NCBI GenBank assembly: GCA_002689655.1
Contig: NZHC01000070.1
Location: 7,272 to 71,271 of the forward strand
DNA: 64,000 nucleotides
Direction of reading: 5' to 3'
Source of the DNA: Rhodopirellula sp.
GTDB lineage: Bacteria; Planctomycetota; Planctomycetia; Pirellulales; Pirellulaceae
The position numbers and the translations under genes were made by a program. Of the stretch, positions 1 to 64,000 are shown piece after piece. Each line of letters begins with the position of its first letter. Position 1 is the stretch's first letter. The notes below the pieces were generated by a model. It saw only the letters and a program-made list of their open reading frames with translations, was not told where the DNA came from and searched no databases.

Positions 1-2
1 AT

Positions 3-1082
3 GTACCTTTGGATGACCGCAGTTACCAAATCGATATCACGAGCGGCCGAATTGCAGATGCTGCGAATCGCATCGATCAAGCAATTCCGGATCTTTCACA
101 TGCGATTGTGATTTCCGACGTGGCAGTCGATGAGGCTTGGGCAAATCAGATTTGCGAGGGCCTGCGCATGGGACCGAAGCAGATTCGAATCAGCCGACAA
201 ACAGTAGCCTCCGGAGAGCCAAGTAAATCGCTTACGGAATTCGAACGCCTGTTGTCGTGGGTGTTGACGGAAGGTGGTGATCGACGCAGTGTGATCGTTG
301 CTATTGGCGGTGGCGTGATTGGTGATTTGGCTGGTTACGTCGCCGCGTCCTTCACTCGTGGCATTCGCTTCATTCAGGTTCCCACAACACTTCTTGCCAT
401 GGTCGATAGCAGTGTCGGTGGCAAGACAGGAATCAACCTGCCCGGTGCCAAAAATATGGTAGGTGCCTTCTGGCAACCAAGCATGGTTCTGATCGACACC
501 GAAGTTCTTTCAACATTACCCGAGCGAAGTTTTCTGAGCGGATTAGCCGAAGTGGTCAAATATGGAGTCATTGATGATCCCGACTTCTTTTCGTGGCTGG
601 AAAGTAATGCAAAGTCTCTCGTCTCACGCGACAACGAGGCGTTACGCTACGCAATCCAAGTCAGCTGTGAGTGTAAAGCTCGTGTCGTTGGTGAGGACGA
701 ACGAGAAACCAGTGGTCGACGCGCCATCCTCAATTACGGGCACACATTCGCACACGCGATCGAAGCGACTGCAGGGTACGGGAAACTTCTTCACGGAGAA
801 GCGGTTTCTATTGGCATGCAAATGGCTGCCAAACTGGCGATCGATCTCGGCCTGACAGACCAAACACTCCTGCAACGCCAGACAGCATTACTCAATGCAT
901 GCCAACTTCCTACTCGCTTGAAAGAGGCTGATCCGGTTGCGATGCTACCGGTCATGATGCGTGACAAAAAAGTTGCTCATGGCAAGCTCCGTTTCATCCT
1001 TCCAACCGAATTGGGGTCTGTTGAGTTGGTAAGTGATGTCAGCGAAGAGGCAGTCGTTAAGGCAATCGAAGCCTTGCAATGA
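3..1082 (+). CDS. aroB: 3-dehydroquinate synthase, 5'-truncated by the window edge
   Basis: AroB converts DAHP to 3-dehydroquinate, the second step of the cytoplasmic shikimate pathway. The reading frame is open to the left edge, and the first visible residues (VPLDDRSYQI) line up with residues about 6-15 of known AroB proteins, so only a few N-terminal codons are missing. Visible signatures are the NAD-binding GGGVIGD loop, the VPTTLLAMVDSSVGGKTGIN segment, and the metal ligands: Glu in LAEVVKYG, His in GHTFAHAIE and His in HGEAV. A TTG at position 9 could be read as a start but would clip the first beta strand. The ATG at position 1 is out of frame. The gene runs convergently into the secreted protein that follows, with a 53-base gap. 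Length and motifs are those of a complete, active enzyme. Confidence 0.95.
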   Translation, partial: VPLDDRSYQIDITSGRIADAANRIDQAIPDLSHAIVISDVAVDEAWANQICEGLRMGPKQIRISRQTVASGEPSKSLTEFERLLSWVLTEGGDRRSVIVAIGGGVIGDLAGYVAASFTRGIRFIQVPTTLLAMVDSSVGGKTGINLPGAKNMVGAFWQPSMVLIDTEVLSTLPERSFLSGLAEVVKYGVIDDPDFFSWLESNAKSLVSRDNEALRYAIQVSCECKARVVGEDERETSGRRAILNYGHTFAHAIEATAGYGKLLHGEAVSIGMQMAAKLAIDLGLTDQTLLQRQTALLNACQLPTRLKEADPVAMLPVMMRDKKVAHGKLRFILPTELGSVELVSDVSEEAVVKAIEALQ

Positions 1083-1135
1083 AGTCATGATGGGACAAGG
1101 GTCGCCAACGCCGGTCATGCAACTTGCAGCAGCAA

Positions 1136-2365
1136 TCAAAGGTCACGTCGCAGATCACCGCTGAAAGCCGACCTTTTATTTGCAAAATGTTCCCGCCAAC
1201 GCTGCTCGTCGTATCCATAGTCCACCTCAGGCTCAATCGTCTGAAGCAATTTCAAAACAGCGGGATTCTTGCGGGTTTGCACGTAAACCTTCTTCTTGCC
1301 TCCCGTCTGCAAACCACCGCCACCCTCTCCAAACCCCGCATTGATTGCTGAACTGGGAGCCTGCTCCGTTTTGTGAGTGGTCACAAGCGCATCCACATAA
1401 TTCATCGCAAGCTCTGAATCCGGAAACCAAGCCAATGCACGAGCAGCCCGATTCACTAGTACATTGTCATTTTTAGTAAGACACGGCAAATAGGTCGCGA
1501 CTGCCGAACCCGCTCCATATTTCACCAACTGATCCAACGCAGCTTCACGTACAACAGGGTCATCTTCTATCAAACCAGCCTGAACCAAAGTCTTCACCGA
1601 GACTGCATCGCGAAATGTCCCCAGCAACCTGATCCACAACATTCGCAAGCTTCGGCTCTGATTGCCTCGCTCTCGCGAATCGATCAGTTGCGCTGCGATC
1701 GCAGTTGATGCAAGTGGATCCTGGATTGCCTGCAGCGAGGCTAAGGCCTCCGGTGACTTCTTTGCATTACGAAGCACCAAAGCAACAAGACGCTTAACCT
1801 CTTTTACCCACTTCTTTGCGTTAACGTCTGTGTCTTGTTGATAATCTTCAATGGCAACCGACTCGGGTAGTTCCCATCGTCCAGCCCTTGAAATCATTCC
1901 CCGACCACGCATCAGGTCTGATGTTCGGATCCACTTTCCATTCTGCTTCTTGTATCCCAGACCAGCACGAGCCTTCGCATGCTCAGGATCGAGTGTGATC
2001 GCTCGCTGTAAATGGTGAGCACGATAATGCTTCGAGTCCCCGGGTACGTTGCTGCCGGTGACGCACCAAACGGCTAATTGGTAATGTGCTTCAGCATCGT
2101 CGCCCGCTTTGGTCGCCCGCGTTCGGTACGCCTCAAGCTGATCCGAATCGATGACTCTTCGCACACGACTGACCGGCAAAGCAACATGAATTTCATCGTC
2201 CACCCGGACAATCACCGAGTCAGGCTTCCGACTTGCATCACCGGTCAGGTGACCACCACCCGAGATTTCCACCGTATCGCCGCTCGCGAATTGGACAGAG
2301 AAACCCGATATCTGGCTACCTAAAACTCCAGCGACCAAAACGATAAAAAAGAGTCGGTTGCTCAT
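1136..2365 (-). CDS. secreted hypothetical protein with TPR/HEAT-like repeats
   Basis: About 409 residues, function unknown. The N-terminus (MSNRLFFIVLVAGVLGSQISG) is a typical Sec signal peptide, so the protein is exported. Residues about 28-75 look like a small beta domain (GDTVEISGGGHLTG, then repeated VxVDDEIHVALPVSRV). A TPR-like part follows (AHYQLAVWC ... HLQRAITLDPEHAKARAGLGYK), and then an alpha-helical part with HEAT-like repeats (DPVVREAALDQLVKYG, NVLVNRAARALAWFPD). I chose ATG at 2365 rather than the adjacent GTG at 2368, because it starts the signal peptide directly. Secreted proteins of this plan are common in planctomycetes. It stands alone: aroB is convergent to it and cysH diverges on the other side. 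Confidence 0.8.
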   Translation of the reverse strand: MSNRLFFIVLVAGVLGSQISGFSVQFASGDTVEISGGGHLTGDASRKPDSVIVRVDDEIHVALPVSRVRRVIDSDQLEAYRTRATKAGDDAEAHYQLAVWCVTGSNVPGDSKHYRAHHLQRAITLDPEHAKARAGLGYKKQNGKWIRTSDLMRGRGMISRAGRWELPESVAIEDYQQDTDVNAKKWVKEVKRLVALVLRNAKKSPEALASLQAIQDPLASTAIAAQLIDSRERGNQSRSLRMLWIRLLGTFRDAVSVKTLVQAGLIEDDPVVREAALDQLVKYGAGSAVATYLPCLTKNDNVLVNRAARALAWFPDSELAMNYVDALVTTHKTEQAPSSAINAGFGEGGGGLQTGGKKKVYVQTRKNPAVLKLLQTIEPEVDYGYDEQRWREHFANKRSAFSGDLRRDL

Positions 2366-2450
2366 CACAAATTCTCTTTCTGAACGGCTATCTCGGACTC
2401 CGTTTCATCCAACCACAGCATGATTCACACTCGACCACATCTGTGTCCCC

Positions 2451-2480
2451 ATCGGTCCCCATCGGTCCCCATCGGTACTT
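2451..2480. repeat. 10-base tandem repeat, about 2.5 copies
   Basis: The unit ATCGGTCCCC occurs at 2451-2460 and 2461-2470, and a third, partly diverged copy (ATCGGTactt) follows at 2471-2480. It lies in the intergenic region between the divergent secreted-protein and cysH genes. It looks like a replication-slippage duplication; no function is evident. Confidence 0.7.
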
Positions 2481-2584
2481 TAGCGGCTTCCGCTTCAGGC
2501 CGGGCAAATAAATCCGGGGCAAACGGCTCAAATAGTCGTGTTATCGTTAAAATCGTTCATCTGAGACTCCCCGACGGACGATAG

Positions 2585-2616
2585 ATACTTGACTAAAGAG
2601 ATCACATATATAATAT
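2585..2616 (+). promoter_or_regulatory. cysH promoter with an IscR/Rrf2-like dyad over the -35 region
   Basis: A -35-like TTGACT (2589-2594) and a -10-like element (TATAAT at 2609-2614, or TAATAT at 2611-2616 with a better 16-base spacer) lie about 40-60 bases upstream of cysH. The -35 sits inside a 25-base imperfect dyad at 2585-2609: the left arm is ATACTTGACT and the right arm GATCACATAT. The left arm fits the left half of the published E. coli IscR type-1 consensus (ATASYYGACTR) at every position; the right arm fits less well. The cysH operon itself encodes an Rrf2-family regulator, so autoregulation is a reasonable inference but is not shown. Confidence 0.45.
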
Positions 2617-2652
2617 ATCGAGAAAAGAACACTTTCCACAACATTTTCCGCC

Positions 2653-3504
2653 ATGTCCGCACGGCCAAAACCACTGATGAACGCTCCCGTACCACCGGGG
2701 GACTCTGCTAAGCCAGATCCCAAGGCAAAATCAGCTGCAACGTTGAAAGTTCTTGCCCCCAACTCGGACGAACCACGAGGCGCTTTGGCCGCCACGCCCC
2801 CTCTCTGTCCGACCGATGAACTTCTGGAAGAGCTGGAACGGGAAAGTCAAGCTCTGGAAACAGCTACACCAAAGCAGATTCTGAAATGGGCTGTTGAGCG
2901 TTTCGCTCCCAAATTCACGATGGCAACTGCTTTCGGCCCGGAGGGCATGACCATCATTCATATGCTTTCAGAGGTTGCTCCCGACACTCCGATTTTCAAC
3001 CTCGATACGGGGTATCAGTTCAAGGAGACGCTTGAGCTGCGTGAGCGAGTCAAGGAGAAGTACGGAATCGAAGTGGAATACAAACTACCTGACCTGACCG
3101 TTGCGGAGTACGAATTGGCGAATGGTGGTCCAGTTTACAAGTCAAACCCAAATCAGTGCTGCTTCGACCGCAAACTCAAGGTGCTGCACGAATCAGCGAA
3201 AGGTCATCACGCTTGGGCGAGTGCGATCCGTCGAGACCAGAGCCCTGACCGCGCGGCAGCGCCGATCATCGGCTGGGACCGCAAGTTTCAGCTTGTAAAG
3301 ATCAGCCCTTTAGCGAACTGGACGAAGAAAGATGTCTGGTCGCTGATCACGAGTGAGAACATTCCTTACAACCCCCTTCATGATCAAGGCTATCCTAGCG
3401 TGGGCTGCTTTCCATGCACCCGAGCGATCTTACCTGGTGAAGATGAAAGGGCTGGCCGATGGAGCGGATTTAAGAAAACCGAATGCGGACTCCATTCTTC
3501 CTGA
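2653..3504 (+). CDS. cysH: assimilatory adenylylsulfate (APS) reductase, 4Fe-4S type
   Basis: Reduces activated sulfate to sulfite in cysteine biosynthesis. The PAPS-reductase fold begins around residue 73 (KWAVERFAPKFTMATAFGPEGM, a PP-loop-like segment). The iron-sulfur signature of APS-type enzymes is complete: CC at 169-170 (NQCCFDRK) and CxxC at 252/255 (GCFPCTRA). This distinguishes it from the PAPS-specific E. coli type, which lacks these cysteines. The catalytic C-terminal Cys is in KTECGLH (C278). The N-terminus has a proline/alanine-rich extension of about 50 residues beyond the family core, so ATG at 2677 or a later codon could be the true start; no clear ribosome site favours either. 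The rrf2 gene follows after 16 bases, which suggests one transcript. Confidence 0.93.
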   Translation: MSARPKPLMNAPVPPGDSAKPDPKAKSAATLKVLAPNSDEPRGALAATPPLCPTDELLEELERESQALETATPKQILKWAVERFAPKFTMATAFGPEGMTIIHMLSEVAPDTPIFNLDTGYQFKETLELRERVKEKYGIEVEYKLPDLTVAEYELANGGPVYKSNPNQCCFDRKLKVLHESAKGHHAWASAIRRDQSPDRAAAPIIGWDRKFQLVKISPLANWTKKDVWSLITSENIPYNPLHDQGYPSVGCFPCTRAILPGEDERAGRWSGFKKTECGLHSS

Positions 3505-3520
3505 ACAGCGGAGAAACACA

Positions 3521-3946
3521 ATGGTCATCTCCGCCCGCGTTCATTACGCCTGCGTTGCGATGTTGGAACTTGCTATCCAGAATGATGAAGGATCACCTGT
3601 AGCGATTCGAGAGATAACAGATCGACACGGGATTCCGGGACCGTTTCTGGTTCAGATTCTACGTAGCCTCCGTGCGTTGGGATGGGTCCAGAGCATTCGT
3701 GGCAGCCAAGGTGGATACCGTCTTTCGGTTGACCCCGCCACCATCACGCTATTAGATATTGCAGAAGCAATTGGCTCTCAAGAAGCAGGTTGCCGCACAG
3801 AAGCGACGTGCACGCCGATGGCCGTTATGCTGCAAACGCAATGGGATGATGCTGCTGAGGCCTCACGCCGGGTACTCGGACAAGCCACACTAAGCGGTCT
3901 CGTCGAGCGTGCGCAACATGGCGACGCAAGCATGTTCTACATTTAG
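3521..3946 (+). CDS. Rrf2-family transcription regulator, probably iron-sulfur or thiol responsive
   Basis: A 141-residue DNA-binding protein. The N-terminal winged helix is typical (VHYACVAMLELAIQ ... ITDRHGIPGPFLVQILRSLRALGWVQSIRGSQGGYRL), with the family's GGYRL wing. IscR/NsrR-type regulators hold a 2Fe-2S cluster with three cysteines spaced C-x5-C-x5-C. Here the first two are present at matching positions (C91, C97), but the third position (103) is Met. The cluster, if any, must be bound differently, or the protein is a thiol sensor. ATG at 3521 has a GGAG at 3510-3513. The frame is open upstream, but that stretch overlaps cysH and is not Rrf2-like. Position behind cysH suggests control of sulfur assimilation. 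Confidence 0.9.
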   Translation: MVISARVHYACVAMLELAIQNDEGSPVAIREITDRHGIPGPFLVQILRSLRALGWVQSIRGSQGGYRLSVDPATITLLDIAEAIGSQEAGCRTEATCTPMAVMLQTQWDDAAEASRRVLGQATLSGLVERAQHGDASMFYI

Positions 3947-3989
3947 GTCGATGCCCGCTCGTTTTCGTTCAACAAGCGAAGGGGACACA

Positions 3990-6398
3990 CTATTTTTTCT
4001 TGCCACCCGGGCGTTTTCGCTTGCTCGGTTTTTCGAAGGTTGGCTCTGGTTTGGCCATTTGGCTTCGAATCCGCTCAGCCAAGGACTGGGACTTCACCGG
4101 AGCGGTGGTAGCACCACCTTCCAATCCAGCCAGATCAAAGTGCTTTTTGCTTGGCAGCGTCCGTTTGACTATGATTCGCTCGCAAATTCCCCAGGCACTA
4201 CTGGTGATAAAATAGATACAAAGTCCTGCTGGAACCCGGAAGAAAAACAAGCCCATCATCAGCGTCATCACGCTCATCATTTTCTGAGTGAGTGCTGTTT
4301 GCTCATCAGTGGCAGGGGGCATGAACAGTTTTTGCTGTATCAGGTAAAGTACCACGACGATCACCGGCAGCACATTAAAGTACGGTCCAAGCCAGCCAAT
4401 CCCCCGACCCGACAAGTAGTCCCACAACCAATCTCCCCAATAAGCAAGCTTGTCAGGTCCAGCAAGGTTTGATGCCCAATCGGTGAAACTCAACGCGGGC
4501 TGCTGCCTCATTTCAATATTTACAGAAAGTGTCCGATAAAGCCCGAGAAAGATCGGGAGTTGAATGAACATCGGCAGGCACCCGGCCAACGGATTGAGCC
4601 CCACTCGTTGCTGCAGTTCCCTTTGAGCCTTGACTTTCCCCTCCATGTCATCCTTGTACTTCTCATTGATCTTTTTCATCTCCGGTGCCAACTCCTGCAT
4701 TCGTTGCGCGTTGACAGCGGCTTTTCTGCTCAAGGGGAACATACACCCACGAACAATTAAGGTAAGCAGGATGATCGCGAGCGCGTAATTCCCAACGGCT
4801 GACAAGCCGTGTAGCAGACTACCCAAGAACTTTGCAATCGCTGAAAACCAACCGTAATAGATGCAATCCTGCAATCCATACTGAGTTAGCAGGGAAGTGT
4901 ATTTCGGACCTGCAAACAGCCTCAGGTCCTGCCGCATGAACTCACCGGGTTCCAACGAGCGACTTAGCGTATCCACATAGTAGGTTGAATTTACCGCGCG
5001 TTCCTGATGCCTGATGATTGCCGCAGGATCCGAAGCGATACCCGCTCCACCCCGCTCAAGTGTCGTCAGTGACGCTTGCCCTTCGGCGGGTACAAACGCG
5101 ACCGTGAAATACTGAGAATCAACACCGACATAACTCAAGTCTCGACTGGCATCAGCACCATCATCGGCAAAAAGCAGTGGAGTCATACCATAACGTGGCA
5201 ATGCCGGATCCGCGTTGCTTTTGTCCTCGGCTTTTGCAGCCTTAAGTAATTCAAAACCACTGACGAGCACGTGACCAGAGGATTTGGTTTTGTAAACGAG
5301 GTCACGAGCGGCTGCGCCGCCCCAATTCGGACTGATCTTCGTGCTGTACCACCAACCCTCGAGGCTGATTCCATTCGCGCCTTCAAGCCTGACACCAATG
5401 TCCTGCTTGGTTGTTCCCACATTTTCAACCTGAACGCCTAAATCCAACGCATAAGATGTCTCGGGTAGCTGATAACTTCGGGTGATCCGCAATGCATCTC
5501 CACCCACCACAGCCATCTCTTTCTGGCTGAGATCGACAGAAAAGGAAGCCGCTCCCGATTCTCTGACCACATCCCAGTTCAGCTGTGTGGGATCTGTCAG
5601 GCCACGCATCGCAACATTGCTATCGCCAATTCGCGTTTGGTTCACTTTGGCCAAGGTCAACAAGCAAGACAATCTCGTCAGGTTGCCCTTGATCTGGTCC
5701 GGTCCTCCGTCTCTTGCAAGACGCATCAGGTCAAGCGGGTGCTCACTCAATTCCGCAGCAAGGGTTTCCGTCTTTTCGGACCGCGTCACCTCGACATCAA
5801 CCTTCTGCCCCGGCCTGGTCTTCGATAGGCTCGTTAACAGAGCCTCGCGAGATACAACTGCTTCCCCTTCGATGCCAACGATAATATCACCGACTTGAAT
5901 ACCGGCAGCGGCGGCTGGCGTTCCAGGACCGACAACATTCACCAAGACACCATCGGTGTCTACTAAATCAGTACCAGCAAAATAACCTAGGTAGCCACTG
6001 GTTACATCAACGCGACGATACTTGAGTGCACCACTACGATCGCGTTCGGTAAGCTCCAATCGCTCGATGCCAGCACCTTTGCTGCACAAAGTCACCAACA
6101 TAAAATAGTCATCCGTGGCATCCATGGATCCGACGGTCAGCCATTCAGTGTTTTGCGGTCGCTTGATTTCAGGCGTCGACGCGGTGACATCATCCCCAGC
6201 CGGCAGTTCACCCGCCGGACTCTCGAGTGCTAAGGGATCCGCACCACCCACAACCGGTGCTTGCAGATCATCAGCAGGCACCTCTGCAATGACAGGATCG
6301 GGCTTAACCGGCGGAACACCCAACCAGGATCGGAGGGTGATATAGGCGAAGAAGAACACCGATGAAGCGACGATGAACGTGATCAGACGACGTTCCAC
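3990..6398 (-). CDS. yidC: membrane protein insertase YidC with an inserted PDZ domain
   Basis: YidC inserts and folds inner-membrane proteins, alone or with SecYEG. The N-terminal membrane anchor (ITFIVASSVFFFAYITL) is followed by a proline-rich linker and the periplasmic beta domain. The C-terminal insertase core carries the conserved membrane Arg in TLIVRGCMFPLS, the amphipathic coiled segment (LAPEMKKINEKYKDDMEGK), LNPLAGCLPMFIQLPIFLGLY, and a basic tail ending KRKRPGGKKK that can contact ribosomes. At 802 residues it is much longer than the usual 540-560. Part of the excess is a PDZ-like module at about residues 135-217 (GYLGYF, VVGPGTPAAAAGIQVGDIIVGIEG, LSKTRPGQKVDVEVTR). The start is GTG at 6398 with GGGA upstream. 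It is convergent with rrf2. Confidence 0.95.
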   Translation of the reverse strand: MERRLITFIVASSVFFFAYITLRSWLGVPPVKPDPVIAEVPADDLQAPVVGGADPLALESPAGELPAGDDVTASTPEIKRPQNTEWLTVGSMDATDDYFMLVTLCSKGAGIERLELTERDRSGALKYRRVDVTSGYLGYFAGTDLVDTDGVLVNVVGPGTPAAAAGIQVGDIIVGIEGEAVVSREALLTSLSKTRPGQKVDVEVTRSEKTETLAAELSEHPLDLMRLARDGGPDQIKGNLTRLSCLLTLAKVNQTRIGDSNVAMRGLTDPTQLNWDVVRESGAASFSVDLSQKEMAVVGGDALRITRSYQLPETSYALDLGVQVENVGTTKQDIGVRLEGANGISLEGWWYSTKISPNWGGAAARDLVYKTKSSGHVLVSGFELLKAAKAEDKSNADPALPRYGMTPLLFADDGADASRDLSYVGVDSQYFTVAFVPAEGQASLTTLERGGAGIASDPAAIIRHQERAVNSTYYVDTLSRSLEPGEFMRQDLRLFAGPKYTSLLTQYGLQDCIYYGWFSAIAKFLGSLLHGLSAVGNYALAIILLTLIVRGCMFPLSRKAAVNAQRMQELAPEMKKINEKYKDDMEGKVKAQRELQQRVGLNPLAGCLPMFIQLPIFLGLYRTLSVNIEMRQQPALSFTDWASNLAGPDKLAYWGDWLWDYLSGRGIGWLGPYFNVLPVIVVVLYLIQQKLFMPPATDEQTALTQKMMSVMTLMMGLFFFRVPAGLCIYFITSSAWGICERIIVKRTLPSKKHFDLAGLEGGATTAPVKSQSLAERIRSQMAKPEPTFEKPSKRKRPGGKKK

Positions 6399-6590
6399 AA
6401 TCAGTCCCAGTTCTGGCGGGGATGAGGCAAGGCAAGGCTGCGGCGCAACCTTTGGCTGATTCCACGAGTAGCATAGATCAGCTCACAAGCCCGTATTCTG
6501 CCCACCAAAGCAAATCTTGGGAAGGTGGAAGCCGCATCTTAGGCGACCACTTTTGCCGCGAAATCGCCGTCGGCAGGTGCCTATACAAAA

Positions 6591-6619
6591 AAATCACCCT
6601 ATCAGTGACAGGGTGATTT
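6591..6619 (-). terminator. rho-independent terminator of the PVC cytochrome gene
   Basis: A perfect 10-base stem (AAATCACCCT at 6591-6600 with AGGGTGATTT at 6610-6619) encloses a 9-base loop. Read on the minus strand the stem runs directly into a stretch of seven T. It lies about 30 bases after the stop codon of the large minus-strand gene at 6650, which makes it that gene's terminator, and it separates that gene from yidC transcription. Confidence 0.9.
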
Positions 6620-6649
6620 CACGTGTTGCTGGTCACGATCGCCTAACCG

Positions 6650-9600
6650 CTAGGGTCGGGTGGCGACTTCCAAAGGTGGAACAACCCCCAGATAAGCCAT
6701 CATATCGCTAATTTCCTGAAGCGTCAGATCGTCCAAGAGACCACTCGGCATGATGCTGCTGTTACTCGGCAGGATCTGATCGATCTCCTTCTCCTTAATC
6801 ACGACGACTTCATTGTTGGCGTCTCGTAGTTCCATATTTTCATCACTGCGTTGACTCACCAAGCCAGTCAGCACGCGGCCATCCAACGTAAGAATCCGCT
6901 TGCTCGCGTACTGATCGCTGACAATATGGGCTGGGAACAAAATGGACTCCAGAATTTCACGTTTTGTAAAACGTCTTCCAATCCCTGAAAGCGATGGACC
7001 GATGGCCTCACCGTAGTTCCCAAACTGATGACACTGTGCACACTTGGCCTTGGTGAATGCGATCCGCCCATGAGCGGGGTCGCCAAAGCGTCCTTTGTCA
7101 CTGTCCATATATTCCACGAGTTGCTCAAAGTCCCAACGTGAATCAGCGGGATCGGGAAGCTCTGCAGGAACTCGGTCGGGATTTGCTTTGGCGTACCATT
7201 TCTGCCATGGCTTCATCGAATCCGAGGCTTTTTCTGGTCGCTGCATGCCGGTCCAATGCTCAAGCAATGCCTCTACATTTTCGAAACTGGCACCTTTCTT
7301 TTCCGCTCGAACTCCAAGCAGGATCAGCTGCCGAATGGCCATCGGATCATCCGTGGCGACATCGACGGAGGCCAGGGCCTTGATCACTTCAGAAGCTGTT
7401 TGATCCTCTAAAACGTTCAAACTTCGCACCAGGTAATCCCAGTTATCCCCATCTGGTTTTTGAGCCAAAGCCATCGCAACCAAGGCGCGCCGTTCTGGCT
7501 CGGTTCGCCAAAGCCCTCGCAAGTAAGCACTTGATTTTTCATCCTCAGCCGTTGCGAACATCGCAACGATGCCTGTTCGCAATCTTCTTTCGATATCACC
7601 CGGTTTTGGGTTGGCGATCAGCTCGCGGTCCAATTTACGAAGGACTTCGGCAGTCGAAGCATCAATTGGTCGTGGCAAACGATAAATGGCTGCAAGAGCA
7701 GCGTTACGCCACACGGCACCCTGCTCAAGAATCGCAATGACATCCTGATCAGAAAGTGACTGGGCAAAATCCCGAGTTGCATTCATCAAATACATCGACA
7801 GAGCATTCGACTTTGCTTCGTTCGCGGCGTTTTCGTAATACTTTAAAATTTGGAAGCGTTGCTCCGCAGTCCAATCATTTGAAAGAAATTGAAGGCACAT
7901 CGCTACCAAGGTGCGATCCTGTTCTGGATCATCACCAGCGATATACTCCAACGCTCTCTCTGCCACTTCGTCAGCTTGCAGGTGGGCTGCCAAGCGAATC
8001 AACTCGTGATTCATGCGTGCATCGCCGGCTGGAAATTCTTCGGCGATCTGATTTCGCAGAGCAACCACTTTGTCGGGCGAGATTTCTCCGCGATGAAGGG
8101 CAACCTGGCACAATCGAAGCATATCAACAAAATCGGCATCACTCAAAAAACCGGCCATCATCGCACTGCTGCGGTTGAGAACTTCCATACAAGTCTCAGC
8201 GGTTGGATCTGCATTGACCAAGGCCAACATCCCGACCAGCGAAATACGTGGATCTGCACTATCAAGCACGTCGTCTCGCCAATCCTCAACAGGCATTCTT
8301 TCGAGCAACCTGCGAGCAACGAACACGAGGGATCGATCCTCTTCTGCGAGTAACGGCAACAGATCTTCAGCGGTTGCGGGCAGAGCCCCACTTCTGAGAA
8401 TCGCTTCACAAGCTGAACGCTGGACGCGTAAATCGCTATCAGAGAGCATTTCCACAAGGCGTTTCTTACTTTGTTCGTCTGGATGCAGACCCATCATATA
8501 AGCTGCTTTTGCACGCACCAATTCGTTGCCTGCTTCGCTGAGTTCCAGAACCAGATCCTCACTGGGAACCGGCCCAAACAATTGCATCAAATCCATCGCA
8601 CGGATTCGGTATTGAGCTGGATTGTCCTTGCTGTAGGCAACTCCGGCGACCAGTTGACCCCATTCGTTGCCCAGCTCACGTTTAATCGAAGCAATCTCTT
8701 GGCGAGCCCAAGCGGACTCTAACTGAGGCTGCCTGACTGCTGCGGCAATGCCAGTTCCAAGTTTCTTCATGCGATCAGGAATATCACCTTTATAAACGAC
8801 ACGATAAACACCGCCCGCAGTTCCTCTGCCACCAGTGCAAAAGTACATTCCTCCGTCAGGACCAACATCAAGATCAGTGACATTGAGCGGTTGCCCCTTC
8901 AGAAATACTTCGCTGTCTGCAATAAACCCGGCGCCTCTCGGCTTTAAACGAACATTGAGTATCCGTCCTTCGGACCAATCAGCCAGAAACATGGAGTTGT
9001 GATAGCGAGCAGGGAACATGTAATGCTCGTAACAAACAGCCCCCGTGGGACTGCCTTTTCCCGTTTCAAGCAGATTAGGCAAGCGGTCGTAGTAGTACTC
9101 GGGCCACTTCGCCCAGCCAGTACGCCAACCAAATTCACCTGCCTCTGTCACATCGTAAAGAGCGGTCGGACGGTACCAAACGGTGTCAAAGTCTGACTCC
9201 ATATCGGCATCATGAACAAACAAACCGCCATTGGGGTGGAACACCAGATCGTAAGCGTTTCGAATTCCGCCAGCGACGCGTTCAACCACCGAGCCATCAG
9301 CGTTTGTACGTATGACTGTTCCACCCGGTGCCTTGATGCCAAGGCCATGACCGGCAGGATCCTCATAACGAGGGAGCAGGTCTCCCTCATAAGATTCCGG
9401 CAACGTGTCACCAGGTCCACCTTCGCCTGTGTAACGGGTGTGACTTCCAAGTACGACGTAGATCATGCCATCCGGACCCAAGCGAATCCCGTGAGGCCCG
9501 TGCTCACCGCCGTTGCCCTTGAATTTTACAATCGCCTTGACCTGTTCCAGAGTCCCGTTGCGATCAACATCAGTCAATCGGTAAAGGGCGGCACCCTCAG

Positions 9601-10450
9601 GACCATCGCCTGTGACGAATACTTCTCCATTAAGAGCAAGGATTCCTTGGCATGATTTAACTTTATCGCAATAAGTACGAACCTGCTCCGGAATGCCATC
9701 TTCATCTTTGTCGAATACGAGCAACAACGGGCCATCTTCCTGAGACAGGATAATATGACCAAACTCATTGAATGTCATAGCAATGATCGAACCTACTTGT
9801 TCATCACTCAGAACGCGCTGAACTCCAAAACCTTTCTGTATTTGAAATCGCTCGCGTTGCTCTGCCTGCTCTTCAGCTACGACATCGACGTCACGGTCCC
9901 ACGGCACTGTATCGCCGAGTTTTCCAAAGGCCGCTGCTGAACCCCAGAGACGATCGTTGAATAGAACTGTCTCCCACATTGGGCTCTCTTCCGTGCTTGT
10001 GCGCCAAGACGGGCTGCTACTGAACGTGTACCACTTTTCCGACTTTTCAGGGCGAATCGAAACCCGCGCAGCCATCGCTGCCGTTTTTCCATGCGTATTG
10101 ACAACTCGGACAGCAACGACATTGCGACCGACTTCCAAATGGTCGGTGATGTCATAATCCTGCATCTGGCGGGCCGAATTGCCTCGACCAATTGACTTGC
10201 CATTCACAAAGACTTCGTACTCATCGTCGGCTGCGATTTCAATTCGCCCAGCCGCCTTCGTACGAAGATTGATTGGTTTACGGAATAAACAGACTTCGCC
10301 CGGTGGGACATCAACGCCCACGCGGCTGCCATTCTTCCAAATCCACTGAGCCTCCTCAGCAGAAACAGCAGGAACATTCGCGACCGTGCATGTCGCGACA
10401 ACAAACAATAAACATAGTGAGCGGATAGGGCCGTCCATGGCAATATTCAT
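6650..10450 (-). CDS. giant secreted PVC-type c-haem protein with beta-propeller and HEAT-like repeats
   Basis: A 1266-residue exported protein of the PVC-type membrane-bound dehydrogenase/haem-binding family. After a signal peptide (residues about 10-32) comes a beta-sandwich, carbohydrate-binding-like domain (about 35-150, IEIAADDEYEVFVNGKSIG). Next is a glucose/sorbosone-dehydrogenase-like propeller (about 205-560: GPHGIRLGPDGMIYVVLGSH, APGGTVIRTNADGS, VTDLDVGPDGGMYF). Helical HEAT-like repeats span about 610-1080 (ELVRAKAAYMMGLHPDE, DLRVQRSACEAILRSG). The C-terminal cytochrome c domain has the haem site CAQCH at 1137-1141, with a likely distal Met in SIMPSG. The family is expanded in planctomycetes and is thought to oxidise sugars or polymers in the periplasm; the substrate here is unknown. 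It is a single-gene unit with its own terminator. Confidence 0.9.
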   Translation of the reverse strand: MNIAMDGPIRSLCLLFVVATCTVANVPAVSAEEAQWIWKNGSRVGVDVPPGEVCLFRKPINLRTKAAGRIEIAADDEYEVFVNGKSIGRGNSARQMQDYDITDHLEVGRNVVAVRVVNTHGKTAAMAARVSIRPEKSEKWYTFSSSPSWRTSTEESPMWETVLFNDRLWGSAAAFGKLGDTVPWDRDVDVVAEEQAEQRERFQIQKGFGVQRVLSDEQVGSIIAMTFNEFGHIILSQEDGPLLLVFDKDEDGIPEQVRTYCDKVKSCQGILALNGEVFVTGDGPEGAALYRLTDVDRNGTLEQVKAIVKFKGNGGEHGPHGIRLGPDGMIYVVLGSHTRYTGEGGPGDTLPESYEGDLLPRYEDPAGHGLGIKAPGGTVIRTNADGSVVERVAGGIRNAYDLVFHPNGGLFVHDADMESDFDTVWYRPTALYDVTEAGEFGWRTGWAKWPEYYYDRLPNLLETGKGSPTGAVCYEHYMFPARYHNSMFLADWSEGRILNVRLKPRGAGFIADSEVFLKGQPLNVTDLDVGPDGGMYFCTGGRGTAGGVYRVVYKGDIPDRMKKLGTGIAAAVRQPQLESAWARQEIASIKRELGNEWGQLVAGVAYSKDNPAQYRIRAMDLMQLFGPVPSEDLVLELSEAGNELVRAKAAYMMGLHPDEQSKKRLVEMLSDSDLRVQRSACEAILRSGALPATAEDLLPLLAEEDRSLVFVARRLLERMPVEDWRDDVLDSADPRISLVGMLALVNADPTAETCMEVLNRSSAMMAGFLSDADFVDMLRLCQVALHRGEISPDKVVALRNQIAEEFPAGDARMNHELIRLAAHLQADEVAERALEYIAGDDPEQDRTLVAMCLQFLSNDWTAEQRFQILKYYENAANEAKSNALSMYLMNATRDFAQSLSDQDVIAILEQGAVWRNAALAAIYRLPRPIDASTAEVLRKLDRELIANPKPGDIERRLRTGIVAMFATAEDEKSSAYLRGLWRTEPERRALVAMALAQKPDGDNWDYLVRSLNVLEDQTASEVIKALASVDVATDDPMAIRQLILLGVRAEKKGASFENVEALLEHWTGMQRPEKASDSMKPWQKWYAKANPDRVPAELPDPADSRWDFEQLVEYMDSDKGRFGDPAHGRIAFTKAKCAQCHQFGNYGEAIGPSLSGIGRRFTKREILESILFPAHIVSDQYASKRILTLDGRVLTGLVSQRSDENMELRDANNEVVVIKEKEIDQILPSNSSIMPSGLLDDLTLQEISDMMAYLGVVPPLEVATRP

Positions 10451-11126
10451 TCAATCGGAGGAACGTAGGGGTCCACTGAACAACGGAAGGTTAGGGCCGA
10501 CCCGCCGTTGGACGCAAGATTGATCCTGAAATTAAGCCACCCCCAAAATAAGGATCAGTGACACCGCCCACCGAGGATTCCCGCCCAAACGATACAAACC
10601 TCCCTTGGCTCTTCGCAGCCAACGAATCACGCACACCGAGTTCAAAAGATCGCAAAAAACATCGGAAAATTGGAACGCCAGCAGCCAACAGCCTCCTCGA
10701 ACCCGCCCCCGATAGCACCGCAGACCACAAGCTCTACGCAAAAACTGGCGACATGGCAAATGCTTGCAAAATGGCAAAACACAATTACCGCGCCGAAAAA
10801 GTTAGCTAAAGTAATCCCGCGGACTCTGTTCCGGTGCAGCAATACTGCGCAATCAGCCCTCCAATACAGATGCACTCTGGGATCAATCACAAAATCAGTG
10901 CAACTCAATCGCGACCACTCAACACCAAGGATTGCACCTCGGATCGAGTTCATGCAAAACAACAGCACTCGAACGAGATGCTTGAGAAACGCAAGTGAGT
11001 GAGTGAAGAGTGCTCACACAAGTCTTTGCGCAACAAAGCAAGAAGGCATGCCAGTGACTCCTCATTAACGAACTAGCCTGCAAGATGGCCTGCGATGGAA
11101 TGCATCAGCACAGTCGCAGCAAGCAT
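10451..11126. other. 676-base intergenic region without a convincing gene
   Basis: It lies upstream of the giant cytochrome gene and downstream of the RlmM-like gene, both on the minus strand. Several open frames of 60-110 codons exist on both strands, but they have biased, uninterpretable composition (runs of charged residues and Asn/Thr) and no ribosome site, and they overlap one another. A weak 6-base inverted repeat (CAACGG at 10481, CCGTTG at 10505) lies near the cytochrome start. It must contain the promoter of the cytochrome gene, and a small RNA cannot be excluded by eye. Confidence 0.5.
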
Positions 11127-12173
11127 TTACGCCATGGTGACCGCGAAACAAACCTCACATTTGTTTCTTGCCAACTGCCTGACTTGGAGGTGGGAGGGTT
11201 TCCAACCGACGATCCGTTCGAACCAGTTCTCGATCAGAGATGCCGATGAGTATTCACCAATTTTCAGTGTGATTAACAGGCCAACAAAATCACTTTGACG
11301 ATGAGTCACGATATTTTCGATGGTTGTCAGCGTCTGATCAGGTCGGACGTTCGAATCCACCAACAACCACTTTGCCCCTCGGAACTGCCGTCGAGGCAGA
11401 TCACCTCCCCGAGCGCGAATGTGCTGAAAGTTCCGGTGCTGGTCAATCCGAGGATCCATTTCTGCAGGATCGATGCCAATGACTCTCAGTCCAAGTTCAA
11501 GCAATCTTCCACAGGCACCACCGGGTGCACTCCCAATTTCGACAGCCAAATCGCCCGACTGCAAATCAAACCCGCTCCAGGTGATTGATTCCGCTGCTTT
11601 GTAATACGCTCTTGAGACAGGTTCGTTCAAAGGTTGTATTGGCTGCACAGCACCTGGCCAACGTGTGGGCCAAACGGTTGCGTCATGGACCCCCATGAAC
11701 CAATGCGATGGGTCGACGAGGACTACGTCCAAAACCCGATCACCAGGTTGGGCAATGCGATTTGGCGCGTCACACTTCAGCCATGTTTCTTTTAATCCAG
11801 AATAGACAACATCGGCCACCACAGTTGAGACTTCATCAGCTCCCGGCTCAAAACCAAACCGCCCGATCGGCAAGCGATCTTTGGGCCAAACATGAAGTTG
11901 GTCAAACTTCCGTCCCTTCGGATCATTTCCTGCAAGTTTCGATTCCAATTCAGCCACCATTGGATTGGCTTCAGCCCCACGCACTTGCCCCAGCGAACGT
12001 GAGGCGGTGCGCACAAAAATGCCTTCAGGCAGCGGTACATCCTGGTCGTTCTTGGCAGTTATAAAACCGGGCCTCGAAAACGCCAAACGCCAACCCTGCT
12101 CGGCCATTTCCGCTTTCACTACCTGCTCAGCGCCACAGGCACAAGACAACATTGCGAACGATGGCTTCATCAT
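11127..12173 (-). CDS. RlmM-like 23S rRNA 2'-O-ribose methyltransferase (FtsJ/RrmJ fold)
   Basis: A 348-residue SAM-dependent methyltransferase. The N-terminal part (about 1-165) resembles the THUMP-like RNA-binding half of RlmM. The Rossmann half begins at about residue 205 with LAVEIGSAPGGACGRLLELGLRVIGIDPAEMDP, the FtsJ-type SAM motif xDLGxxPGG. Candidate catalytic K-D-K-E residues include Asp in WLLVDSNV and Lys in LLITLKIGE. RlmM methylates C2498 in 23S rRNA; assignment to that exact nucleotide is inference. The first ATG (12173) overlaps the stop of the upstream amidohydrolase gene by four bases (ATGA), so the two are translationally coupled, although no functional link between them is evident. 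Confidence 0.8.
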   Translation of the reverse strand: MMKPSFAMLSCACGAEQVVKAEMAEQGWRLAFSRPGFITAKNDQDVPLPEGIFVRTASRSLGQVRGAEANPMVAELESKLAGNDPKGRKFDQLHVWPKDRLPIGRFGFEPGADEVSTVVADVVYSGLKETWLKCDAPNRIAQPGDRVLDVVLVDPSHWFMGVHDATVWPTRWPGAVQPIQPLNEPVSRAYYKAAESITWSGFDLQSGDLAVEIGSAPGGACGRLLELGLRVIGIDPAEMDPRIDQHRNFQHIRARGGDLPRRQFRGAKWLLVDSNVRPDQTLTTIENIVTHRQSDFVGLLITLKIGEYSSASLIENWFERIVGWKPSHLQVRQLARNKCEVCFAVTMA

Positions 12174-13378
12174 GGCTGGACCTCCTCAGACTCCATTTGA
12201 AGATATTTCACGAGGCGAGCTTTCACGCCCGGTATCAAGCGGCAGGCATTCTCGCAGTAGAGTTGCTGCAAAACGGAATCGGGCAGATTCAAACCGTGGA
12301 TCTGCCACATACCCTGAGGTGGCGGAACCTTTTCACTGTAGGCAAAAGACTCATCTGAAGTTTCAAAAAAACGCCAGTTGATGTGCAATCGGGCTTCGGG
12401 CCATGGTCCGTCTGTTCCAAACAGAATCCGATCTGCATATTGCATCAAGACGTTACGCGCCGTGAACGGTTGCCGCCCGAGTTCCGAAATTCTAGACGCG
12501 GTCTCGATATACAAATTGGGGTATTTGTCGAGCCATCCACTCACAACCCTGAGATCTTCGGAATGATTCGCAACGTGTGCCCCAATAAACTTTGTTTTTG
12601 GATGCCTGCCAATCACACGATTCCTGGCTTCCAGCAATTCACTTCGCGACGGATAATTCTCGCCATGGAAGCTCCAGTCAGGATGCCGACTGAGTTCTTC
12701 CCATCGCTCGTTGGTTTCATCAATCGGGTCAAAGAACGCCGCAGGATCTGCGGTATGGATGATGACCGGTATGCCGAGTTCTCCACAGGCCTGCCAGATG
12801 GGATCAAAGCGGGTGTCATCGACTCTGATCAGCGAGCCATCTGGGTTCTTATACTCAAGACCAAAACGCTTGAACAACTTCAAACCGCTCACACCGCTTT
12901 CAACGGCGGCGGCTAATTCACGTGCCGTTCGTTCCGCAAAACCAGCGCGATGACAGGCCCAACTTGCTGGATCATCTTCCGTGCCATCACCACGCCAGTC
13001 AACGTTCGCGAAGACGACAAAACGCTCCTTGTACTTACCCCAGAGGAATTTCATATGTTCTTCCAAACGTCCATTGAGGCTGCCATCCAATGATGCGCAG
13101 ACGGCAATCCCATTACGATCCATGACCGCTACGTAGTCATCGAGCGCCTGCTCGCTACTCCGCAACTTATAGAAAAAGTGAGTATGAACGTCGACCACGG
13201 GAAACGCGGCCTTGGTTCGGAGATGTTCTGCAACTTTCAGCTGAGGCCGCGGCCGGAAGTTCTTTAGCAGCAACTCGCGTCCTTCGCGTCCGTCAAGAGG
13301 CTCGGGAACGGAGGTATCCTGAGCTACCACCGCCCCCTGAAAGATCAGAAACAGCGTTAAAAATGCTTGAAACTTCAT
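12170..13378 (-). CDS. secreted amidohydrolase-2 family protein
   Basis: A 402-residue TIM-barrel hydrolase of the amidohydrolase-2 family, which includes decarboxylases such as ACMSD and lactone hydrolases. The start is set at ATG 13378 because it opens directly into a signal peptide (MKFQAFLTLFLIFQGAVVAQ); the 12 residues upstream in frame look spurious. Metal-binding signatures are VVDVHTHFF near the N-terminus, IIHTADP and FIGAHVANHSEDL in the middle, and the C-terminal Asp in LFGTDGPWPEARL. The substrate cannot be read from the sequence. It is the first gene of a coupled pair with the RlmM-like gene. Only 131 bases separate it from the divergent kinase gene, so promoters of both must lie in that short stretch. 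Confidence 0.85.
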   Translation of the reverse strand: MKFQAFLTLFLIFQGAVVAQDTSVPEPLDGREGRELLLKNFRPRPQLKVAEHLRTKAAFPVVDVHTHFFYKLRSSEQALDDYVAVMDRNGIAVCASLDGSLNGRLEEHMKFLWGKYKERFVVFANVDWRGDGTEDDPASWACHRAGFAERTARELAAAVESGVSGLKLFKRFGLEYKNPDGSLIRVDDTRFDPIWQACGELGIPVIIHTADPAAFFDPIDETNERWEELSRHPDWSFHGENYPSRSELLEARNRVIGRHPKTKFIGAHVANHSEDLRVVSGWLDKYPNLYIETASRISELGRQPFTARNVLMQYADRILFGTDGPWPEARLHINWRFFETSDESFAYSEKVPPPQGMWQIHGLNLPDSVLQQLYCENACRLIPGVKARLVKYLQMESEEVQP

Positions 13379-13509
13379 TCGCCAGATTTTCGCTACAATA
13401 GTCACGTAGAACACCTCGGATTAATCGCACCGTTTTCTTTTTGCATTACAGGTTGGGTGACAGCAGGTTTGTTCTTCGCTTCAACACATCGCAGGAATCA
13501 ACAGTAAGC

Positions 13510-15846
13510 GTGAACAACGACTCACAGGACCCGACCGAACACCAAACACTGGGCGGTCAAGCAACCAGCAAGAAACTATCAATGGAGGCGACAACGCCAC
13601 CCGCTGATGTTCCCGGCTACCGCCTTACACAGTTTCTCGGAGCAGGAGCATTCGGGCAAGTTTGGGTAGGCCGCGATCTCAACACCGGCCGCGATGTCGC
13701 CGTCAAATTCTACCTACACCGTGGTGGCGTCAACTGGTCGTTACTCAGCCGTGAAGTCAAGAACTTAGTGCAAATGTCGGCTGACCGATATGTGGTACAG
13801 GTACTGGAGGTCGGCTGGGAAGTTGACCCACCGTTTTATGTCATGGAACTGGTACACGGAGGATCGCTGGAAGACCTGTTGAAAGTTCGCCAACGTCTGC
13901 CGACGGATCAAGCTGTTGAAATGTTCCGAAAAATGTCCATTGGCTTGGACCACTGTCACTCCAAGGGTGTTCTCCATTGTGACTTGAAACCAGCAAATAT
14001 TCTGCTCGGCGACGAAGATGAGCCACGACTGGCAGACTTTGGACAAAGTCGCCTTTCCAATGACCAGACTCCTGCCCTGGGAACACTGTTCTACATGGCC
14101 CCGGAGCAAGCGGACCTCACATCATCACCGGATGTGCGTTGGGACGTTTATGCTTTGGGCGCTATCCTGTACCGTATGCTGACCGGAAATGCTCCCTACC
14201 GGGAGAGTTCCTTTGTCCAACAACTTGATACTGCTGGCTCACTCAAAAAACGCCTTCAGCGTTATCGGGAGTCGATTGTTTCCAGTGCCCCGCCCAAAGC
14301 TCATCTGGAATGCCCCGGGGTCGATCGTGCTCTAGCACGAATCGTTTCAAAGTGCTTGAACACGACGCCTGAACACCGCTACTCAAATGTACAGCAAATT
14401 TTGCAGGATCTTACCCGGCGTGATGCAACACGTGCGAAACGTCCATTGATGTTGCTTGGAATCGTGGGACCACTGCTGGTGCTTCTGGCCACTTGTTTCT
14501 TCGGGGCACGCAGCATCATTGAGGCCCGAAAAAGCACACTTATTGCGCTTCGTACGGAAGCCAAAGGAAGCAATGAACTCGCTGCGACCTTCGCAGCCAA
14601 AACACTGGAAAATGAAATTGATCGATATTTCCAAGTCACCAAGAACGAAGCCCACCGCTCTGAATTCATTGAACAACTGAAAACGACACTGGAGACCGAC
14701 CAAGTCGTGACTGCGCTGCTACAGATTGCTGACTTGGAAACCCCGTTGAAAACGCATGGTTCAACGTTGGCACGCGCCAAACTGTTGGAATTGGAACAGC
14801 AAAAAAAGCTGAACACAGCGTTGCAAAATCAACTAGCACGCTACACCAACCCTGATACCAACTCACGCAAACCGAGACTGGCAAGCATGTTTGTCACCGA
14901 CAATCGGGGCACGATCATCGGAATCGCTTATGAGAATACGGACGAGATCAAACCAGAAGAAAACAGCGTTGGTAAAAACTTCAGCTACCGCACTTACTTT
15001 CATGGCGGACCCGTCGACAAGTCCAAACGCACAACCAGCATTCTAGAATCAAGCCCCATCGCCTCAACCCACCTTTCTGCCGCGTTTCAAAGCACGGCAA
15101 CGGGACTCTGGAAAGTCGCGATCAGCACGCCGATTTATTTCTCCGACAAGGATTCCCAACCAGACGCCATTTTCGTCACGACCGTAAATCTTGGAGACTT
15201 CGAATTACTGCAGAATGAAGGATCTTCTGACCAGGTCGCCGTGTTACTGGAATCGCGTGAAGACCGTGCAGAGGGCACGATTCTGCAACATCCATTGATG
15301 GATACCCGACGCAATGCTGGGATCAAATCTGGAGACCAAAAGTACCAAATACCCCCAATGCTGATGCAGCGACTACTCACCGGCAGTGACGTTGATTACG
15401 AAGACCCCTTGGCAACAGCTGAGGATGGCTCCTCCTACGAAGGTCCGTGGATCGCAGCAGTACACTCTGTGAAGCTTCCGCTCGATGAGGACGAGGAAGA
15501 AAACAAATCCAGTCCGTCAACACCATCGATAGCGAGAGACCCGCCGCCGCCGCCCACTGAACTACCCGAGGGAGCAGTCAGCGAGACCGATGAACAAGCA
15601 ACAGACTTGTTGGTGCTAGTTCAATACCGCCTCAAGAAAGTAAACGCCCCAGTGTTCGAAATGCAATCCGCACTCCTCCGTGAAGGAGTGGCCGCAATTA
15701 TTTCGATACTGGTTGTCACGTTGACACTCTGGTTCTTTGTCCAACGCGTCGGTCGGCCATACCGCGAAACCGACGAAAAACTCGAAGATCCCAAGAGCAA
15801 CAAGACGATTTCTGAGCCCCCTGCCAAGACCATCTCATCACGTTAG
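13510..15846 (+). CDS. receptor-type Ser/Thr protein kinase with an extracytoplasmic Cache-like sensor
   Basis: The cytoplasmic kinase domain is complete: glycine loop LGAGAFGQVW, ATP-binding Lys in DVAVKF (about K66), catalytic loop HCDLKPANIL (about 156-163) and metal-binding ADFGQSR (about 175-181). The Arg of the usual HRD is Cys, so it is a non-RD kinase. A membrane helix follows at about 312-332 (LLGIVGPLLVLLATCFFG). A roughly 400-residue extracytoplasmic region then holds a dCache-like fold (FVTDNRGTIIGIAYEN, SVGKNFSYRTYF, TGLWKVAISTPIY). A second helix lies near 727-745, with a short basic tail. Thus it is an outside-in sensor kinase. Start uncertain: GTG 13510 has AGGA upstream; TTG 13441 and ATG 13582 are alternatives. 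The ligand is unknown. Confidence 0.88.
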   Translation: MNNDSQDPTEHQTLGGQATSKKLSMEATTPPADVPGYRLTQFLGAGAFGQVWVGRDLNTGRDVAVKFYLHRGGVNWSLLSREVKNLVQMSADRYVVQVLEVGWEVDPPFYVMELVHGGSLEDLLKVRQRLPTDQAVEMFRKMSIGLDHCHSKGVLHCDLKPANILLGDEDEPRLADFGQSRLSNDQTPALGTLFYMAPEQADLTSSPDVRWDVYALGAILYRMLTGNAPYRESSFVQQLDTAGSLKKRLQRYRESIVSSAPPKAHLECPGVDRALARIVSKCLNTTPEHRYSNVQQILQDLTRRDATRAKRPLMLLGIVGPLLVLLATCFFGARSIIEARKSTLIALRTEAKGSNELAATFAAKTLENEIDRYFQVTKNEAHRSEFIEQLKTTLETDQVVTALLQIADLETPLKTHGSTLARAKLLELEQQKKLNTALQNQLARYTNPDTNSRKPRLASMFVTDNRGTIIGIAYENTDEIKPEENSVGKNFSYRTYFHGGPVDKSKRTTSILESSPIASTHLSAAFQSTATGLWKVAISTPIYFSDKDSQPDAIFVTTVNLGDFELLQNEGSSDQVAVLLESREDRAEGTILQHPLMDTRRNAGIKSGDQKYQIPPMLMQRLLTGSDVDYEDPLATAEDGSSYEGPWIAAVHSVKLPLDEDEEENKSSPSTPSIARDPPPPPTELPEGAVSETDEQATDLLVLVQYRLKKVNAPVFEMQSALLREGVAAIISILVVTLTLWFFVQRVGRPYRETDEKLEDPKSNKTISEPPAKTISSR

Positions 15847-15944
15847 CACACCACGAAGCGAAATCGAAAGGAAAGGCCCTGAAATCACACGGCAAAGCCC
15901 CATTCATTCTGCGTAGCACCCTGCTCGCGAAAGGCACGACCGTC

Positions 15945-16955
15945 CTAAGAGCTCGGCTCGTTGATCACATTGCGTAGCATCTGCCCAGTCAGAGCACGAC
16001 AACAAGCCTCGGCCCCTTTACGACGCATATCAGCAAGCCCTTCTTCGCAGTAGAAAGCCGAATGTGGGTTGATAATCAACCGCTCATGTGCAGGATGATT
16101 CGAATCGCGCCACGCGACCAGCAGCGGGTTCTGCGGACTCGGCGGCTCCTCGGCGATCACATCAATCGCAGCTCCTGCCAGACGCCCTTCTTTGATCGCT
16201 GGAGGGATCGCTGCTGTATCAACGACATCACCGCGTGACGTGTTCACCAGATAGCTACCCATCGGTAACCACCCCAGCGTCTCAGCATTGATCATATGGT
16301 GCGAGTGCTCGTTGAGAGGGCAATGCAAACTCAGCACAAACGACTCACTCATCAGTTCCTGCAAAGACTCGACGCGTTTGACTCCAGTGGCCTTATCGTA
16401 GCCGTCTGGTTTGAACGGATCATAAAAACGAACGTCCATCCCCATGGCCAAAGCGCGTCTGGCAGTCGCGGTGCCAATTCTTCCTAAACCGACGATGCCA
16501 AAAACACGTCCCCGCTGCCGATAAAGCGGAGGAGCCACGTGGTACATCCAGGGATCGGGCTGCGAACGCATTCGAAGATTGTAAAAGTTGATTCCGCGAG
16601 TTAACGCAAGAGCCATCCCAATCGCAGAATCCGCGACCTCTTCAGTCCCATAGTCCGGGACATTGGCCACTGGGATTCCTCGTTGCCCTGCGAGAACGTG
16701 GTCCACATTGTCAAATCCAACCCCACACCGAACAATTAACTTACAACAATTAAGTCGCTGAATTGTTTCAGCGGATAGAGCTAAGTTGTGATAGAGCATC
16801 ACAGCATCTGCTGAATCGATTTTCCCATGAAGTTCACGTTCGTCATAGGCATCGTACGCTTCAACGGTAGCGACACCTTCCAACACTTCACGCTCTATTT
16901 CCAAGGAATCATTAATAAAGTCAGTGATTACAACACGTGGTTTCTCAATTGTCAT
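15945..16955 (-). CDS. D-isomer-specific 2-hydroxyacid dehydrogenase (CtBP/phosphoglycerate-dehydrogenase-like)
   Basis: A 336-residue NAD(P)-dependent oxidoreductase. The Rossmann motif is GIVGLGRIGTATARRA. Signature blocks include LIVRCGVGFDNVD, VPDYGTEEVADSAIGMAL, VLSLHCPLNEHSHHMI and LVNTSRGDVVDT. The catalytic Arg is in VNTSRGD, the Glu in VIAEEPP and the His in INPHSAFY. It most resembles the CtBP-like branch; the substrate is not readable. ATG at 16955 is chosen because AAGGAT lies 11 bases upstream and the 16 residues before it are not family-like. It lies 48 bases after the altronate-dehydratase-family gene on the same strand, suggesting a shared role in sugar-acid metabolism. Confidence 0.88.
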   Translation of the reverse strand: MTIEKPRVVITDFINDSLEIEREVLEGVATVEAYDAYDERELHGKIDSADAVMLYHNLALSAETIQRLNCCKLIVRCGVGFDNVDHVLAGQRGIPVANVPDYGTEEVADSAIGMALALTRGINFYNLRMRSQPDPWMYHVAPPLYRQRGRVFGIVGLGRIGTATARRALAMGMDVRFYDPFKPDGYDKATGVKRVESLQELMSESFVLSLHCPLNEHSHHMINAETLGWLPMGSYLVNTSRGDVVDTAAIPPAIKEGRLAGAAIDVIAEEPPSPQNPLLVAWRDSNHPAHERLIINPHSAFYCEEGLADMRRKGAEACCRALTGQMLRNVINEPSS

Positions 16956-17003
16956 TTCGAATAATATCCTTCGATTTGTAGCTGCTTGTTCAAATGGCCC
17001 CAA

Positions 17004-18566
17004 TCAAACGGTGGGCCCAACGGTCCAAGGTACGAACTCGTGGTCGCCAAATCCTTGCATTTCACTGCATGTCTGCTGTCCACTCGCGACACGCAAAGCA
17101 AATTCAAAAAAATCATCTCCAACGGACTGCAATTCCCGCCCCTCGAGTACTGTCCCCGCATTCAAATCCATGTCTTCTCGCATACGCTCAAATAGGTCGG
17201 TGTTGGTAGCAATCTTGATCACAGGCGTTGGCTTGCACCCATAACAACTGCCACGCCCCGTGGTGAACATCACCAAATTCGCGCCACCTGCTACTTTCCC
17301 TGTCACGCTCGCCGGATCAAATCCAGGCGAGTCCATCACAACCAGACCACGAGCATCCATTTTCTCACCGTACTCGAACACCTCCTCCAACGCCGTGCCA
17401 CCGCTCTTTGACACTGCACCGAGCGACTTTTCTGTGATCGTGGTCAGTCCGCCAGCTTTGTTACCCACCGACGGATTATTGTCAATTTGCCCACCATACC
17501 GGCCCACATATTCCTTCCACCATTCAATTCGGTCCAGTAGTTTCCTTGCCACGTCCTTGGATCGACTCCGTCGTACCAGAAGTTGCTCTGCACCATAGAG
17601 TTCCGTGGTTTCAGAAATTACGGAAAGCCCACCGCAGGCAACGATTCGATCTGAGACTACGCCAACGGCAGGATTGGCGGTCAAACCTGAGTAACCATCA
17701 CTGCCTCCGCATTCGACAGCCAGACTCAAGTGCGATGCATCAACGGTTTCCCGTTCAACCTGATTGGCCCGATCGAGCACCTGCTCAAGCAACGCATCAG
17801 CTTTTTCGATGGTCTGCCGAGTGCCCCCTTCAGTCTGCATCGTCAACATGGGTATGCCACCATCTCGGGTCAGTTGCGTGCCGTCTGGAGCATGTAACGA
17901 AACGACACCATGATGCTGTTGAAGATACCCCCCCGTTGTTTGCTCACAACCGAGACCGACCACCAGACATCCCCCGACATTGGGATGCTGCGCGTAACCC
18001 GCCAGGACCCGACCAAGCATCCTGTGTTTGAGCCCGTTGTATTCGAGAGCACAACCAGTGGTATGGGTCACTGCAAAGACACCGTCCACATTGGGCCAAC
18101 GTTGCATTCGCTCTTTGTGAAAGCGGGAAACCACCTGATGACAAACCGTTGCACTGCAATTCACCGTAGATACGACGGCAACGTAATTCCGCGTCCCTAC
18201 GCGTCCGTCAGGCCGGCAAAATCCGTTGAATGTCCGCAAAATCCGCTCAGGCGACGGCGGCGGATTAATTTCGCTCAGATCATCTGAAACGACGTGATGG
18301 TCGGTCAAATTTTGAGTATGAACGTGTTCTCCGGGACGAATCTCATTTGTGACCAGCCCGATGGGCTGCCCGTATTTGACGATTGATTCACCGACTTGGG
18401 CTCCACTGACAGCGATCTTATGGCCGGCCGGAATATCGTGGGCCACCACCAAAGTTTGCCCCCCCATTTCAATCGCGTCCCCGCGTTTGAGCGGTTTGGT
18501 AGCAACGGCGACGTTATCAGCGGGGTCAAGTCTGATCAGCCCGGATTTTTCTGTTGCCTGTTTCAT
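17004..18566 (-). CDS. UxaA-family (altronate/galactarate-type) dehydratase
   Basis: About 520 residues, the full-length fused form: an N-terminal SAF domain (about 10-90, LKRGDAIEMGGQTLVVAHDIPAGHKIA) and the UxaA/GarD catalytic region (about 115-520). Typical motifs are RPDGRVGTRNYVAVVSTVNCSATV, VFAVTHTTGCALEYNG, GLGCEQ, QTEGGTRQTI, ECGGSDGYSGLTANPAVG and the C-terminal FTTGRGSCYGCKPTPVIKIATN. The family dehydrates altronate, galactarate or related sugar acids to 2-keto-3-deoxy acids using iron; sulfolactate lyases are related. ATG 18566 follows GCGGAAC and matches the family length; the 59 codons upstream are not family-like. It is the first gene of a probable operon with the hydroxyacid dehydrogenase and is divergent from sucC. 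Confidence 0.88.
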   Translation of the reverse strand: MKQATEKSGLIRLDPADNVAVATKPLKRGDAIEMGGQTLVVAHDIPAGHKIAVSGAQVGESIVKYGQPIGLVTNEIRPGEHVHTQNLTDHHVVSDDLSEINPPPSPERILRTFNGFCRPDGRVGTRNYVAVVSTVNCSATVCHQVVSRFHKERMQRWPNVDGVFAVTHTTGCALEYNGLKHRMLGRVLAGYAQHPNVGGCLVVGLGCEQTTGGYLQQHHGVVSLHAPDGTQLTRDGGIPMLTMQTEGGTRQTIEKADALLEQVLDRANQVERETVDASHLSLAVECGGSDGYSGLTANPAVGVVSDRIVACGGLSVISETTELYGAEQLLVRRSRSKDVARKLLDRIEWWKEYVGRYGGQIDNNPSVGNKAGGLTTITEKSLGAVSKSGGTALEEVFEYGEKMDARGLVVMDSPGFDPASVTGKVAGGANLVMFTTGRGSCYGCKPTPVIKIATNTDLFERMREDMDLNAGTVLEGRELQSVGDDFFEFALRVASGQQTCSEMQGFGDHEFVPWTVGPTV

Positions 18567-18760
18567 TTTTGTTCCGCGGTGCATCATCTTTTTAGAGCCG
18601 AAAGGTGGTCGAAACCGACTTCGAGCGGGTATGTTTTGGGAATGATCGTAAAAACTTCGAGCGAGGACGTCTTGCCCGTGGTTCCTGACCTCAATGCTGG
18701 TGCTTATATTCCGATCATCGCAAATCTGTACGACGCGACCCAACAGCTAAGAATCATTCG

Positions 18761-19945
18761 ATGAAGATCCACGAATATCAGGGCAAAGAGTTATTCCGCC
18801 AAGCTGGTGTGCCAGTCCTGGAGGGAATTGTAGCCACTACACCGGAGGAAGCCGTCGCTGCCTACGAGAAACTTGGAGGCGCCATAGCGGTAGTGAAATC
18901 CCAGATTCACGCCGGCGGGCGAGGAAAAGGCACGGTGCGGGACAATCCGGACCAAAAAGGCGTGGTGGTTTGCAAAAGCAGCGACGAGGTAAAAGCCGTC
19001 GCTGCAGGTTTACTCGGAAAAACACTGGTCACGATTCAGACCGGCCCCGAGGGCAAAACCGTCAATAAAGTGTTTGTCGAAGCAGGCTGTGACATCGCCA
19101 GGGAGCTTTATCTGGGCATTGTCCTCGACCGCGCCTCCTCCCAGCCGGTCCTGATGGCCAGCACCGAGGGTGGCGTCGAGATCGAGAAGGTCGCCGAGGA
19201 AACGCCAGAGTTGATTTTCAAAGAACATTTTGATCCAGCAATCGGCTTGGAAGGCTTCCAAGTCCGAAAACTCTGCAAGAAGCTAGGAATTACTGGCCCT
19301 GCTGCGAAGGCTGCCGCCCGCTTCATGCCTGCGATCTGCCGATTCTTTGTTGACTACGATTGCTCCCTGACCGAGATCAATCCGCTGGTAATCACTGGTG
19401 ACGATCAGATGATTGCTTTGGATGCGAAAATCACCTTCGATGGCAATGCACTTTTCCGCCACAAAAACCTGCTGGAACTACGTGACCTGTCTGAAGAGGA
19501 ACCCAGCGAGGTGAGAGCCAGTGAGTCTGGACTCAGTTACGTCAAACTGGAAGGTAACATCGGCTGCCTCGTCAATGGTGCAGGACTCGCCATGTCAACG
19601 ATGGACATTATCAAGTACCACGGTGGGCAACCTGCAAACTTTCTTGATGTCGGAGGCGGGGCAAACGCCGCACAGGTCACAGAAGCATTTCGAATTCTGT
19701 TATCCGATCCCAACTGCAAGGGTGTTTTAGTCAACATCTTTGGTGGCATCGCCCGGTGTACCACCATCGCAGCCGCATTGATCGAGGCCAGCCAGACTGT
19801 CGGTTTTACTGTTCCACTCGTGGTACGGCTCGAAGGCACCGAAGTCGAAGAAGGGCGAAAAATGCTTGCTGACAGCGATGTCGACATCATTAGCGCTACG
19901 GACATTACCGATGCGGCGAAGAAGATCGTTGCAGCGGTTGGCTGA
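18761..19945 (+). CDS. sucC: succinyl-CoA ligase (ADP/GDP-forming), beta subunit
   Basis: The beta subunit of the TCA-cycle enzyme that interconverts succinyl-CoA and succinate with substrate-level phosphorylation. At 394 residues it has the normal length. It opens with the canonical [19 protein letters not shown]. The ATP-grasp part has [14 protein letters not shown] and the metal-binding region [11 protein letters not shown] ... [13 protein letters not shown]; the C-terminal ligase domain has [30 protein letters not shown] and [13 protein letters not shown]. It is followed by sucD after 82 bases on the same strand; the two subunits form the active enzyme. Confidence 0.97.
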
Positions 19946-20027
19946 TTGATCACAACAGATCGTTGTGATCACCAATAATAACAAGACACTCCGAATCAAC
20001 TCCCATTTTTCACAATACGATTCGAAC

Positions 20028-20903
20028 ATGAGCATTCTGGTTGACGACAATACGAAAGTCATTTGTCAGGGCATTACCGGCAACGCAGGTACCTTCCATT
20101 CACTCGGATGCCGAGATTATGGGACGAAAATGGTTGGTGGTGTCACACCTGGCAAAGGCGGCCAAAACGTTGAGGGCATCCCTGTTTTCGATACAGTCGA
20201 AGAGGCTGTAACGCAGACTGGCGCTGACGCGACCATGATCTTCGTTCCTCCCCCGTTCACTGCCGATGCTATCCTCGAGGCAGTTGATGCCGGAATCAAA
20301 GTCATTGCTGCGATCACAGAGGGAGTTCCGGTGCTCGACATGGTCCGAGTCTACGAGAAAGTACGGGCAAGTGACTCAGTGCTGATTGGGCCAAACTGTC
20401 CCGGACTGATAACGCCCGGTGCATGCAAAATCGGCATCATGCCAGGCTACATCCACAATCCTGGCAAAGTAGGAGTCATGAGTCGCAGCGGCACATTGAC
20501 CTACGAAGCTGTGTGGCAAACAAGTAATCTTGGCCTCGGTCAAAGCACCTGTGTTGGACTTGGTGGAGACCCGATCGTTGGGACAAGCTTTATCGATCTA
20601 CTCGCCCGCTACCAAGAAGATCCACAAACCGAAGCAATTCTGATGATCGGTGAGATTGGTGGTTCAGCTGAAGAGGAAGCAGCCGCTTTTGCCAAGGCAA
20701 ACGTTACCAAGCCCGTGGCCGCATTTATCGCAGGCCGTACAGCTCCTCCGGGCAAACGCATGGGTCACGCAGGTGCGATCATCAGCGGCGGAAAAGGAAC
20801 CGCCGAAGAAAAAGTGGCTGCCCTGGAAGACGCTGGCATTGTTGTTGCCCCAACCCCAGCCGACATGGGCGATGCCGTGGTCAAAGCCATCGCAAAAAGC
20901 TAA
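20028..20903 (+). CDS. sucD: succinyl-CoA ligase (ADP/GDP-forming), alpha subunit
   Basis: The CoA-binding alpha subunit of succinyl-CoA ligase, partner of sucC just upstream. ATG 20028 gives 291 residues, matching the family; a GTG 63 bases further upstream is in frame but would add a non-homologous leader. Visible motifs are the CoA-binding [16 protein letters not shown] and [35 protein letters not shown], and the phosphohistidine segment [19 protein letters not shown] near the C-terminus, which receives the phosphate from succinyl phosphate. The gene is intact and ordinary. Confidence 0.97.
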
Positions 20904-20956
20904 CATCGCAACGAATGGCTGCATACAACCACTTCCGCCAGCGAACCATGGCTGAA

Positions 20957-20990
20957 GGCAGTGGACAGATGACTGCCAAGTCATGGCAGT
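20957..20990 (+). terminator. candidate terminator hairpin after sucCD
   Basis: A perfect 7-base stem, ACTGCCA (20972-20978) with TGGCAGT (20984-20990) and a 5-base loop, lies about 70 bases after the sucD stop. An upstream GGCAGT (20957-20962) could instead pair with ACTGCC, so two mutually exclusive stems are possible. The T tract after it is poor, so this may be rho-assisted or only a stabilising 3' end. Confidence 0.4.
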
Positions 20991-21127
20991 AGTTAAACTG
21001 CTGGCGAGTGTCCTAAGGCTAACGATCTCTTTGTCTGGTGCTCTCAGAGCCGGACCACTGCGCGCTTGCATTTGCCCTACGCGCGAGCTCAGGAAGTGTC
21101 ACTTCGGACTTGCCCGTCGAATCCCGG

Positions 21128-21568
21128 TTACCTGATCGCAATGCTTGCGTAGTATGCCATCAATCCGCCGCGGGCCGTCCACAACACGGTGCGTATCCAA
21201 TTACTGTTGACCAGCCGACGATAAGTTACTTCGTCAAAACCACTGAGTAATTGAGTATGACAAGGGATCTGCAACAGAACAGTGGAGAGCCAAATTAGCC
21301 CAATCAGAACGAGTCCAACGAGCGCAGCCCACCTTGGAAAGCAGTCGGGTGCTGCGACAAGCAACAAGACGGCAGTCGCCAACTCAAACAGCATGGGCAC
21401 ACCAACGATCGGGGTGATAAGCCGATTGTGGTCAGCCTCATACTGCTGAAATTGCTCAAGCCCCACACGGTCGAACATGTTGTAGTGCACAATCTGCACC
21501 ATCCAGATCAGACCAACCATGTACCAAGTCGCAATCAGATTCACTACAAAAACGGCAGATCCATTCAT
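21128..21568 (-). CDS. small hypothetical integral membrane protein, four helices
   Basis: 146 residues with four hydrophobic helices: about 5-27 (VFVVNLIATWYMVGLIWMV), 52-72 (TPIVGVPMLFELATAVLLLVA), 80-100 and 125-143. Conserved-looking features between helices are QYEADHNRLITPIV and LLQIPCHTQLLSGFDE, in which the polar His/Glu residues could form a membrane-embedded site. I do not recognise the family with confidence. The start ATG (21568) overlaps the stop of the upstream SRPBCC-epimerase gene by four bases (ATGA), so it is co-translated with it. A role linked to that epimerase is plausible but not shown. Confidence 0.8.
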   Translation of the reverse strand: MNGSAVFVVNLIATWYMVGLIWMVQIVHYNMFDRVGLEQFQQYEADHNRLITPIVGVPMLFELATAVLLLVAAPDCFPRWAALVGLVLIGLIWLSTVLLQIPCHTQLLSGFDEVTYRRLVNSNWIRTVLWTARGGLMAYYASIAIR

Positions 21569-22944
21569 TCTGTCGACTCAAGTCTTTCCCGGCCAAGGCT
21601 GTATTTCAGAAATTGCGTCAGGTCGTTGAAACGGTATCTGTAGCCCGACTCCGTTAGTTTGCTCGGTTTCACTCGCGCACTGGACAACAGCAAAGCATCT
21701 GCCATCTCACCCATTGCAGCTCGCAACATGAATGCGGGGGCTGGGAAGAGCGCCGGTCGACCGATCACGTGGCCCAATGTTTTTGCAAAGCCTGCATTAG
21801 TAACTGGATCACTGGAGACGAAATTCACAGGCCCTGACAACGATGACTCAGCAATCGCGTGATAAATCGCTCCGAGCACATCGTCCAAAGCGATCCAACT
21901 CCACCACTGCTTTCCGTTCCCTAGTGAGCCTCCGGCAAACTTCGCTGGGGTCAGCATTTTCTGCAAGGCACCACCTTTCGGTGAAAGCACCAAACCAAAA
22001 CGTGCGTTAACGACGCGGATCCCTGCCTCTATTGCGGGCAGACAGGCGTTTTCCCATTCGCGGGCGACGTCAGCAAGAAAGTCATTTCCCAAGTCCGATG
22101 ACTCGTTGAGCGGCTCATCGCCACGACTACCATAGATGCCTGTTGCTGAGGCGCAAATCAACACCTCAGGCTTCGTATCCAGCTTCGCTAATGATTCGCA
22201 TAGCGAACGAGTGTTCTGCACGCGACTGTCCCGAATCTGACGTTTGGTCTCTTCGCTCCATCGCCCAGAAGCAATCGGCTTGCCAGCTAAGTGAACAACC
22301 ACATCTGTATCTGCTAATTTCGCTGCCTCACCTGACCAAGCCGCAATTGTGTTCTGCTTGGACCCCGCATCACTGCTGTGTTTGCGGACAATCGGAATCA
22401 CCTCGTGCCCGAGTAGCGTCAGCAGTGAACCAAGTTGCTTCCCAACCAACCCCGTGCTGCCCGAGATAGCAACACGCTTGACGGCCAATGGGTGCTCAGC
22501 CTGAAGAGTCAAATCATCACGGGTGACGCGATGCCGATAGGCAAACATCGATTCGATTTTGCCTAGTGCTGTCTTGCTCCCCAGCAGTCTACCGATCGCA
22601 CCGAGCGGAACTTCAAAATCAATTTGATCCGTCAGAGCTGAATGGTCACCAACGGTCTCAAAATGGTGACGGTGACACCACTTGGCAAACGGCCCCGAGA
22701 GTTGAGTGTCGGCAAAAAGGCGTGGAGGTTCATAAACCGTATGCTCAGCGACCCATCGTATTGGCACGCCAAAAACAGATGTTTTCAGCACAACTTCACT
22801 ACCAACAGCGAGACTGTTATCTGTTTTTTCCACTTCGACAGATTCCCACGGAGGCACCAGTCTTTCTAAAGCCCCGCGACGTTCGTGGTACGCGAATGCA
22901 TCTTCCACCGATACCGGAAGCGGGGAGGATACTACATATTTCAT
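21565..22944 (-). CDS. SRPBCC lipid-binding domain fused to TIGR01777-type SDR epimerase
   Basis: A 459-residue two-domain protein. Residues about 1-145 are an SRPBCC/START-like ligand-binding domain (SVEDAFAYHERRGALERLVPPWESV ... ALTDQIDFEVPLG). The rest is the atypical short-chain epimerase family TIGR01777 (YfcH/SulA-like): NAD-binding AISGSTGLVGKQLGSLL, VVHLAGKPI, LICASATGIYG, and RFGLVLSPKGGALQKMLTPAKFAGGSLGNGKQWWSWI. Both halves are complete, and the fusion occurs elsewhere in bacteria. ATG 22944 is chosen over an in-frame GTG at 22983 because the domain starts there. The substrate is unknown. It is the first gene of a coupled pair with the small membrane protein. Confidence 0.88.
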   Translation of the reverse strand: MKYVVSSPLPVSVEDAFAYHERRGALERLVPPWESVEVEKTDNSLAVGSEVVLKTSVFGVPIRWVAEHTVYEPPRLFADTQLSGPFAKWCHRHHFETVGDHSALTDQIDFEVPLGAIGRLLGSKTALGKIESMFAYRHRVTRDDLTLQAEHPLAVKRVAISGSTGLVGKQLGSLLTLLGHEVIPIVRKHSSDAGSKQNTIAAWSGEAAKLADTDVVVHLAGKPIASGRWSEETKRQIRDSRVQNTRSLCESLAKLDTKPEVLICASATGIYGSRGDEPLNESSDLGNDFLADVAREWENACLPAIEAGIRVVNARFGLVLSPKGGALQKMLTPAKFAGGSLGNGKQWWSWIALDDVLGAIYHAIAESSLSGPVNFVSSDPVTNAGFAKTLGHVIGRPALFPAPAFMLRAAMGEMADALLLSSARVKPSKLTESGYRYRFNDLTQFLKYSLGRERLESTE

Positions 22945-23027
22945 GGCGTACTCGTAGGGGTTAATTCTCACGACTCTGGTCACTGCGCGGCATTATTGCC
23001 CTCAGTCAAGCGATTCTGATTTGCCCG

Positions 23028-24908
23028 TCATTTGTTCCAATGGCCGAAACGATTTTTCTTTTCAGCAGGTGCCCCCTGTTGCTTGGCATCGAGTGTGGAA
23101 ATCCCCTCGCTGTACAACATTTCCCCGCTGTAACCGTCATAGAAAGTAACAACCACCTGAGGCTCATCGTAGGCCACGAATTGGTACCCTGATCCTGCGG
23201 GCCGGCCAGCCTTTACAATGTTATTGACTGAAATCACGGAATACACGGTATGCCGTTGCCGCAGATAATGCACATTGTCCGGATAACCACCCAGCCACTT
23301 AATTTTGATGGTGCGACCTGCGCTATCAAACCAGCCTCCCAAAGGAGGTAAGCCTGCCGTACCGATCGGGTGATTGGCAGAATTCACAGGTGATACAAGG
23401 AACTCCCAGACATTGTCGGTAATCTGAGCTGCCACGGGATGATGCACATCCCCAGTAAGTAACAACACTGGTTTCTCGATTTGATCTAACACCTGTGTCA
23501 GTTCTTCACGCTCATGAACATACCCGCAATAACCATCTCCTTTCGATTCGGTGCTCTCACCTCGCATGTGATAGGCGCTGTGATAGATAAACCAGGGATC
23601 GGGTGAGATCACGAATAAAAACTCGGCAGAACTCTTGGTCACGGTTTCAATGAACCATTTTTTCTGCACATCACCGAGAACATGTCGATCTTTATCTTGA
23701 GCATGCGCAACACCTTTGAACTTGCTTCTTTCACCCCGGGTATCGAGAAAAACAAAGTGGCAATTCCCGACAATCTTGTCGAAATAGTGATGAGTACCGA
23801 TGCTGTAGGGAGCCGACCCAGAAACTTTTGCAGCCGGCTCGATTTGCAAGTGAGTCGCATCAATGACACGCTTAACCCGATAGACTCCTGCGTTCTTTCC
23901 TCCGCGGAGCCCCAAAGAGGGCTTGGCTGCACCCTTGATGTAAGGGCCAACGTGCAAGGTACTAACCTGACGTAAATCCAATTTGGTGAAATCAGCCTGC
24001 AAATCGTGCAGGACATTGGATTTCTCCTCAAAGTCGCCTGTACCGAACCGAACCGGCATTCGCTGCCCGTGCTCACCGTTCGCCCAATCAGCGTAGTACT
24101 GCCAGACTCTTATCGCAGGATCACGCACAAGATAATTGCCATCTCCCAACCCAACTTCGCCACTGCCATCAATGTTGTCGGTCACTTCGTGATCGTTGTA
24201 CATCGTCAACATCGGCACGTAACGCAATAAGCGATTCAGGGAACGCCCGCGTTCCAGATAGAGTTTGTAATTGTTCTCTATTCCGAGCGTTGTACCGTCA
24301 AGAGTCTCTTCATAACTGTAGTCACCATTGACAATATGAAATGAGACACGGTCTCGATGTTTTTCCCAAATCGTATTGAAGGCTGGCGGGTTCGGATAAA
24401 TCCCATACGTTTTGCCAGGTGATCGCTGACGCTGACAAGCACCAATTGAGAAACTGAAATTGAATTTACCTTGAGGATTGAACTGATGAGCATAACTATC
24501 CTTGCCGGGTAACGTGCGAAATGTGGGCCATGGATCCTTGAATTCTGCTCGCAAGTCGATGACTTCTCCCCCGACGCGAATCGCGTAGGCGTATTCCGTA
24601 TTGGGATACAAATCGCTGACCTCGACAAATCCAGTGAAGTCCTCCGCTGGATCTGTTCGTCCGCGGTGCACCTTGGCATTTTCAAACGGCGGACGCCTGG
24701 GACGAATCAATACTTCAAACTCAATCTCCGATTCAGCACGTAACCAGACACGGACTGACTCCGCGGTGACATCGCCAAGCACCGGACCGTGCGTCACTGC
24801 TGTGCTTTGACGCGGTACAACATGGTTCGCTACTGGATCAGGCCAACTCAAATCCTGCGCTACGACAACCACAGGCAAGAAAACACAAAAACACAAAATC
24901 GATTTCAT
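23028..24908 (-). CDS. phoD: secreted PhoD-like alkaline phosphatase/phosphodiesterase
   Basis: About 626 residues. A Sec signal peptide (MKSILCFCVFLPVVVVAQ) leads into an N-terminal fibronectin-like domain (about 40-130, GPVLGDVTAESVRVWLRAES ... LYPNTEYAYAI) and then the metallophosphatase. Metal-site blocks are FSIGACQ, HIVNGDYSYEE, MYNDHEVTDN, FLDTRGERS and LLTGDVHHP. The family hydrolyses phosphate mono- or diesters outside the cytoplasm using Fe/Ca. ATG 24908 opens the signal peptide; six extra residues upstream are in frame. No pho box was recognised in the 320-base upstream gap. It is larger than classical PhoD by insertions around residues 330-400. Confidence 0.88.
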   Translation of the reverse strand: MKSILCFCVFLPVVVVAQDLSWPDPVANHVVPRQSTAVTHGPVLGDVTAESVRVWLRAESEIEFEVLIRPRRPPFENAKVHRGRTDPAEDFTGFVEVSDLYPNTEYAYAIRVGGEVIDLRAEFKDPWPTFRTLPGKDSYAHQFNPQGKFNFSFSIGACQRQRSPGKTYGIYPNPPAFNTIWEKHRDRVSFHIVNGDYSYEETLDGTTLGIENNYKLYLERGRSLNRLLRYVPMLTMYNDHEVTDNIDGSGEVGLGDGNYLVRDPAIRVWQYYADWANGEHGQRMPVRFGTGDFEEKSNVLHDLQADFTKLDLRQVSTLHVGPYIKGAAKPSLGLRGGKNAGVYRVKRVIDATHLQIEPAAKVSGSAPYSIGTHHYFDKIVGNCHFVFLDTRGERSKFKGVAHAQDKDRHVLGDVQKKWFIETVTKSSAEFLFVISPDPWFIYHSAYHMRGESTESKGDGYCGYVHEREELTQVLDQIEKPVLLLTGDVHHPVAAQITDNVWEFLVSPVNSANHPIGTAGLPPLGGWFDSAGRTIKIKWLGGYPDNVHYLRQRHTVYSVISVNNIVKAGRPAGSGYQFVAYDEPQVVVTFYDGYSGEMLYSEGISTLDAKQQGAPAEKKNRFGHWNK

Positions 24909-25228
24909 CAAAGCATCAGCCCTCACTTAGCGTCATCCGGCTCATCCTCAGAGCAGCGGAAAATCCTCGTCATTCATCCCACAAACATGCCACCTTATCA
25001 TGATGGGCTGCTGCAAGAAGATCCCAGCATCAACCAAAGAGCATAATCCCAATAGCGGAAACGGGATATCTCGATGACCCAACTCTCAGTCAGTACGTTC
25101 CGATGAAGTGAAATTGGGATGCGCGAGTAAAAGAGATTGAGGACGTACTTACAAACAGCGTCGCAAGCATTGACTTATTCCAATCTGACACCGCCGCTTC
25201 GCAAATGAGGCCCCAAAATGCCACACGA
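24909..25228. other. 320-base intergenic region upstream of phoD
   Basis: It lies between the DUF1501 gene and phoD, both on the minus strand. It must carry the phoD promoter. I see no convincing open reading frame, no strong hairpin and no clear direct-repeat pho-box pattern. Confidence 0.5.
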
Positions 25229-26557
25229 CTAGCTGTCAAGAATGGCTTCGATCGGTTTTCCCTCACTGCGTTTCATAGGACGTCCAATGGGAGTCTCAAG
25301 TTCTTCTTCGTGATCAACACCCAAGGCAGTCAAAATGGTTGCATGCAGATCACCAACCGTGACTGGATTTACGACGTCAGCCATCGGCTTATCAGGATCA
25401 AGCGTTGGCTTTTCAGCAGTCTCACCGTACAGCCCAGCCCTTCGAATGCCACAGCCTGCCAAGAGAACTGAAAAACCGTGCGGCCAATGATCACGTCCCT
25501 CAGCGGGGTTGATCGTGGGGGTACGTCCGAATTCTCCCCCGCACACAACAAGTGTTGTCTCGAGAAGGTCACGTTCCTCGAGACGTTTCAGGAGTGCGGA
25601 TAAAGCAGGATCAAGTTTTCCGCAAGCAGATGACTGCAACGAGTGGTTTGTGATGTGGGAGTCCCAACCGCCGAGTGACACCTCAACACAGCGTGCCCCA
25701 ACTTCAATCAGTCGTGTAGCTGCCAACACGCCACGACCAAACGGACTATCACCAAAAGATTCCAGCACCTGTTTCGGCTCAGCTGAAACATCAAATGCTC
25801 CCAACTGCTGACTGGACATCATTCGCAACGCCCCCTCCGTCACAGTGCGATGTAGCGTTCTTGTTGTTTCCAACTGCCGGAGCCGTCCTCTTTGAAATTC
25901 ACTCTCTACAACATCGTATAGATCAGCAACCCGCTGTTCGAAGCGAGGTTCAGGAACGGAACGACGTATATCAGGGACCGGTTGAGCAGGATCGTAAATT
26001 TTGAAGGCATCGTAAGCCGCACCCAAGTACCCCCCACGTCCTGGAAAGCCATTTGGCACGATTGAAATGTGGCGTGGAATATCGGCCCCGCCCTGATCTG
26101 CATGGCACAACACAGCGCCCACGGAAGGATGTTTCAACGTAGGATCTGGCCGATACCCAGTTTTAATATTATAAACCGCACGTTCGTGATCGCCCTCTTT
26201 GCTGGTAACACTGCGGACCAGCGACGCAAGATGCATCTGCTCAGCGGTCTGCGGCAACAACTCAGAAATCTGCAGCCCACTGACGGACGTACTGATCGCC
26301 GAAGCATCTCCACCATACCGGCCCCCGGGATGCGGATCAAAAGTTTCAAGTTGACTTGGACCGCCTTGCAACCACAACAGGATTACACTCTTAGGCTTCG
26401 CTGGATCCGTTGCTCCTGACTCATCCGCCATCGCCAATCGTCGAGCGATCGAGGACATCATCATACCGCCGGCACCAGCACCAAGCAGTGTCCGACGTGA
26501 CAGATGTACCTGCGAATTGCAGAATGCGTCGTGATTGAACTGATCATTGATAGACAT
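25229..26557 (-). CDS. DUF1501 protein with Tat signal (sulfatase-like fold)
   Basis: 442 residues. A twin-arginine signal lies near the start (HLSRRTLLGAGAGGMMMSSIARR), so the protein is exported folded. DUF1501 motifs are clear: KSVILLWLQGGPSQLETFDPHP, SLVRSVTSKEGDHERAVYNIKTGYRP, GVLAATRLIEVGARCVEVSLGGWDSHITNH, CGGEFGRTPTIN, GRDHWPHGFSVLLAGCGI. The fold is related to alkaline phosphatases and sulfatases, but the reaction is not established. It sits 26 bases after the DUF1549/DUF1553 gene; this pairing is recurrent in planctomycetes, where the two are presumed to act together in the periplasm, possibly on sulfated or complex polysaccharides. Confidence 0.92.
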   Translation of the reverse strand: MSINDQFNHDAFCNSQVHLSRRTLLGAGAGGMMMSSIARRLAMADESGATDPAKPKSVILLWLQGGPSQLETFDPHPGGRYGGDASAISTSVSGLQISELLPQTAEQMHLASLVRSVTSKEGDHERAVYNIKTGYRPDPTLKHPSVGAVLCHADQGGADIPRHISIVPNGFPGRGGYLGAAYDAFKIYDPAQPVPDIRRSVPEPRFEQRVADLYDVVESEFQRGRLRQLETTRTLHRTVTEGALRMMSSQQLGAFDVSAEPKQVLESFGDSPFGRGVLAATRLIEVGARCVEVSLGGWDSHITNHSLQSSACGKLDPALSALLKRLEERDLLETTLVVCGGEFGRTPTINPAEGRDHWPHGFSVLLAGCGIRRAGLYGETAEKPTLDPDKPMADVVNPVTVGDLHATILTALGVDHEEELETPIGRPMKRSEGKPIEAILDS

Positions 26558-26583
26558 GGGGATCGCCTAAGCATTCCTGAGAA

Positions 26584-28296
26584 CTAATGATTCCACGCAA
26601 GTTCGCTACTATTCAACAGGACCCACACAAGATCCTCGATCGCCTTCTCTGTGTCTTCAGAGCAGTCAATCCTCGACACGAAGTGTTCTTTTTCAACTGG
26701 TGTCGGATGACGATTGAGAGAAGACAAATAAAGCAAATCAACTATTTGCTGGCTGTCAGTCGCAAACATTCCCGCGTGCGCTGATGCATTCAGCAATGGG
26801 TTGGCCTCAACCAAATCACGCAGCAGCTCACCATTCATCATCAAAAGTCGCTGCGTTATAGTAATACTATCACTGTTGAATTCATCTTCACCGACATCAC
26901 CATACTGCGTCACAAAATCATTTGCACCCGCCATTGTTTGCAATTGCAGGAACAGTGACGATTCCCGATCAGTCGTCTTAATCCTTGCCGCCTGAATGAT
27001 CGCACCAGCCACTTGCTCAGGCCGAAGACGGACCAAAGGGAATACGGCAAAGTTGTGCTCATGCTCGGAAGTGATTTCAAATCCGGCTCTGCTACCTGCA
27101 CGAAACGCTTCGGATGCAGCGATCACACGGATCAGCCTTCTTAAATTGAACCCATGAGCAACAAAGTCGCGAGCCAACAAATCCATCATCGGGTGACACG
27201 GTTCATCGAGAGGCAGGTTATCGACAGCCTCTCCCATCGAGCGACCGAACATCAAAGCCCATACGTGACTTATTGCGGCGCGGGCCGCCTGCATATTGTC
27301 TGGATGCGTGACCCAAGTCGCCAAGCGAGCGCGTGGCTTACCCTTTTCGGGTAATAGCTCAGGCAAGAAAGGAACCCCCGCCTGCACATCGGTTTCTTCA
27401 TCATCGTTCAAATACTTGTAGACATAGTCGACTTCACCATCACGCACACCCTGCAACCCATTCGTCTTTGCAGAAGTAAAGAAGGCTGCCAGCTGATGAA
27501 AATCCTGTTGCATTCCTTCTCGCAGATCTGTTCCATGACCAAGATTGACATTGCCCAAAAAGTCGTTGTGACACTGAAGACAGTCAATCCGTAAACCAAG
27601 AAAAACCCGAGAGGTGCGAGCAGCCAAGCGAATTGGATCTGCACTTCCGTCATTGCTATCGAAAGTAGCTGTCAAGAAGTTGACCTGGGGCTTGTCAGTC
27701 CAAAGCCCCTCTGCAGTCAAAAGCTCCCTAACAAAGCGATCGTAACGCTGGTTTGCGGCAAAAACTTCTGCCAACCAAATTCGGAACCGTCGTCGACGAT
27801 ACACGATGAACTGCCCACCATCTGTCCCAACAAGAAATCGGCTCCAACGTTCAGCCCAATAATGATGAAAGCGTTGATCCTCTAACAGATTCTCCAAATG
27901 CACGCGTTCACGTTTGGATTCTTCAATCTGCTCAAGACCTCTGATCTCCTCTAGCGACAAGCCATTACCAACCAGTGCAAGCGATAGTCGGCGACAAATC
28001 GTCAGCCAATCGGCTGGCTCGGAGTGATCCAAACCCAGACTCGCCAATCTTTGCAGACGCTCTGCGTTGATCTCTTGGACTACAGGACGAAGCGATTCCT
28101 GAATACGACTGACTGCGGACATCGAAACTGGGGCGACCCGGAGAGAGCCGTTAGTACTTTCATCTGCCAAAGAAGCGATCTCTGGCTGACGATTTCCTGA
28201 CAAGCCTGCTACCAAATACCCAAAGGCCAGTGACAGCAAAAGTACAAACCAAGTCCAGCGGAGGCTAGCGGTTGTGAGATTGCGGAGTTTGCTCAT
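26584..28296 (-). CDS. DUF1549/DUF1553 planctomycete cytochrome-like protein, short form
   Basis: About 570 residues. An N-terminal membrane anchor or signal (LRWTWFVLLLSLAFGYLVAGL) is followed by the DUF1549 region (about 75-270). This includes the c-haem-type motif CLQCHND and WAERWSRFLVG. The DUF1553 region follows (ARLATWVTHPDNMQAARAAISHVWALMFGRSM ... LLARDFVAHGFNLRRLIRVIAASEAF, then the C-terminal LNRHPTPVEKEHF). It is at the short end for the family: the separate N-terminal cytochrome domain (PSCyt1) often present is absent. ATG 28296 has CGGAAA upstream. It is the first gene of the pair with the Tat-exported DUF1501 protein. Confidence 0.9.
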   Translation of the reverse strand: MSKLRNLTTASLRWTWFVLLLSLAFGYLVAGLSGNRQPEIASLADESTNGSLRVAPVSMSAVSRIQESLRPVVQEINAERLQRLASLGLDHSEPADWLTICRRLSLALVGNGLSLEEIRGLEQIEESKRERVHLENLLEDQRFHHYWAERWSRFLVGTDGGQFIVYRRRRFRIWLAEVFAANQRYDRFVRELLTAEGLWTDKPQVNFLTATFDSNDGSADPIRLAARTSRVFLGLRIDCLQCHNDFLGNVNLGHGTDLREGMQQDFHQLAAFFTSAKTNGLQGVRDGEVDYVYKYLNDDEETDVQAGVPFLPELLPEKGKPRARLATWVTHPDNMQAARAAISHVWALMFGRSMGEAVDNLPLDEPCHPMMDLLARDFVAHGFNLRRLIRVIAASEAFRAGSRAGFEITSEHEHNFAVFPLVRLRPEQVAGAIIQAARIKTTDRESSLFLQLQTMAGANDFVTQYGDVGEDEFNSDSITITQRLLMMNGELLRDLVEANPLLNASAHAGMFATDSQQIVDLLYLSSLNRHPTPVEKEHFVSRIDCSEDTEKAIEDLVWVLLNSSELAWNH

Positions 28297-28522
28297 CAGT
28301 AAGATTTCCGATTCTGAGTACAACCACAGGCAAGAGCAGATTCGCGGAAGCGGAGAAGCTTTGATTATCCGTCGAAAGAACCAGGATCACACCCCTATTC
28401 TGTCAAATTAGCAGCCTGAAGATTCATTTTTCCACAAAACGGTCCGCTGCGAACATTGATCAAGAACGCACAACCCATGCACGTAGAAACCGCAAGTTGG
28501 GGAGACCAAAGGTACGCCCCGG

Positions 28523-29524
28523 TTAGCCGGCCCTTTGCCTGATGGGGACCCGCCCACCACCAGAATCCACCGACTGACGAATGGCATCAAGTATCAAGTG
28601 TGTATCAATTGCATTTTGCTGCCACTCTGTTAACGCCTGCTCACCGACCAAGCGTGCAATCATCAGGCGTTCTTGGCTACCTTCAAAGGCATGCCCTTCC
28701 ACTTGGCCCGACGCATCATGGATCCAGCATCGCGTAGGCCGTTCGGCCCAGGGACGAGTGAAATCATCACAGATAAGTGACGCGGCACTTCCAGCAACTT
28801 CGAACCACTTGCGTGTCGCGGTATCGTAGCCGCACGAAATCGTTGCCGTCACTCCGTCTGCCAGCCAAAGCATTGCAGTCAAACGCTGAGGCACCCCCTC
28901 ACGGACAACGACATCAGCAGCAACCTCCAGAGGCACGCCGAGACTCGCAAAGCGAACGAAACCGCACGCGTACCACCCGAGGTCCAAAATACAGCCGCCA
29001 CCCAGCGAGGCATCCAGCCGATGATCATCCGATTGAAAAGGCTGGTAAAATGAAACAGCCACGCTGACGTGACCGATCTCACCCAATCTCCCACTTCGAA
29101 TCCAGTCACGAAACGAATCGGTCCTCGGATGGTGCAACCATCCGGTCGCATCCAACCACCGCACACCTCTGTTTCGACAAGCCACATCGATGGAGACGGC
29201 TTGATCAGCAGACAGTGCCAACGGTTTTTCGCACAGAACATGCAAACCATGCTCTGCAGAGGCGATTGCCCACTCAGCGTGCATCGAGGGAGGCAACGAA
29301 ATGTAAACGGCGTCTACATCATCTCTCTGCAACAAAGCCTCATAGCCCTCGACCGCAGTCGCGATTCCGTATTGATTGGCGTACCAACTTGCCCGATCAC
29401 TCGTCCGGCTTGCAATCGCAGTGACAGTCACGTTCTCAGTTGACTGCAGATCAGCGACCAGTCGACGCGTGATGCGTCCGGTGCCGATCACGCCGAAGCG
29501 AGTTTTCAATGTTTGATTGGACAT
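28523..29524 (-). CDS. Gfo/Idh/MocA-family NAD(P)-dependent oxidoreductase
   Basis: 333 residues, cytoplasmic. The Rossmann domain starts at once (RFGVIGTGRITRRLVADL), followed by the VDAVYISLPPSMHAEWAIASAEHGLHVLCEKPLAL signature. The catalytic Lys is in EKP. The C-terminal domain carries GGGCILDLGWYACGFVRFA, whose DLGWY matches the DxGxY/H motif near the active site. It probably acts on a sugar, inositol or sugar-acid substrate; the exact one is not readable. It lies 84 bases after the Nramp-like gene on the same strand and could be expressed with it. Confidence 0.9.
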   Translation of the reverse strand: MSNQTLKTRFGVIGTGRITRRLVADLQSTENVTVTAIASRTSDRASWYANQYGIATAVEGYEALLQRDDVDAVYISLPPSMHAEWAIASAEHGLHVLCEKPLALSADQAVSIDVACRNRGVRWLDATGWLHHPRTDSFRDWIRSGRLGEIGHVSVAVSFYQPFQSDDHRLDASLGGGCILDLGWYACGFVRFASLGVPLEVAADVVVREGVPQRLTAMLWLADGVTATISCGYDTATRKWFEVAGSAASLICDDFTRPWAERPTRCWIHDASGQVEGHAFEGSQERLMIARLVGEQALTEWQQNAIDTHLILDAIRQSVDSGGGRVPIRQRAG

Positions 29525-29600
29525 GAAACAGGGAGTGACCGAACGCGTGGACCGTTACAAGAAAAAAACTGACATGAGCCCGAACACAAAATCGTATTCT

Positions 29601-29642
29601 CAATGACCTAGATTTCCAATGACCTAAATTTCCAATGACCTA
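29601..29642. repeat. 16-base tandem repeat spanning the 3' end of the Nramp-like gene
   Basis: Units at 29601-29616 (CAATGACCTAGATTTC) and 29617-29632 (one mismatch) are followed by a partial copy at 29633-29642. On the minus strand the array encodes the last residues (VGHWKFRSLEI) and contains the stop codon. Because 16 is not a multiple of three, each unit is read in a different frame. Confidence 0.8.
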
Positions 29643-31182
29643 CCAGAGGCTCTGCTTGGGCAGTTGGCCCCACCCATTCCAGCAAACCCTGAACCAGCTC
29701 GTAGCCGAGATAACCTGCCACCAACGCAATTGCGATCGAACTTGTCCATAATGCAATATCATAAATCCGGGTGGGTACCATCCGAGAAGTAACGCGACGA
29801 TAGCGGAAATACAACGCCGCGAAAACCACAATGACGAGAATGACCACCGTTGGCAGCCCTCCCAAAACCACCATCAAAGCAGGTTTTTCAAAGAACAAAA
29901 ACAGACTTGCCCAAACCGCCGGAATGATCCATGCGCAGAGAGCGATATAAAAGCGTCTGGTCTTTTCATCGCCAAAATCGAACACACCGATTCGTGCAAA
30001 CGCATCTGCGAACATTCGCGTCCACGCGGCAAGAGCTGCAAACAGGGTCGAATAAAGCACAACGAACGCGCCAACGACGAACAGCGACCGTGCCCAGGGC
30101 CCGAGAGACTCGGTGTACATGGTCCCCAGAGTGCTGATCAATTCCGTGCTTTCAGGCACCATTTCCTGACGGTGCAAAACGGCTGCACCGAGAAGATAAA
30201 ACATCACAGTCATGAACGTATAAGCAACCATCGCAAGGATCGCATCAAGATACATGATACGTATCCAACCTTTTGCTCTTCTTTCCCATTCCTCGGAATC
30301 ATTTCGTGGCCCGGCGTAGGAGGCGTATCCTTTTTCGAGCAGCCAATAGTTGTACGCCATGATCTCATCACCTCCGACGCCCGTGATCCCGAAGGCACCG
30401 ATGGCAATCAAAACAACTGCTTCAGGAGGAAAGCGGGGAATCAGCCCCGAGGCGAACTCATTGATGGATATTGCAAAATCAGTGGTCTGTAACGCGCACA
30501 ATGAAGCAATCGTGAATAAGGTGAATAAGCCAATCATGATCAAGGACGCTTTCTCAATCAGTTGGTAGTAACCCCGAAAGACTAAGAGGGACACTGACCC
30601 TGCAACGAGGTAGGTCACCAAACTAAACATCCCAAAATTATTTTCCGGGTTAAGTTCCGGGAAAAACTCGGTGAGCGCTAGCACGACACCACCGACGATT
30701 CCACCCACCTGAAACATTTTGCCGACCATCAGCAACAGCCAAAGCCATATCGACCAATTTGCCCTACCGATCCGCGGCCCGGGTAGGCTGTTGAGTGAAG
30801 CCATCGTCGATTCACCGGAGCAGATCGCGTGCTTACCAAATTCAATTTGCACAGTGACCTTGACAAGACAGCTGAAAATGATGAACCACATCAACATGAA
30901 CCCGGCCTCGGCTCCGACGATGGTTGTGGCAATCAACTCACCTGATCCGACAATCGATGCAGACAGGATAAAGCCAGGGCCGAGATACCGTAGACTTCCC
31001 CAAATGTTGGTGGGAGGTTCGCGTATTCCAGCCTCATTGCGACGATAAGGGTCACGGGGCGAATTCATGTCAGGTGCCCCCAATTGCCCCTGCTCGTTGG
31101 ATGGTGTTTCCATCATGATTCCTGGGGGTTCGTCTGAGGAAAAGTTGGGCACCGGCCTAAACTCGCGTTCATGAAGTGGCAT
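29608..31182 (-). CDS. Nramp-family-like polytopic transporter lacking canonical metal-site motifs
   Basis: 524 residues with about 11-12 membrane helices. The first helix block is LRYLGPGFILSASIVGSGELIATTIVGAEAGF, matching Nramp TM1, but the hallmark DPGN is replaced by GSGE. In TM6 the usual MPH is replaced by GAFGITGVGGDEIMAYNYW. Acidic residues at both places (GSGE, GGDE) could form a different ion or solute site. The hydrophilic N-terminal tail of about 60 residues may be overlong: ATG 31068 (MNSPRDPYRR) is an alternative start. Known Nramp proteins import Mn/Fe with protons; here the substrate should be treated as unknown. The C-terminus ends within a 16-base tandem repeat. Confidence 0.82.
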   Translation of the reverse strand: MPLHEREFRPVPNFSSDEPPGIMMETPSNEQGQLGAPDMNSPRDPYRRNEAGIREPPTNIWGSLRYLGPGFILSASIVGSGELIATTIVGAEAGFMLMWFIIFSCLVKVTVQIEFGKHAICSGESTMASLNSLPGPRIGRANWSIWLWLLLMVGKMFQVGGIVGGVVLALTEFFPELNPENNFGMFSLVTYLVAGSVSLLVFRGYYQLIEKASLIMIGLFTLFTIASLCALQTTDFAISINEFASGLIPRFPPEAVVLIAIGAFGITGVGGDEIMAYNYWLLEKGYASYAGPRNDSEEWERRAKGWIRIMYLDAILAMVAYTFMTVMFYLLGAAVLHRQEMVPESTELISTLGTMYTESLGPWARSLFVVGAFVVLYSTLFAALAAWTRMFADAFARIGVFDFGDEKTRRFYIALCAWIIPAVWASLFLFFEKPALMVVLGGLPTVVILVIVVFAALYFRYRRVTSRMVPTRIYDIALWTSSIAIALVAGYLGYELVQGLLEWVGPTAQAEPLVGHWKFRSLEI

Positions 31183-31540
31183 GAATCTGAGCGGTAAGTT
31201 TACGGCATTGAAGCAATGGGTTGGTGGCAGCTTGGCTGGAACACCGCATCAAAGTTAGAAACCAAGGCTGCCAACGAAACTGGAATCTCTGGCCAACCCT
31301 CGCCTCTGCAGCAGAAAACGCGGACCGGGTTAACGGGCGAGACAATCCAGAGTCTATTTTTGAGAGTGTTTTCAGCCCCTCAGCATGCTCTCGGGTACGG
31401 CTCAAAGATTTTCTTTTTTCGAGTATCCACCCTGTAGTCATTTGCATCCGTTGCAAATGTGGGCAGTTGCAGACGATAATAGCGGGATAAGGATCTATTC
31501 ACGCAGCCTCTGATATCACCTCTGAAATCACCTCTGCCGT
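31183..31540. other. 358-base divergent promoter region with an inverted repeat
   Basis: The region between the divergent Nramp-like gene and the RDD-MoxR operon. A perfect inverted repeat, CATTTGCA (31439-31446) and TGCAAATG (31452-31459) with a 5-base gap, lies about 80 bases before the RDD gene. It has operator geometry but no identified protein. Open frames here are shadows without ribosome sites. Confidence 0.45.
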
Positions 31541-32623
31541 ATGGCCTCACCTGCCGCACTTGATACCACGATCGCGGTGGTAACGCCTGAAAACATCGCC
31601 TTTGACTACCAGTTAGCGGGGCCTTTCCGACGTCTACCAGCTTACCTGATCGACCTCGGTGTTCGGTGGGGGGTCATCGTCTTAGTGATCATTTGCCTTG
31701 CATTGGCAGGACTACTAGCAAGTTTTTCGGGTTTCAGTTCATTCGTGCTAGCCACCGGATTCATCCTTTACTTTTTAATCAGCTGGTTTTACGGCACCGT
31801 TCTGGAGACGTATTTCAACGGTCGGACCATTGGGAAATGGGCATGTGGCATTCGGGTCATTGACACTGACGGCCGCCCCATCAGCGGAAAACGGGCCCTA
31901 CTGAGAAACCTACTGCGCATTGCAGACATGTTACCCTTGGTCGGATTAAGTTCATTTGTGACCGATGCAGCTCCGATTTTTGTCCCGACAGGAATGATTG
32001 GCTTGCTGGCCATGATCTTGACTCGCCGAATGCAGCGTCTCGGCGATCTCGCCGCGGGCACCATGGTCATCGTTGACGAACGCGGTTGGCGATTACCTGT
32101 TGCAAAGGTTGATGACCCACGCGTTCCTGCGTTAGCATCATTTTTCCCCGGTGACTATCGCGTTAGCCGCAGCATGGCAAAAGCGCTGGCGATTTACGCC
32201 GAGCGAAGACATTATCTCACCCCTGCACGCCGTCGCGAGATCGCTCGCCACCTTGCAATCCCGTTGATTGACCGATTTGAGTTTCGGGCTGACATCGACC
32301 CTGATCTGTTGATGTATTCACTCTACTATCGGGTTTATCTTTCGGACTCGTCAGATGAAATTGCCGACCTCGGACCGCTGGCTGGCTTCAGCCCACTCCG
32401 CCGTGACCAGAACAAGCCGCAAGGCCTGCTGGGTAACATACCCAATCCAATTTCACCTACGGTCAAACGCCCGAGTTTCAATCCCCAGCTAACACAAGAG
32501 GCTGGAGTGCATGCTCCAGACACCACCCTCTTGGGAAAATCAATCCCTCTCCCTCAGCCCGCCGCCAGCCAACGCTCTCCCGACACAAAGCAGGAATTGC
32601 CTCGCCCAGAGGAGCAACCATGA
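31541..32623 (+). CDS. RDD-family membrane protein, first gene of the MoxR operon
   Basis: 360 residues. The RDD domain (about 20-185) has the defining Arg and Asp residues in AGPFRRLPAYLIDLGVRWGV and ISGKRALLRNLLRIADMLP, plus TIGKWACGIRVIDTDGRP and RMQRLGDLAAGTMVI. There are about three to four membrane helices, followed by a cytosolic tail of about 150 residues rich in Pro, Gln and Ser. Its molecular role is unknown; RDD proteins recur next to MoxR ATPases. The stop codon overlaps the ATG of the SpoIIM-like gene (ATGA), so the operon is coupled from its first gene. Confidence 0.9.
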   Translation: MASPAALDTTIAVVTPENIAFDYQLAGPFRRLPAYLIDLGVRWGVIVLVIICLALAGLLASFSGFSSFVLATGFILYFLISWFYGTVLETYFNGRTIGKWACGIRVIDTDGRPISGKRALLRNLLRIADMLPLVGLSSFVTDAAPIFVPTGMIGLLAMILTRRMQRLGDLAAGTMVIVDERGWRLPVAKVDDPRVPALASFFPGDYRVSRSMAKALAIYAERRHYLTPARRREIARHLAIPLIDRFEFRADIDPDLLMYSLYYRVYLSDSSDEIADLGPLAGFSPLRRDQNKPQGLLGNIPNPISPTVKRPSFNPQLTQEAGVHAPDTTLLGKSIPLPQPAASQRSPDTKQELPRPEEQP

Positions 32624-33657
32624 ACGTAGCAAAACTCTTGGAAAAGCGACGTGTGCAATGGTCTGAGCTCGAGAGGCTTTGCGACTCAATGGAAGTGCGG
32701 GGGCGAACGGACAAATCGGGTTTCAAGCATCACCGGGGTGCAGAGGGCATTGCGAGATTCTCGACCCTATACCGAGCAGCCTGCGCTGACCTTGCTCTCG
32801 CAGACACCTATCAATTGCCACCCGGCACCGTGACCTACCTGCATCGTCTGGTAGCAAGGGCTCACAACCAGCTCTACAGGGCAGGCAAGTTTGAGCCGCA
32901 AAGCTGGGCAACCATCATTTTCGAGACTGCTCCGCAACAAATTTTTTCAGATCCTTGCGTAAGAGTAGCCACGCTTGTTTTCTTTGGACTGTTTTCCTTA
33001 GCCATGTATCTTGGCCGCAACGACTCCATCATCCCGGGTTTTGCTGATCGCATGGTCGGAACCGAACAATTGTCGCAATTGGAACAGGCTTACGAAACAC
33101 CTCTTGCGGCATCCCTTGATCACTACGTTTCCATGTCCGGTTTTTACATCATGCACAATACCGGGATTGGCCTGCGTTGCTTTGCTTATGGGATTCTACT
33201 GATTCCGTGTTTATTCTCGCTTGCCTACAACGCACTCGCGTTGGGAACCATGTTTGGGTACATGGCTCGGCCAGACGCCGTTGGTGGAGACAATTTCTTT
33301 GAGTTCGTCACCGCGCACGGGCCTTTTGAACTAACTGCCATCGCGTTAGCTGCGGCGGCGGGGTTACGAATCGGTCTCGGCCTGTTCTATACCGCAGGCT
33401 TGGCCCGAATCGATTCGATTCGCATGAATGCCATGAAAGCTGTCCCCGTGATGGCCGCGTCAGCGCTCCTTTTTACGCTAGCAGCCTTCACGGAAGGTTT
33501 CATTTCTCCTAGTCCCTTACCCTACGTAATAAAAGCTGTCTGGTCGGTATTCTCCTCCGGCCTGATCAGCTTTTACTTCGTCGTGCTTGGTTTTCCCCGA
33601 GAAGCGAACGAGCTTGCATCACAATTACCGGCAGGAGATCAACCTGATGCAGCTTGA
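32620..33657 (+). CDS. SpoIIM (stage II sporulation protein M)-like membrane protein
   Basis: 345 residues. A cytosolic helical N-terminus (EKRRVQWSELERLC ... FSTLYRAACADLALADTY, LHRLVARAHNQLYR) precedes about six membrane helices (VATLVFFGLFSLAMYLG; SGFYIMHNTGIGLRCFAYGILLIPCLFSLAYNALALGTMFGYM; ELTAIALAAAAGLRIGLGL). The block MHNTGIGLRCFAYGIL followed by EFVTAHGPFELTAI is the typical SpoIIM/DUF95 signature. Planctomycetes do not sporulate in the Bacillus manner, so the name reflects family only. It is coupled to the RDD gene before it and overlaps the next gene by 11 bases. Confidence 0.9.
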   Translation: MNVAKLLEKRRVQWSELERLCDSMEVRGRTDKSGFKHHRGAEGIARFSTLYRAACADLALADTYQLPPGTVTYLHRLVARAHNQLYRAGKFEPQSWATIIFETAPQQIFSDPCVRVATLVFFGLFSLAMYLGRNDSIIPGFADRMVGTEQLSQLEQAYETPLAASLDHYVSMSGFYIMHNTGIGLRCFAYGILLIPCLFSLAYNALALGTMFGYMARPDAVGGDNFFEFVTAHGPFELTAIALAAAAGLRIGLGLFYTAGLARIDSIRMNAMKAVPVMAASALLFTLAAFTEGFISPSPLPYVIKAVWSVFSSGLISFYFVVLGFPREANELASQLPAGDQPDAA

Positions 33658-34678
33658 CCAGACCCATGTAGTGATCCGACTGCGTAAATTCACCGAGATT
33701 GGTGACCTATCACTAATCATGATTCGACGCTATCCCGAAGCGTTGCTGGTTGGATTTGGTGCAGGGGCAATTGGCTGGGCGATTACCAACATGATCTTGC
33801 TCGGCTGGATTCCCTGGGAGGAGTCAGTGTACGGGCTAGACGATGAGGCAGCGTTTGGTGAAGTCTCGCGATACCTGATTTGGATGACGCTATTAGTCAT
33901 CTTGCAAACGCCCGCTGCAGGTGTTTTCGCAACCCTCTATCTCGGGCAAGCCGTCTTTGAAAAACGGCCCACATGGAAGTTCGTTACATCCGAGGTAAGG
34001 CGACAATTCAAGCGATGGTTCTGGGTTCTGGGAGTGCGTCGCCTCGCAATACCGACGATGATCTTGCTGGCCTTTCGCTGGGGGCAGCCGGTCTCTGGAT
34101 TTTGGGACGTTTTCATCCCGCTAATCATTCTGTCGTGGGCCACCGTGGTGCGGGCAAATCGTCCATTCGCACCTGAAATCCTGCTATTGGAGCAATGCCC
34201 GTTACGGGCGTCGTCGGAATCCGTAATCACCATGGGCAAACGCTCTAAATCACTGCACCGTCCGATGAGTGGTGAACTCACGGGTCGTTTTGCCTCTGTT
34301 TCAATTATTTTGGGAGGTATAGCATTCAGCTGTTTCTACACGCTCATTTCATTCCGTGGTATCACCTTGGGATACTGGAATTTCATGAACCTGACAGTAC
34401 TACTCGTTTTCTTCCCATTAGCATTGTGGCTTGTAGCGGGTGTAAGCGTGATCATTCGATTACTGAACTACTTGGACACGAGGATTCGACTCGAAGGGTG
34501 GGAAGTTGAATTGTCGGTACGAGCAGAAGCACTACGGCAGTTTGGCAGTGAAGATTCTGCTAACACCACACCTCAACCCGCGCCCCAAAAACCCGCGCCC
34601 CAAAAAAGCAAACCTGCGAAAACGACTGTTTCAGCCAAGCCCAAGTCTAAACGCACTCCAACTGCGAGGGCAAAGTGA
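33647..34678 (+). CDS. polytopic membrane protein of the MoxR operon, function unknown
   Basis: About 343 residues with roughly six helices (about 25-50 VGFGAGAIGWAITNMILLGWI; 75-100 YLIWMTLLVILQTPAAGVF; 130-165; 215-240; 250-280). Its C-terminal cytosolic tail is rich in Pro, Lys and Gln, including a PAPQK direct duplication. I recognise no domain name. ATG 33647 is preceded by GGAG, and the start lies 11 bases inside the SpoIIM-like gene. Twenty codons upstream are open but not plausible. The stop overlaps the next start (TGATG). Position and topology suggest a structural component of the MoxR-associated membrane assembly. Confidence 0.85.
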   Translation: MQLDQTHVVIRLRKFTEIGDLSLIMIRRYPEALLVGFGAGAIGWAITNMILLGWIPWEESVYGLDDEAAFGEVSRYLIWMTLLVILQTPAAGVFATLYLGQAVFEKRPTWKFVTSEVRRQFKRWFWVLGVRRLAIPTMILLAFRWGQPVSGFWDVFIPLIILSWATVVRANRPFAPEILLLEQCPLRASSESVITMGKRSKSLHRPMSGELTGRFASVSIILGGIAFSCFYTLISFRGITLGYWNFMNLTVLLVFFPLALWLVAGVSVIIRLLNYLDTRIRLEGWEVELSVRAEALRQFGSEDSANTTPQPAPQKPAPQKSKPAKTTVSAKPKSKRTPTARAK

Positions 34679-35559
34679 TGAACATCGAGGCAAAAACAGA
34701 TTCGAGAACATATTGGCCGAAACAAATGCAACTAACCTTGCTGAGTGCATTTTTCTTCTCTTCGCTCGCAACCGGCCAGCAAATAGACGGTGTTGAAAAC
34801 TCTCCCGTCAGTGAAGCGTTGCGTACAACGGTCTGGTTTGATGCGGAACAGAACAGCCTGAAACCGGTTGATGTCAAACCGCAGACAGACGATTCATTGA
34901 ATCGGAACAGTCGTTGGCTACCCAAACCAAAACCGGTAAAAAAGAGCAAAAGCATCAGTTCAAGTTCCCTTCCTCAACCGAACACTGGCGGCGCGGCGAC
35001 TCCTGGAACTGGACTATTCAATACCGGTCTATCGGCGCTGAACCTGCTCGGGTGGCTGATACTCGGCATCGTTGTGCTGGCGTTCGTGGTAGCAATCTTC
35101 TACGCTTTCTCACGAGCTGAATTGCACACAAAGAGGGTCGGCAGGGGTGGACAGAGGTCCTTATCTGGAAAAACCCCAGACGAACAAACACTGGAGCGAA
35201 TGAAGCACTTACCCAAGGAACTGCGGCGAACGGATGTCAACTTGCGTTCAGAGGCTCAGCGGTTAATGCAAGCCTCCCAGTATGACCAGGCCATCATCCT
35301 ATTATTTGCTCATCAACTTCTACTGCTCGATCGCTACGGAATGCTGCGTTTAAACCGCGGAAAGACCAACCGCAGGTACATTCGCGAAACACGCTCCGTC
35401 AATGCTCAAATAGCGGGCTGCCTTGAGGCTACCATCACTTCGTTTGAACGCTCTTATTTCGGCCGGCACAAAATCACTCGCATCGAGTTTGCCGACACAT
35501 GGCGATTGAATGATCAGCTGGAAAAACGGCTTGAAGAGAAGCAGGAGGATGCGGCATGA
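34678..35559 (+). CDS. DUF4129 membrane protein of the MoxR operon
   Basis: About 293 residues. A signal or anchor sequence near residue 18-35 (LTLLSAFFFSSLATGQQ) is followed by an extracytoplasmic, disordered linker. One strong membrane helix lies at about 120-142 (LLGWLILGIVVLAFVVAIFYAF). The cytosolic C-terminal DUF4129 domain has LRSEAQRLMQASQYDQAIILLFAHQLLLLDRYGMLRLNRGKTNRRYIRE and a conserved ending, SFERSYFGRHKI. DUF4129 proteins regularly accompany MoxR, DUF58 and transglutaminase-like proteins. ATG 34678 overlaps the previous stop; GTG 34675 is directly adjacent and also possible. Confidence 0.88.
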   Translation: MNIEAKTDSRTYWPKQMQLTLLSAFFFSSLATGQQIDGVENSPVSEALRTTVWFDAEQNSLKPVDVKPQTDDSLNRNSRWLPKPKPVKKSKSISSSSLPQPNTGGAATPGTGLFNTGLSALNLLGWLILGIVVLAFVVAIFYAFSRAELHTKRVGRGGQRSLSGKTPDEQTLERMKHLPKELRRTDVNLRSEAQRLMQASQYDQAIILLFAHQLLLLDRYGMLRLNRGKTNRRYIRETRSVNAQIAGCLEATITSFERSYFGRHKITRIEFADTWRLNDQLEKRLEEKQEDAA

Positions 35560-36932
35560 GAGCGTGCAAAACCAAACTTCTGACAACAATTGTCCTCGTC
35601 AGCCTCATTTTTGAGGTCGGCTGTTCAAAGCTAACGACGGAATACGGAAAAACGGGTGGTAGCTCAGCCTACTCAAGTATCAATGGCTACGGTACTTTTC
35701 GTCAGGCGATCAAAAATGCAGGATTCAATGATCGGGAAATGAATCGACTCACAGACCGACTTAAGAGAAACACAGACCTCGTTGTCTGGGCTCCTCAAAA
35801 CGAAAAAACTCTCAATTCGGAAGCGGTCGCGTGGATTGACTCATGGCTTAAGCAGGGCAAGCGTACTCTTGTTTACATCAGCCCAGATAGTGGCAGTGAA
35901 GTTGAATACTGGAAGTCGACCAGGACGATGGCACCGGCCGAAAAACGCATGGAGTACCGACGACGAGCAGCCAGAAGCCAAACGGAACGCAAGCAGAATC
36001 GATTTACTGTCGGTCAGCCTCCTTCTTACGAATGGTTTACTATCACCGAGTTGCCGCAACCGGAAACCATCTCAGGCGTGAAAGGACCTTGGGCTCCAAC
36101 AGACCCAAAAATCAGGGGAAGTAGCATGTCCTCGTCCCCCACCAAGCCGCTAGAGTATGAGGTCAGCACGGCTACGAGCCCCGAAAACAACACGACTCGG
36201 GTTCTTCTGGAAACGAGTAATGGAACTGCATACGTTGTCAAAATAACTTCCAATCAATGGAACAACTCACAGATCCTCGTGGTTTCGGCTGGTTCTTTAC
36301 TTTCAAATTTTGGACTCACCCAAAAATCAAACCAAGCATTAGCTGACAAGATCATTCGGGAGGCGGCTGCGGTCAAGAACTCGGGCCTGCAAGCGGGGTT
36401 CCTCAACAACAATGGCACATCATTGGTCGTTAGCAATGCCAATAGTGGAGCCCCTGTCGCTTCTGGCATGGAGTTACTTACAGTTTGGCCGATCAGCCTT
36501 CTGATCATGCATGGTATTTTTCTTGGCGTCGTAATCTGCCTGATGCTGTTGCCCATTTTTGGACGTCCGCGAAAACTTTTGCATGTAAGCTCTGGAAACT
36601 TTGGTCACCACCTCGATGCTATAGCTGCCCTCATGAAACGTGCCGGTGGTGAGCGTTATGCTCGCACAAAGATAAGCGACTACATGAAACGCATTCGCGG
36701 TGAAACGAATGGTCCATGGGTCCTTAATGAATTACCCACGAACCTTGCCGGACCAATGCACACGCTGCGTCCCAGTCGATTGTCAGGCGAAAAAGCACCA
36801 GAAATGAACGCTGGCGAATCGCAACCACCCGAATCACAACCCAATGCAACCGAATCTCCTGCTCCACCAATGTCTCCGGAAGACAAAGGTGAACCAGAAA
36901 ATTCCCAACTTGACGGAAAAAAACTTGAGTAA
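35556..36932 (+). CDS. DUF4350 lipoprotein/membrane protein of the MoxR operon
   Basis: 458 residues. The N-terminus ends in a lipobox-like LIFEVGC, suggesting lipid attachment. The extracytoplasmic DUF4350-like domain begins near 45 (YGTFRQAIKNAGFNDREMNRL ... DLVVWAPQNEKTLNSEAVAWIDSWLKQGKRTLVYI), a Rossmann-like GATase fold that may bind a ligand. A membrane helix follows at about 308-330 (LLTVWPISLLIMHGIFLGVVICLMLLPIFG), with a cytosolic domain (HLDAIAALMKRAGGERYARTKI) and a Pro/Glu-rich tail. It overlaps the DUF4129 gene by four bases (ATGA) and the MoxR gene by eight. Confidence 0.85.
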   Translation: MRACKTKLLTTIVLVSLIFEVGCSKLTTEYGKTGGSSAYSSINGYGTFRQAIKNAGFNDREMNRLTDRLKRNTDLVVWAPQNEKTLNSEAVAWIDSWLKQGKRTLVYISPDSGSEVEYWKSTRTMAPAEKRMEYRRRAARSQTERKQNRFTVGQPPSYEWFTITELPQPETISGVKGPWAPTDPKIRGSSMSSSPTKPLEYEVSTATSPENNTTRVLLETSNGTAYVVKITSNQWNNSQILVVSAGSLLSNFGLTQKSNQALADKIIREAAAVKNSGLQAGFLNNNGTSLVVSNANSGAPVASGMELLTVWPISLLIMHGIFLGVVICLMLLPIFGRPRKLLHVSSGNFGHHLDAIAALMKRAGGERYARTKISDYMKRIRGETNGPWVLNELPTNLAGPMHTLRPSRLSGEKAPEMNAGESQPPESQPNATESPAPPMSPEDKGEPENSQLDGKKLE

Positions 36933-37953
36933 CATTCCCCCAGAAACCAGAAGTGGTTCGACAGTAAATCCGGCCCCTGCAACAGCGAAGTCTGAGAAGT
37001 TTGCTCCTGTGCAAAAGCTTTACAAGGATATCGCTCAGGAAATCGGAAAACTATTTGTCGGGCAGGAAGAGCTGATCCTGGGCAGCCTGACTGCTCTTTT
37101 TGCCGGCGGTCATGTGTTGATCGAATCTGTCCCGGGGCTAGGCAAAACACTGTTTGTGCGCACGATGGGACGAGTACTGGGGTGCGAATGCGGGCGAATT
37201 CAGTTCACCGCAGACCTCATGCCATCCGACATCACGGGTGCACCCGTGTATGACATGCAGAAGTCGGAGTTCCGATTCCGAGCAGGGCCCGTGTTCACAC
37301 AGTTCCTGCTGGCGGATGAGATCAACCGATCACCTGCCAAAACACACGCGGCCCTGCTGGAAATCATGCAGGAATTCAGAGTGACCATTGATGGCACCAG
37401 TCATGAAGTGCCAAGACCCTTTCTGGTAATGGCAACGCAAAATCCACTCGAAAGCGAAGGCACCTACAACCTCCCCGAAGCACAGCTCGACAGGTTCATG
37501 TTCCTTCTCAAGGTTGAATACCCGACCGCAGCGGAAGAAATAGAGATTCTCAAACTGCACAGCCAACAGGTTGATTTGAATCAACGCTTGAATGACGAGG
37601 TCCAAACGGTAACCTCACCATCTCAGTTATTGGAAATGATCGACTTGTGCTCTCAAGTCAGAATTGAAGACAGTCTGATTGATTACATCAATCGACTTGT
37701 GCGGGCAACCCGCACATGGCCCGCGTTCCACATTGGCGCCTCACCGCGAGCTGGCCTCGCACTGATGCAATCAGCGAGGGTGCTCGCCGCGTTCAGCGGA
37801 CGTGACTTCGCTACTCCTGATGATGTGGTGGATATCACGCTACCCACATTGCGGCACCGTATCCAACTGACGGCAGAAGCAGAGATTGAAGGCCGCACCT
37901 GCGATGAGGAACTAGGGACCCTCATTCAGGGCATCGAGGTACCTCGCGACTGA
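36925..37953 (+). CDS. MoxR-family AAA+ ATPase, TTG start
   Basis: About 342 residues. MoxR ATPases act as chaperone-like remodelers that activate vWA proteins and membrane complexes. Motifs: Walker A SVPGLGKT, Walker B LADEINRSPAKT, sensor-1 MATQNPLES, Arg finger region LPEAQLDRFMF, sensor-2 GASPRAGLALM. No ATG lies at a sensible place; an upstream ATG at 36844 would embed 27 non-homologous residues in the DUF4350 gene. TTG 36925 with GGA at 36915-36917 gives the normal length and an eight-base overlap with the previous stop. It is the last gene of the six-gene operon; no DUF58 gene follows. Confidence 0.92.
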   Translation: MSNIPPETRSGSTVNPAPATAKSEKFAPVQKLYKDIAQEIGKLFVGQEELILGSLTALFAGGHVLIESVPGLGKTLFVRTMGRVLGCECGRIQFTADLMPSDITGAPVYDMQKSEFRFRAGPVFTQFLLADEINRSPAKTHAALLEIMQEFRVTIDGTSHEVPRPFLVMATQNPLESEGTYNLPEAQLDRFMFLLKVEYPTAAEEIEILKLHSQQVDLNQRLNDEVQTVTSPSQLLEMIDLCSQVRIEDSLIDYINRLVRATRTWPAFHIGASPRAGLALMQSARVLAAFSGRDFATPDDVVDITLPTLRHRIQLTAEAEIEGRTCDEELGTLIQGIEVPRD

Positions 37954-38336
37954 CACAAGTAATTCCGCTGGAAAGCCAACGTGCTTGAGGCAGGATCGGC
38001 ATACCATAAGATGGGATGAGCGATAAAAATGCGGCGATCGTCACGCACGCATGGCCTGATCGCCTCGCCCAGAGCATTCAATCGTGAGTATTTAATTGCA
38101 CAGAAGTCGCTCGACTGTACACCGCCAACAGGCGTGCACCACGGACAGACCGATAACTCAGCTAAGTCCATCCGCACCCACATAAATCACGAAGATGCAT
38201 CGAGATGCATCAGCTGCTTGACGCAATATCTTTCAAAGCAGCTGCGTCTTTAAGAAACCAAGACCACGAGCTTCGCTGGCGTCTTTGAATACTTTTGAAT
38301 TTTCGCCGATCGATCGCGAGGGTTCAGCGTTTGTGG
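37954..38336. other. 383-base convergent intergenic region with hairpins
   Basis: It separates the end of the MoxR operon from the convergent glycine-rich gene. This is where a DUF58 gene would be expected, but there is no open frame of useful length. It contains tandem GATGCATC palindromes and two overlapping stem options described separately. Confidence 0.6.
38194..38248. terminator. tandem palindromes and overlapping hairpins, candidate bidirectional terminator
   Basis: GATGCATC, itself a palindrome, occurs twice ten bases apart (38194-38201 and 38204-38211). It is followed by a 9-base stem, CAGCTGCTT (38211-38219) with AAGCAGCTG (38236-38244), and an overlapping 6-base stem, GACGCA (38220-38225) with TGCGTC (38243-38248). 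The two stems exclude each other. The location between convergent genes suits a terminator, but the T run after it is short. Confidence 0.4.
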
Positions 38337-40127
38337 CTATCGCGATTCAAAACTGGGCAAGCTTTGCAAAGCCCACTGCCGGGCCATTTCGAGTTTCTCG
38401 CTTGGGGGTCCATGAAGCATCACAAGCCCCTCAGCACCACCGACAATATCAAAGACAGCCTCGACTTCTTCAGCTGTGAGAAGATTTTTGGCTTGGTACA
38501 TGCGAACTTCAGCCAATGTGCGTAGTGATCGAGACTGAGGGCTGCCAACCAAGGCCTCGACGCGGCGTCGGGCTATTTCCGGGGTCAGAGCAGGAAGGTC
38601 AGCCACGGTCGCTGATCGATCAACAAAACTGAACAGTGAACTCAGCTGTCCCATCACATAATCACGTTCGGTCTGGCGACCAGCCCGCGTCATCTGTGAC
38701 GCTTCGACGTTCGACATACCTTTGGAAACGATTTCCTGCTTGCCAGTGGCAACATTCATAAGTCGACAGCGGGATGTGTTTTGCACGTTGTCATTGCGTC
38801 CAGCTTTCAGCACCACCTCAAAGTGGAGCAACAAGTCCACTTGCGCGGCTCTTGCATTGGGCATCACTTCTGCAATGTCGCCCTCCCCAAGAAAAAGGAT
38901 CCCCGGCTGCCACATCTCCATGGGCTCGCCAGCCTCGATCAACAAGTCATTGACACTTCCACCGACAACGTGTGACGACGCAGCGGGTGCAACCCCGTTT
39001 CGGCCAGCCCCATTATCAACAGGTGGCGGTGGTGCAGTAACAGTTGAGAAGAGTGGACCAAACGCTCCACTTTGAAAACGTTTCCTGAATTCTTCGCCCA
39101 CCACTTTTGCTACCAGCCCGAGATTCTTATCGAACACGACACGTGCTTGGTCACTCAACATTTTTCTCGATGGGATCGACGGGGTGGCCGGCCCAGCCGC
39201 TCCGCCTTGCGGACGCCCTGAGCCTCGGCCATAGCCTTGCTCCATGCCCATTTCGTCGTCCATTCCCTCATTCATCCCATCTTCCATGTCCTCATACATG
39301 CCCTCATCTTCGATCAAGCCGCCGAGCGCACCTCCACCAGGAAAGCCACCACCGGCCCCCCCAAAACCCCCGCTCACGCTCAGATCACCACCGCGGCCTC
39401 CACCACCTCCGGGTGCACCAAAACCGCCGCCGCCACCACGGCCCGACGAGTTCGCTCCCTCTTGAATCGGTTGGGCGTCACCGGTGATATCACCACGGAT
39501 CGCTAACGAAACCCCCCAGCGGATGTTCCAGACAGGCCGACGCACCAAGGCGTTGTACTTCACCGTTTGCAGAGCAACCAAGGCATCGCGTGCTTCTACG
39601 GTCATGTGGCCGAACATCAAGGCTAGGGCCAACGGATGATTGCCTGCTTTGAATGCATCTTCCGCATCACGACCGAGAAATGGCCCTGACTCGGCGACTG
39701 CAACCTGATTAGGTGCAAAAAGTGGTGAAAAACTGACCTGATCGCGCAAGGAGGCAAGAGCTGCTCCATAAACATCCATGGCATCGGCTTGAGGCGAAGA
39801 CAGCATGGCCCGTGCCCCGTTCCCACGCCCACCACCACTGCCATAGCCACCGTCATCACCATACCCAGAGCCTTCGTCCCCCATATCATCCATCATCTCG
39901 CCCATATCATCTTCGCCACCGTATCCTCGGCCCGAGCCGTAACCCTCATCACCCATGTCCTCATCACCCATATCCTCATCACCCTCCATCATCTCTTCTC
40001 CATAGCCTGACCCGGACCCTCCGGCGCGTGGACTAGGACGCCCAGATGGAGCTTGTGCTTGGACAGATCCGTTTGGGTGGGTTGAGACAGCGATCCCCAC
40101 CAAAAACAGGCAAATTGGCGAAAACAT
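38337..40127 (-). CDS. secreted Gly/Met/Asp/Glu-rich hypothetical protein
   Basis: About 596 residues, no recognised family. Signal peptide: MFSPICLFLVGIAVSTHPNGSVQAQA. Residues about 35-105 are low complexity, with repeated GDEDMGDE-like and GYGSG units; a second Gly-rich and acidic Met-rich block spans about 230-310 (GGGGG runs, then EDMEDGMNEGMDDEMGMEQ). Ordinary globular sequence lies between (AEDAFKAGNHPLALALMFGHMTVEARDALVAL) and after (about 320-590, including ARAAQVDLLLHFEVVLKAG and a helical C-terminus). ATG 40127 has GAGGAG six bases upstream, so the 23 codons before it are not used. The acidic Met/Asp repeats could bind metal or mineral, but this is only inference. Confidence 0.8.
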   Translation of the reverse strand: MFSPICLFLVGIAVSTHPNGSVQAQAPSGRPSPRAGGSGSGYGEEMMEGDEDMGDEDMGDEGYGSGRGYGGEDDMGEMMDDMGDEGSGYGDDGGYGSGGGRGNGARAMLSSPQADAMDVYGAALASLRDQVSFSPLFAPNQVAVAESGPFLGRDAEDAFKAGNHPLALALMFGHMTVEARDALVALQTVKYNALVRRPVWNIRWGVSLAIRGDITGDAQPIQEGANSSGRGGGGGFGAPGGGGGRGGDLSVSGGFGGAGGGFPGGGALGGLIEDEGMYEDMEDGMNEGMDDEMGMEQGYGRGSGRPQGGAAGPATPSIPSRKMLSDQARVVFDKNLGLVAKVVGEEFRKRFQSGAFGPLFSTVTAPPPPVDNGAGRNGVAPAASSHVVGGSVNDLLIEAGEPMEMWQPGILFLGEGDIAEVMPNARAAQVDLLLHFEVVLKAGRNDNVQNTSRCRLMNVATGKQEIVSKGMSNVEASQMTRAGRQTERDYVMGQLSSLFSFVDRSATVADLPALTPEIARRRVEALVGSPQSRSLRTLAEVRMYQAKNLLTAEEVEAVFDIVGGAEGLVMLHGPPSEKLEMARQWALQSLPSFESR

Positions 40128-40503
40128 CCGACTCCTCAGCAATTTCAAAGTGCTGCTGAGGTCGTTATCCGGAGTTACAGTTCGAAAAACAGGCATGTGA
40201 TTCGAGTCTCAGAGAGGAGGAAATTTAGTAGCACGGAGAGCCGTACCGGTCTCAGCCGTGAAGCAACATGGCATTTTGCGTAAGAAATCTCATTCTTCAC
40301 AACAGAAGTTCGTACCCATAGGAACCCTGTATGCGTATGATAGACGGTTCTCAGCTGAAAAGGGTTGCTTTTCTTATCAATCCACCTAGTGGATCTCCCT
40401 CATCTTTCCTGAGATTTTCCCCAGCGGAAGGGAACTAGCCGCAGCATGATGCGTCCAACGAATTAAGTCTACATAGATTCCGCCTCAACACCCCCAGAAA
40501 ACG
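40128..40503. other. 376-base divergent promoter region
   Basis: It lies between the divergent genes for the glycine-rich protein and the dockerin surface protein. It includes a short perfect inverted repeat, ATCCAC (40380-40385) and GTGGAT (40389-40394), about 110 bases before the surface-protein start. No gene is evident. Confidence 0.5.
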
Positions 40504-43479
40504 ATGGCCAAACCCGTCGCCAGATCTCAGAAACGGAGAAGCCACCGCCGCCGACTTCTGGTTGAGCACTTGGGTGATCGCAGGGTTCTCGCGGCTATCA
40601 CGGGGGCTGTTTTCGAGGATTTGAATCACTCCTTCCAACTCGATGCTGGCGATGCATCGGCACCCCACCGATTGGTGTATATCGACACCAATCAGAACAC
40701 CCGCATTGATGCTGGTGAACCCTATGCGTTGGCCGATGCCGAAGGTAATTATCGCTTCGATAACGTCTCCGACGGTATGCATGAACTGCGTTTATTCAAC
40801 GGGACCGATACTCAGTACCAGACCACTCCCGTCTCTGCCACGCTTGAAGGCCCCATTTCACACGTAACGTCGGGCACTCAATTGGTGAGCAATGGACGGG
40901 CGCCGATTGCGTTGACGAGCCAGTCCATTGTCTTGGGCGACCTTGATACGGGGACGACATCCGAAATCAGTTTTGGGGGCGATCTGAAAAAGGTACAACG
41001 ACTGCCTGATGGCGACCTGCTCGTCGTCGGTACCGGGGCAAACGGTGAGACAGCTTGGCAAGTCGACATGGAAGCGGGTACGAGCACGGCCGTCAATTTG
41101 GCTGCAACGGATACTCCGACGCCATGGACTGACATCGCAATTGATTCCTCAGGGCGAGGTGTCCTGCTCGAGCCCACAATTTCAACCGAAACAGGTGAAA
41201 GTGTGCTTGCGATCCGCGAGCTCGATGCCAGCAACACCGAGGCGATCTTCGTCTCGGAAATTTTACATAATATTCCTGCTGACGCTGAGGTCCTCGCATC
41301 GGATGGAACGAAATCTGTATTTGCATGGTCTGGCAACGGCGGGACTCAACTATCTCTTTGGAGTAACTCGACGGCCTCCTTCATTTCCAGTTCAGATGTC
41401 ATTGGTTCCTTGACCAGCGAGCTCGTGGCTTTCGATGATGCTGCGGGGATCATCGCGGTGCGAACTGCCGCCGGTGGTGTTGGAGTCTACGACACAGCTG
41501 CCAACTTCGCCCCGCTTCATACCTTACCGGGCGTTAGTGGGCCAGTGTCCATCGACAGCTCCAGAGATCTGCTGTTTTCCATCCCAGCTGGTGGCTCCAG
41601 ACTGCAATTGCTGAATCTTGGTGATGGCGGGATGATCGCTGAGATGGCAATTGATCTGTCCACTATCGGCCAAATCAGTCACCTTGCAGTCGGCGAAAGA
41701 AATGATGCCATCACGGTGCTGGGCGCCGCGGGGATCACAGAGATTGCGCTACGCCGAGCAGATGCCCACAAAGTAACCGTGACAAACAACACAGATGTTG
41801 ATGACATTCTGTTCGGCATTGGTATGGAAGAATCCAACACAGCCCCTGCTTACGATCCCGCGGCTCCCATCTTCACAACGAAAGAGGACCGCGGTTTCCT
41901 GCGACTTGCTCCGGCCGCACTGGCTCACTCGAACGACGCTGAGGACGATACTTACGTCGTATTACAGCGTGGTCCTGCTGGAAACGGCGTCGCAGTCATC
42001 AGTGTTGATGGCATGTTCAGCTACTCTCCCAACCCCGACTTTAACGGTATCGACACCGTTGATGTTTCGCTGCACGACGGACGCGACTTGGGTGCTATTG
42101 AAGCAGTGACCGTGATCGTTGAATCGGTTCCCGATTCACCTTCGGATATCTCAGATGACCTTGACGACGTCCCTGAAAATCTGGGACCGGACGAAGTCAT
42201 CGGTGACATCGAAGTAATCGATGCTGATGGCCTCGGTGGGATGCCTCACACAATCGAAATTAACGACCCACGCTTTGTGGTCGACAACGGACAGCTCATC
42301 TTTGTTGGTGGGGACCTGGACTTCGAAACAGAGCCAAGCATTTCCCTGAACATTTCCGCGACCGATAATGAGACTGACATAACAATCGAACGCATTGTTT
42401 CTGTCACCATTTTGGATGCCAATGATCCAATCGATGGTATCTCACCCACCACCGCACAGGTCAGCGAAAATAGCGAAGGTGCATTCATTTGTGCGATTCA
42501 GGTTTCCGACCCGGACGCTAATGATACTCACTCGCTGACGGTAGATGATGGAAGATTCCGAGTTTCCAACGGCAACCTCTATCTTGCAGAAGGCGTCTCG
42601 CTTGACTACGAGCAAACCTCGGTAATCATCGTCAACATGACAGCGGTTGACTCGGGAGATGCGATATTCACCGCGCCTATCCGGGTGACTGTCATTGACG
42701 TCGAGGAACAACCAACCACGATTGCACTCTCCGGACAAGACGTGATGGAATGGGTCGGGGGTGCTCCTGTCGGGGCTGTCAGCGTGGACGGGAAAACACC
42801 GAGTGAAAGATTCTCGCTGTCAGTCAGTGACGCGAGATTTGAGATCGCTGGCACACAATTAAAATTGCTTGACAGCGAGATGTTGAATCGAGAGGAGCAG
42901 GATCAGATTTTCCTGACCGTGAGCGTCAGCGACACGTTAGCTGAGTTTGTCCGTCTGGATAAGAACTTCATTCTGCAAGTTCAGCGAAATGCTGCTCCAA
43001 ATCATAATCCGAACGATCCATTCGATGTTGATAACAACGGGAAAGGAACAACCGGAGACGCACTCCATATTCTGAACTACATCAACATCCATGGCCCCGG
43101 AAACATCACGCCGGACATTGCTGACATGTACTACGACGTGAATGGGGACAGGCTCGTCACAACTCTCGATGTTCTTCTACTCCTCAACGAACTCAACCGA
43201 AGGGCCTTGAGCGGCACCGTGAGCAACGGCGAAGGCGCACCGGAGGGTGAGCGAGCGGTACCATCAGATCCCATCGACAGACTTGGTGAAGCAGAGGAAT
43301 TCCCCAAGTCCCTGCTCACACCCTTGGGGCCAGAAGAGTCACGAAGTCCAACCATGCCACCTAACAGCCAATCTGCCGACACTGAGAATGTATCAACAGA
43401 CTCGCGGTCGAAATCCTACGCCGAGCAAGTCGACCAGACCCTTAGCCTGCTATCAGACGAGAGCAACCGAGCAGACTAG
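40504..43479 (+). CDS. surface protein with LEPRRLLA-like signal, cadherin-like repeats and type I dockerin
   Basis: 991 residues. The start is the planctomycete type of export leader: a long basic stretch and then RRLLVEHLGDRRVLAA, comparable to the LEPRRLLA motif of their surface proteins. Residues about 34-110 resemble an SdrD B-type beta domain (AVFEDLNHSFQLDAGD ... YIDTNQNTRIDAGEP). A beta-rich region with propeller-like repeats follows to about 440. Cadherin/Ig-like modules cover about 450-830 (FSYSPNPDFNGIDTVDVSLHDG; VDNGQLIFVGGDLDFETEPSISLNISATDNE). Residues about 834-900 are a two-repeat type I dockerin with calcium ligands (FDVDNNGKGTTGDALHILNYIN; YDVNGDRLVTTLDVLLLLNELN). The acidic Ser/Glu tail is disordered. 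A cohesin partner is not in the window. Confidence 0.85.
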   Translation: MAKPVARSQKRRSHRRRLLVEHLGDRRVLAAITGAVFEDLNHSFQLDAGDASAPHRLVYIDTNQNTRIDAGEPYALADAEGNYRFDNVSDGMHELRLFNGTDTQYQTTPVSATLEGPISHVTSGTQLVSNGRAPIALTSQSIVLGDLDTGTTSEISFGGDLKKVQRLPDGDLLVVGTGANGETAWQVDMEAGTSTAVNLAATDTPTPWTDIAIDSSGRGVLLEPTISTETGESVLAIRELDASNTEAIFVSEILHNIPADAEVLASDGTKSVFAWSGNGGTQLSLWSNSTASFISSSDVIGSLTSELVAFDDAAGIIAVRTAAGGVGVYDTAANFAPLHTLPGVSGPVSIDSSRDLLFSIPAGGSRLQLLNLGDGGMIAEMAIDLSTIGQISHLAVGERNDAITVLGAAGITEIALRRADAHKVTVTNNTDVDDILFGIGMEESNTAPAYDPAAPIFTTKEDRGFLRLAPAALAHSNDAEDDTYVVLQRGPAGNGVAVISVDGMFSYSPNPDFNGIDTVDVSLHDGRDLGAIEAVTVIVESVPDSPSDISDDLDDVPENLGPDEVIGDIEVIDADGLGGMPHTIEINDPRFVVDNGQLIFVGGDLDFETEPSISLNISATDNETDITIERIVSVTILDANDPIDGISPTTAQVSENSEGAFICAIQVSDPDANDTHSLTVDDGRFRVSNGNLYLAEGVSLDYEQTSVIIVNMTAVDSGDAIFTAPIRVTVIDVEEQPTTIALSGQDVMEWVGGAPVGAVSVDGKTPSERFSLSVSDARFEIAGTQLKLLDSEMLNREEQDQIFLTVSVSDTLAEFVRLDKNFILQVQRNAAPNHNPNDPFDVDNNGKGTTGDALHILNYINIHGPGNITPDIADMYYDVNGDRLVTTLDVLLLLNELNRRALSGTVSNGEGAPEGERAVPSDPIDRLGEAEEFPKSLLTPLGPEESRSPTMPPNSQSADTENVSTDSRSKSYAEQVDQTLSLLSDESNRAD

Positions 43480-43655
43480 GCCGAACTGACCGACAAGTTC
43501 AGACAAGCATCGGTCTGAGCTGAGCGAATCGTCAATCTTCGACGCGTCCCGGTCGACTTCATCGCGATTCAACCTGACAAGCTGCAAGGCGATTGGATCC
43601 CAGATACGCGATCAACCCGATCGCCACTTTATCTACGATAAGCTTGGCCAGCCCA

Positions 43656-44564
43656 CTACTTTTCAGCCGACGCGGAGTCAGCATGTGTCAGCTCCCGCTG
43701 AGCCAACAATTTTTTCTGATACTGCGACTGGACGACATCCACCAAAATGAGCACTGCAAGCACAAAGTAGAACGTGCTCTTTGCCATCGGCGTGACGTGA
43801 TGCCCTAACAGTTGAAGCTCGGCCTTGTGTCCCCCTTCACTCACCAGCATCACCCCAACGATAAAGAGGATGAACAGGCCCAACACCTCGTACATGCGAT
43901 TTTTCTTTAGAAATTCAGCGACAAAATCAGCGGCCCACATCATCAACAAACCGCTGAAAATAATCGCCACGGCCATGATCCAGAAATTCTCCGTCAGGGC
44001 CATCGCACTGAGGATGGAATCAAACGAAAAAACCAAATTCATGATCACAATCAAGACCACAGCTTTCTTAACCGATGTCCCTCCGGTTTTCCCGGGAGAG
44101 TTAGCAAGATCATCGATTGCCAACATGTGATAGATTTCCTTGACGGCTGTCCAAAGGATGAAAGCCCCACCAAACAGCACAATCAGACTGTGACCGCTCA
44201 ATGACATCAAAATAAAATCGTTCTCTGGTAGAGGAAACCCGGGCAGGGGCTCCTCGAGCATTTTGACCAGATTGACGAGCACGAAAAGCAGAGCGATTCG
44301 AAATGCGATTGCTAAACCAATCCCCCAACGCCGGACCATTGACTGCTTGTCGGCCGGTACGCGTTTGCTCTCGATTGAAATGTAGAGCAGGTTATCGAAG
44401 CCAAGAACAGCCTGAAGCAGGACCAGCATGCCGAGAGTAAAAATGCCGGAAACGGACCAGAATTCTTGTGTTTCCACTGACGCTTCAGATCCAGTATCGG
44501 ACGCCACTTCAGCCAGCAAACTTATCCCTTCAACAACCCCTGGTAAATCGATTAGTTCCAACAT
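43656..44564 (-). CDS. TerC-family integral membrane protein
   Basis: 302 residues with about seven to eight membrane helices. The two repeated family motifs are clear: VLLQAVLGFDNLLYISIESKRVP and VIMNLVFSFDSILSAMAL, whose Asp residues sit inside the membrane and are thought to bind metal. Family members export manganese or help metalate exported proteins, and were first tied to tellurite resistance. ATG 44564 has GGAG nine bases upstream. It is monocistronic and divergent from the NIPSNAP gene. No yybP-ykoY (manganese) riboswitch could be recognised upstream by eye. Confidence 0.92.
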   Translation of the reverse strand: MLELIDLPGVVEGISLLAEVASDTGSEASVETQEFWSVSGIFTLGMLVLLQAVLGFDNLLYISIESKRVPADKQSMVRRWGIGLAIAFRIALLFVLVNLVKMLEEPLPGFPLPENDFILMSLSGHSLIVLFGGAFILWTAVKEIYHMLAIDDLANSPGKTGGTSVKKAVVLIVIMNLVFSFDSILSAMALTENFWIMAVAIIFSGLLMMWAADFVAEFLKKNRMYEVLGLFILFIVGVMLVSEGGHKAELQLLGHHVTPMAKSTFYFVLAVLILVDVVQSQYQKKLLAQRELTHADSASAEK

Positions 44565-44712
44565 CGCGTTTTCTCCAGATCCAAATGCGACAAAGATGCT
44601 AGCCCATCACGCAAAAAAACATCACGTCATGGTTTCGAAGATGCTCGTCAGAGTATGATGCGGGAAATTCAACACGACTACCAGACGACCCCAGATTCAG
44701 GTCCCCAGACTG

Positions 44713-45489
44713 ATGAAAACTTTCATTCCCCTTCTGTTTGTAGGTATCGCAATGCTGCTCACCGAATCCCGCGTGACGGCTGATTCACCTCAGTACTACG
44801 AAATTCGGAGCTACCTACTTGGTGAGCAGGGCGATGCCGAAGCCATCCATCAATACCTGCGTGATGCCCTCGTACCTGCAATGAATCGGCAGGATGTAGG
44901 GCCAATTGGTGTCTTTCACAACGCAGCCGAAGATGAATCAGACAGTCCACGGATTGTTGTTGTGATTCCGCATAAAAGTGCGGATGGGATTACCGTCTGC
45001 AAGAGTGAATTAGTGAGCGACGCAAAATATCAGAAGGCCGCAGAATCCTACCTGGCACGTGGACCGAAGAGCTCCCCCTACGAGCGAATCGAGAGCGAGC
45101 TGTTAGTGGCGATGGACTGCATGCCGCTGCTGAAAGTTCCTGAAAATCAGCTTAAAAAACGTAGCCGTGTTTTTGAACTTCGCGTCTACGAAAGTGCCAA
45201 CGAACGACTGGGCGACCTGAAAGTCCACATGTTCAACCATGGCGAGGTACCCATCTTTCTCGACTGCGGCATCCAACCCATTTTCATCGGGCAAGCGGTC
45301 ATCGGTCCCTTTACCCCCAATCTCAGCTATCTGACGGCCTACCCCAGCGAAAAAGCGAGAAACGAAGCATGGACAGCTTTTCGCTCACACCCAGACTGGC
45401 AAGTGTTGAAGAAGATCTCCAAATATGCAGGTACCGTGAGCAAAATTCACAAATACGTGCTGACGCCGGCTGAATATTCACAGATCTGA
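44713..45489 (+). CDS. secreted NIPSNAP-family protein
   Basis: 258 residues. The signal peptide (MKTFIPLLFVGIAMLLTESRVTA) is followed by two ferredoxin-like NIPSNAP units: QYYEIRSYLLGEQGDAEAIHQYLRDALVPAMNRQDVGPIGVF (from about 27) and RVFELRVYESANERLGDLKVHMFNHGEVPIFLDCGIQPIFIG (from about 150). Each has the family's E-R-Y opening and the strand that places a His or hydrophobic residue at the dimer interface. The function of bacterial secreted NIPSNAP proteins is not known. The gene is monocistronic. A 5+5-base imperfect hairpin after the stop (45500-45533) could end transcription, but there is no T run. Confidence 0.88.
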   Translation: MKTFIPLLFVGIAMLLTESRVTADSPQYYEIRSYLLGEQGDAEAIHQYLRDALVPAMNRQDVGPIGVFHNAAEDESDSPRIVVVIPHKSADGITVCKSELVSDAKYQKAAESYLARGPKSSPYERIESELLVAMDCMPLLKVPENQLKKRSRVFELRVYESANERLGDLKVHMFNHGEVPIFLDCGIQPIFIGQAVIGPFTPNLSYLTAYPSEKARNEAWTAFRSHPDWQVLKKISKYAGTVSKIHKYVLTPAEYSQI

Positions 45490-45647
45490 TCAAAACGATA
45501 TCTACTCTGTTGAAATTTTGTTAACAGATAGATGGTGCTTCATGTATTACCCAGTCGTTAAACCCAATGCTGGGCCTCGAGAACGATCCTTGATTCCTTG
45601 GCCGCAGAGGCTGGGAATTGGCGCGATTTGGCGGTACGATTTGGCAC

Positions 45648-48302
45648 ATGACACCAATGATGCGGCAGTACCACGAGGCGAAAGCAGCATGCGGAGACGC
45701 ATTGCTGTTTTTTCGCATGGGCGACTTCTACGAACTCTTTCTCGACGACGCCAAAGTCGCTGCGAAAATCCTGGGCCTGAACCTCACCAGTAGGGACAAG
45801 GACAGTGACAACCCCACGGCGATGGCAGGCTTTCCGCATCACCAACTTGATTCCTACCTGCAGAAACTAATCAAAGCTGGCTTTCGAGCCGCTGTCTGTG
45901 AACAGGTCGAAGACCCAAAAACAGCCAAGGGCCTCGTCAAACGAGAAGTCACGCGAATCGTTAGTGCAGGCACGCTGACTGACGACGGGCTTCTGAACCC
46001 CAACGAAGCCAACTATGTTGCGGCAGTCTGCCTGCAGCACGACAAACGTGGTGGAAAGGCCAAGGAAGACCCGCAGGTGGGAATCGCATGGGCAGAGCTT
46101 TCGAGCGGCAGGTTCGAAGCGGGAACCTTTGCGAAATCACGTATCGAGGATGAACTTGAGAGAATTGGCCCTGCGGAAGTAATTTTCCGTGAAGATGATG
46201 TCCACTTCAGCCCTGACACAACCGCTTCCTGGTCGTGGACTCCGCGCCCGGCATGGAGTTTTGCAGAAGATTCTGCAACCGAAACACTGTGCAAGCAGCT
46301 TTCCGTACACAACCTTGAAGGCTTCGGTTTTGAACCTACCGATGTGCCAGCCATCCGAGCTGCGGGAGCCGTGCTAACCTATCTTCAAGAAACGCAGCGA
46401 AGCGGTCTGGATCATTTTCAGTCTCTCACCTCCCACCGCCGCAGTGGCTTTCTGCAAATTGATGCAGCGACACGGCGCAGCCTCGAAATCACCCGCACGC
46501 TCAGGAGTGGATCTCGCGAAGGTTCATTGCTGGGGGTTATCGATCTGACCTGCACGCCAATGGGCTCACGTTTACTTGCGGATTGGATTTCAGCTCCACT
46601 GATTGACAAAACGGGGATCAAGCAGCGTCTGGATGCTGTTGAAATGCTGTCAGCAGAAACAGGCTTTCGATCTGATACACAAAAGATTTTGAACCAGACA
46701 TTTGACCTGACTCGCTTGCTAGGTCGCATCGCTACAGGCAGAACTGGACCGCGTGATCTTCAGCAGGTCGCACGCACCCTCGCCAGTCTGCCATTGCTGA
46801 AAGCCCAACTCGCCGGCAGACAACCTGAACGTTTTTGCTTTGCCGACGCTCATTTGCACCTGTGTCCTGACCTACGCGGAAAACTTGAATTGGGGCTTGC
46901 TGACGAATGTCCCCTCACGGCTGCTGACGGAAATTTCATTCGTGAAGGATTCGATACTGAACTTGATGAGTTACGAACCCTCGCAAAGGGAGGTAAAGAA
47001 TGGATTGCTGCCTACCAACGTGACCAGATGGAACAGACTGGAATTTCGAATCTTAAAATTGGGTACAACAAAGTATTTGGGTATTACCTCGAAGCCACAA
47101 ATGCACATCGGGACAAAGTTCCCGACTTTTACATCCGCAAGCAGACGTTGAAAAACTGTGAGCGTTTCATCACCCCCGAGCTAAAGGAATACGAAGAGAA
47201 GGTTCTGGCTGCCGATGAAAAGGCGTCATCGCGAGAACAGCTGCTGTTCCAAGAACTTCGTGACGAAACACACCGGCAACTATCAACGCTGCAGGAAGTG
47301 GCGATGGCAATTGCGGAACTGGACGCGTTGGCAAGCTTGGGTGAAATTTCAAGCCGAAGGGGCTGGGTACGGCCAAGCTTAAATGACGAATCTGTTTTAC
47401 GAATCAATGGCGGACGCCACCCAGTGCTTGACGTCACTTTGCCCCAAGGTGAATTCGTTCCCAACGATTGTATCCAATCGCCCGAAACAGGAATGATCTT
47501 GCTGATTACGGGCCCCAACATGGCTGGAAAAAGCACTTACATCCGTCAAATCGCCCTGATCACCCTACTGGCTCAGGCAGGCTCTTTTGTGCCCGCTGAC
47601 TCTGCAGACATCGGTATCGCTGACCGTGTCTTTGCCCGTGTGGGAGCAAGTGATGAGCTGAGTCGCGGTCAAAGCACGTTCATGGTGGAAATGGTAGAGA
47701 CGGCCAGGATCCTCAACACCGCCACCTCTCGGAGTTTAGTGATCCTTGATGAAATTGGTCGTGGAACGAGTACTTACGATGGGCTTTCACTCGCATGGGC
47801 AATCACCGAGCATCTGCATGAACAAATTGGCTGTCGAACTCTTTTTGCCACGCACTATCACGAATTGACTCAACTCTCCGAATCACTGCCACGGGTATCG
47901 AATCTGAACGTGGCCGTTAAAGAGTGGGATGATGAGGTGGTATTTTTGCATCGCATTGTCGAAGGCGGTGCTGACAAGAGCTACGGAATTCATGTTGCCA
48001 GACTTGCTGGAATACCGGCGGAAGTCAACGAGCGAGCCAAGGATGTTCTTTCGCAACTGGAAGCAGACCATCGTGATGCATTTGATCGACCGACCATCCA
48101 AACACCAGGGCCAGATACCACCAACGGGCAATACCAACTGACGCTATTCGGCTTTGCTGACCACCCGCTACTGGACGAAGTGCAAAAACTTGACATCAAC
48201 GCGATGACACCGATGGATGCGATGAAATTTCTGCTGGATGCCCAAAAGAAATTAAAAACTGATGTGTCACCGCAACAAACGTCAACGCCTCACCAAACGT
48301 GA
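45648..48302 (+). CDS. mutS: DNA mismatch repair protein MutS
   Basis: 884 residues. MutS recognises mismatches and recruits MutL. The mismatch-reading Phe-x-Glu motif is intact in MGDFYELF (about 31-38). The connector, lever and clamp domains have normal length. The ATPase has Walker A TGPNMAGKSTYIRQ, the SRGQSTFMVEM segment, Walker B ILDEIGRGTSTYDG and FATHYHEL. A C-terminal tail (LTLFGFADHPLLDEVQKLDINAMTPMDAMKFLLDAQKKLK) fits the family's tetramerisation region. ATG 45648 starts right at the conserved TPMMRQYHEAK; a TTG ten codons upstream is in frame but unneeded. The 3' end overlaps the convergent sulfatase gene by 13 bases. Confidence 0.97.
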   Translation: MTPMMRQYHEAKAACGDALLFFRMGDFYELFLDDAKVAAKILGLNLTSRDKDSDNPTAMAGFPHHQLDSYLQKLIKAGFRAAVCEQVEDPKTAKGLVKREVTRIVSAGTLTDDGLLNPNEANYVAAVCLQHDKRGGKAKEDPQVGIAWAELSSGRFEAGTFAKSRIEDELERIGPAEVIFREDDVHFSPDTTASWSWTPRPAWSFAEDSATETLCKQLSVHNLEGFGFEPTDVPAIRAAGAVLTYLQETQRSGLDHFQSLTSHRRSGFLQIDAATRRSLEITRTLRSGSREGSLLGVIDLTCTPMGSRLLADWISAPLIDKTGIKQRLDAVEMLSAETGFRSDTQKILNQTFDLTRLLGRIATGRTGPRDLQQVARTLASLPLLKAQLAGRQPERFCFADAHLHLCPDLRGKLELGLADECPLTAADGNFIREGFDTELDELRTLAKGGKEWIAAYQRDQMEQTGISNLKIGYNKVFGYYLEATNAHRDKVPDFYIRKQTLKNCERFITPELKEYEEKVLAADEKASSREQLLFQELRDETHRQLSTLQEVAMAIAELDALASLGEISSRRGWVRPSLNDESVLRINGGRHPVLDVTLPQGEFVPNDCIQSPETGMILLITGPNMAGKSTYIRQIALITLLAQAGSFVPADSADIGIADRVFARVGASDELSRGQSTFMVEMVETARILNTATSRSLVILDEIGRGTSTYDGLSLAWAITEHLHEQIGCRTLFATHYHELTQLSESLPRVSNLNVAVKEWDDEVVFLHRIVEGGADKSYGIHVARLAGIPAEVNERAKDVLSQLEADHRDAFDRPTIQTPGPDTTNGQYQLTLFGFADHPLLDEVQKLDINAMTPMDAMKFLLDAQKKLKTDVSPQQTSTPHQT

Positions 48303-49717
48303 GATGCCTGAACGAGTTCCCGATACTGCTGCTCCAACGCGGCTTTAAGTTTGGCAGTTCTTGCAGGATCTTCATCTGCAACATTGCGTGACTCACCAAT
48401 ATCTGTGCTAAGGTCGTAAACTTCGATGTCAGTGAGTTTGGCATCACGCACAAGATTTGCACTATCGACGGTGACATTCGGCAACTTGGCAAGCTTGCCA
48501 CCATTCAATTTTGCCAGAACCTTCCACCGCCCGTAACGCATGGCGACCCTGGCATCGTTGAGTGCGTTGAAGTAAGCCCAAACAAGAGGTTTTTCGCGAA
48601 CAAGCGGTTTACCTTGTAGTACCGGCAAAAAGTTCACGCCGTCAAGAATAAGATTTGGTGGCACTTCCGCCTTTGCTAACGCACAAAACGTGGGTAACAA
48701 ATCGAGAGCAGAAACAGGCGTTGAAACAGGCTTGCCAGCAGGCTGAACTCGCCCCCGCCAGTTCATTATTCCCGCCACGCGAAAACCCGCATCCGTGGTG
48801 TGCAACTTCATTCCTCGGAGCGGCCCGGGGCGACCATAGGAACGTGCCGCGCCACCATAACGATTCAATGTCTCTGGACCGTTATCCGAGGTAAAGACGA
48901 TCAGCGTGTTATCACGTCGATCCAGTTTCTCAAGTCCTGCAAGCAACTCACCAACAGCGGCATCAACATTGGCAACATTCGCAAAGTATTGCGCCTCATT
49001 ACGATCCTTAGCTGAGCCGACATACGATTCGACAAGAGCGGGAGGTGATTCGATTGGCTCATGCGGTTCATGAAACGCAGCGTAGATAAAGAAAGGACGG
49101 TCGGGGTCGCATGTCTCGAGCCAAGTCATTGCCTCATCGACAACAATCTGACAACTGAAATCCTCGAGCAAACCAACTGAATCTCCATTTCGAACATAAT
49201 TACGAGGATGGCGGTGTGACGGAGATGCATTGTTCTGCGTTGCCAGCCAATGATCGAAACCGAAGTCGCCGGGTTGTGGTTGCCGGACATTATTAAATTC
49301 ACTGTTGCAGTGCCATTTACCAGCCATGCAAGTTTGATAGCCCGCGTCCTTGAGCAGTTTTGCCATCGTGATTTCGGAAGCCCTCATGTGCACCAATTCA
49401 CGTCGATTCTGCGTTGTTTTCTTGGCTTCCGGAATCCAATCGTAGACACCCGCTCGATTCGGACTACGACCTGTCAGCAACCCCACTCGTGATGGAGAGC
49501 AGACAGGAGCGGTTGAGTAAAAGTCAGTGAAAAGCACCCCTGTTTCTGCCAAATCATTCAAATGCGGAGTCTTAATAACAGGGTGTCCGTAACACTCCAG
49601 ATCTCCGTAGCCAAGATCATCACAAAGTACAACAACGATGTTGGGTCGGTCTTCCGCTCCCCACGCAGAGGCAAACAGAAACAATGAAGCGATTAAACAG
49701 CGAGCAGAAATGTTCAT
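48290..49717 (-). CDS. secreted sulfatase with formylglycine site
   Basis: About 475 residues. The signal peptide is MNISARCLIASLFLFASAWGAE. The type I sulfatase signature PVCSPSRVGLLTGR is complete; its Cys is the residue converted to formylglycine by the maturation enzyme. Other metal and active-site blocks are VVLCDDLGYGD, MAGKWHC, FFIYAAFHEPHEP, VFTSDNGPE and GMKLHTTDAGFRVAGIMNW. Planctomycetes carry many sulfatases for degrading sulfated algal polysaccharides; the substrate here is not readable. ATG 49717 opens the signal peptide; ATG 49735 is possible. A 16-base tandem duplication lies immediately upstream of the start. No sulfatase-modifying gene is in the window. Confidence 0.92.
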   Translation of the reverse strand: MNISARCLIASLFLFASAWGAEDRPNIVVVLCDDLGYGDLECYGHPVIKTPHLNDLAETGVLFTDFYSTAPVCSPSRVGLLTGRSPNRAGVYDWIPEAKKTTQNRRELVHMRASEITMAKLLKDAGYQTCMAGKWHCNSEFNNVRQPQPGDFGFDHWLATQNNASPSHRHPRNYVRNGDSVGLLEDFSCQIVVDEAMTWLETCDPDRPFFIYAAFHEPHEPIESPPALVESYVGSAKDRNEAQYFANVANVDAAVGELLAGLEKLDRRDNTLIVFTSDNGPETLNRYGGAARSYGRPGPLRGMKLHTTDAGFRVAGIMNWRGRVQPAGKPVSTPVSALDLLPTFCALAKAEVPPNLILDGVNFLPVLQGKPLVREKPLVWAYFNALNDARVAMRYGRWKVLAKLNGGKLAKLPNVTVDSANLVRDAKLTDIEVYDLSTDIGESRNVADEDPARTAKLKAALEQQYRELVQASHVW

Positions 49718-49733
49718 ACAAAGCAGCCGAATC

Positions 49734-49765
49734 ATTGTTGGGCGGTAATATTGTTGGGCGGTAAT
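49734..49765. repeat. perfect 16-base tandem duplication at the sulfatase start
   Basis: ATTGTTGGGCGGTAAT occurs twice back-to-back at 49734-49749 and 49750-49765. It lies directly upstream of the sulfatase signal peptide (minus strand), so it would alter the leader or start region of that gene. It is the same unit length as the duplication at 29601. Confidence 0.85.
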
Positions 49766-49942
49766 GGAGAGAGAATGCGTCCAAGTATACCCTGCCACGC
49801 CTCAGGCGGTCGTGCCTGAAGCAGAGGTCCCACGAACCAAAAACACGACGGGCTGGACCAAAACTGACACTGCGTTTAGGCTGACGTTGCTGGGCAGCAG
49901 GAGCAGATCCAAAGCAGCACGGCACTTATCTCAACACCCATC

Positions 49943-49960
49943 ATGCGGAGTTCCCCCTGA
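49943..49960 (+). promoter_or_regulatory. five-codon mini-ORF and ribosome site before the ABC operon
   Basis: ATG CGG AGT TCC CCC TGA runs from 49943 to 49960. Its TGA overlaps the CTG (49957) that appears to start the ABC ATPase gene (CTGA), like the usual ATGA coupling. GGAG at 49947-49950 is six bases from that CTG and could act as its ribosome site. The TTCCCCC run also makes a one-base indel or ribosomal slip possible. Confidence 0.45.
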
Positions 49961-50883
49961 GCCCGATCATCTCTCTTAACGGAGTCACCAAGCTCTACGG
50001 CGGCTTCCGGGCTCTGGACGATGTTTCGCTGGAGATCCAACCTGGAATCACAGGTTTGCTCGGCCCAAATGGTTCAGGGAAAAGCACACTTATCAAATCG
50101 TTGCTGGGGTTGGTCCGTAATCATCAGGGAGCAGGCACGGTACTAGGCTTGCAGTGGCCTCGCGAGGTTCGTGAGATCCGTGATCGCGTCGGCTACCTGC
50201 CGGAGGACGATTGTTACATCGCGGGTCTGACGGGGATTGAAGCCGTAGCATTCATGGCAAATCTGTCGGGTCTTCCCAAAACAGAAGGTCTGAGAAGAGC
50301 TCACGAGATCACCGATTTCTGTGACATCGGCGAAGAAAAATATCGCAGTGTCGAAGCTTATTCGACAGGCATGCGTCAGAAATTGAAATTTGCACAAGCC
50401 CTCGTGCATGATCCTCCCTTCCTGATCCTTGATGAACCAACCACCGGGCTTGATCCCGACCAACGTGATGCCATGCTTCGTCGAATTCGCACGTTAGCCA
50501 GGGAACACGGAAAATCCATCCTGCTCTCTACGCATATCTTGCCAGACGTCAAGGCAGTGTGTGATCAAGTCGTTATTCTCGCTCGCGGCAAAGTGCGAGT
50601 TTATGACTCGATGGAAAACCTGAGCAAACCGGCGGAACCCACACTGAACGTTATGATCTATGGGCAAAAGAAAGCGTTCCTAAGTGGTCTCGATAAAGCG
50701 GGATATACCGTGACTGCCAAGCCCGATGGCACGCTAAAGATCACGGGGACAGGCGTCGATCAAGTTTCCAGCGTATGGGACATTGCAGCAGCCACCAAAA
50801 CCTCCATTCGCCGACTCGTGCCGGCACAAAACTCTCTGGAAGAGATTTTCTTTCAAGCTGTATCCGCATCGGAGCATTCCTAA
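49957..50883 (+). CDS. ABC transporter ATPase 1, probable CTG start
   Basis: About 308 residues. Walker A GPNGSGKST, Q-loop region YLPEDD, signature YSTGMRQKLKFAQAL, Walker B FLILDEPTTGLDPDQ and switch His in STHIL are all present, so the ATPase should be active; it resembles multidrug or NatA/CcmA-type exporters. From the upstream in-frame stop to Walker A there is no ATG or GTG, and the only TTG (50056) would cut off the first beta strands (LNGVTKLYGGFRALDDVSLEI). CTG 49957, with GGAG six bases before it, restores the normal N-terminus. It is the first gene of a four-gene export operon; the next start is one base after its stop codon. Confidence 0.88.
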   Translation: MSPIISLNGVTKLYGGFRALDDVSLEIQPGITGLLGPNGSGKSTLIKSLLGLVRNHQGAGTVLGLQWPREVREIRDRVGYLPEDDCYIAGLTGIEAVAFMANLSGLPKTEGLRRAHEITDFCDIGEEKYRSVEAYSTGMRQKLKFAQALVHDPPFLILDEPTTGLDPDQRDAMLRRIRTLAREHGKSILLSTHILPDVKAVCDQVVILARGKVRVYDSMENLSKPAEPTLNVMIYGQKKAFLSGLDKAGYTVTAKPDGTLKITGTGVDQVSSVWDIAAATKTSIRRLVPAQNSLEEIFFQAVSASEHS

Positions 50884-50884
50884 T

Positions 50885-51853
50885 ATGCCAGTGCATGACC
50901 TCGGATATCGAAAGTGGGTTGGCAGACGCAATCACCGACTGATCCGCCCTTTGTTTATCGCCCGAAGCGGAATCACGCTGATTTGGCGGCGGCGAATGCT
51001 CAAACTGCTGTTGATGGTTGCATGGCTTCCCATTGCCATTCCAGCCATTGGGATTTTCTGCTTTGAGCAGGGAGTTACTGATGTGACTTACCGCAGAATC
51101 ATCATCCGGACCTTGCAAGGTCCAATGGAACGCCCAGACCTCGCTACGCAGATGCTACAAGATCCCGTCAGCATTCGGCATGAGGTTTGGTCTACACTGA
51201 TTTTGGGGTTTTTCCGCGTGCCGCAGTTGTATTCAATGGTCCTCCTGATTGGCCTGATCGCGCCATTGCTAATTTCCTATGACCTACGTAGCAAAGCCTA
51301 TCTCCAGTACTTCTCCCGTCCACTCTCACCCAATGAGTACATCATTGGCAAGTCAGCTGTGATCTGGTTCTTTCTGGGCATGATCACGACCCTACCAGGA
51401 CTGACGCTTTACCTGCTGGGGGTCTTACTTTCCCCTGAAATCTCGGTTGTGGGCATGACATGGGACATTCCGCTTCGCATTCTTGTTGCCTCCGTTGCGT
51501 TGATTGTTCCCACCACTGCGTTAGCAATTAGCTACTCGGCATGCACTGTGGAAAATCGCTATGCATCCTTTGCATGGTTTGCGACGTGGATCATGGGCTC
51601 GGTGGCTTATCAAATTCTCACCAACGCACCGCGTGTGGGACGAGGTCGCAGAAACAGAATCGATATGGATGTCGATACGGAACGTTGGCTGCTGGTTTCT
51701 CCCCACCACACACTCGGCAAAGTGGAAACGTGGATCTTCGGCCTCGACGCTGGCGAAGCATCGGTTTGGCCAGCGATATTGATCCTGCTCGCAATCACAA
51801 TCATCGGCACCCTTTTCGTTCGAAGTCGTCTTATCGCAAGGCTAAGTGTTTGA
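50885..51853 (+). CDS. ABC-2-type transporter permease 1
   Basis: 322 residues with about six membrane helices: about 40-60 (LKLLLMVAWLPIAIPAIGIF), 120-140 (YSMVLLIGLIAPLLISYDL), 165-190, 210-230, 245-265 and 300-317. The first cytosolic stretch is basic (RKWVGRRNHRLIRP). The sequence RSKAYLQYFSRPLSPNEYIIGK between helices two and three is the coupling loop typical of ABC-2 permeases, which move drugs, polysaccharides or lipids outward. ATG 50885 lies one base after the upstream stop. Its own stop overlaps the next gene's ATG (TGATG). It presumably pairs with ATPase 1. Confidence 0.85.
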   Translation: MPVHDLGYRKWVGRRNHRLIRPLFIARSGITLIWRRRMLKLLLMVAWLPIAIPAIGIFCFEQGVTDVTYRRIIIRTLQGPMERPDLATQMLQDPVSIRHEVWSTLILGFFRVPQLYSMVLLIGLIAPLLISYDLRSKAYLQYFSRPLSPNEYIIGKSAVIWFFLGMITTLPGLTLYLLGVLLSPEISVVGMTWDIPLRILVASVALIVPTTALAISYSACTVENRYASFAWFATWIMGSVAYQILTNAPRVGRGRRNRIDMDVDTERWLLVSPHHTLGKVETWIFGLDAGEASVWPAILILLAITIIGTLFVRSRLIARLSV

Positions 51854-52788
51854 TGATTCAACTTGAAAAGGTTTCCAAACTGTACGGCACCGTTATTGGA
51901 GCGAATGATCTGACTGTTGAATTGGGGCCAGGTGCGTATGGCATCGTGGGTCCCAATGGGTCTGGAAAAACTACTTTGATCAATCTTTTGACTGGGCAAC
52001 TGAGACCAACACTCGGCAAAGTTTCTGTCTTTGCCGAAAATCCTTGGCGGAACAGAAAACTGCTGCGACGAATCGGCCTGTGCCCGGCAACCGACGTTCT
52101 GTACCCAAACGTGTCTGCCTACGAATGGGTTACTTATCAAGTCCGCCTCCATGGCCTTTCCCGTTCGGACAGCAAGCAATGCGCTACTGAAAGTCTTGCC
52201 CAGGTTCAGATGACCGAAAACATGCACCGACCGATGGGGGAGTACTCCTTGGGAATGAGACAGCGAACCAAGATTGCCCAAGCATTGGCACACCGACCGG
52301 AGCTCCTGATTCTCGATGAACCCTACAACGGCCTCGACCCCGTCGGTCGCCATCAAATGACCCAACTTCTGATCAAGCTTTCAGAGCAGGGCACCAGCCT
52401 GCTGTTTGCAAGCCATGTGCTTCATGAGATCGAAGAGATCACTTCATCGTTTCTGTTGATTCACGGTGGTCGATTACTCGCGTCGGGTACGGCAAGTGAA
52501 GTAGAAAAAATCATCGCCGATACGCCTCAGGAGGTCGTACTTGTCGGCCCTGATGTTCCCAAATTGATCCCTCACCTGGCAGATCAGACATGGGTCGATT
52601 CGATCCAACTGGTTGCAGAGCGAACAGAGCTTAGAATTGGTCTCCGCGATCCCTCAAACCTATATCACTCCGTCGCCGACTGGATCAGTAAAGATCAGCT
52701 GCAAATCAATCAGTTCCAAACCGCCAACAGCAACCTCACGGCAGTCTTCGAATCCTTACTGCGGCACCATCGTGGAGAATCAAAGTGA
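51853..52788 (+). CDS. ABC transporter ATPase 2
   Basis: About 311 residues. It starts MIQLEKVSKLYGTVIGANDLTVELGPGAYGIVGPNGSGKTTLINLL, with an intact Walker A. The signature is YSLGMRQRTKIAQAL, Walker B LLILDEPYNGLDPVGR and the switch His is in FASHVLHEIEE. The C-terminal 90 residues form the usual accessory domain of NatA-like exporters. ATG 51853 overlaps the previous stop (TGATG), which fixes the start. The frame is open far upstream, but that part lies over permease 1. A second ATPase in the operon suggests either a heterodimer with ATPase 1 or a second ATPase-permease pair. Confidence 0.92.
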   Translation: MIQLEKVSKLYGTVIGANDLTVELGPGAYGIVGPNGSGKTTLINLLTGQLRPTLGKVSVFAENPWRNRKLLRRIGLCPATDVLYPNVSAYEWVTYQVRLHGLSRSDSKQCATESLAQVQMTENMHRPMGEYSLGMRQRTKIAQALAHRPELLILDEPYNGLDPVGRHQMTQLLIKLSEQGTSLLFASHVLHEIEEITSSFLLIHGGRLLASGTASEVEKIIADTPQEVVLVGPDVPKLIPHLADQTWVDSIQLVAERTELRIGLRDPSNLYHSVADWISKDQLQINQFQTANSNLTAVFESLLRHHRGESK

Positions 52789-53555
52789 ATCCACTGCTTG
52801 TACTCGATGTCGTGCGTTTCGAGCTTCGTCGCTCACTATCACCAGGACGCCTTGCGATCTGGAGCATTCTTGTTCTGTTTCCAATCGCTCTCGTGGCCGC
52901 CCTTCGCTTGCTTAGTAATCAAGCTGCTGAAAACGCTGAAGCTTGGGGAATGACACTGTACTTCCTGATCCCCGAGGTGGTTTGCCTGCTCGGATTACTG
53001 CTCTGGGCCACACCCGCAGTCAGCACCGAAGTAGAAGGGCAAACCTGGATCTATCTGGCGATGCGAAGATCGGGACGAAACTTGGTGCTGATCGGCAAAT
53101 ACCTCACTGCAGTACTTTGGTCTTGCTCAGCGGCGTGCGTTGCAACGACGGTCTGCACTATCATCATGGGAAGTGCCGGCGGGCTTCAACTCTGGTTTGT
53201 CATCTGTCTCCTCTCACTTCTGTCTTGCCTTGCACATGCTGCTCTCTACATCTTGATTGGAACGATCTTTTTTCGCCGCACAATGGTGACAGCTGTTGTC
53301 TACACACTTCTTATTGAATACGGCCTAGCCTTCGTACCAGCCATGGCCAATCGATTGACCATCAACTATCGACTACGCGGACTACTCGCAGACTGGATGG
53401 ACTGGACCGCAGCAAGAACGATCACGGAAACCCTCGGAGGACAGGAAACGGCATGGATTCACGTCGTGGTTCTGCTGGCAACCTCCGTCACATTACTAAC
53501 GACCGCCATCCTCAGATTGACGTGGACTGAATTACCCACGCAGCAGGAAGGCTAA
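52785..53555 (+). CDS. ABC-2-type transporter permease 2
   Basis: 256 residues with about six helices: about 24-44 (LAIWSILVLFPIALVAALRLL), 58-78 (LYFLIPEVVCLLGLLLWATPAV), 105-127, 137-158, 163-185 and 220-242. The loop STEVEGQTWIYLAMRRSGRNLVLIGKYL after helix two corresponds to the coupling region also seen in permease 1. The GTG start (52785) overlaps the previous gene's stop by four bases (GTGA). It is the last gene of the operon. The transported substrate cannot be deduced. Confidence 0.87.
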   Translation: MNPLLVLDVVRFELRRSLSPGRLAIWSILVLFPIALVAALRLLSNQAAENAEAWGMTLYFLIPEVVCLLGLLLWATPAVSTEVEGQTWIYLAMRRSGRNLVLIGKYLTAVLWSCSAACVATTVCTIIMGSAGGLQLWFVICLLSLLSCLAHAALYILIGTIFFRRTMVTAVVYTLLIEYGLAFVPAMANRLTINYRLRGLLADWMDWTAARTITETLGGQETAWIHVVVLLATSVTLLTTAILRLTWTELPTQQEG

Positions 53556-53941
53556 CTCGAATTCTTGCGATCAATAGAAAGAATCCCGCTGGCAAACCGA
53601 AGGTGGCAACAGACTGCTAAGCAACCTCTGAGCCGAAGCTGATTTGCAAATGAGGGGACCCGTCACAGGCAGTGCAAGAAAGCACTCGTAAAGACTGAAT
53701 CTCAGCCGACACCCCGAAGCGACCGACGTGGCACTACTCAGTATTTGGCCTCATGCTTCACCGAAGAAGCAGACTAAAACGCAACTCAGCACATCTCACA
53801 ACAGACTTTTGAGCGCGAATCACCCGGTGTCCTGCCAGTCAGGCGGCAGAGCGTTTCACTGACCGCTGCCAAACGGTTCTGCTCCATCACAATCGGCGTC
53901 TTACTATGCTTAGCACTCTTCTGGCAGATACAATTCCATGA
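53556..53941. other. 386-base convergent intergenic region
   Basis: It separates the ABC operon from the convergent vWA gene. A weak 5-base hairpin (AGTGC at 53671, GCACT at 53682) is the only structure seen. There is no believable gene and no clear terminator. Confidence 0.5.
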
Positions 53942-56020
53942 CTACAACTTAGGCACGGGTCGCTTGACCACTTTTTTCAACATACGCGCTTTGTCGTCCT
54001 GTGCAGGCCGAGGCACGTTGTTGTTATTGTTATTCCCAGCACCTCGAGCTGCGGGAGGCGCGAGATCCGTGAAGGATTCTTCCCACTTCCAACCGATCGG
54101 AACGGAAAGTTCCTGCTGGGCCAGCAATGCCCATGGGGTACCTTTGTGCTCGCTGGCGACCGCCTTCAGCAGCTCGGTGGCCGTTTCCGCCTCGTTTTTC
54201 CACTTACTTCCCACCGAGATTTCTTCACTGGGTGCGAGCTCCCATGTGTTGTTTTTGCCATCCTCAAAGGCCATGCCACGCTTAGCTTTGGCAAGCATCG
54301 CATTGTAAGTTTCAGTTCGCACCTTCTGAGCCAGAACACGCCCCATCGCGAGATCAAACCCGGCCCGCCATCGAAGACTCTGCTCTTCATCACGAACCTT
54401 CATACCAGGATTAAGCGTTTGAGCCATTCTCACCAGTGTTGGCTCGAGCTTTGCGGCATCCTGCTGGGCAGCAGTAAGGTCACCCACCAATTGTGGGTCA
54501 CTCATCTTCACGAATCTTGTTTTTGGCCTCGCCAAACCGCTTGCAGGCTTCATCTGTGCCGCACTGACCAACGCCTGCCGCAGCGGGCTGGCTTTGACCA
54601 TGTTCACGTAATCCTGTTGGGACAAGTAGTCAGGGCGATAACGTGACATGGCGACGGGATCAAAGAAGTACTTGAGGTCTGATGCATAGGGGTCAATTTC
54701 CCCACGATTAATCTTCCGGTTCACGTTACGATTGGGATGCACAGTGAAGTAAATGCCACCCGTCTCATAGCAAAGTCGTGTCAGGGCGTATGGTCCGAAC
54801 CCACTATCGATTACCGGCTCTGCCTCGAAATTTGCGGTGAATCCAACCTGAACGCGTTCGGGCAAGAAGGTTTCGGGGCCTTGATCAACTTGGGCCCACT
54901 GAGGTGACTGGTCATACTTTGGATCAGGATCGACATACTTCACAAGGCTGTGTGCCCGCCCAAACGGAGCAGGTACACCGATGACATAGACAGGGATCGC
55001 AAGCTTGCGGCAGGAACTGATCGATTTTTCCAGCATGTTTCCGTCATCACCTTTTTCATCAGTGACCACGACGAATAACACATTGCGTTGAGGCTCACTC
55101 CCAGAACGCATCCTCCGGAAACCTTTGTATTTGTCAGCGGCCGATGAGATAGCACTAAACACTTTCTCTTCGCCGCTAGAGTCGACTTGAATGCTGTCAA
55201 CGATGGCTTTGATTTCTTCCAAATCCTCCGTTGGCTCTTCCGTGTACAGCGTGACATTGCTCCCGAAACCGATCACGGATGTCAGTAAGGGTTGCTCACT
55301 TTTATCTTTCGAAAACGCCTCGATTTCGCTGTCTTTGGCAATCCCAAGCTCTGTATAAATTCGCTCGAAGCGATCGCGAATCTCTTGGCGTTGGCGATGC
55401 AACGAACCACTTTGGTCAAACAGCCAAACCACGAGCGTGGGGCGTTCTTCCAGCGATTGCAAAATTTCGAAAGTCAGACGATCGACGGCACCCTTTGCAC
55501 CCTGCGTGCCTTGACCAACTTTTCCCTTCAAGTCTTCCAGTTTGTCCAAAGGAGCAACCGCTTGCTCGAACATATTGTTGACCTCGATCTGCCCCAACTC
55601 TGCTGGATCAAGTTCAACTGGATTAGGGATTTCAGCTTCCTCCGAAAAGACTGCTGCAGAAGCTTCTGCCATATCCATCTCGGCGTCGCTGTTAGCCCCC
55701 ACTTCGGTCTGTTCGACCTCACTGTAAGTGATCTCCTCGATTGTCTCGATCTTCTCCCGCTCGTACTCTGGGGGCGAAACCAGAACTACAGCCTCCTCAT
55801 CCACCTCGGCACGAAGTGGCACGAGAGCCAAAGTAAGAATGATGATTAGATGAACCAACATGCTGCCTATGAGAGCGGTAGCCTCCTCATTCTCGAGCAA
55901 AGACTCATCCTCCAGTTCAGCCTCATCCCAAGCATCAACGCTTTCTGCTCCATTTTGGGGCGTGACGTCCGATGGTTGATTCGACTCTGGGCCTGAAGAA
56001 GGAGGGGTCATACTTGACAT
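53942..56020 (-). CDS. membrane-anchored von Willebrand factor A protein
   Basis: 692 residues. The N-terminal tail of about 48 residues is acidic and cytosolic; one helix follows (ALIGSMLVHLIIILTLALVPL, about 49-69). The rest is periplasmic: a Glu-rich stalk, then a vWA domain from about 195 (PTLVVWLFDQSGSLHRQRQEI). Its MIDAS motif DQSGS fits DxSxS, and VVVTDEKGDD probably supplies the second metal Asp. It continues VYVIGVPAPFGRAHSLVKYV. The C-terminal 250 residues are helical, with an Asn run (six N) and a basic end. It resembles TonB-like anchored vWA proteins of planctomycetes; the partner is unknown. It could in principle be a substrate of the MoxR ATPase encoded 16 kb away. Confidence 0.85.
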   Translation of the reverse strand: MSSMTPPSSGPESNQPSDVTPQNGAESVDAWDEAELEDESLLENEEATALIGSMLVHLIIILTLALVPLRAEVDEEAVVLVSPPEYEREKIETIEEITYSEVEQTEVGANSDAEMDMAEASAAVFSEEAEIPNPVELDPAELGQIEVNNMFEQAVAPLDKLEDLKGKVGQGTQGAKGAVDRLTFEILQSLEERPTLVVWLFDQSGSLHRQRQEIRDRFERIYTELGIAKDSEIEAFSKDKSEQPLLTSVIGFGSNVTLYTEEPTEDLEEIKAIVDSIQVDSSGEEKVFSAISSAADKYKGFRRMRSGSEPQRNVLFVVVTDEKGDDGNMLEKSISSCRKLAIPVYVIGVPAPFGRAHSLVKYVDPDPKYDQSPQWAQVDQGPETFLPERVQVGFTANFEAEPVIDSGFGPYALTRLCYETGGIYFTVHPNRNVNRKINRGEIDPYASDLKYFFDPVAMSRYRPDYLSQQDYVNMVKASPLRQALVSAAQMKPASGLARPKTRFVKMSDPQLVGDLTAAQQDAAKLEPTLVRMAQTLNPGMKVRDEEQSLRWRAGFDLAMGRVLAQKVRTETYNAMLAKAKRGMAFEDGKNNTWELAPSEEISVGSKWKNEAETATELLKAVASEHKGTPWALLAQQELSVPIGWKWEESFTDLAPPAARGAGNNNNNNVPRPAQDDKARMLKKVVKRPVPKL

Positions 56021-56344
56021 CGCTAACTGCCTTTGAGGAGGAATTCACCCAAATTGGTGCTTTCAGTGGAATCGGTGTTTACCGACCGCCAACAAGACAT
56101 TTTCACCCAACCCACACAAACTTTCAACTTGGAAGCTGGATAAGTTTCGTGTTCCTGCGAAAATCGACTCACAGTTCTAACGGCCAACCACCACGCTTGT
56201 ACCCCGTGGCGGTTTTACTTTTAGCATCTTCCGTCAAATACCTGAAACGAAGGCTAATCCACCAGTTCAAAACAATGCTGCCACAACAATACGTTGACTC
56301 CAATCCGCACCCACCACCCCCTCTACAGAGCTAAAACCGGCATC

Positions 56345-57019
56345 ATGAGTGAACGTTTGATCGCTATCGGAGACATCCACGGTTGCAAAACCGCTTTGGA
56401 ACGTCTGCTCGACTCGATTCAACCGACCAGCAAGGACACCATCGTGACTCTTGGTGATTACATCGACCGAGGACCGGATTCACGTGGTGTCATCGATCGC
56501 CTGATAGAACTGGGCGGAGAAACGCGGCATGTGGGCCTGATGGGGAATCATGAGGAAATGATGCTTGAAGTGGTGAAGCATCAGACGCCGCACGACATGT
56601 GGCTGCATCATGGTGGTGTCGAGACTCTTGATAGCTATGAATTTGCTGGTAGCCTGAATTTCCTCCCAGATTCGCACCTAGAGTTCTTTGCGTCGCTCCT
56701 TGATTTTCACGAAGAGCCGACGCATTTCTTCACTCATGCAGCTTACGCGCCGAAAATCCCGCTCGAAGAGCAAGCCGCAGAGATGCTTCGCTGGCATTCT
56801 CTGAATGACCTGGTTCCAACCCGGCATTTGAATGGCAAAGTAGCCGTGGTGGGTCATACAGCCAGCAAGGATGGTGAAATTTTGGATCTTGGACATCTGA
56901 TCTGTCTTGATACGTTTTGTTATGGCGGCGGTTGGTTGACCGCGATTGAGCTTCACAGTGGGCAAGTCTGGCAGGTGTCGAGAGACGGTGAGCTACGTTC
57001 GACTGAAAAGAGGCGGTGA
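56345..57019 (+). CDS. PPP-family metallophosphatase (bacterial Ser/Thr phosphatase/ApaH-like)
   Basis: 224 residues. The calcineurin-like signature is complete and in order: GDIHG, GDYIDRGPDSRG, GNHEEMM, HAAYAP and VVGHTASKDG, giving the two-metal active site. Such enzymes remove phosphate from proteins or cleave Ap4A; this short form lacks extra domains and is closer to PrpA/B-type protein phosphatases. Its target is unknown; the receptor kinase at 13.5 kb is a possible, unproven counterpart. ATG 56345 begins MSERLIAIGDIHG, as in the family; the 17 codons upstream are unlikely to be used. It is divergent from the vWA gene. Confidence 0.93.
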   Translation: MSERLIAIGDIHGCKTALERLLDSIQPTSKDTIVTLGDYIDRGPDSRGVIDRLIELGGETRHVGLMGNHEEMMLEVVKHQTPHDMWLHHGGVETLDSYEFAGSLNFLPDSHLEFFASLLDFHEEPTHFFTHAAYAPKIPLEEQAAEMLRWHSLNDLVPTRHLNGKVAVVGHTASKDGEILDLGHLICLDTFCYGGGWLTAIELHSGQVWQVSRDGELRSTEKRR

Positions 57020-57274
57020 GGACAGGTGCTTGCTTGCATTAAACGCACCAACGGTGTTTGAGCACACCGGCCCCTTACCTTGCCGCAGAACTGCCTTATC
57101 GCAGAACCACGCCTGCACTCATAGCCACCGTGAAACACAGACTTAACGCGATCGGCAAACTTTGCCAAATCGATTCAACCCGACTGACCGTTATGGTCGA
57201 AGAACCAGAAGGACATCACGGGGTCAGGTGCGCTCGCACCCCTGCCGAAACTTCCGCTCGACCAATGAAACAAG

Positions 57275-59065
57275 ATGGACACGAAAAAGTCGTTCCTCAG
57301 CTTCTTCCATCATCAGTTGCTCCGCAAACCTGCGTGCTTACCCATTTGTCTGTTTCTGATCCCCGCGATCGCGCAGGCCCAGGTTCGCACCAAGAAGCCG
57401 GACAGAGCAGTCTACCAGCCTCGTGTCATTGCTCCCATGCAGTCGAGAGACGCGGAGCACAGAGACGCGGAGCACAGAGACGCAGGGCAATCTGTTCAGG
57501 GCGGGAGTGAATTTGCCTTTCGCGAATTCAGCAGAGTGAAGACTCTCTCGCGTAAGACCTCAAAGTCCGTCCCCAACGCCCCGGTTTCAGGTGAGTCGTC
57601 GGCACAATTAGTCGAGACCCAACTCGATGACCAAACCACCAAGGCGGGAATTCCTCCGTTATCTCAATTGCAACCACTGCCGCTTGATGACATCGAATCC
57701 GCTTTGCCTCTTTCTGTTCCGCATCGACCCAATTCGGATATTCAGCAAGCGGGGAATACGGAGATCAACTTGATTCCACCTAAGCCAGTGCTACTTGAAT
57801 CGCCAGATCAACCTGATCCACGGCATGAAACTTCCGAAGTGATGGAAATGGGATCACTCAACCCGCTACACGACGCCACATGCGATGGCTGCGATGGTTG
57901 CGACAGTAACGATCTGTGGAGTTGCGATTCGATGTGCTGTGATGGGGTCGATTGTCGTTGCAGAACAGCACTGCACTCGATCATCACAGATCATTTTGGA
58001 TCAGACCGTTGGTTCGCGACGACTGAACTGATGCTGATGTGGAGTAACGGCGATCGTTTACCACCGTTGGTTACAACCGGCGCGGACAGCGATTCCGATT
58101 CCGCTGGCCAACTCGGCGAACCGGGCACTGAGATCGTTTTCGGAGAAAAACGCACTCTCAATGAACTCCGAGCTGGCGGTCGCTTCACACTAGGGGCATG
58201 GCTGGATGATCGTGAATGCCAAGCTCTGGTAGGTAGATACTGGTTCGCAGGCCGCGAGTCCACACACTATGAAACCGATGGGAGCCAGACACCTGTGATC
58301 GCACGCCCATTTCTGAACGTGACCCCTCCGTCCTCAACCCAGGACACGTTGTTGATCGCATTCCCAGGTTTTCTCGAAAACGGGCGAATCAGCGTCAACG
58401 GCACCAGTGAGGTCTCGGGTGCAGACATTTCCATCCATCAGTTCTTGTACGGAAAGTATGGTGCCACAATCGACTTGGTTTACGGCTACCAATACATGAG
58501 TTTGGATGAACAACTTTCTATCTCCAGCACGTCGACGACTCTTGATGTGGGCGCCACTATCCCGGCCGGAACGATCATTACCGTGAACGACTCGTTCGAA
58601 GCGGTCAGCGAGTTCCACGGAGCTCAAATTGGATTCGCGTCTCGCTACCGTGAGCGATGCTGGTCTTTCAACTCTCTAATCAAGCTTGGCTTTGGCTCAC
58701 TTAATCGAATCGCCAAACGCAGCGGAACAACATCCACGACTATTGGAACGGATACCGCGAATACAAACGAGGGCCTTCTCGTCAATACCAACAATTCCGG
58801 CAGAACCTCTGACCGCACTTTCGGCTGGATTCCGGAACTGGACGTGTCAATTGGCTATCGCCTCACACCAAATTTGGATGCAACATTTGGATATAACCTG
58901 ATTGCAATGACGGATGCCGTGCGAGTCTCTGGCACCATTGATCCAGAGTTAGCGGTCAATAGTAGTTCAATTACCCCCAATGACCCTGCACGTCCCAGCC
59001 CCGACATGCGATATGACACATTTTATACCCAAGGGATTCACTTCGGCTTACAGTACGGCTACTAG
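57275..59065 (+). CDS. BBP7-type outer-membrane beta-barrel protein with a Cys-rich segment
   Basis: 596 residues. A signal peptide ends near AIAQA (about 35). A disordered N-terminal region includes the tandem RDAEH repeat (58-70, from a 15-base DNA duplication). A short Cys-rich segment (about 203-229, eight Cys in 27 residues, CDGCDGCDS...CCDGVDCRC) precedes the barrel. From about 243, WFATTELMLMWSNGDRLPPLVTT starts the BBP7 repeat-barrel domain, with alternating strands (ELRAGGRFTLGAWLDD, GATIDLVYGYQYMSLDE, ELDVSIGYRLTPNLDATFGYNLI). It ends on FGLQYGY, an aromatic outer-membrane insertion end. The function is not established. Confidence 0.87.
   Translation: MDTKKSFLSFFHHQLLRKPACLPICLFLIPAIAQAQVRTKKPDRAVYQPRVIAPMQSRDAEHRDAEHRDAGQSVQGGSEFAFREFSRVKTLSRKTSKSVPNAPVSGESSAQLVETQLDDQTTKAGIPPLSQLQPLPLDDIESALPLSVPHRPNSDIQQAGNTEINLIPPKPVLLESPDQPDPRHETSEVMEMGSLNPLHDATCDGCDGCDSNDLWSCDSMCCDGVDCRCRTALHSIITDHFGSDRWFATTELMLMWSNGDRLPPLVTTGADSDSDSAGQLGEPGTEIVFGEKRTLNELRAGGRFTLGAWLDDRECQALVGRYWFAGRESTHYETDGSQTPVIARPFLNVTPPSSTQDTLLIAFPGFLENGRISVNGTSEVSGADISIHQFLYGKYGATIDLVYGYQYMSLDEQLSISSTSTTLDVGATIPAGTIITVNDSFEAVSEFHGAQIGFASRYRERCWSFNSLIKLGFGSLNRIAKRSGTTSTTIGTDTANTNEGLLVNTNNSGRTSDRTFGWIPELDVSIGYRLTPNLDATFGYNLIAMTDAVRVSGTIDPELAVNSSSITPNDPARPSPDMRYDTFYTQGIHFGLQYGY
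57446..57484. repeat. 15-base tandem repeat inside the BBP7 gene
   Basis: AGAGACGCGGAGCAC occurs at 57446-57460 and 57461-57475, followed by a partial third copy at 57476-57484. Being a multiple of three, it repeats RDAEH in frame without disturbing the gene. Confidence 0.85.
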
Positions 59066-59100
59066 TCAACAACTAAGAACCGCCGCGTCGAGACAGCACT

Positions 59101-59496
59101 TTGAACCAGTCCCCCGATCGTTTTTGTGATGCCCCCATCTCGCGACTCATGGGTTTCGAGGTTCAACCGGGTGGTGTGGGCGAGGCTCACATTGAGCTCA
59201 AATGCGGATCTCACCTCCACAATCCGATGCACCGAGTCCACGGAGGAGCGATTGCTGCACTAGCCGATGCTGCAATGGGCATCGCCTTTGGCCGGACGTT
59301 ACTGGATGATGAGGATTTCTCAACCATCGAAATGAAGGTCAACTTCCTTCGCCCTGTCAAAGATGGCGTGATCACTGCGGAAGCTAAGGTATTGGAACGC
59401 GGGCTCAGGATCGGTTTTGTCGAGTGCACGATCCGAAACGCAAGAGGCAAGCGTGTCGCGACGGGAAGCTGTACCTGCACCGTGATCAGCAACTGA
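59101..59496 (+). CDS. PaaI-family hotdog thioesterase
   Basis: 131 residues, cytoplasmic. The hotdog signature is present: HNPMHRVHGGAIAALADAAMGIAFG (the HGG preceding the central helix, with the catalytic acidic residue in ADAAMG) and KVNFLRPVKDGVITAEAKVLERGLRIGFVECTIRNARGKRVATGSCTC. It hydrolyses acyl- or aryl-CoA thioesters; the substrate is unknown. The start is a TTG at 59101 with no strong ribosome site; ATG 59149 would remove 16 residues and still keep the hotdog core. It follows the barrel gene by 35 bases on the same strand. Confidence 0.88.
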   Translation: MNQSPDRFCDAPISRLMGFEVQPGGVGEAHIELKCGSHLHNPMHRVHGGAIAALADAAMGIAFGRTLLDDEDFSTIEMKVNFLRPVKDGVITAEAKVLERGLRIGFVECTIRNARGKRVATGSCTCTVISN

Positions 59497-59874
59497 CGAA
59501 GATTCGATACCGCGAGAAGCAATGAGCTGGATATTGCCGTGGAAAGAAATCAACATGTGGCATGCGTGAGACACCCAAATCCCAGCCTTTCTCACGCTCA
59601 AAGTCAAATTAACTAGCCAGTGCGTATGCCGTCGATTGGAAGATAGCGAGGAAAAAAATTTCTTGCACGGGGCATTACGGCGTTGAGATCCCCCCACGTC
59701 ATAATCATTCACACTGCTTCACAAGCGCACGGTTCAGTTTTTAACTTTATCGACTCCTGCCTTGAGGAACCGAGGACTTGTTTACGACAGTGCTGCTGAA
59801 CCGTCGCGTTGGCAATGAAGTGTTTCCAACTGACTGATCAGCAAACTTGAATCTTTCACCGCGAGACTGGCGTT
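59497..59874. other. 378-base intergenic region
   Basis: It lies between the thioesterase and SpoU-methyltransferase genes, both on the plus strand. No gene or clear hairpin is seen; it must supply the promoter of the methyltransferase gene. Confidence 0.45.
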
Positions 59875-60687
59875 GTGCACGACATTGAGCAACTGAAAAA
59901 CGCAGACGACCCACGACTCAAAAGCTACCGGAATCAAAGGTGGAATCGCCAACCTGACACAAAAACGCGGGACTTCATCGTGGAGGGTCGGTACTGTGTT
60001 GAGCGTCTACTGCAGAGTGATTACGACGTGCAATCCGTCTTGGTGACCGAGGGCAAATCCCTTGAAGCACTTAAGCATCACACCAAAGTCATGCCAGTGT
60101 ATTCATTATCATCCGCAGAGATACGCAAACTTGTGGGCTTTGACTTCCACAGGGGTATCATGGCTTGCGCAAAGCGTCGGGCTTTCAAGTCGATGACAAC
60201 CTTCGAGCAAGAGATCATTCGCCCTGAGATTTCGATCGCACTGCTAGGTTTGCGAGAGCGCGAGAATGTCGGCAGCATCATGCGAACTGCGGCAGCTTTG
60301 GGGGTCGAACGTATCCTTCTTGGCCCGCACACAGCCGACCCATTTGCCCGCCGCACCATTCGCGTCAGCATGGGTACGGTATTTCGATTGAAACTTTATG
60401 ATCTTTCTGATCCTGTGACCCAATTGCCAAACCTTGTAGCACGGCATGATCTGCGTACGATCGTCACCACTTTGGCTCAGCACGCGACGCCGCTGCACGA
60501 CTACCGCCTCACGGGACAGTCAGGAATCCTGATAGCCGGCAGCGAGGCAGAAGGCGTGGCAGAGGAGATTCAACAGGCAGCGACCGACCGTGTGATCATA
60601 CCGATGAGCTTGGGGACCAACAGCCTGAATGTTGCGGTCGCCACTGCGATATGTTTGCATGAGTTGCGTAATCAGCTGGATTTCTGA
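59875..60687 (+). CDS. SpoU/TrmH-family RNA 2'-O-methyltransferase
   Basis: 270 residues. After an N-terminal substrate-binding domain (about 15-105, FIVEGRYCVERLLQSDYDVQSVLVTEG) comes the knotted SPOUT domain with its three motifs: LRERENVGSIMRTAAALGVERILLG, GILIAGSEAEGVAEEI and VIIPMSLGTNSLNVAVATAICLHEL. The Asn and Arg of motif 1 are catalytic. It methylates ribose in tRNA or rRNA (RlmB/TrmH-like); the exact nucleotide is not readable. The start is GTG (59875). The next gene is convergent. Confidence 0.92.
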   Translation: MHDIEQLKNADDPRLKSYRNQRWNRQPDTKTRDFIVEGRYCVERLLQSDYDVQSVLVTEGKSLEALKHHTKVMPVYSLSSAEIRKLVGFDFHRGIMACAKRRAFKSMTTFEQEIIRPEISIALLGLRERENVGSIMRTAAALGVERILLGPHTADPFARRTIRVSMGTVFRLKLYDLSDPVTQLPNLVARHDLRTIVTTLAQHATPLHDYRLTGQSGILIAGSEAEGVAEEIQQAATDRVIIPMSLGTNSLNVAVATAICLHELRNQLDF

Positions 60688-60716
60688 TTAAAACAGTGAA
60701 TCACTCGAGCGAACGA

Positions 60717-62294
60717 TCAGACCAGTTCACCACCCTCAAGCATTGAAAGTTCAGCTCCGTCGAGGAAACTGACCAGCGATTTGGCCCGGTAGGGTTGCTG
60801 CAATTTTCGAACAGCTTTGCTCTCGATTTGACGCACGCGTTCACGAGTCACCTGAAAAATTCGTCCAACTTCTTCAAGGGTGTAGGTATACCCATCGGCA
60901 AGGCCGTATCGAAGCCTGAGAATCTCACGTTCTCGATAATTGAGTGTTTCCATCGCCGCATCAATTTGCGTTTTCAGTGCATCACGATTAGTTTCCATCA
61001 ACGGATCATCATCACGATGATCTTCCAGAAACTCACCAAACACACTGTCTTCCTGGTCTCCTATCGGCTGATCCAGCGAAAGAGGCTGCCGGCTCATTTT
61101 CAGAATCACTCGGGTGTCATCAATTGACAAACCACTGCGATCACAAACTTCTTCCGCAGTTGGCTCGCGACCAATCTCCTGAACGAGCTCACGCGTGATT
61201 TGGCGCACCTTGTTCATGGTATCAATCATGTGCACTGGTACACGAATCGTCCGGCTTTGGTCGGCAATGGCGCGCGTGATGGCTTGGCGTATCCACCAAG
61301 TTGCGTACGTACTGAACTTATAACCGCGAGCGTGCTCGAATTTGTCCACCGCTCGCATCAGGCCCGTATTGCCTTCCTGAATCAAATCCAGAAATGAGAG
61401 TCCACGATTTCGGTATTTCTTCGCGATCGAAACTACTAATCGCAAGTTACCGGCTGAAAGAACACGTTTGGCAGCATCATAGTCCTCACGAAATGCATCA
61501 CACTGAGAGACCCGTCGCCTGAGTGTCATCGGCGACTCATAAGTCAACCGCATCAAATAACGCAGTTCGCCGCGTAACTCTTCTACCGTAGGCATGCCCG
61601 GTACAGCCAAGGCATCGGTATTCGCCAGCATTGCCTTGATTTCATCCATGCGTTGGGAAGCATGCCGAAGTTTCTCAAAGAATGGTTGAAGTTTTCCAGT
61701 ACGCAAATTCATTTCTTCGACGAGGCGAACTGCCTTGTTTCGCCGGACGACCAAGTTTTTCCAAGCTGCGCGCCTTTGCCGCATCGGCAATTTTCGGTTA
61801 ATCGCATTTAAATAGTCACCTCGATTTTGCTTCAGCAGGTACTGTAGCGTTCGTAGGTTGGGCACAATCCTGAGCATGATTGCCTTTTTCTCAGCCGCGT
61901 TGGTCACGCTGACTTCGATAGTCCGGTCGAGTCGCAGTTGCTTATCACGAACCTGCTCCAGGAGTTTCATCGCACCCTGAAGCAGAAAATCTGTGGCGAG
62001 CATTGAGTGGCGATAGCGATCCCGTGTGCTTTCAATCTGCTTGGCAGCAGCAACTTCCTGATCTCGGGTCAAGAGTGGGATTTGCCCCATTTGCATGAGA
62101 TACATGCGAACAGGATCCTCGGTTGGATCTGCGGTGGAGTCATGACGACGTCGATCTCGGTCATTGTTGGGTCGTTGGTCCTCGTCATGAGCCTCAGCAA
62201 AGTGCTGGCCCATCACACGCGCACGTCTTGAATTAGACTCATCAGCATCGAATGCATCGTCTTGCAAGCTGCGTCGGCTAAACTTCTTTGCCAT
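60717..62294 (-). CDS. rpoD: RNA polymerase sigma-70 factor, primary (RpoD/SigA) type
   Basis: 525 residues. Region 1.2 is clear ([29 protein letters not shown], about 62-90). Regions 2.1-2.4 include [71 protein letters not shown]. Region 3 is [29 protein letters not shown], and region 4 has [19 protein letters not shown] ... [29 protein letters not shown] non-conserved insertion of about 180 residues lies between 1.2 and 2, and region 1.1 is lacking. ATG 62294 has AGAGGA upstream; the 33 codons before it are spurious. Whether it is the housekeeping factor or a paralogue cannot be decided here. Confidence 0.92.
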
Positions 62295-62775
62295 CGTCGG
62301 TTCCTCTAAACCCGTTTCGTATCGGTCGGACAGGTGTTGGGGAGACCAAGCAGGCATAGTGCCGCAACTCTCTGAGGGGGAGGTATAAATCATGGCAAAC
62401 TGTTGTGTGCGAATAAGTTGCGTGAAAAGTGACCCGAAATTTCATCCCCCCGGACGTTGCTTTTGCACCTCAGCCAAGCGTTGCGAAAAGTCAACAGCTG
62501 TGGATTCGATGAATCGCTCGCAGAGTCACGACGGGCGTCGTTTTCTGCTTCGGTGTCCAACACTAGGTCACTTTGCGTGCTCTACCCGCTTTGTCCCCAT
62601 GGATTTACACTTATCTTTCGATTTGGCGGGTCGGTACGTATCGTTCACGCGTCCTCAAACAACCTCTATTCAGTCCTTTCGCGTGCGATCATTGCTTTGT
62701 TTTGATGCGCAACAGGGCGGAAGGGTTCCATTTCCCAGGTTTCGTCACCGAAGAAACTGATGAGTTTATTCCGCT
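62295..62775. other. 481-base divergent promoter region
   Basis: It lies between the divergent sigma factor and glnE-like genes. Open frames on the plus strand here overlap each other and are Cys/Arg-rich without ribosome sites, so I take them as chance. No operator was recognised. Confidence 0.5.
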
Positions 62776-64000
62776 ATGGAAGCTGATCCTCCTTACACCG
62801 ACGATGGTGCCCTGAACTGGCTCGATTTGACTCGATTCAGCGATCCAGAGCAGGTGAAAAGCGACCTCCGAGCCATCTGGAACTCCGGAGCCCCTCCTGA
62901 ACTGCTGCACAGCCTGCGTTTAGGTCTGACCGCTCATCTTGATCAACTCGATGACTCGGACGAAATAATCCGCCATCTGAGCCGGTTTATCGACTCCAGC
63001 TCGGATCCTGTCTCGTTGCTGGCGTTATTCGAACGGGACTCCGAAGCCTTACCAGCATTACTGCAAGTTTTTGCAACGAGCAAAACCCTCGCAAATCGCT
63101 TGATTTCGGATCCGGAAACCTTCGATCTGATCCGAGCCAGTGACGGCAAAGCGGCATCTCCTGAGATGCTGATCGACCAATTGCTGACTGAACTGCGGGA
63201 TCTGGAGCAGCCAAATCGAGCAGCTCTGGTGATTCGCCGCTTTTCCTCCAAAGAAATACTTCGGATCGCCTATGGCGAATTTGTCCGTGGTGCGACACCT
63301 GAAAGAGTAGGCCGTCAAATTGCCGGTGTGATCGATGCCGTCATCGAAGCAGGACTCAACTTCACTCTGCAGCGACTTGCCGAACGTCGCGGCATGCCGC
63401 AACGCCCCGATGGGACGACACCGGAGCTCACCGTCATTGGTCTGGGACATCTCGGTGGCGAAGAGATGGGTTACGGATCATCAATCAAGCTCGTCTTTCT
63501 CTATGATTCAATCGATAACCAAAATGTCTGGCATCGGGATTTTTACAATACAGTTGTCAACGAGCTGCTGACGCTGCTGCGAGGCAACGAATCTCGCAGT
63601 GATGGAATGGATATTGATCTGCGTGAAGGACCTCGTTACGAAGTCGGAGTGCACATTTGCAGTTTCCGTGAAGCTTTACGGATCTACGAAACTGCTGGAC
63701 GAACCTGGCAACGACTGAGCTTTGTAAAAGCTCGAGTAGTCGCTGGCTCTCAAAAACTAGGCAAGGCATTCCTCAGTCGCCTTGAACCATGGATTTATCG
63801 TCGTTTCATGAGCCGCGTCGAAATTGCCGAAATCCGCACTCTCAGGAATAAGCTCGAAAAGTCACTCCTCAAGGACTCAGACGCACGCGAAGACATTGGG
63901 CGGAGCCCTGGCGGTCGTGATGATCTCGAACTGACAGTTGAGTTTTTACAGCTGTTGCACGGTGGCAATCTTGGCAGCGTACGCTGTCGCAACACGTACG
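62776..64000 (+). CDS. glnE: GlnE-like (glutamine synthetase adenylyltransferase family) protein, first nucleotidyltransferase domain degenerate; 3'-truncated
   Basis: 408 codons are visible; the gene runs off the right edge. GlnE adds and removes AMP on glutamine synthetase using two homologous nucleotidyltransferase domains. The visible first domain aligns with GlnE: LTVIGLGHLGGEEMGYGSSIKLVFLYDS against GxGKLGGxELxxSSDxDLIF. Both metal-binding Asp of the SDxD motif are replaced (S236 and K238). The RLRP motif is reduced to DIDLREGP, and the GGIRDIEF motif is PGGRDDLEL. Flanking helices are conserved (TWQRLSFVKARVVAGSQKLG, EIRTLRNKLEK). The second domain lies outside the window. It is divergent from the sigma-factor gene. 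Confidence 0.82.
   Translation, partial: MEADPPYTDDGALNWLDLTRFSDPEQVKSDLRAIWNSGAPPELLHSLRLGLTAHLDQLDDSDEIIRHLSRFIDSSSDPVSLLALFERDSEALPALLQVFATSKTLANRLISDPETFDLIRASDGKAASPEMLIDQLLTELRDLEQPNRAALVIRRFSSKEILRIAYGEFVRGATPERVGRQIAGVIDAVIEAGLNFTLQRLAERRGMPQRPDGTTPELTVIGLGHLGGEEMGYGSSIKLVFLYDSIDNQNVWHRDFYNTVVNELLTLLRGNESRSDGMDIDLREGPRYEVGVHICSFREALRIYETAGRTWQRLSFVKARVVAGSQKLGKAFLSRLEPWIYRRFMSRVEIAEIRTLRNKLEKSLLKDSDAREDIGRSPGGRDDLELTVEFLQLLHGGNLGSVRCRNTY

Follow-up and report, generated by a model that had tools for sequence, protein, structure and literature searches.

Background

YidC is a near-universal insertase whose periplasmic P1 domain has no settled function. PDZ domains of the HtrA type bind through a carboxylate-binding loop, G-X-X-G, which precedes strand beta-B. 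Insertion and PDZ-based recognition normally reside on separate proteins; in the protein described here they are found in one chain.

In E. coli, a large deletion of P1 leaves YidC functional, and P1 contacts chains emerging from SecYEG and binds SecF at 215-265, as stated in the main text of a 2025 review of YidC (PMC7618853); a term search of the same main text returned no mention of PDZ domains or of planctomycetes. SurA is described as binding the SecYEG-SecDF-YidC complex (PMC9987972). In the PDZ domain of AlgW, residues W281, L282 and V284 touch the C-terminus of the peptide, and alanine at each of these positions slows cleavage (PMC8545111). Prokaryotic PDZ proteins have been sorted into 12 families, with many copies in planctomycetes and about 7% left unclassified; none of the families, as that article presents them, is YidC (Muley et al. 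2019, PMC6411480).

The protein analysed here resembles E. coli YidC (3wvf, 6al2, 3blc) in its N-terminal helix, P1 and insertase core, and mnmE probably also lies downstream in many of the named relatives listed. It differs in that a PDZ domain of about 86 residues occupies a P1 hairpin loop only in the Pirellulales protein, and in that yidC has no adjoining mnmE in the window (the whole stretch of 64,000 nucleotides of Rhodopirellula sp. DNA that was analysed). In contrast to HtrA proteases, the Pirellulales YidC has no protease domain, and the PDZ domain is carried by an insertase.

The yidC gene of the window and its neighbours

The yidC gene (3990..6398, minus strand, stop codon included) was recognised as an open reading frame with Pfam matches, starts with GTG and encodes 802 amino acids. 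The Pfam family 60KD_IMP matched once in the whole genome (7.1 Mb, 99.95% complete), and the 802-residue protein is thus the housekeeping YidC rather than a paralogue. Its insertase core (residues 538-746; 4161..4787, minus strand) matched 60KD_IMP with E 1.7e-46 and TIGR03592 with E 2.4e-54, and the Pfam score of 158.6 bits, relative to a cut-off of 35, identifies it as a YidC/Oxa1/Alb3 core. Within the core, R550 (sequence context VRGCMFPLSRK) was invariant across 46 Pirellulales YidC proteins; we take it to be the groove arginine of the first core helix, which lies in the motif VRG..P and is R366 in E. coli. Residues 1-26 (6321..6398, minus strand) form a helix over positions 2-26 of the AlphaFold2 model and presumably represent TM1, a membrane role that we assign from knowledge of the YidC family. 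Between these parts lies the P1 beta-supersandwich (residues 82-516; 4851..6155, minus strand), delimited by structural matches to 3blc_B and 3bs6_B and interrupted by the PDZ domain; the best stretch for Pfam YidC_periplas was 420-525 (E 9.6e-14). Of the YidC of R. baltica, to our knowledge, only the ribosome-binding C-terminal tail has been tested. These tests were done in E. coli (Seitl et al. 2014, as cited in PMC10741985, PMC8595059 and PMC4660199), with a fusion of the tail to the host's own YidC cited in PMC4660199, and by analogy with the R. baltica tail (PMC4660199) the basic C-terminal tail of the window's protein (residues 747-802; 3993..4160, minus strand; 14 K+R versus 5 D+E) may also bind ribosomes.

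Upstream of yidC, the window carries a DUF7133/HEAT/cytochrome c gene, as does R. baltica, and Rrf2 and PAPS reductase genes lie beyond the 3' end of yidC, so that mnmE is not among its neighbours. Among the 68 named YidC loci listed, 53 had at least 600 bases downstream, and the same-strand downstream neighbour belonged in 38 of these to a single cluster, one member of which was scanned and found to be MnmE; mnmE lies downstream of yidC in E. coli too. The same-strand gene upstream formed a 50-locus cluster among the matches listed, and all six members scanned were calcineurin-like phosphoesterases. An M28 peptidase with a PDZ domain was located one gene past the next gene of yidC at four loci (L199, L208, L220 and L235) of the 44, among the matches listed, for which 3.5 kb or more of downstream sequence was available. 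This is a weak hint of the coupling of the PDZ-bearing YidC to a protease or chaperone that an earlier note on this DNA had suggested.

A PDZ domain inserted in P1

The earlier note had read residues about 135-217 as a PDZ domain inside an otherwise complete YidC, with limits that proved right to within a few residues. The domain (residues ~133-218; 5745..6002, minus strand) was matched by Pfam PDZ_2 (147-216, E 6e-14), PDZ_6 (153-206, E 4e-9) and PDZ (148-204, E 1.6e-6), and NCBIfam models of DegP/HtrA and DegS matched within residues 141-220, which bore out the HMM search that had been proposed as a check. GYLGYF corresponds to residues 135-140 and VGPGTPAAAAGIQVGDIIVGIEG to residues 156-178. 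No trypsin family was present among the six Pfam matches to the 802-residue protein at E up to 1, and by this measure it is not an HtrA protease.

An AlphaFold2 model was built on an alignment of 46 Pirellulales YidC proteins (whole model: mean pLDDT 82.4, pTM 0.78). Mean pLDDT values of 91-97 per 10-residue block were obtained over residues 131-220. With VIA-align, the PDZ domain of DegS (3gdv_C) matched model residues 133-223 (Z 15.9, rmsd 1.2 over 90), and the P1 domain of E. coli YidC matched residues 82-516 (3blc_B, Z 21.1, rmsd 2.7 over 245 residues; 3bs6_B, Z 21.1). Foldseek returned E. coli YidC 6al2 as its top match (E 2.1e-24), with peptide-bound DegS chains significant too. Since P1 and the DegS PDZ domain were matched separately, the model points to a PDZ that is a separate domain within a complete P1. 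In a control model of a PDZ-less relative (L061), P1 and YidC structures were matched likewise (3bs6_B, Z 21.7; 3wvf_A, Z 25.9), and no PDZ chains occurred among the best 50 structural matches listed. The outcome that the earlier note had named as fatal to its claim, namely that the segment would belong to the P1 supersandwich in a predicted structure, did not occur, because the remaining periplasmic region still folds as P1 in the model. On profile matches and predicted structure together, residues ~133-218 are confirmed as a genuine PDZ domain, and the 60KD_IMP core and P1 fold of the remaining protein fully support the claim of an otherwise complete YidC around it. A chance motif was ruled out by the PDZ_2 match and the order-wide conservation of the domain, and a PDZ-like part of P1 by the AlphaFold2 model and the structural matches.

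The insertion site was located in an alignment of 46 Pirellulales, 40 other-class and 35 (of 70) other-phylum YidC proteins plus E. coli YidC. The PDZ domain follows a strand whose last residues are RYRDLEDRS and precedes the strand RPLEVIRPE (Pirellulales consensus), at a site that in the other YidCs aligned is a short loop, for example RYTTLDRKQPLKVV, and in E. coli AYPKELNSTQPFQLLE; stray-aligned loops lower the gap fraction of some PDZ columns, mainly 166-170 and 194-198, to 0.53-0.97. P221, invariant in Pirellulales, is the proline of the strand that follows the PDZ domain. Judged from this alignment, the ~86-residue PDZ domain is a clean insertion into a P1 hairpin loop.

Recent import of the PDZ segment, as seen in base composition, was rejected (GC 0.535 versus 0.528 for the gene; third positions 0.488 versus 0.554).

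Distribution of the PDZ-bearing YidC

YidC was present in 59 of the 60 genomes of relatives. A survey of planctomycetes, as the earlier note had advised, found the insert throughout the order Pirellulales: Pfam PDZ_2 (E <= 0.01) matched 45 of 46 Pirellulales YidC proteins, but none of 40 from elsewhere in the class and none of 70 from elsewhere in the phylum. A PDZ profile run at full sensitivity matched, in frame with the core, 47 of 50 Pirellulales loci, a count that is partly circular as the profile was made from Pirellulales rows, and again none of the 40 other-class and 70 other-phylum loci; a class-wide or phylum-wide PDZ domain in YidC was therefore rejected in the samples taken. The three Pirellulales loci that the profile did not match are short frames beside contig ends. 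The main alignment contained 46 of the 50 Pirellulales loci, with the sequence of the window used for L001 and four (L011, L012, L020 and L026) left out as N-terminally short, and L020 carries the PDZ domain.

A wider set of 247 Pirellulales genomes from 112 genera was searched with a profile that covered the P1 strand and the PDZ domain. Altogether, 234 genomes scored better than 1.6e-22, the best value among 40 class controls, although one of them (G410, 1.4e-22) barely did so; the count rests on the best E-value per genome, and the best match was YidC among the matches listed. The class-control matches listed begin at profile position 18 or later. Of the 13 lower-scoring genomes, eight had a detectable YidC, which carried the PDZ domain in every case, often split by extra linkers (the locus L319 starts inside the PDZ), and five had no detectable YidC. 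Thus no PDZ-less YidC orthologue was found among the 242 Pirellulales genomes with evidence (234 by score, 8 by inspection), and loss of the domain within the order was rejected because every low-scoring genome with a detectable YidC keeps it. The genome samples overlap, some of the named loci described below probably coincide with loci in them, and the samples are accordingly not independent. One metagenome-assembled genome (G371) contained a second, short YidC-like frame (L353) with neither P1 nor PDZ, possibly a contaminant.

A pattern scan of named records returned at least 80 loci, 62 of which had insertase core and PDZ domain in one frame. Among the other named loci listed, one (L217) was broken between core and PDZ, five ended before the core, and 12 encoded a PDZ protein but no insertase core; L246 stops at a contig end, and its core may lie beyond. 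All 68 YidC loci listed were labelled as planctomycetes, except for two (L199 and L210) labelled 'bacterium', and in this one pattern scan no PDZ-bearing YidC from outside Planctomycetota was among the matches listed. The carriers among those matches included Rhodopirellula baltica (L183), Blastopirellula marina DSM 3645, Bythopirellula polymerisocia and Pirellulales metagenome-assembled genomes. In the samples taken, the PDZ domain in YidC is both order-wide and order-specific for Pirellulales.

The statement in the earlier note that no characterised YidC has such a module held in part. No description of a PDZ-bearing YidC was found in the freely accessible literature searched, and InterPro-type databases may show the architecture uncommented. 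The same PDZ insertion is, however, present in the YidC of R. baltica, a protein whose tail has been tested in E. coli.

Ligand loop and groove

The GYLG sequence at residues 135-138 (5985..5996, minus strand), a putative carboxylate-binding loop, was the best conserved of the 78 four-residue stretches in the PDZ domain (3.65 bits), followed by residues 159-162 (3.56 bits), which lie away from the ligand loop. Among the 46 Pirellulales YidC proteins, G135 and Y136 were each retained in 45 and G138 in all 46; the exceptions read GSLG (L120) and AYVG (L005). In the alignment with DegS, GYLG was in register with GYIG 257-260, and 30 of 89 aligned positions were identical. The YidC domain thus shares both the PDZ fold and the G-X-X-G loop of the HtrA type with the PDZ domains of DegS, AlgW and DegQ, while a nine-residue stretch that follows the ligand loop in DegS is missing. 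The peptide-contacting residues W281, L282 and V284 of AlgW would correspond to Y136, L137 and Y139.

Helix alpha-B (residues 184-192; 5823..5849, minus strand), delimited by DSSP on the model, was variable except for L187 and L191; from general knowledge of PDZ domains we take it to be the other wall of the groove. As GYLG is the most conserved stretch of the domain, the YidC PDZ probably retains peptide binding, and the recognition of substrates through their C-termini, as put forward in the earlier note, is plausible on the same sequence grounds.

Possible roles of the PDZ domain in YidC

We propose that an HtrA/DegS-type PDZ domain was inserted once, in the Pirellulales ancestor, in the P1 loop of the housekeeping YidC, and that, as conservation of its loop suggests, it most likely is still a peptide reader. 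Where proteins leave Sec-YidC in the periplasm, the domain would transiently grip exposed C-terminal tails or tail-like strands, the clients being newly translocated or inserted proteins, and may so add a holding or triage step to the chaperone role of YidC. A client-tail reader at the Sec-YidC exit is the reading we prefer, ahead of a dock for a fixed partner and of a structural insert, and we give it about an even chance. That the Pirellulales insertase itself reads periplasmic tails, capturing the C-termini of clients and sorting these proteins (to be held, folded or handed over), we rate slightly below even. We know of no other YidC with a step of client-tail recognition.

A near-invariant carboxylate loop combined with a variable alpha-B would fit many tails, or tails that vary between lineages, better than one fixed partner. 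On the other side, the functional P1 deletion in E. coli suggests that an insertion in P1 could be tolerated with little effect, which counts against a client-tail reader. Mean conservation of the PDZ domain (1.99 bits) also speaks against it, being hardly above that of P1 219-515 (1.92 bits) and below that of P1 86-130 (2.52 bits), as do the distance of residues 159-162 from the ligand loop, the deviating loops of L120 and L005, and the failure of a tree of PDZ domains alone to recover the YidC PDZs as one clade. Finally, the tails of BamA gave no support to a DegS-like YxF ligand: the last residue was Arg in 21 of 25 proteins (14 of 15 in Pirellulales and 7 of 10 in the class) and Phe in none, so that an outer-membrane-protein tail of this kind is unsupported, at least from BamA.

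The PDZ domain might instead dock the C-terminus of one fixed partner (SecDF, a periplasmic chaperone, or a protease such as an HtrA or M28-PDZ protein) and yield a Pirellulales-specific holotranslocon, a reading that we regard as rather unlikely, though the strongest of the alternatives. It would agree with the common use of PDZ domains as docking modules and with the nearly invariant GYLG loop, as well as with the M28-PDZ peptidase near yidC at a few of the listed loci and, in E. coli, the binding of P1 to SecF (PMC7618853) and of SurA to the holotranslocon (PMC9987972). Against it, the groove is variable on its alpha-B side, and the commoner listed neighbours of yidC, mnmE and the calcineurin-like phosphoesterase gene, encode neither a protease nor a chaperone. 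Nor did the translocon tails favour a fixed partner. Of 30 SecG frames, 25 were usable (16 of 16 Pirellulales and 9 of 14 from the class; L260, L261, L267, L274 and L277 were dropped), and the 16 Pirellulales tails were low-complexity and often acidic, with a bulky hydrophobic last residue in 0 of 16. For SecE, 29 of 30 genomes were usable (L301 was dropped), and the tails of 15 Pirellulales had no common last residue. An order-specific tail that could serve as PDZ ligand was found in none of SecG, SecE and BamA.

Less probable again, and in our view improbable, is a structural insert that stiffens or spaces P1 and has lost peptide binding. It would be allowed by the finding that E. coli P1 can lose a large segment (PMC7618853), and by a conservation of the PDZ domain that resembles the value for P1 219-515 and lies below that of the insertase core (3.13 bits). 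However, a spacer would have no need of a ligand loop conserved more strongly than any other part of the domain, and loss of the PDZ was seen in none of the 242 Pirellulales genomes with evidence. An ordinary P1 supersandwich that merely resembles a PDZ domain, or an artefact of assembly or gene fusion, can be practically dismissed, given the separate PDZ fold beside a complete P1, the PDZ-less L061 control model, and the recurrence of this architecture across many separate assemblies, among them those of R. baltica BR-MGV and B. marina DSM 3645.

The client-tail reading would mean that an insertase can also pick out protein tails in the periplasm, as the presence of a PDZ domain in YidC suggests. 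An order-wide PDZ domain in P1, with no loss seen, also suggests that this lineage selected P1 as a site of protein interaction, and the four-residue GYLG loop offers a natural handle for probing the targets of P1. As a fusion of the R. baltica tail with the E. coli protein has been made before (cited in PMC4660199), such tests should be feasible.

Origin of the PDZ domain

A YidC tree was calculated by a quick search without the PDZ columns (59 rows: 26 of the 46 Pirellulales proteins, 20 of 40 from the class, E. coli, and 12 of the 35 aligned, out of 70, from the phylum). In this tree, which has long branches, the PDZ-bearing proteins fell on one side of a branch with SH-aLRT 95, requiring one change. 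Taken together with the shared insertion site, this makes a single early gain in the Pirellulales ancestor, retained since, the simplest reading. A tree of PDZ domains only (36 rows, 90 columns) was poorly resolved through long branches; in it the YidC PDZs were not one clade and needed three changes, and one starred branch (96/89) united HtrA and M28 PDZs with three YidC PDZs. When the YidC PDZs were constrained to one clade, the likelihood was above that of the free tree (p-AU 0.60), and by the PDZ domain alone one origin is thus neither shown nor rejected.

A search of the window's own genome gave 16 other PDZ matches. Seven of these proteins were scanned and comprised two M28 peptidases, four trypsin-like proteases and one protein with a PDZ domain only. 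The PDZ domain of an M28 peptidase is a lead only as donor: the top own-genome match to the YidC PDZ was that of the M28 peptidase L162 (39% over 70 residues), and among 21 non-YidC domains scored with a YidC-PDZ profile, the M28-PDZ domains of L162 (73 bits) and L199 (67 bits), which differ from the YidC domain in being attached to a peptidase, came closest, ahead of DegQ (54 bits) and DegS (51 bits), with the other M28-PDZ domains scoring lower.

Genomic neighbourhood of yidC

In four of the loci recovered in the named pattern scan (L199, L208, L220 and L235), a gene for an M28 peptidase was located approximately 1.5 kb downstream of yidC, immediately past the next gene, and each of the encoded peptidases carried one or two PDZ domains. 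When 21 PDZ domains from proteins other than YidC were ranked by profile score, the two closest to the YidC PDZ domain were both from M28-PDZ peptidases. An M28-PDZ peptidase is a possible donor of the PDZ domain of YidC, or possibly its partner. The yidC gene of the window (positions 3990-6398, minus strand) lacked the mnmE and phosphoesterase neighbours that are common in its named relatives; here, genes for an Rrf2 protein and a PAPS reductase lay on the 3' side in convergent orientation, and a DUF7133/HEAT/cytochrome c gene was located upstream.

Further inserts in the P1 region

In the 906-residue YidC of genome G045 (L110), a second, weak PDZ-like stretch was detected in P1 downstream of the first by our own PDZ profile (i-E 0.037), and possibly represents a duplicated PDZ domain; Pfam recognised one PDZ stretch only. 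The YidC of another class member (L075) carried a long, unrelated insert at the same region of P1; the region measured 252 residues, compared with 103-162 in the remaining 39 class proteins. EF-hand models were matched by one of the 40 class proteins. The P1 region of YidC is a possible insertion hot spot.

Number of YidC genes in Pirellulales genomes

No gene matching 60KD_IMP, the Pfam model of the insertase core, was detectable in six Pirellulales genomes (G035, G324, G326, G412, G419 and G456), five of which were at least 89% complete; these absences probably reflect assembly gaps. A second YidC-like frame, short and without P1 and PDZ, was observed in one metagenome-assembled Pirellulales genome (L353, contig 62 of G371), representing either a contaminant contig or a paralogue.

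C-termini of BamA

The canonical C-terminal residue of BamA is Phe. Planctomycete BamA differed from this: among 25 planctomycete genomes (L326-L350), Phe was the last BamA/Omp85 residue in none, whereas 21 ended in Arg preceded by an aromatic strand (for example, FSFYMSLIR).
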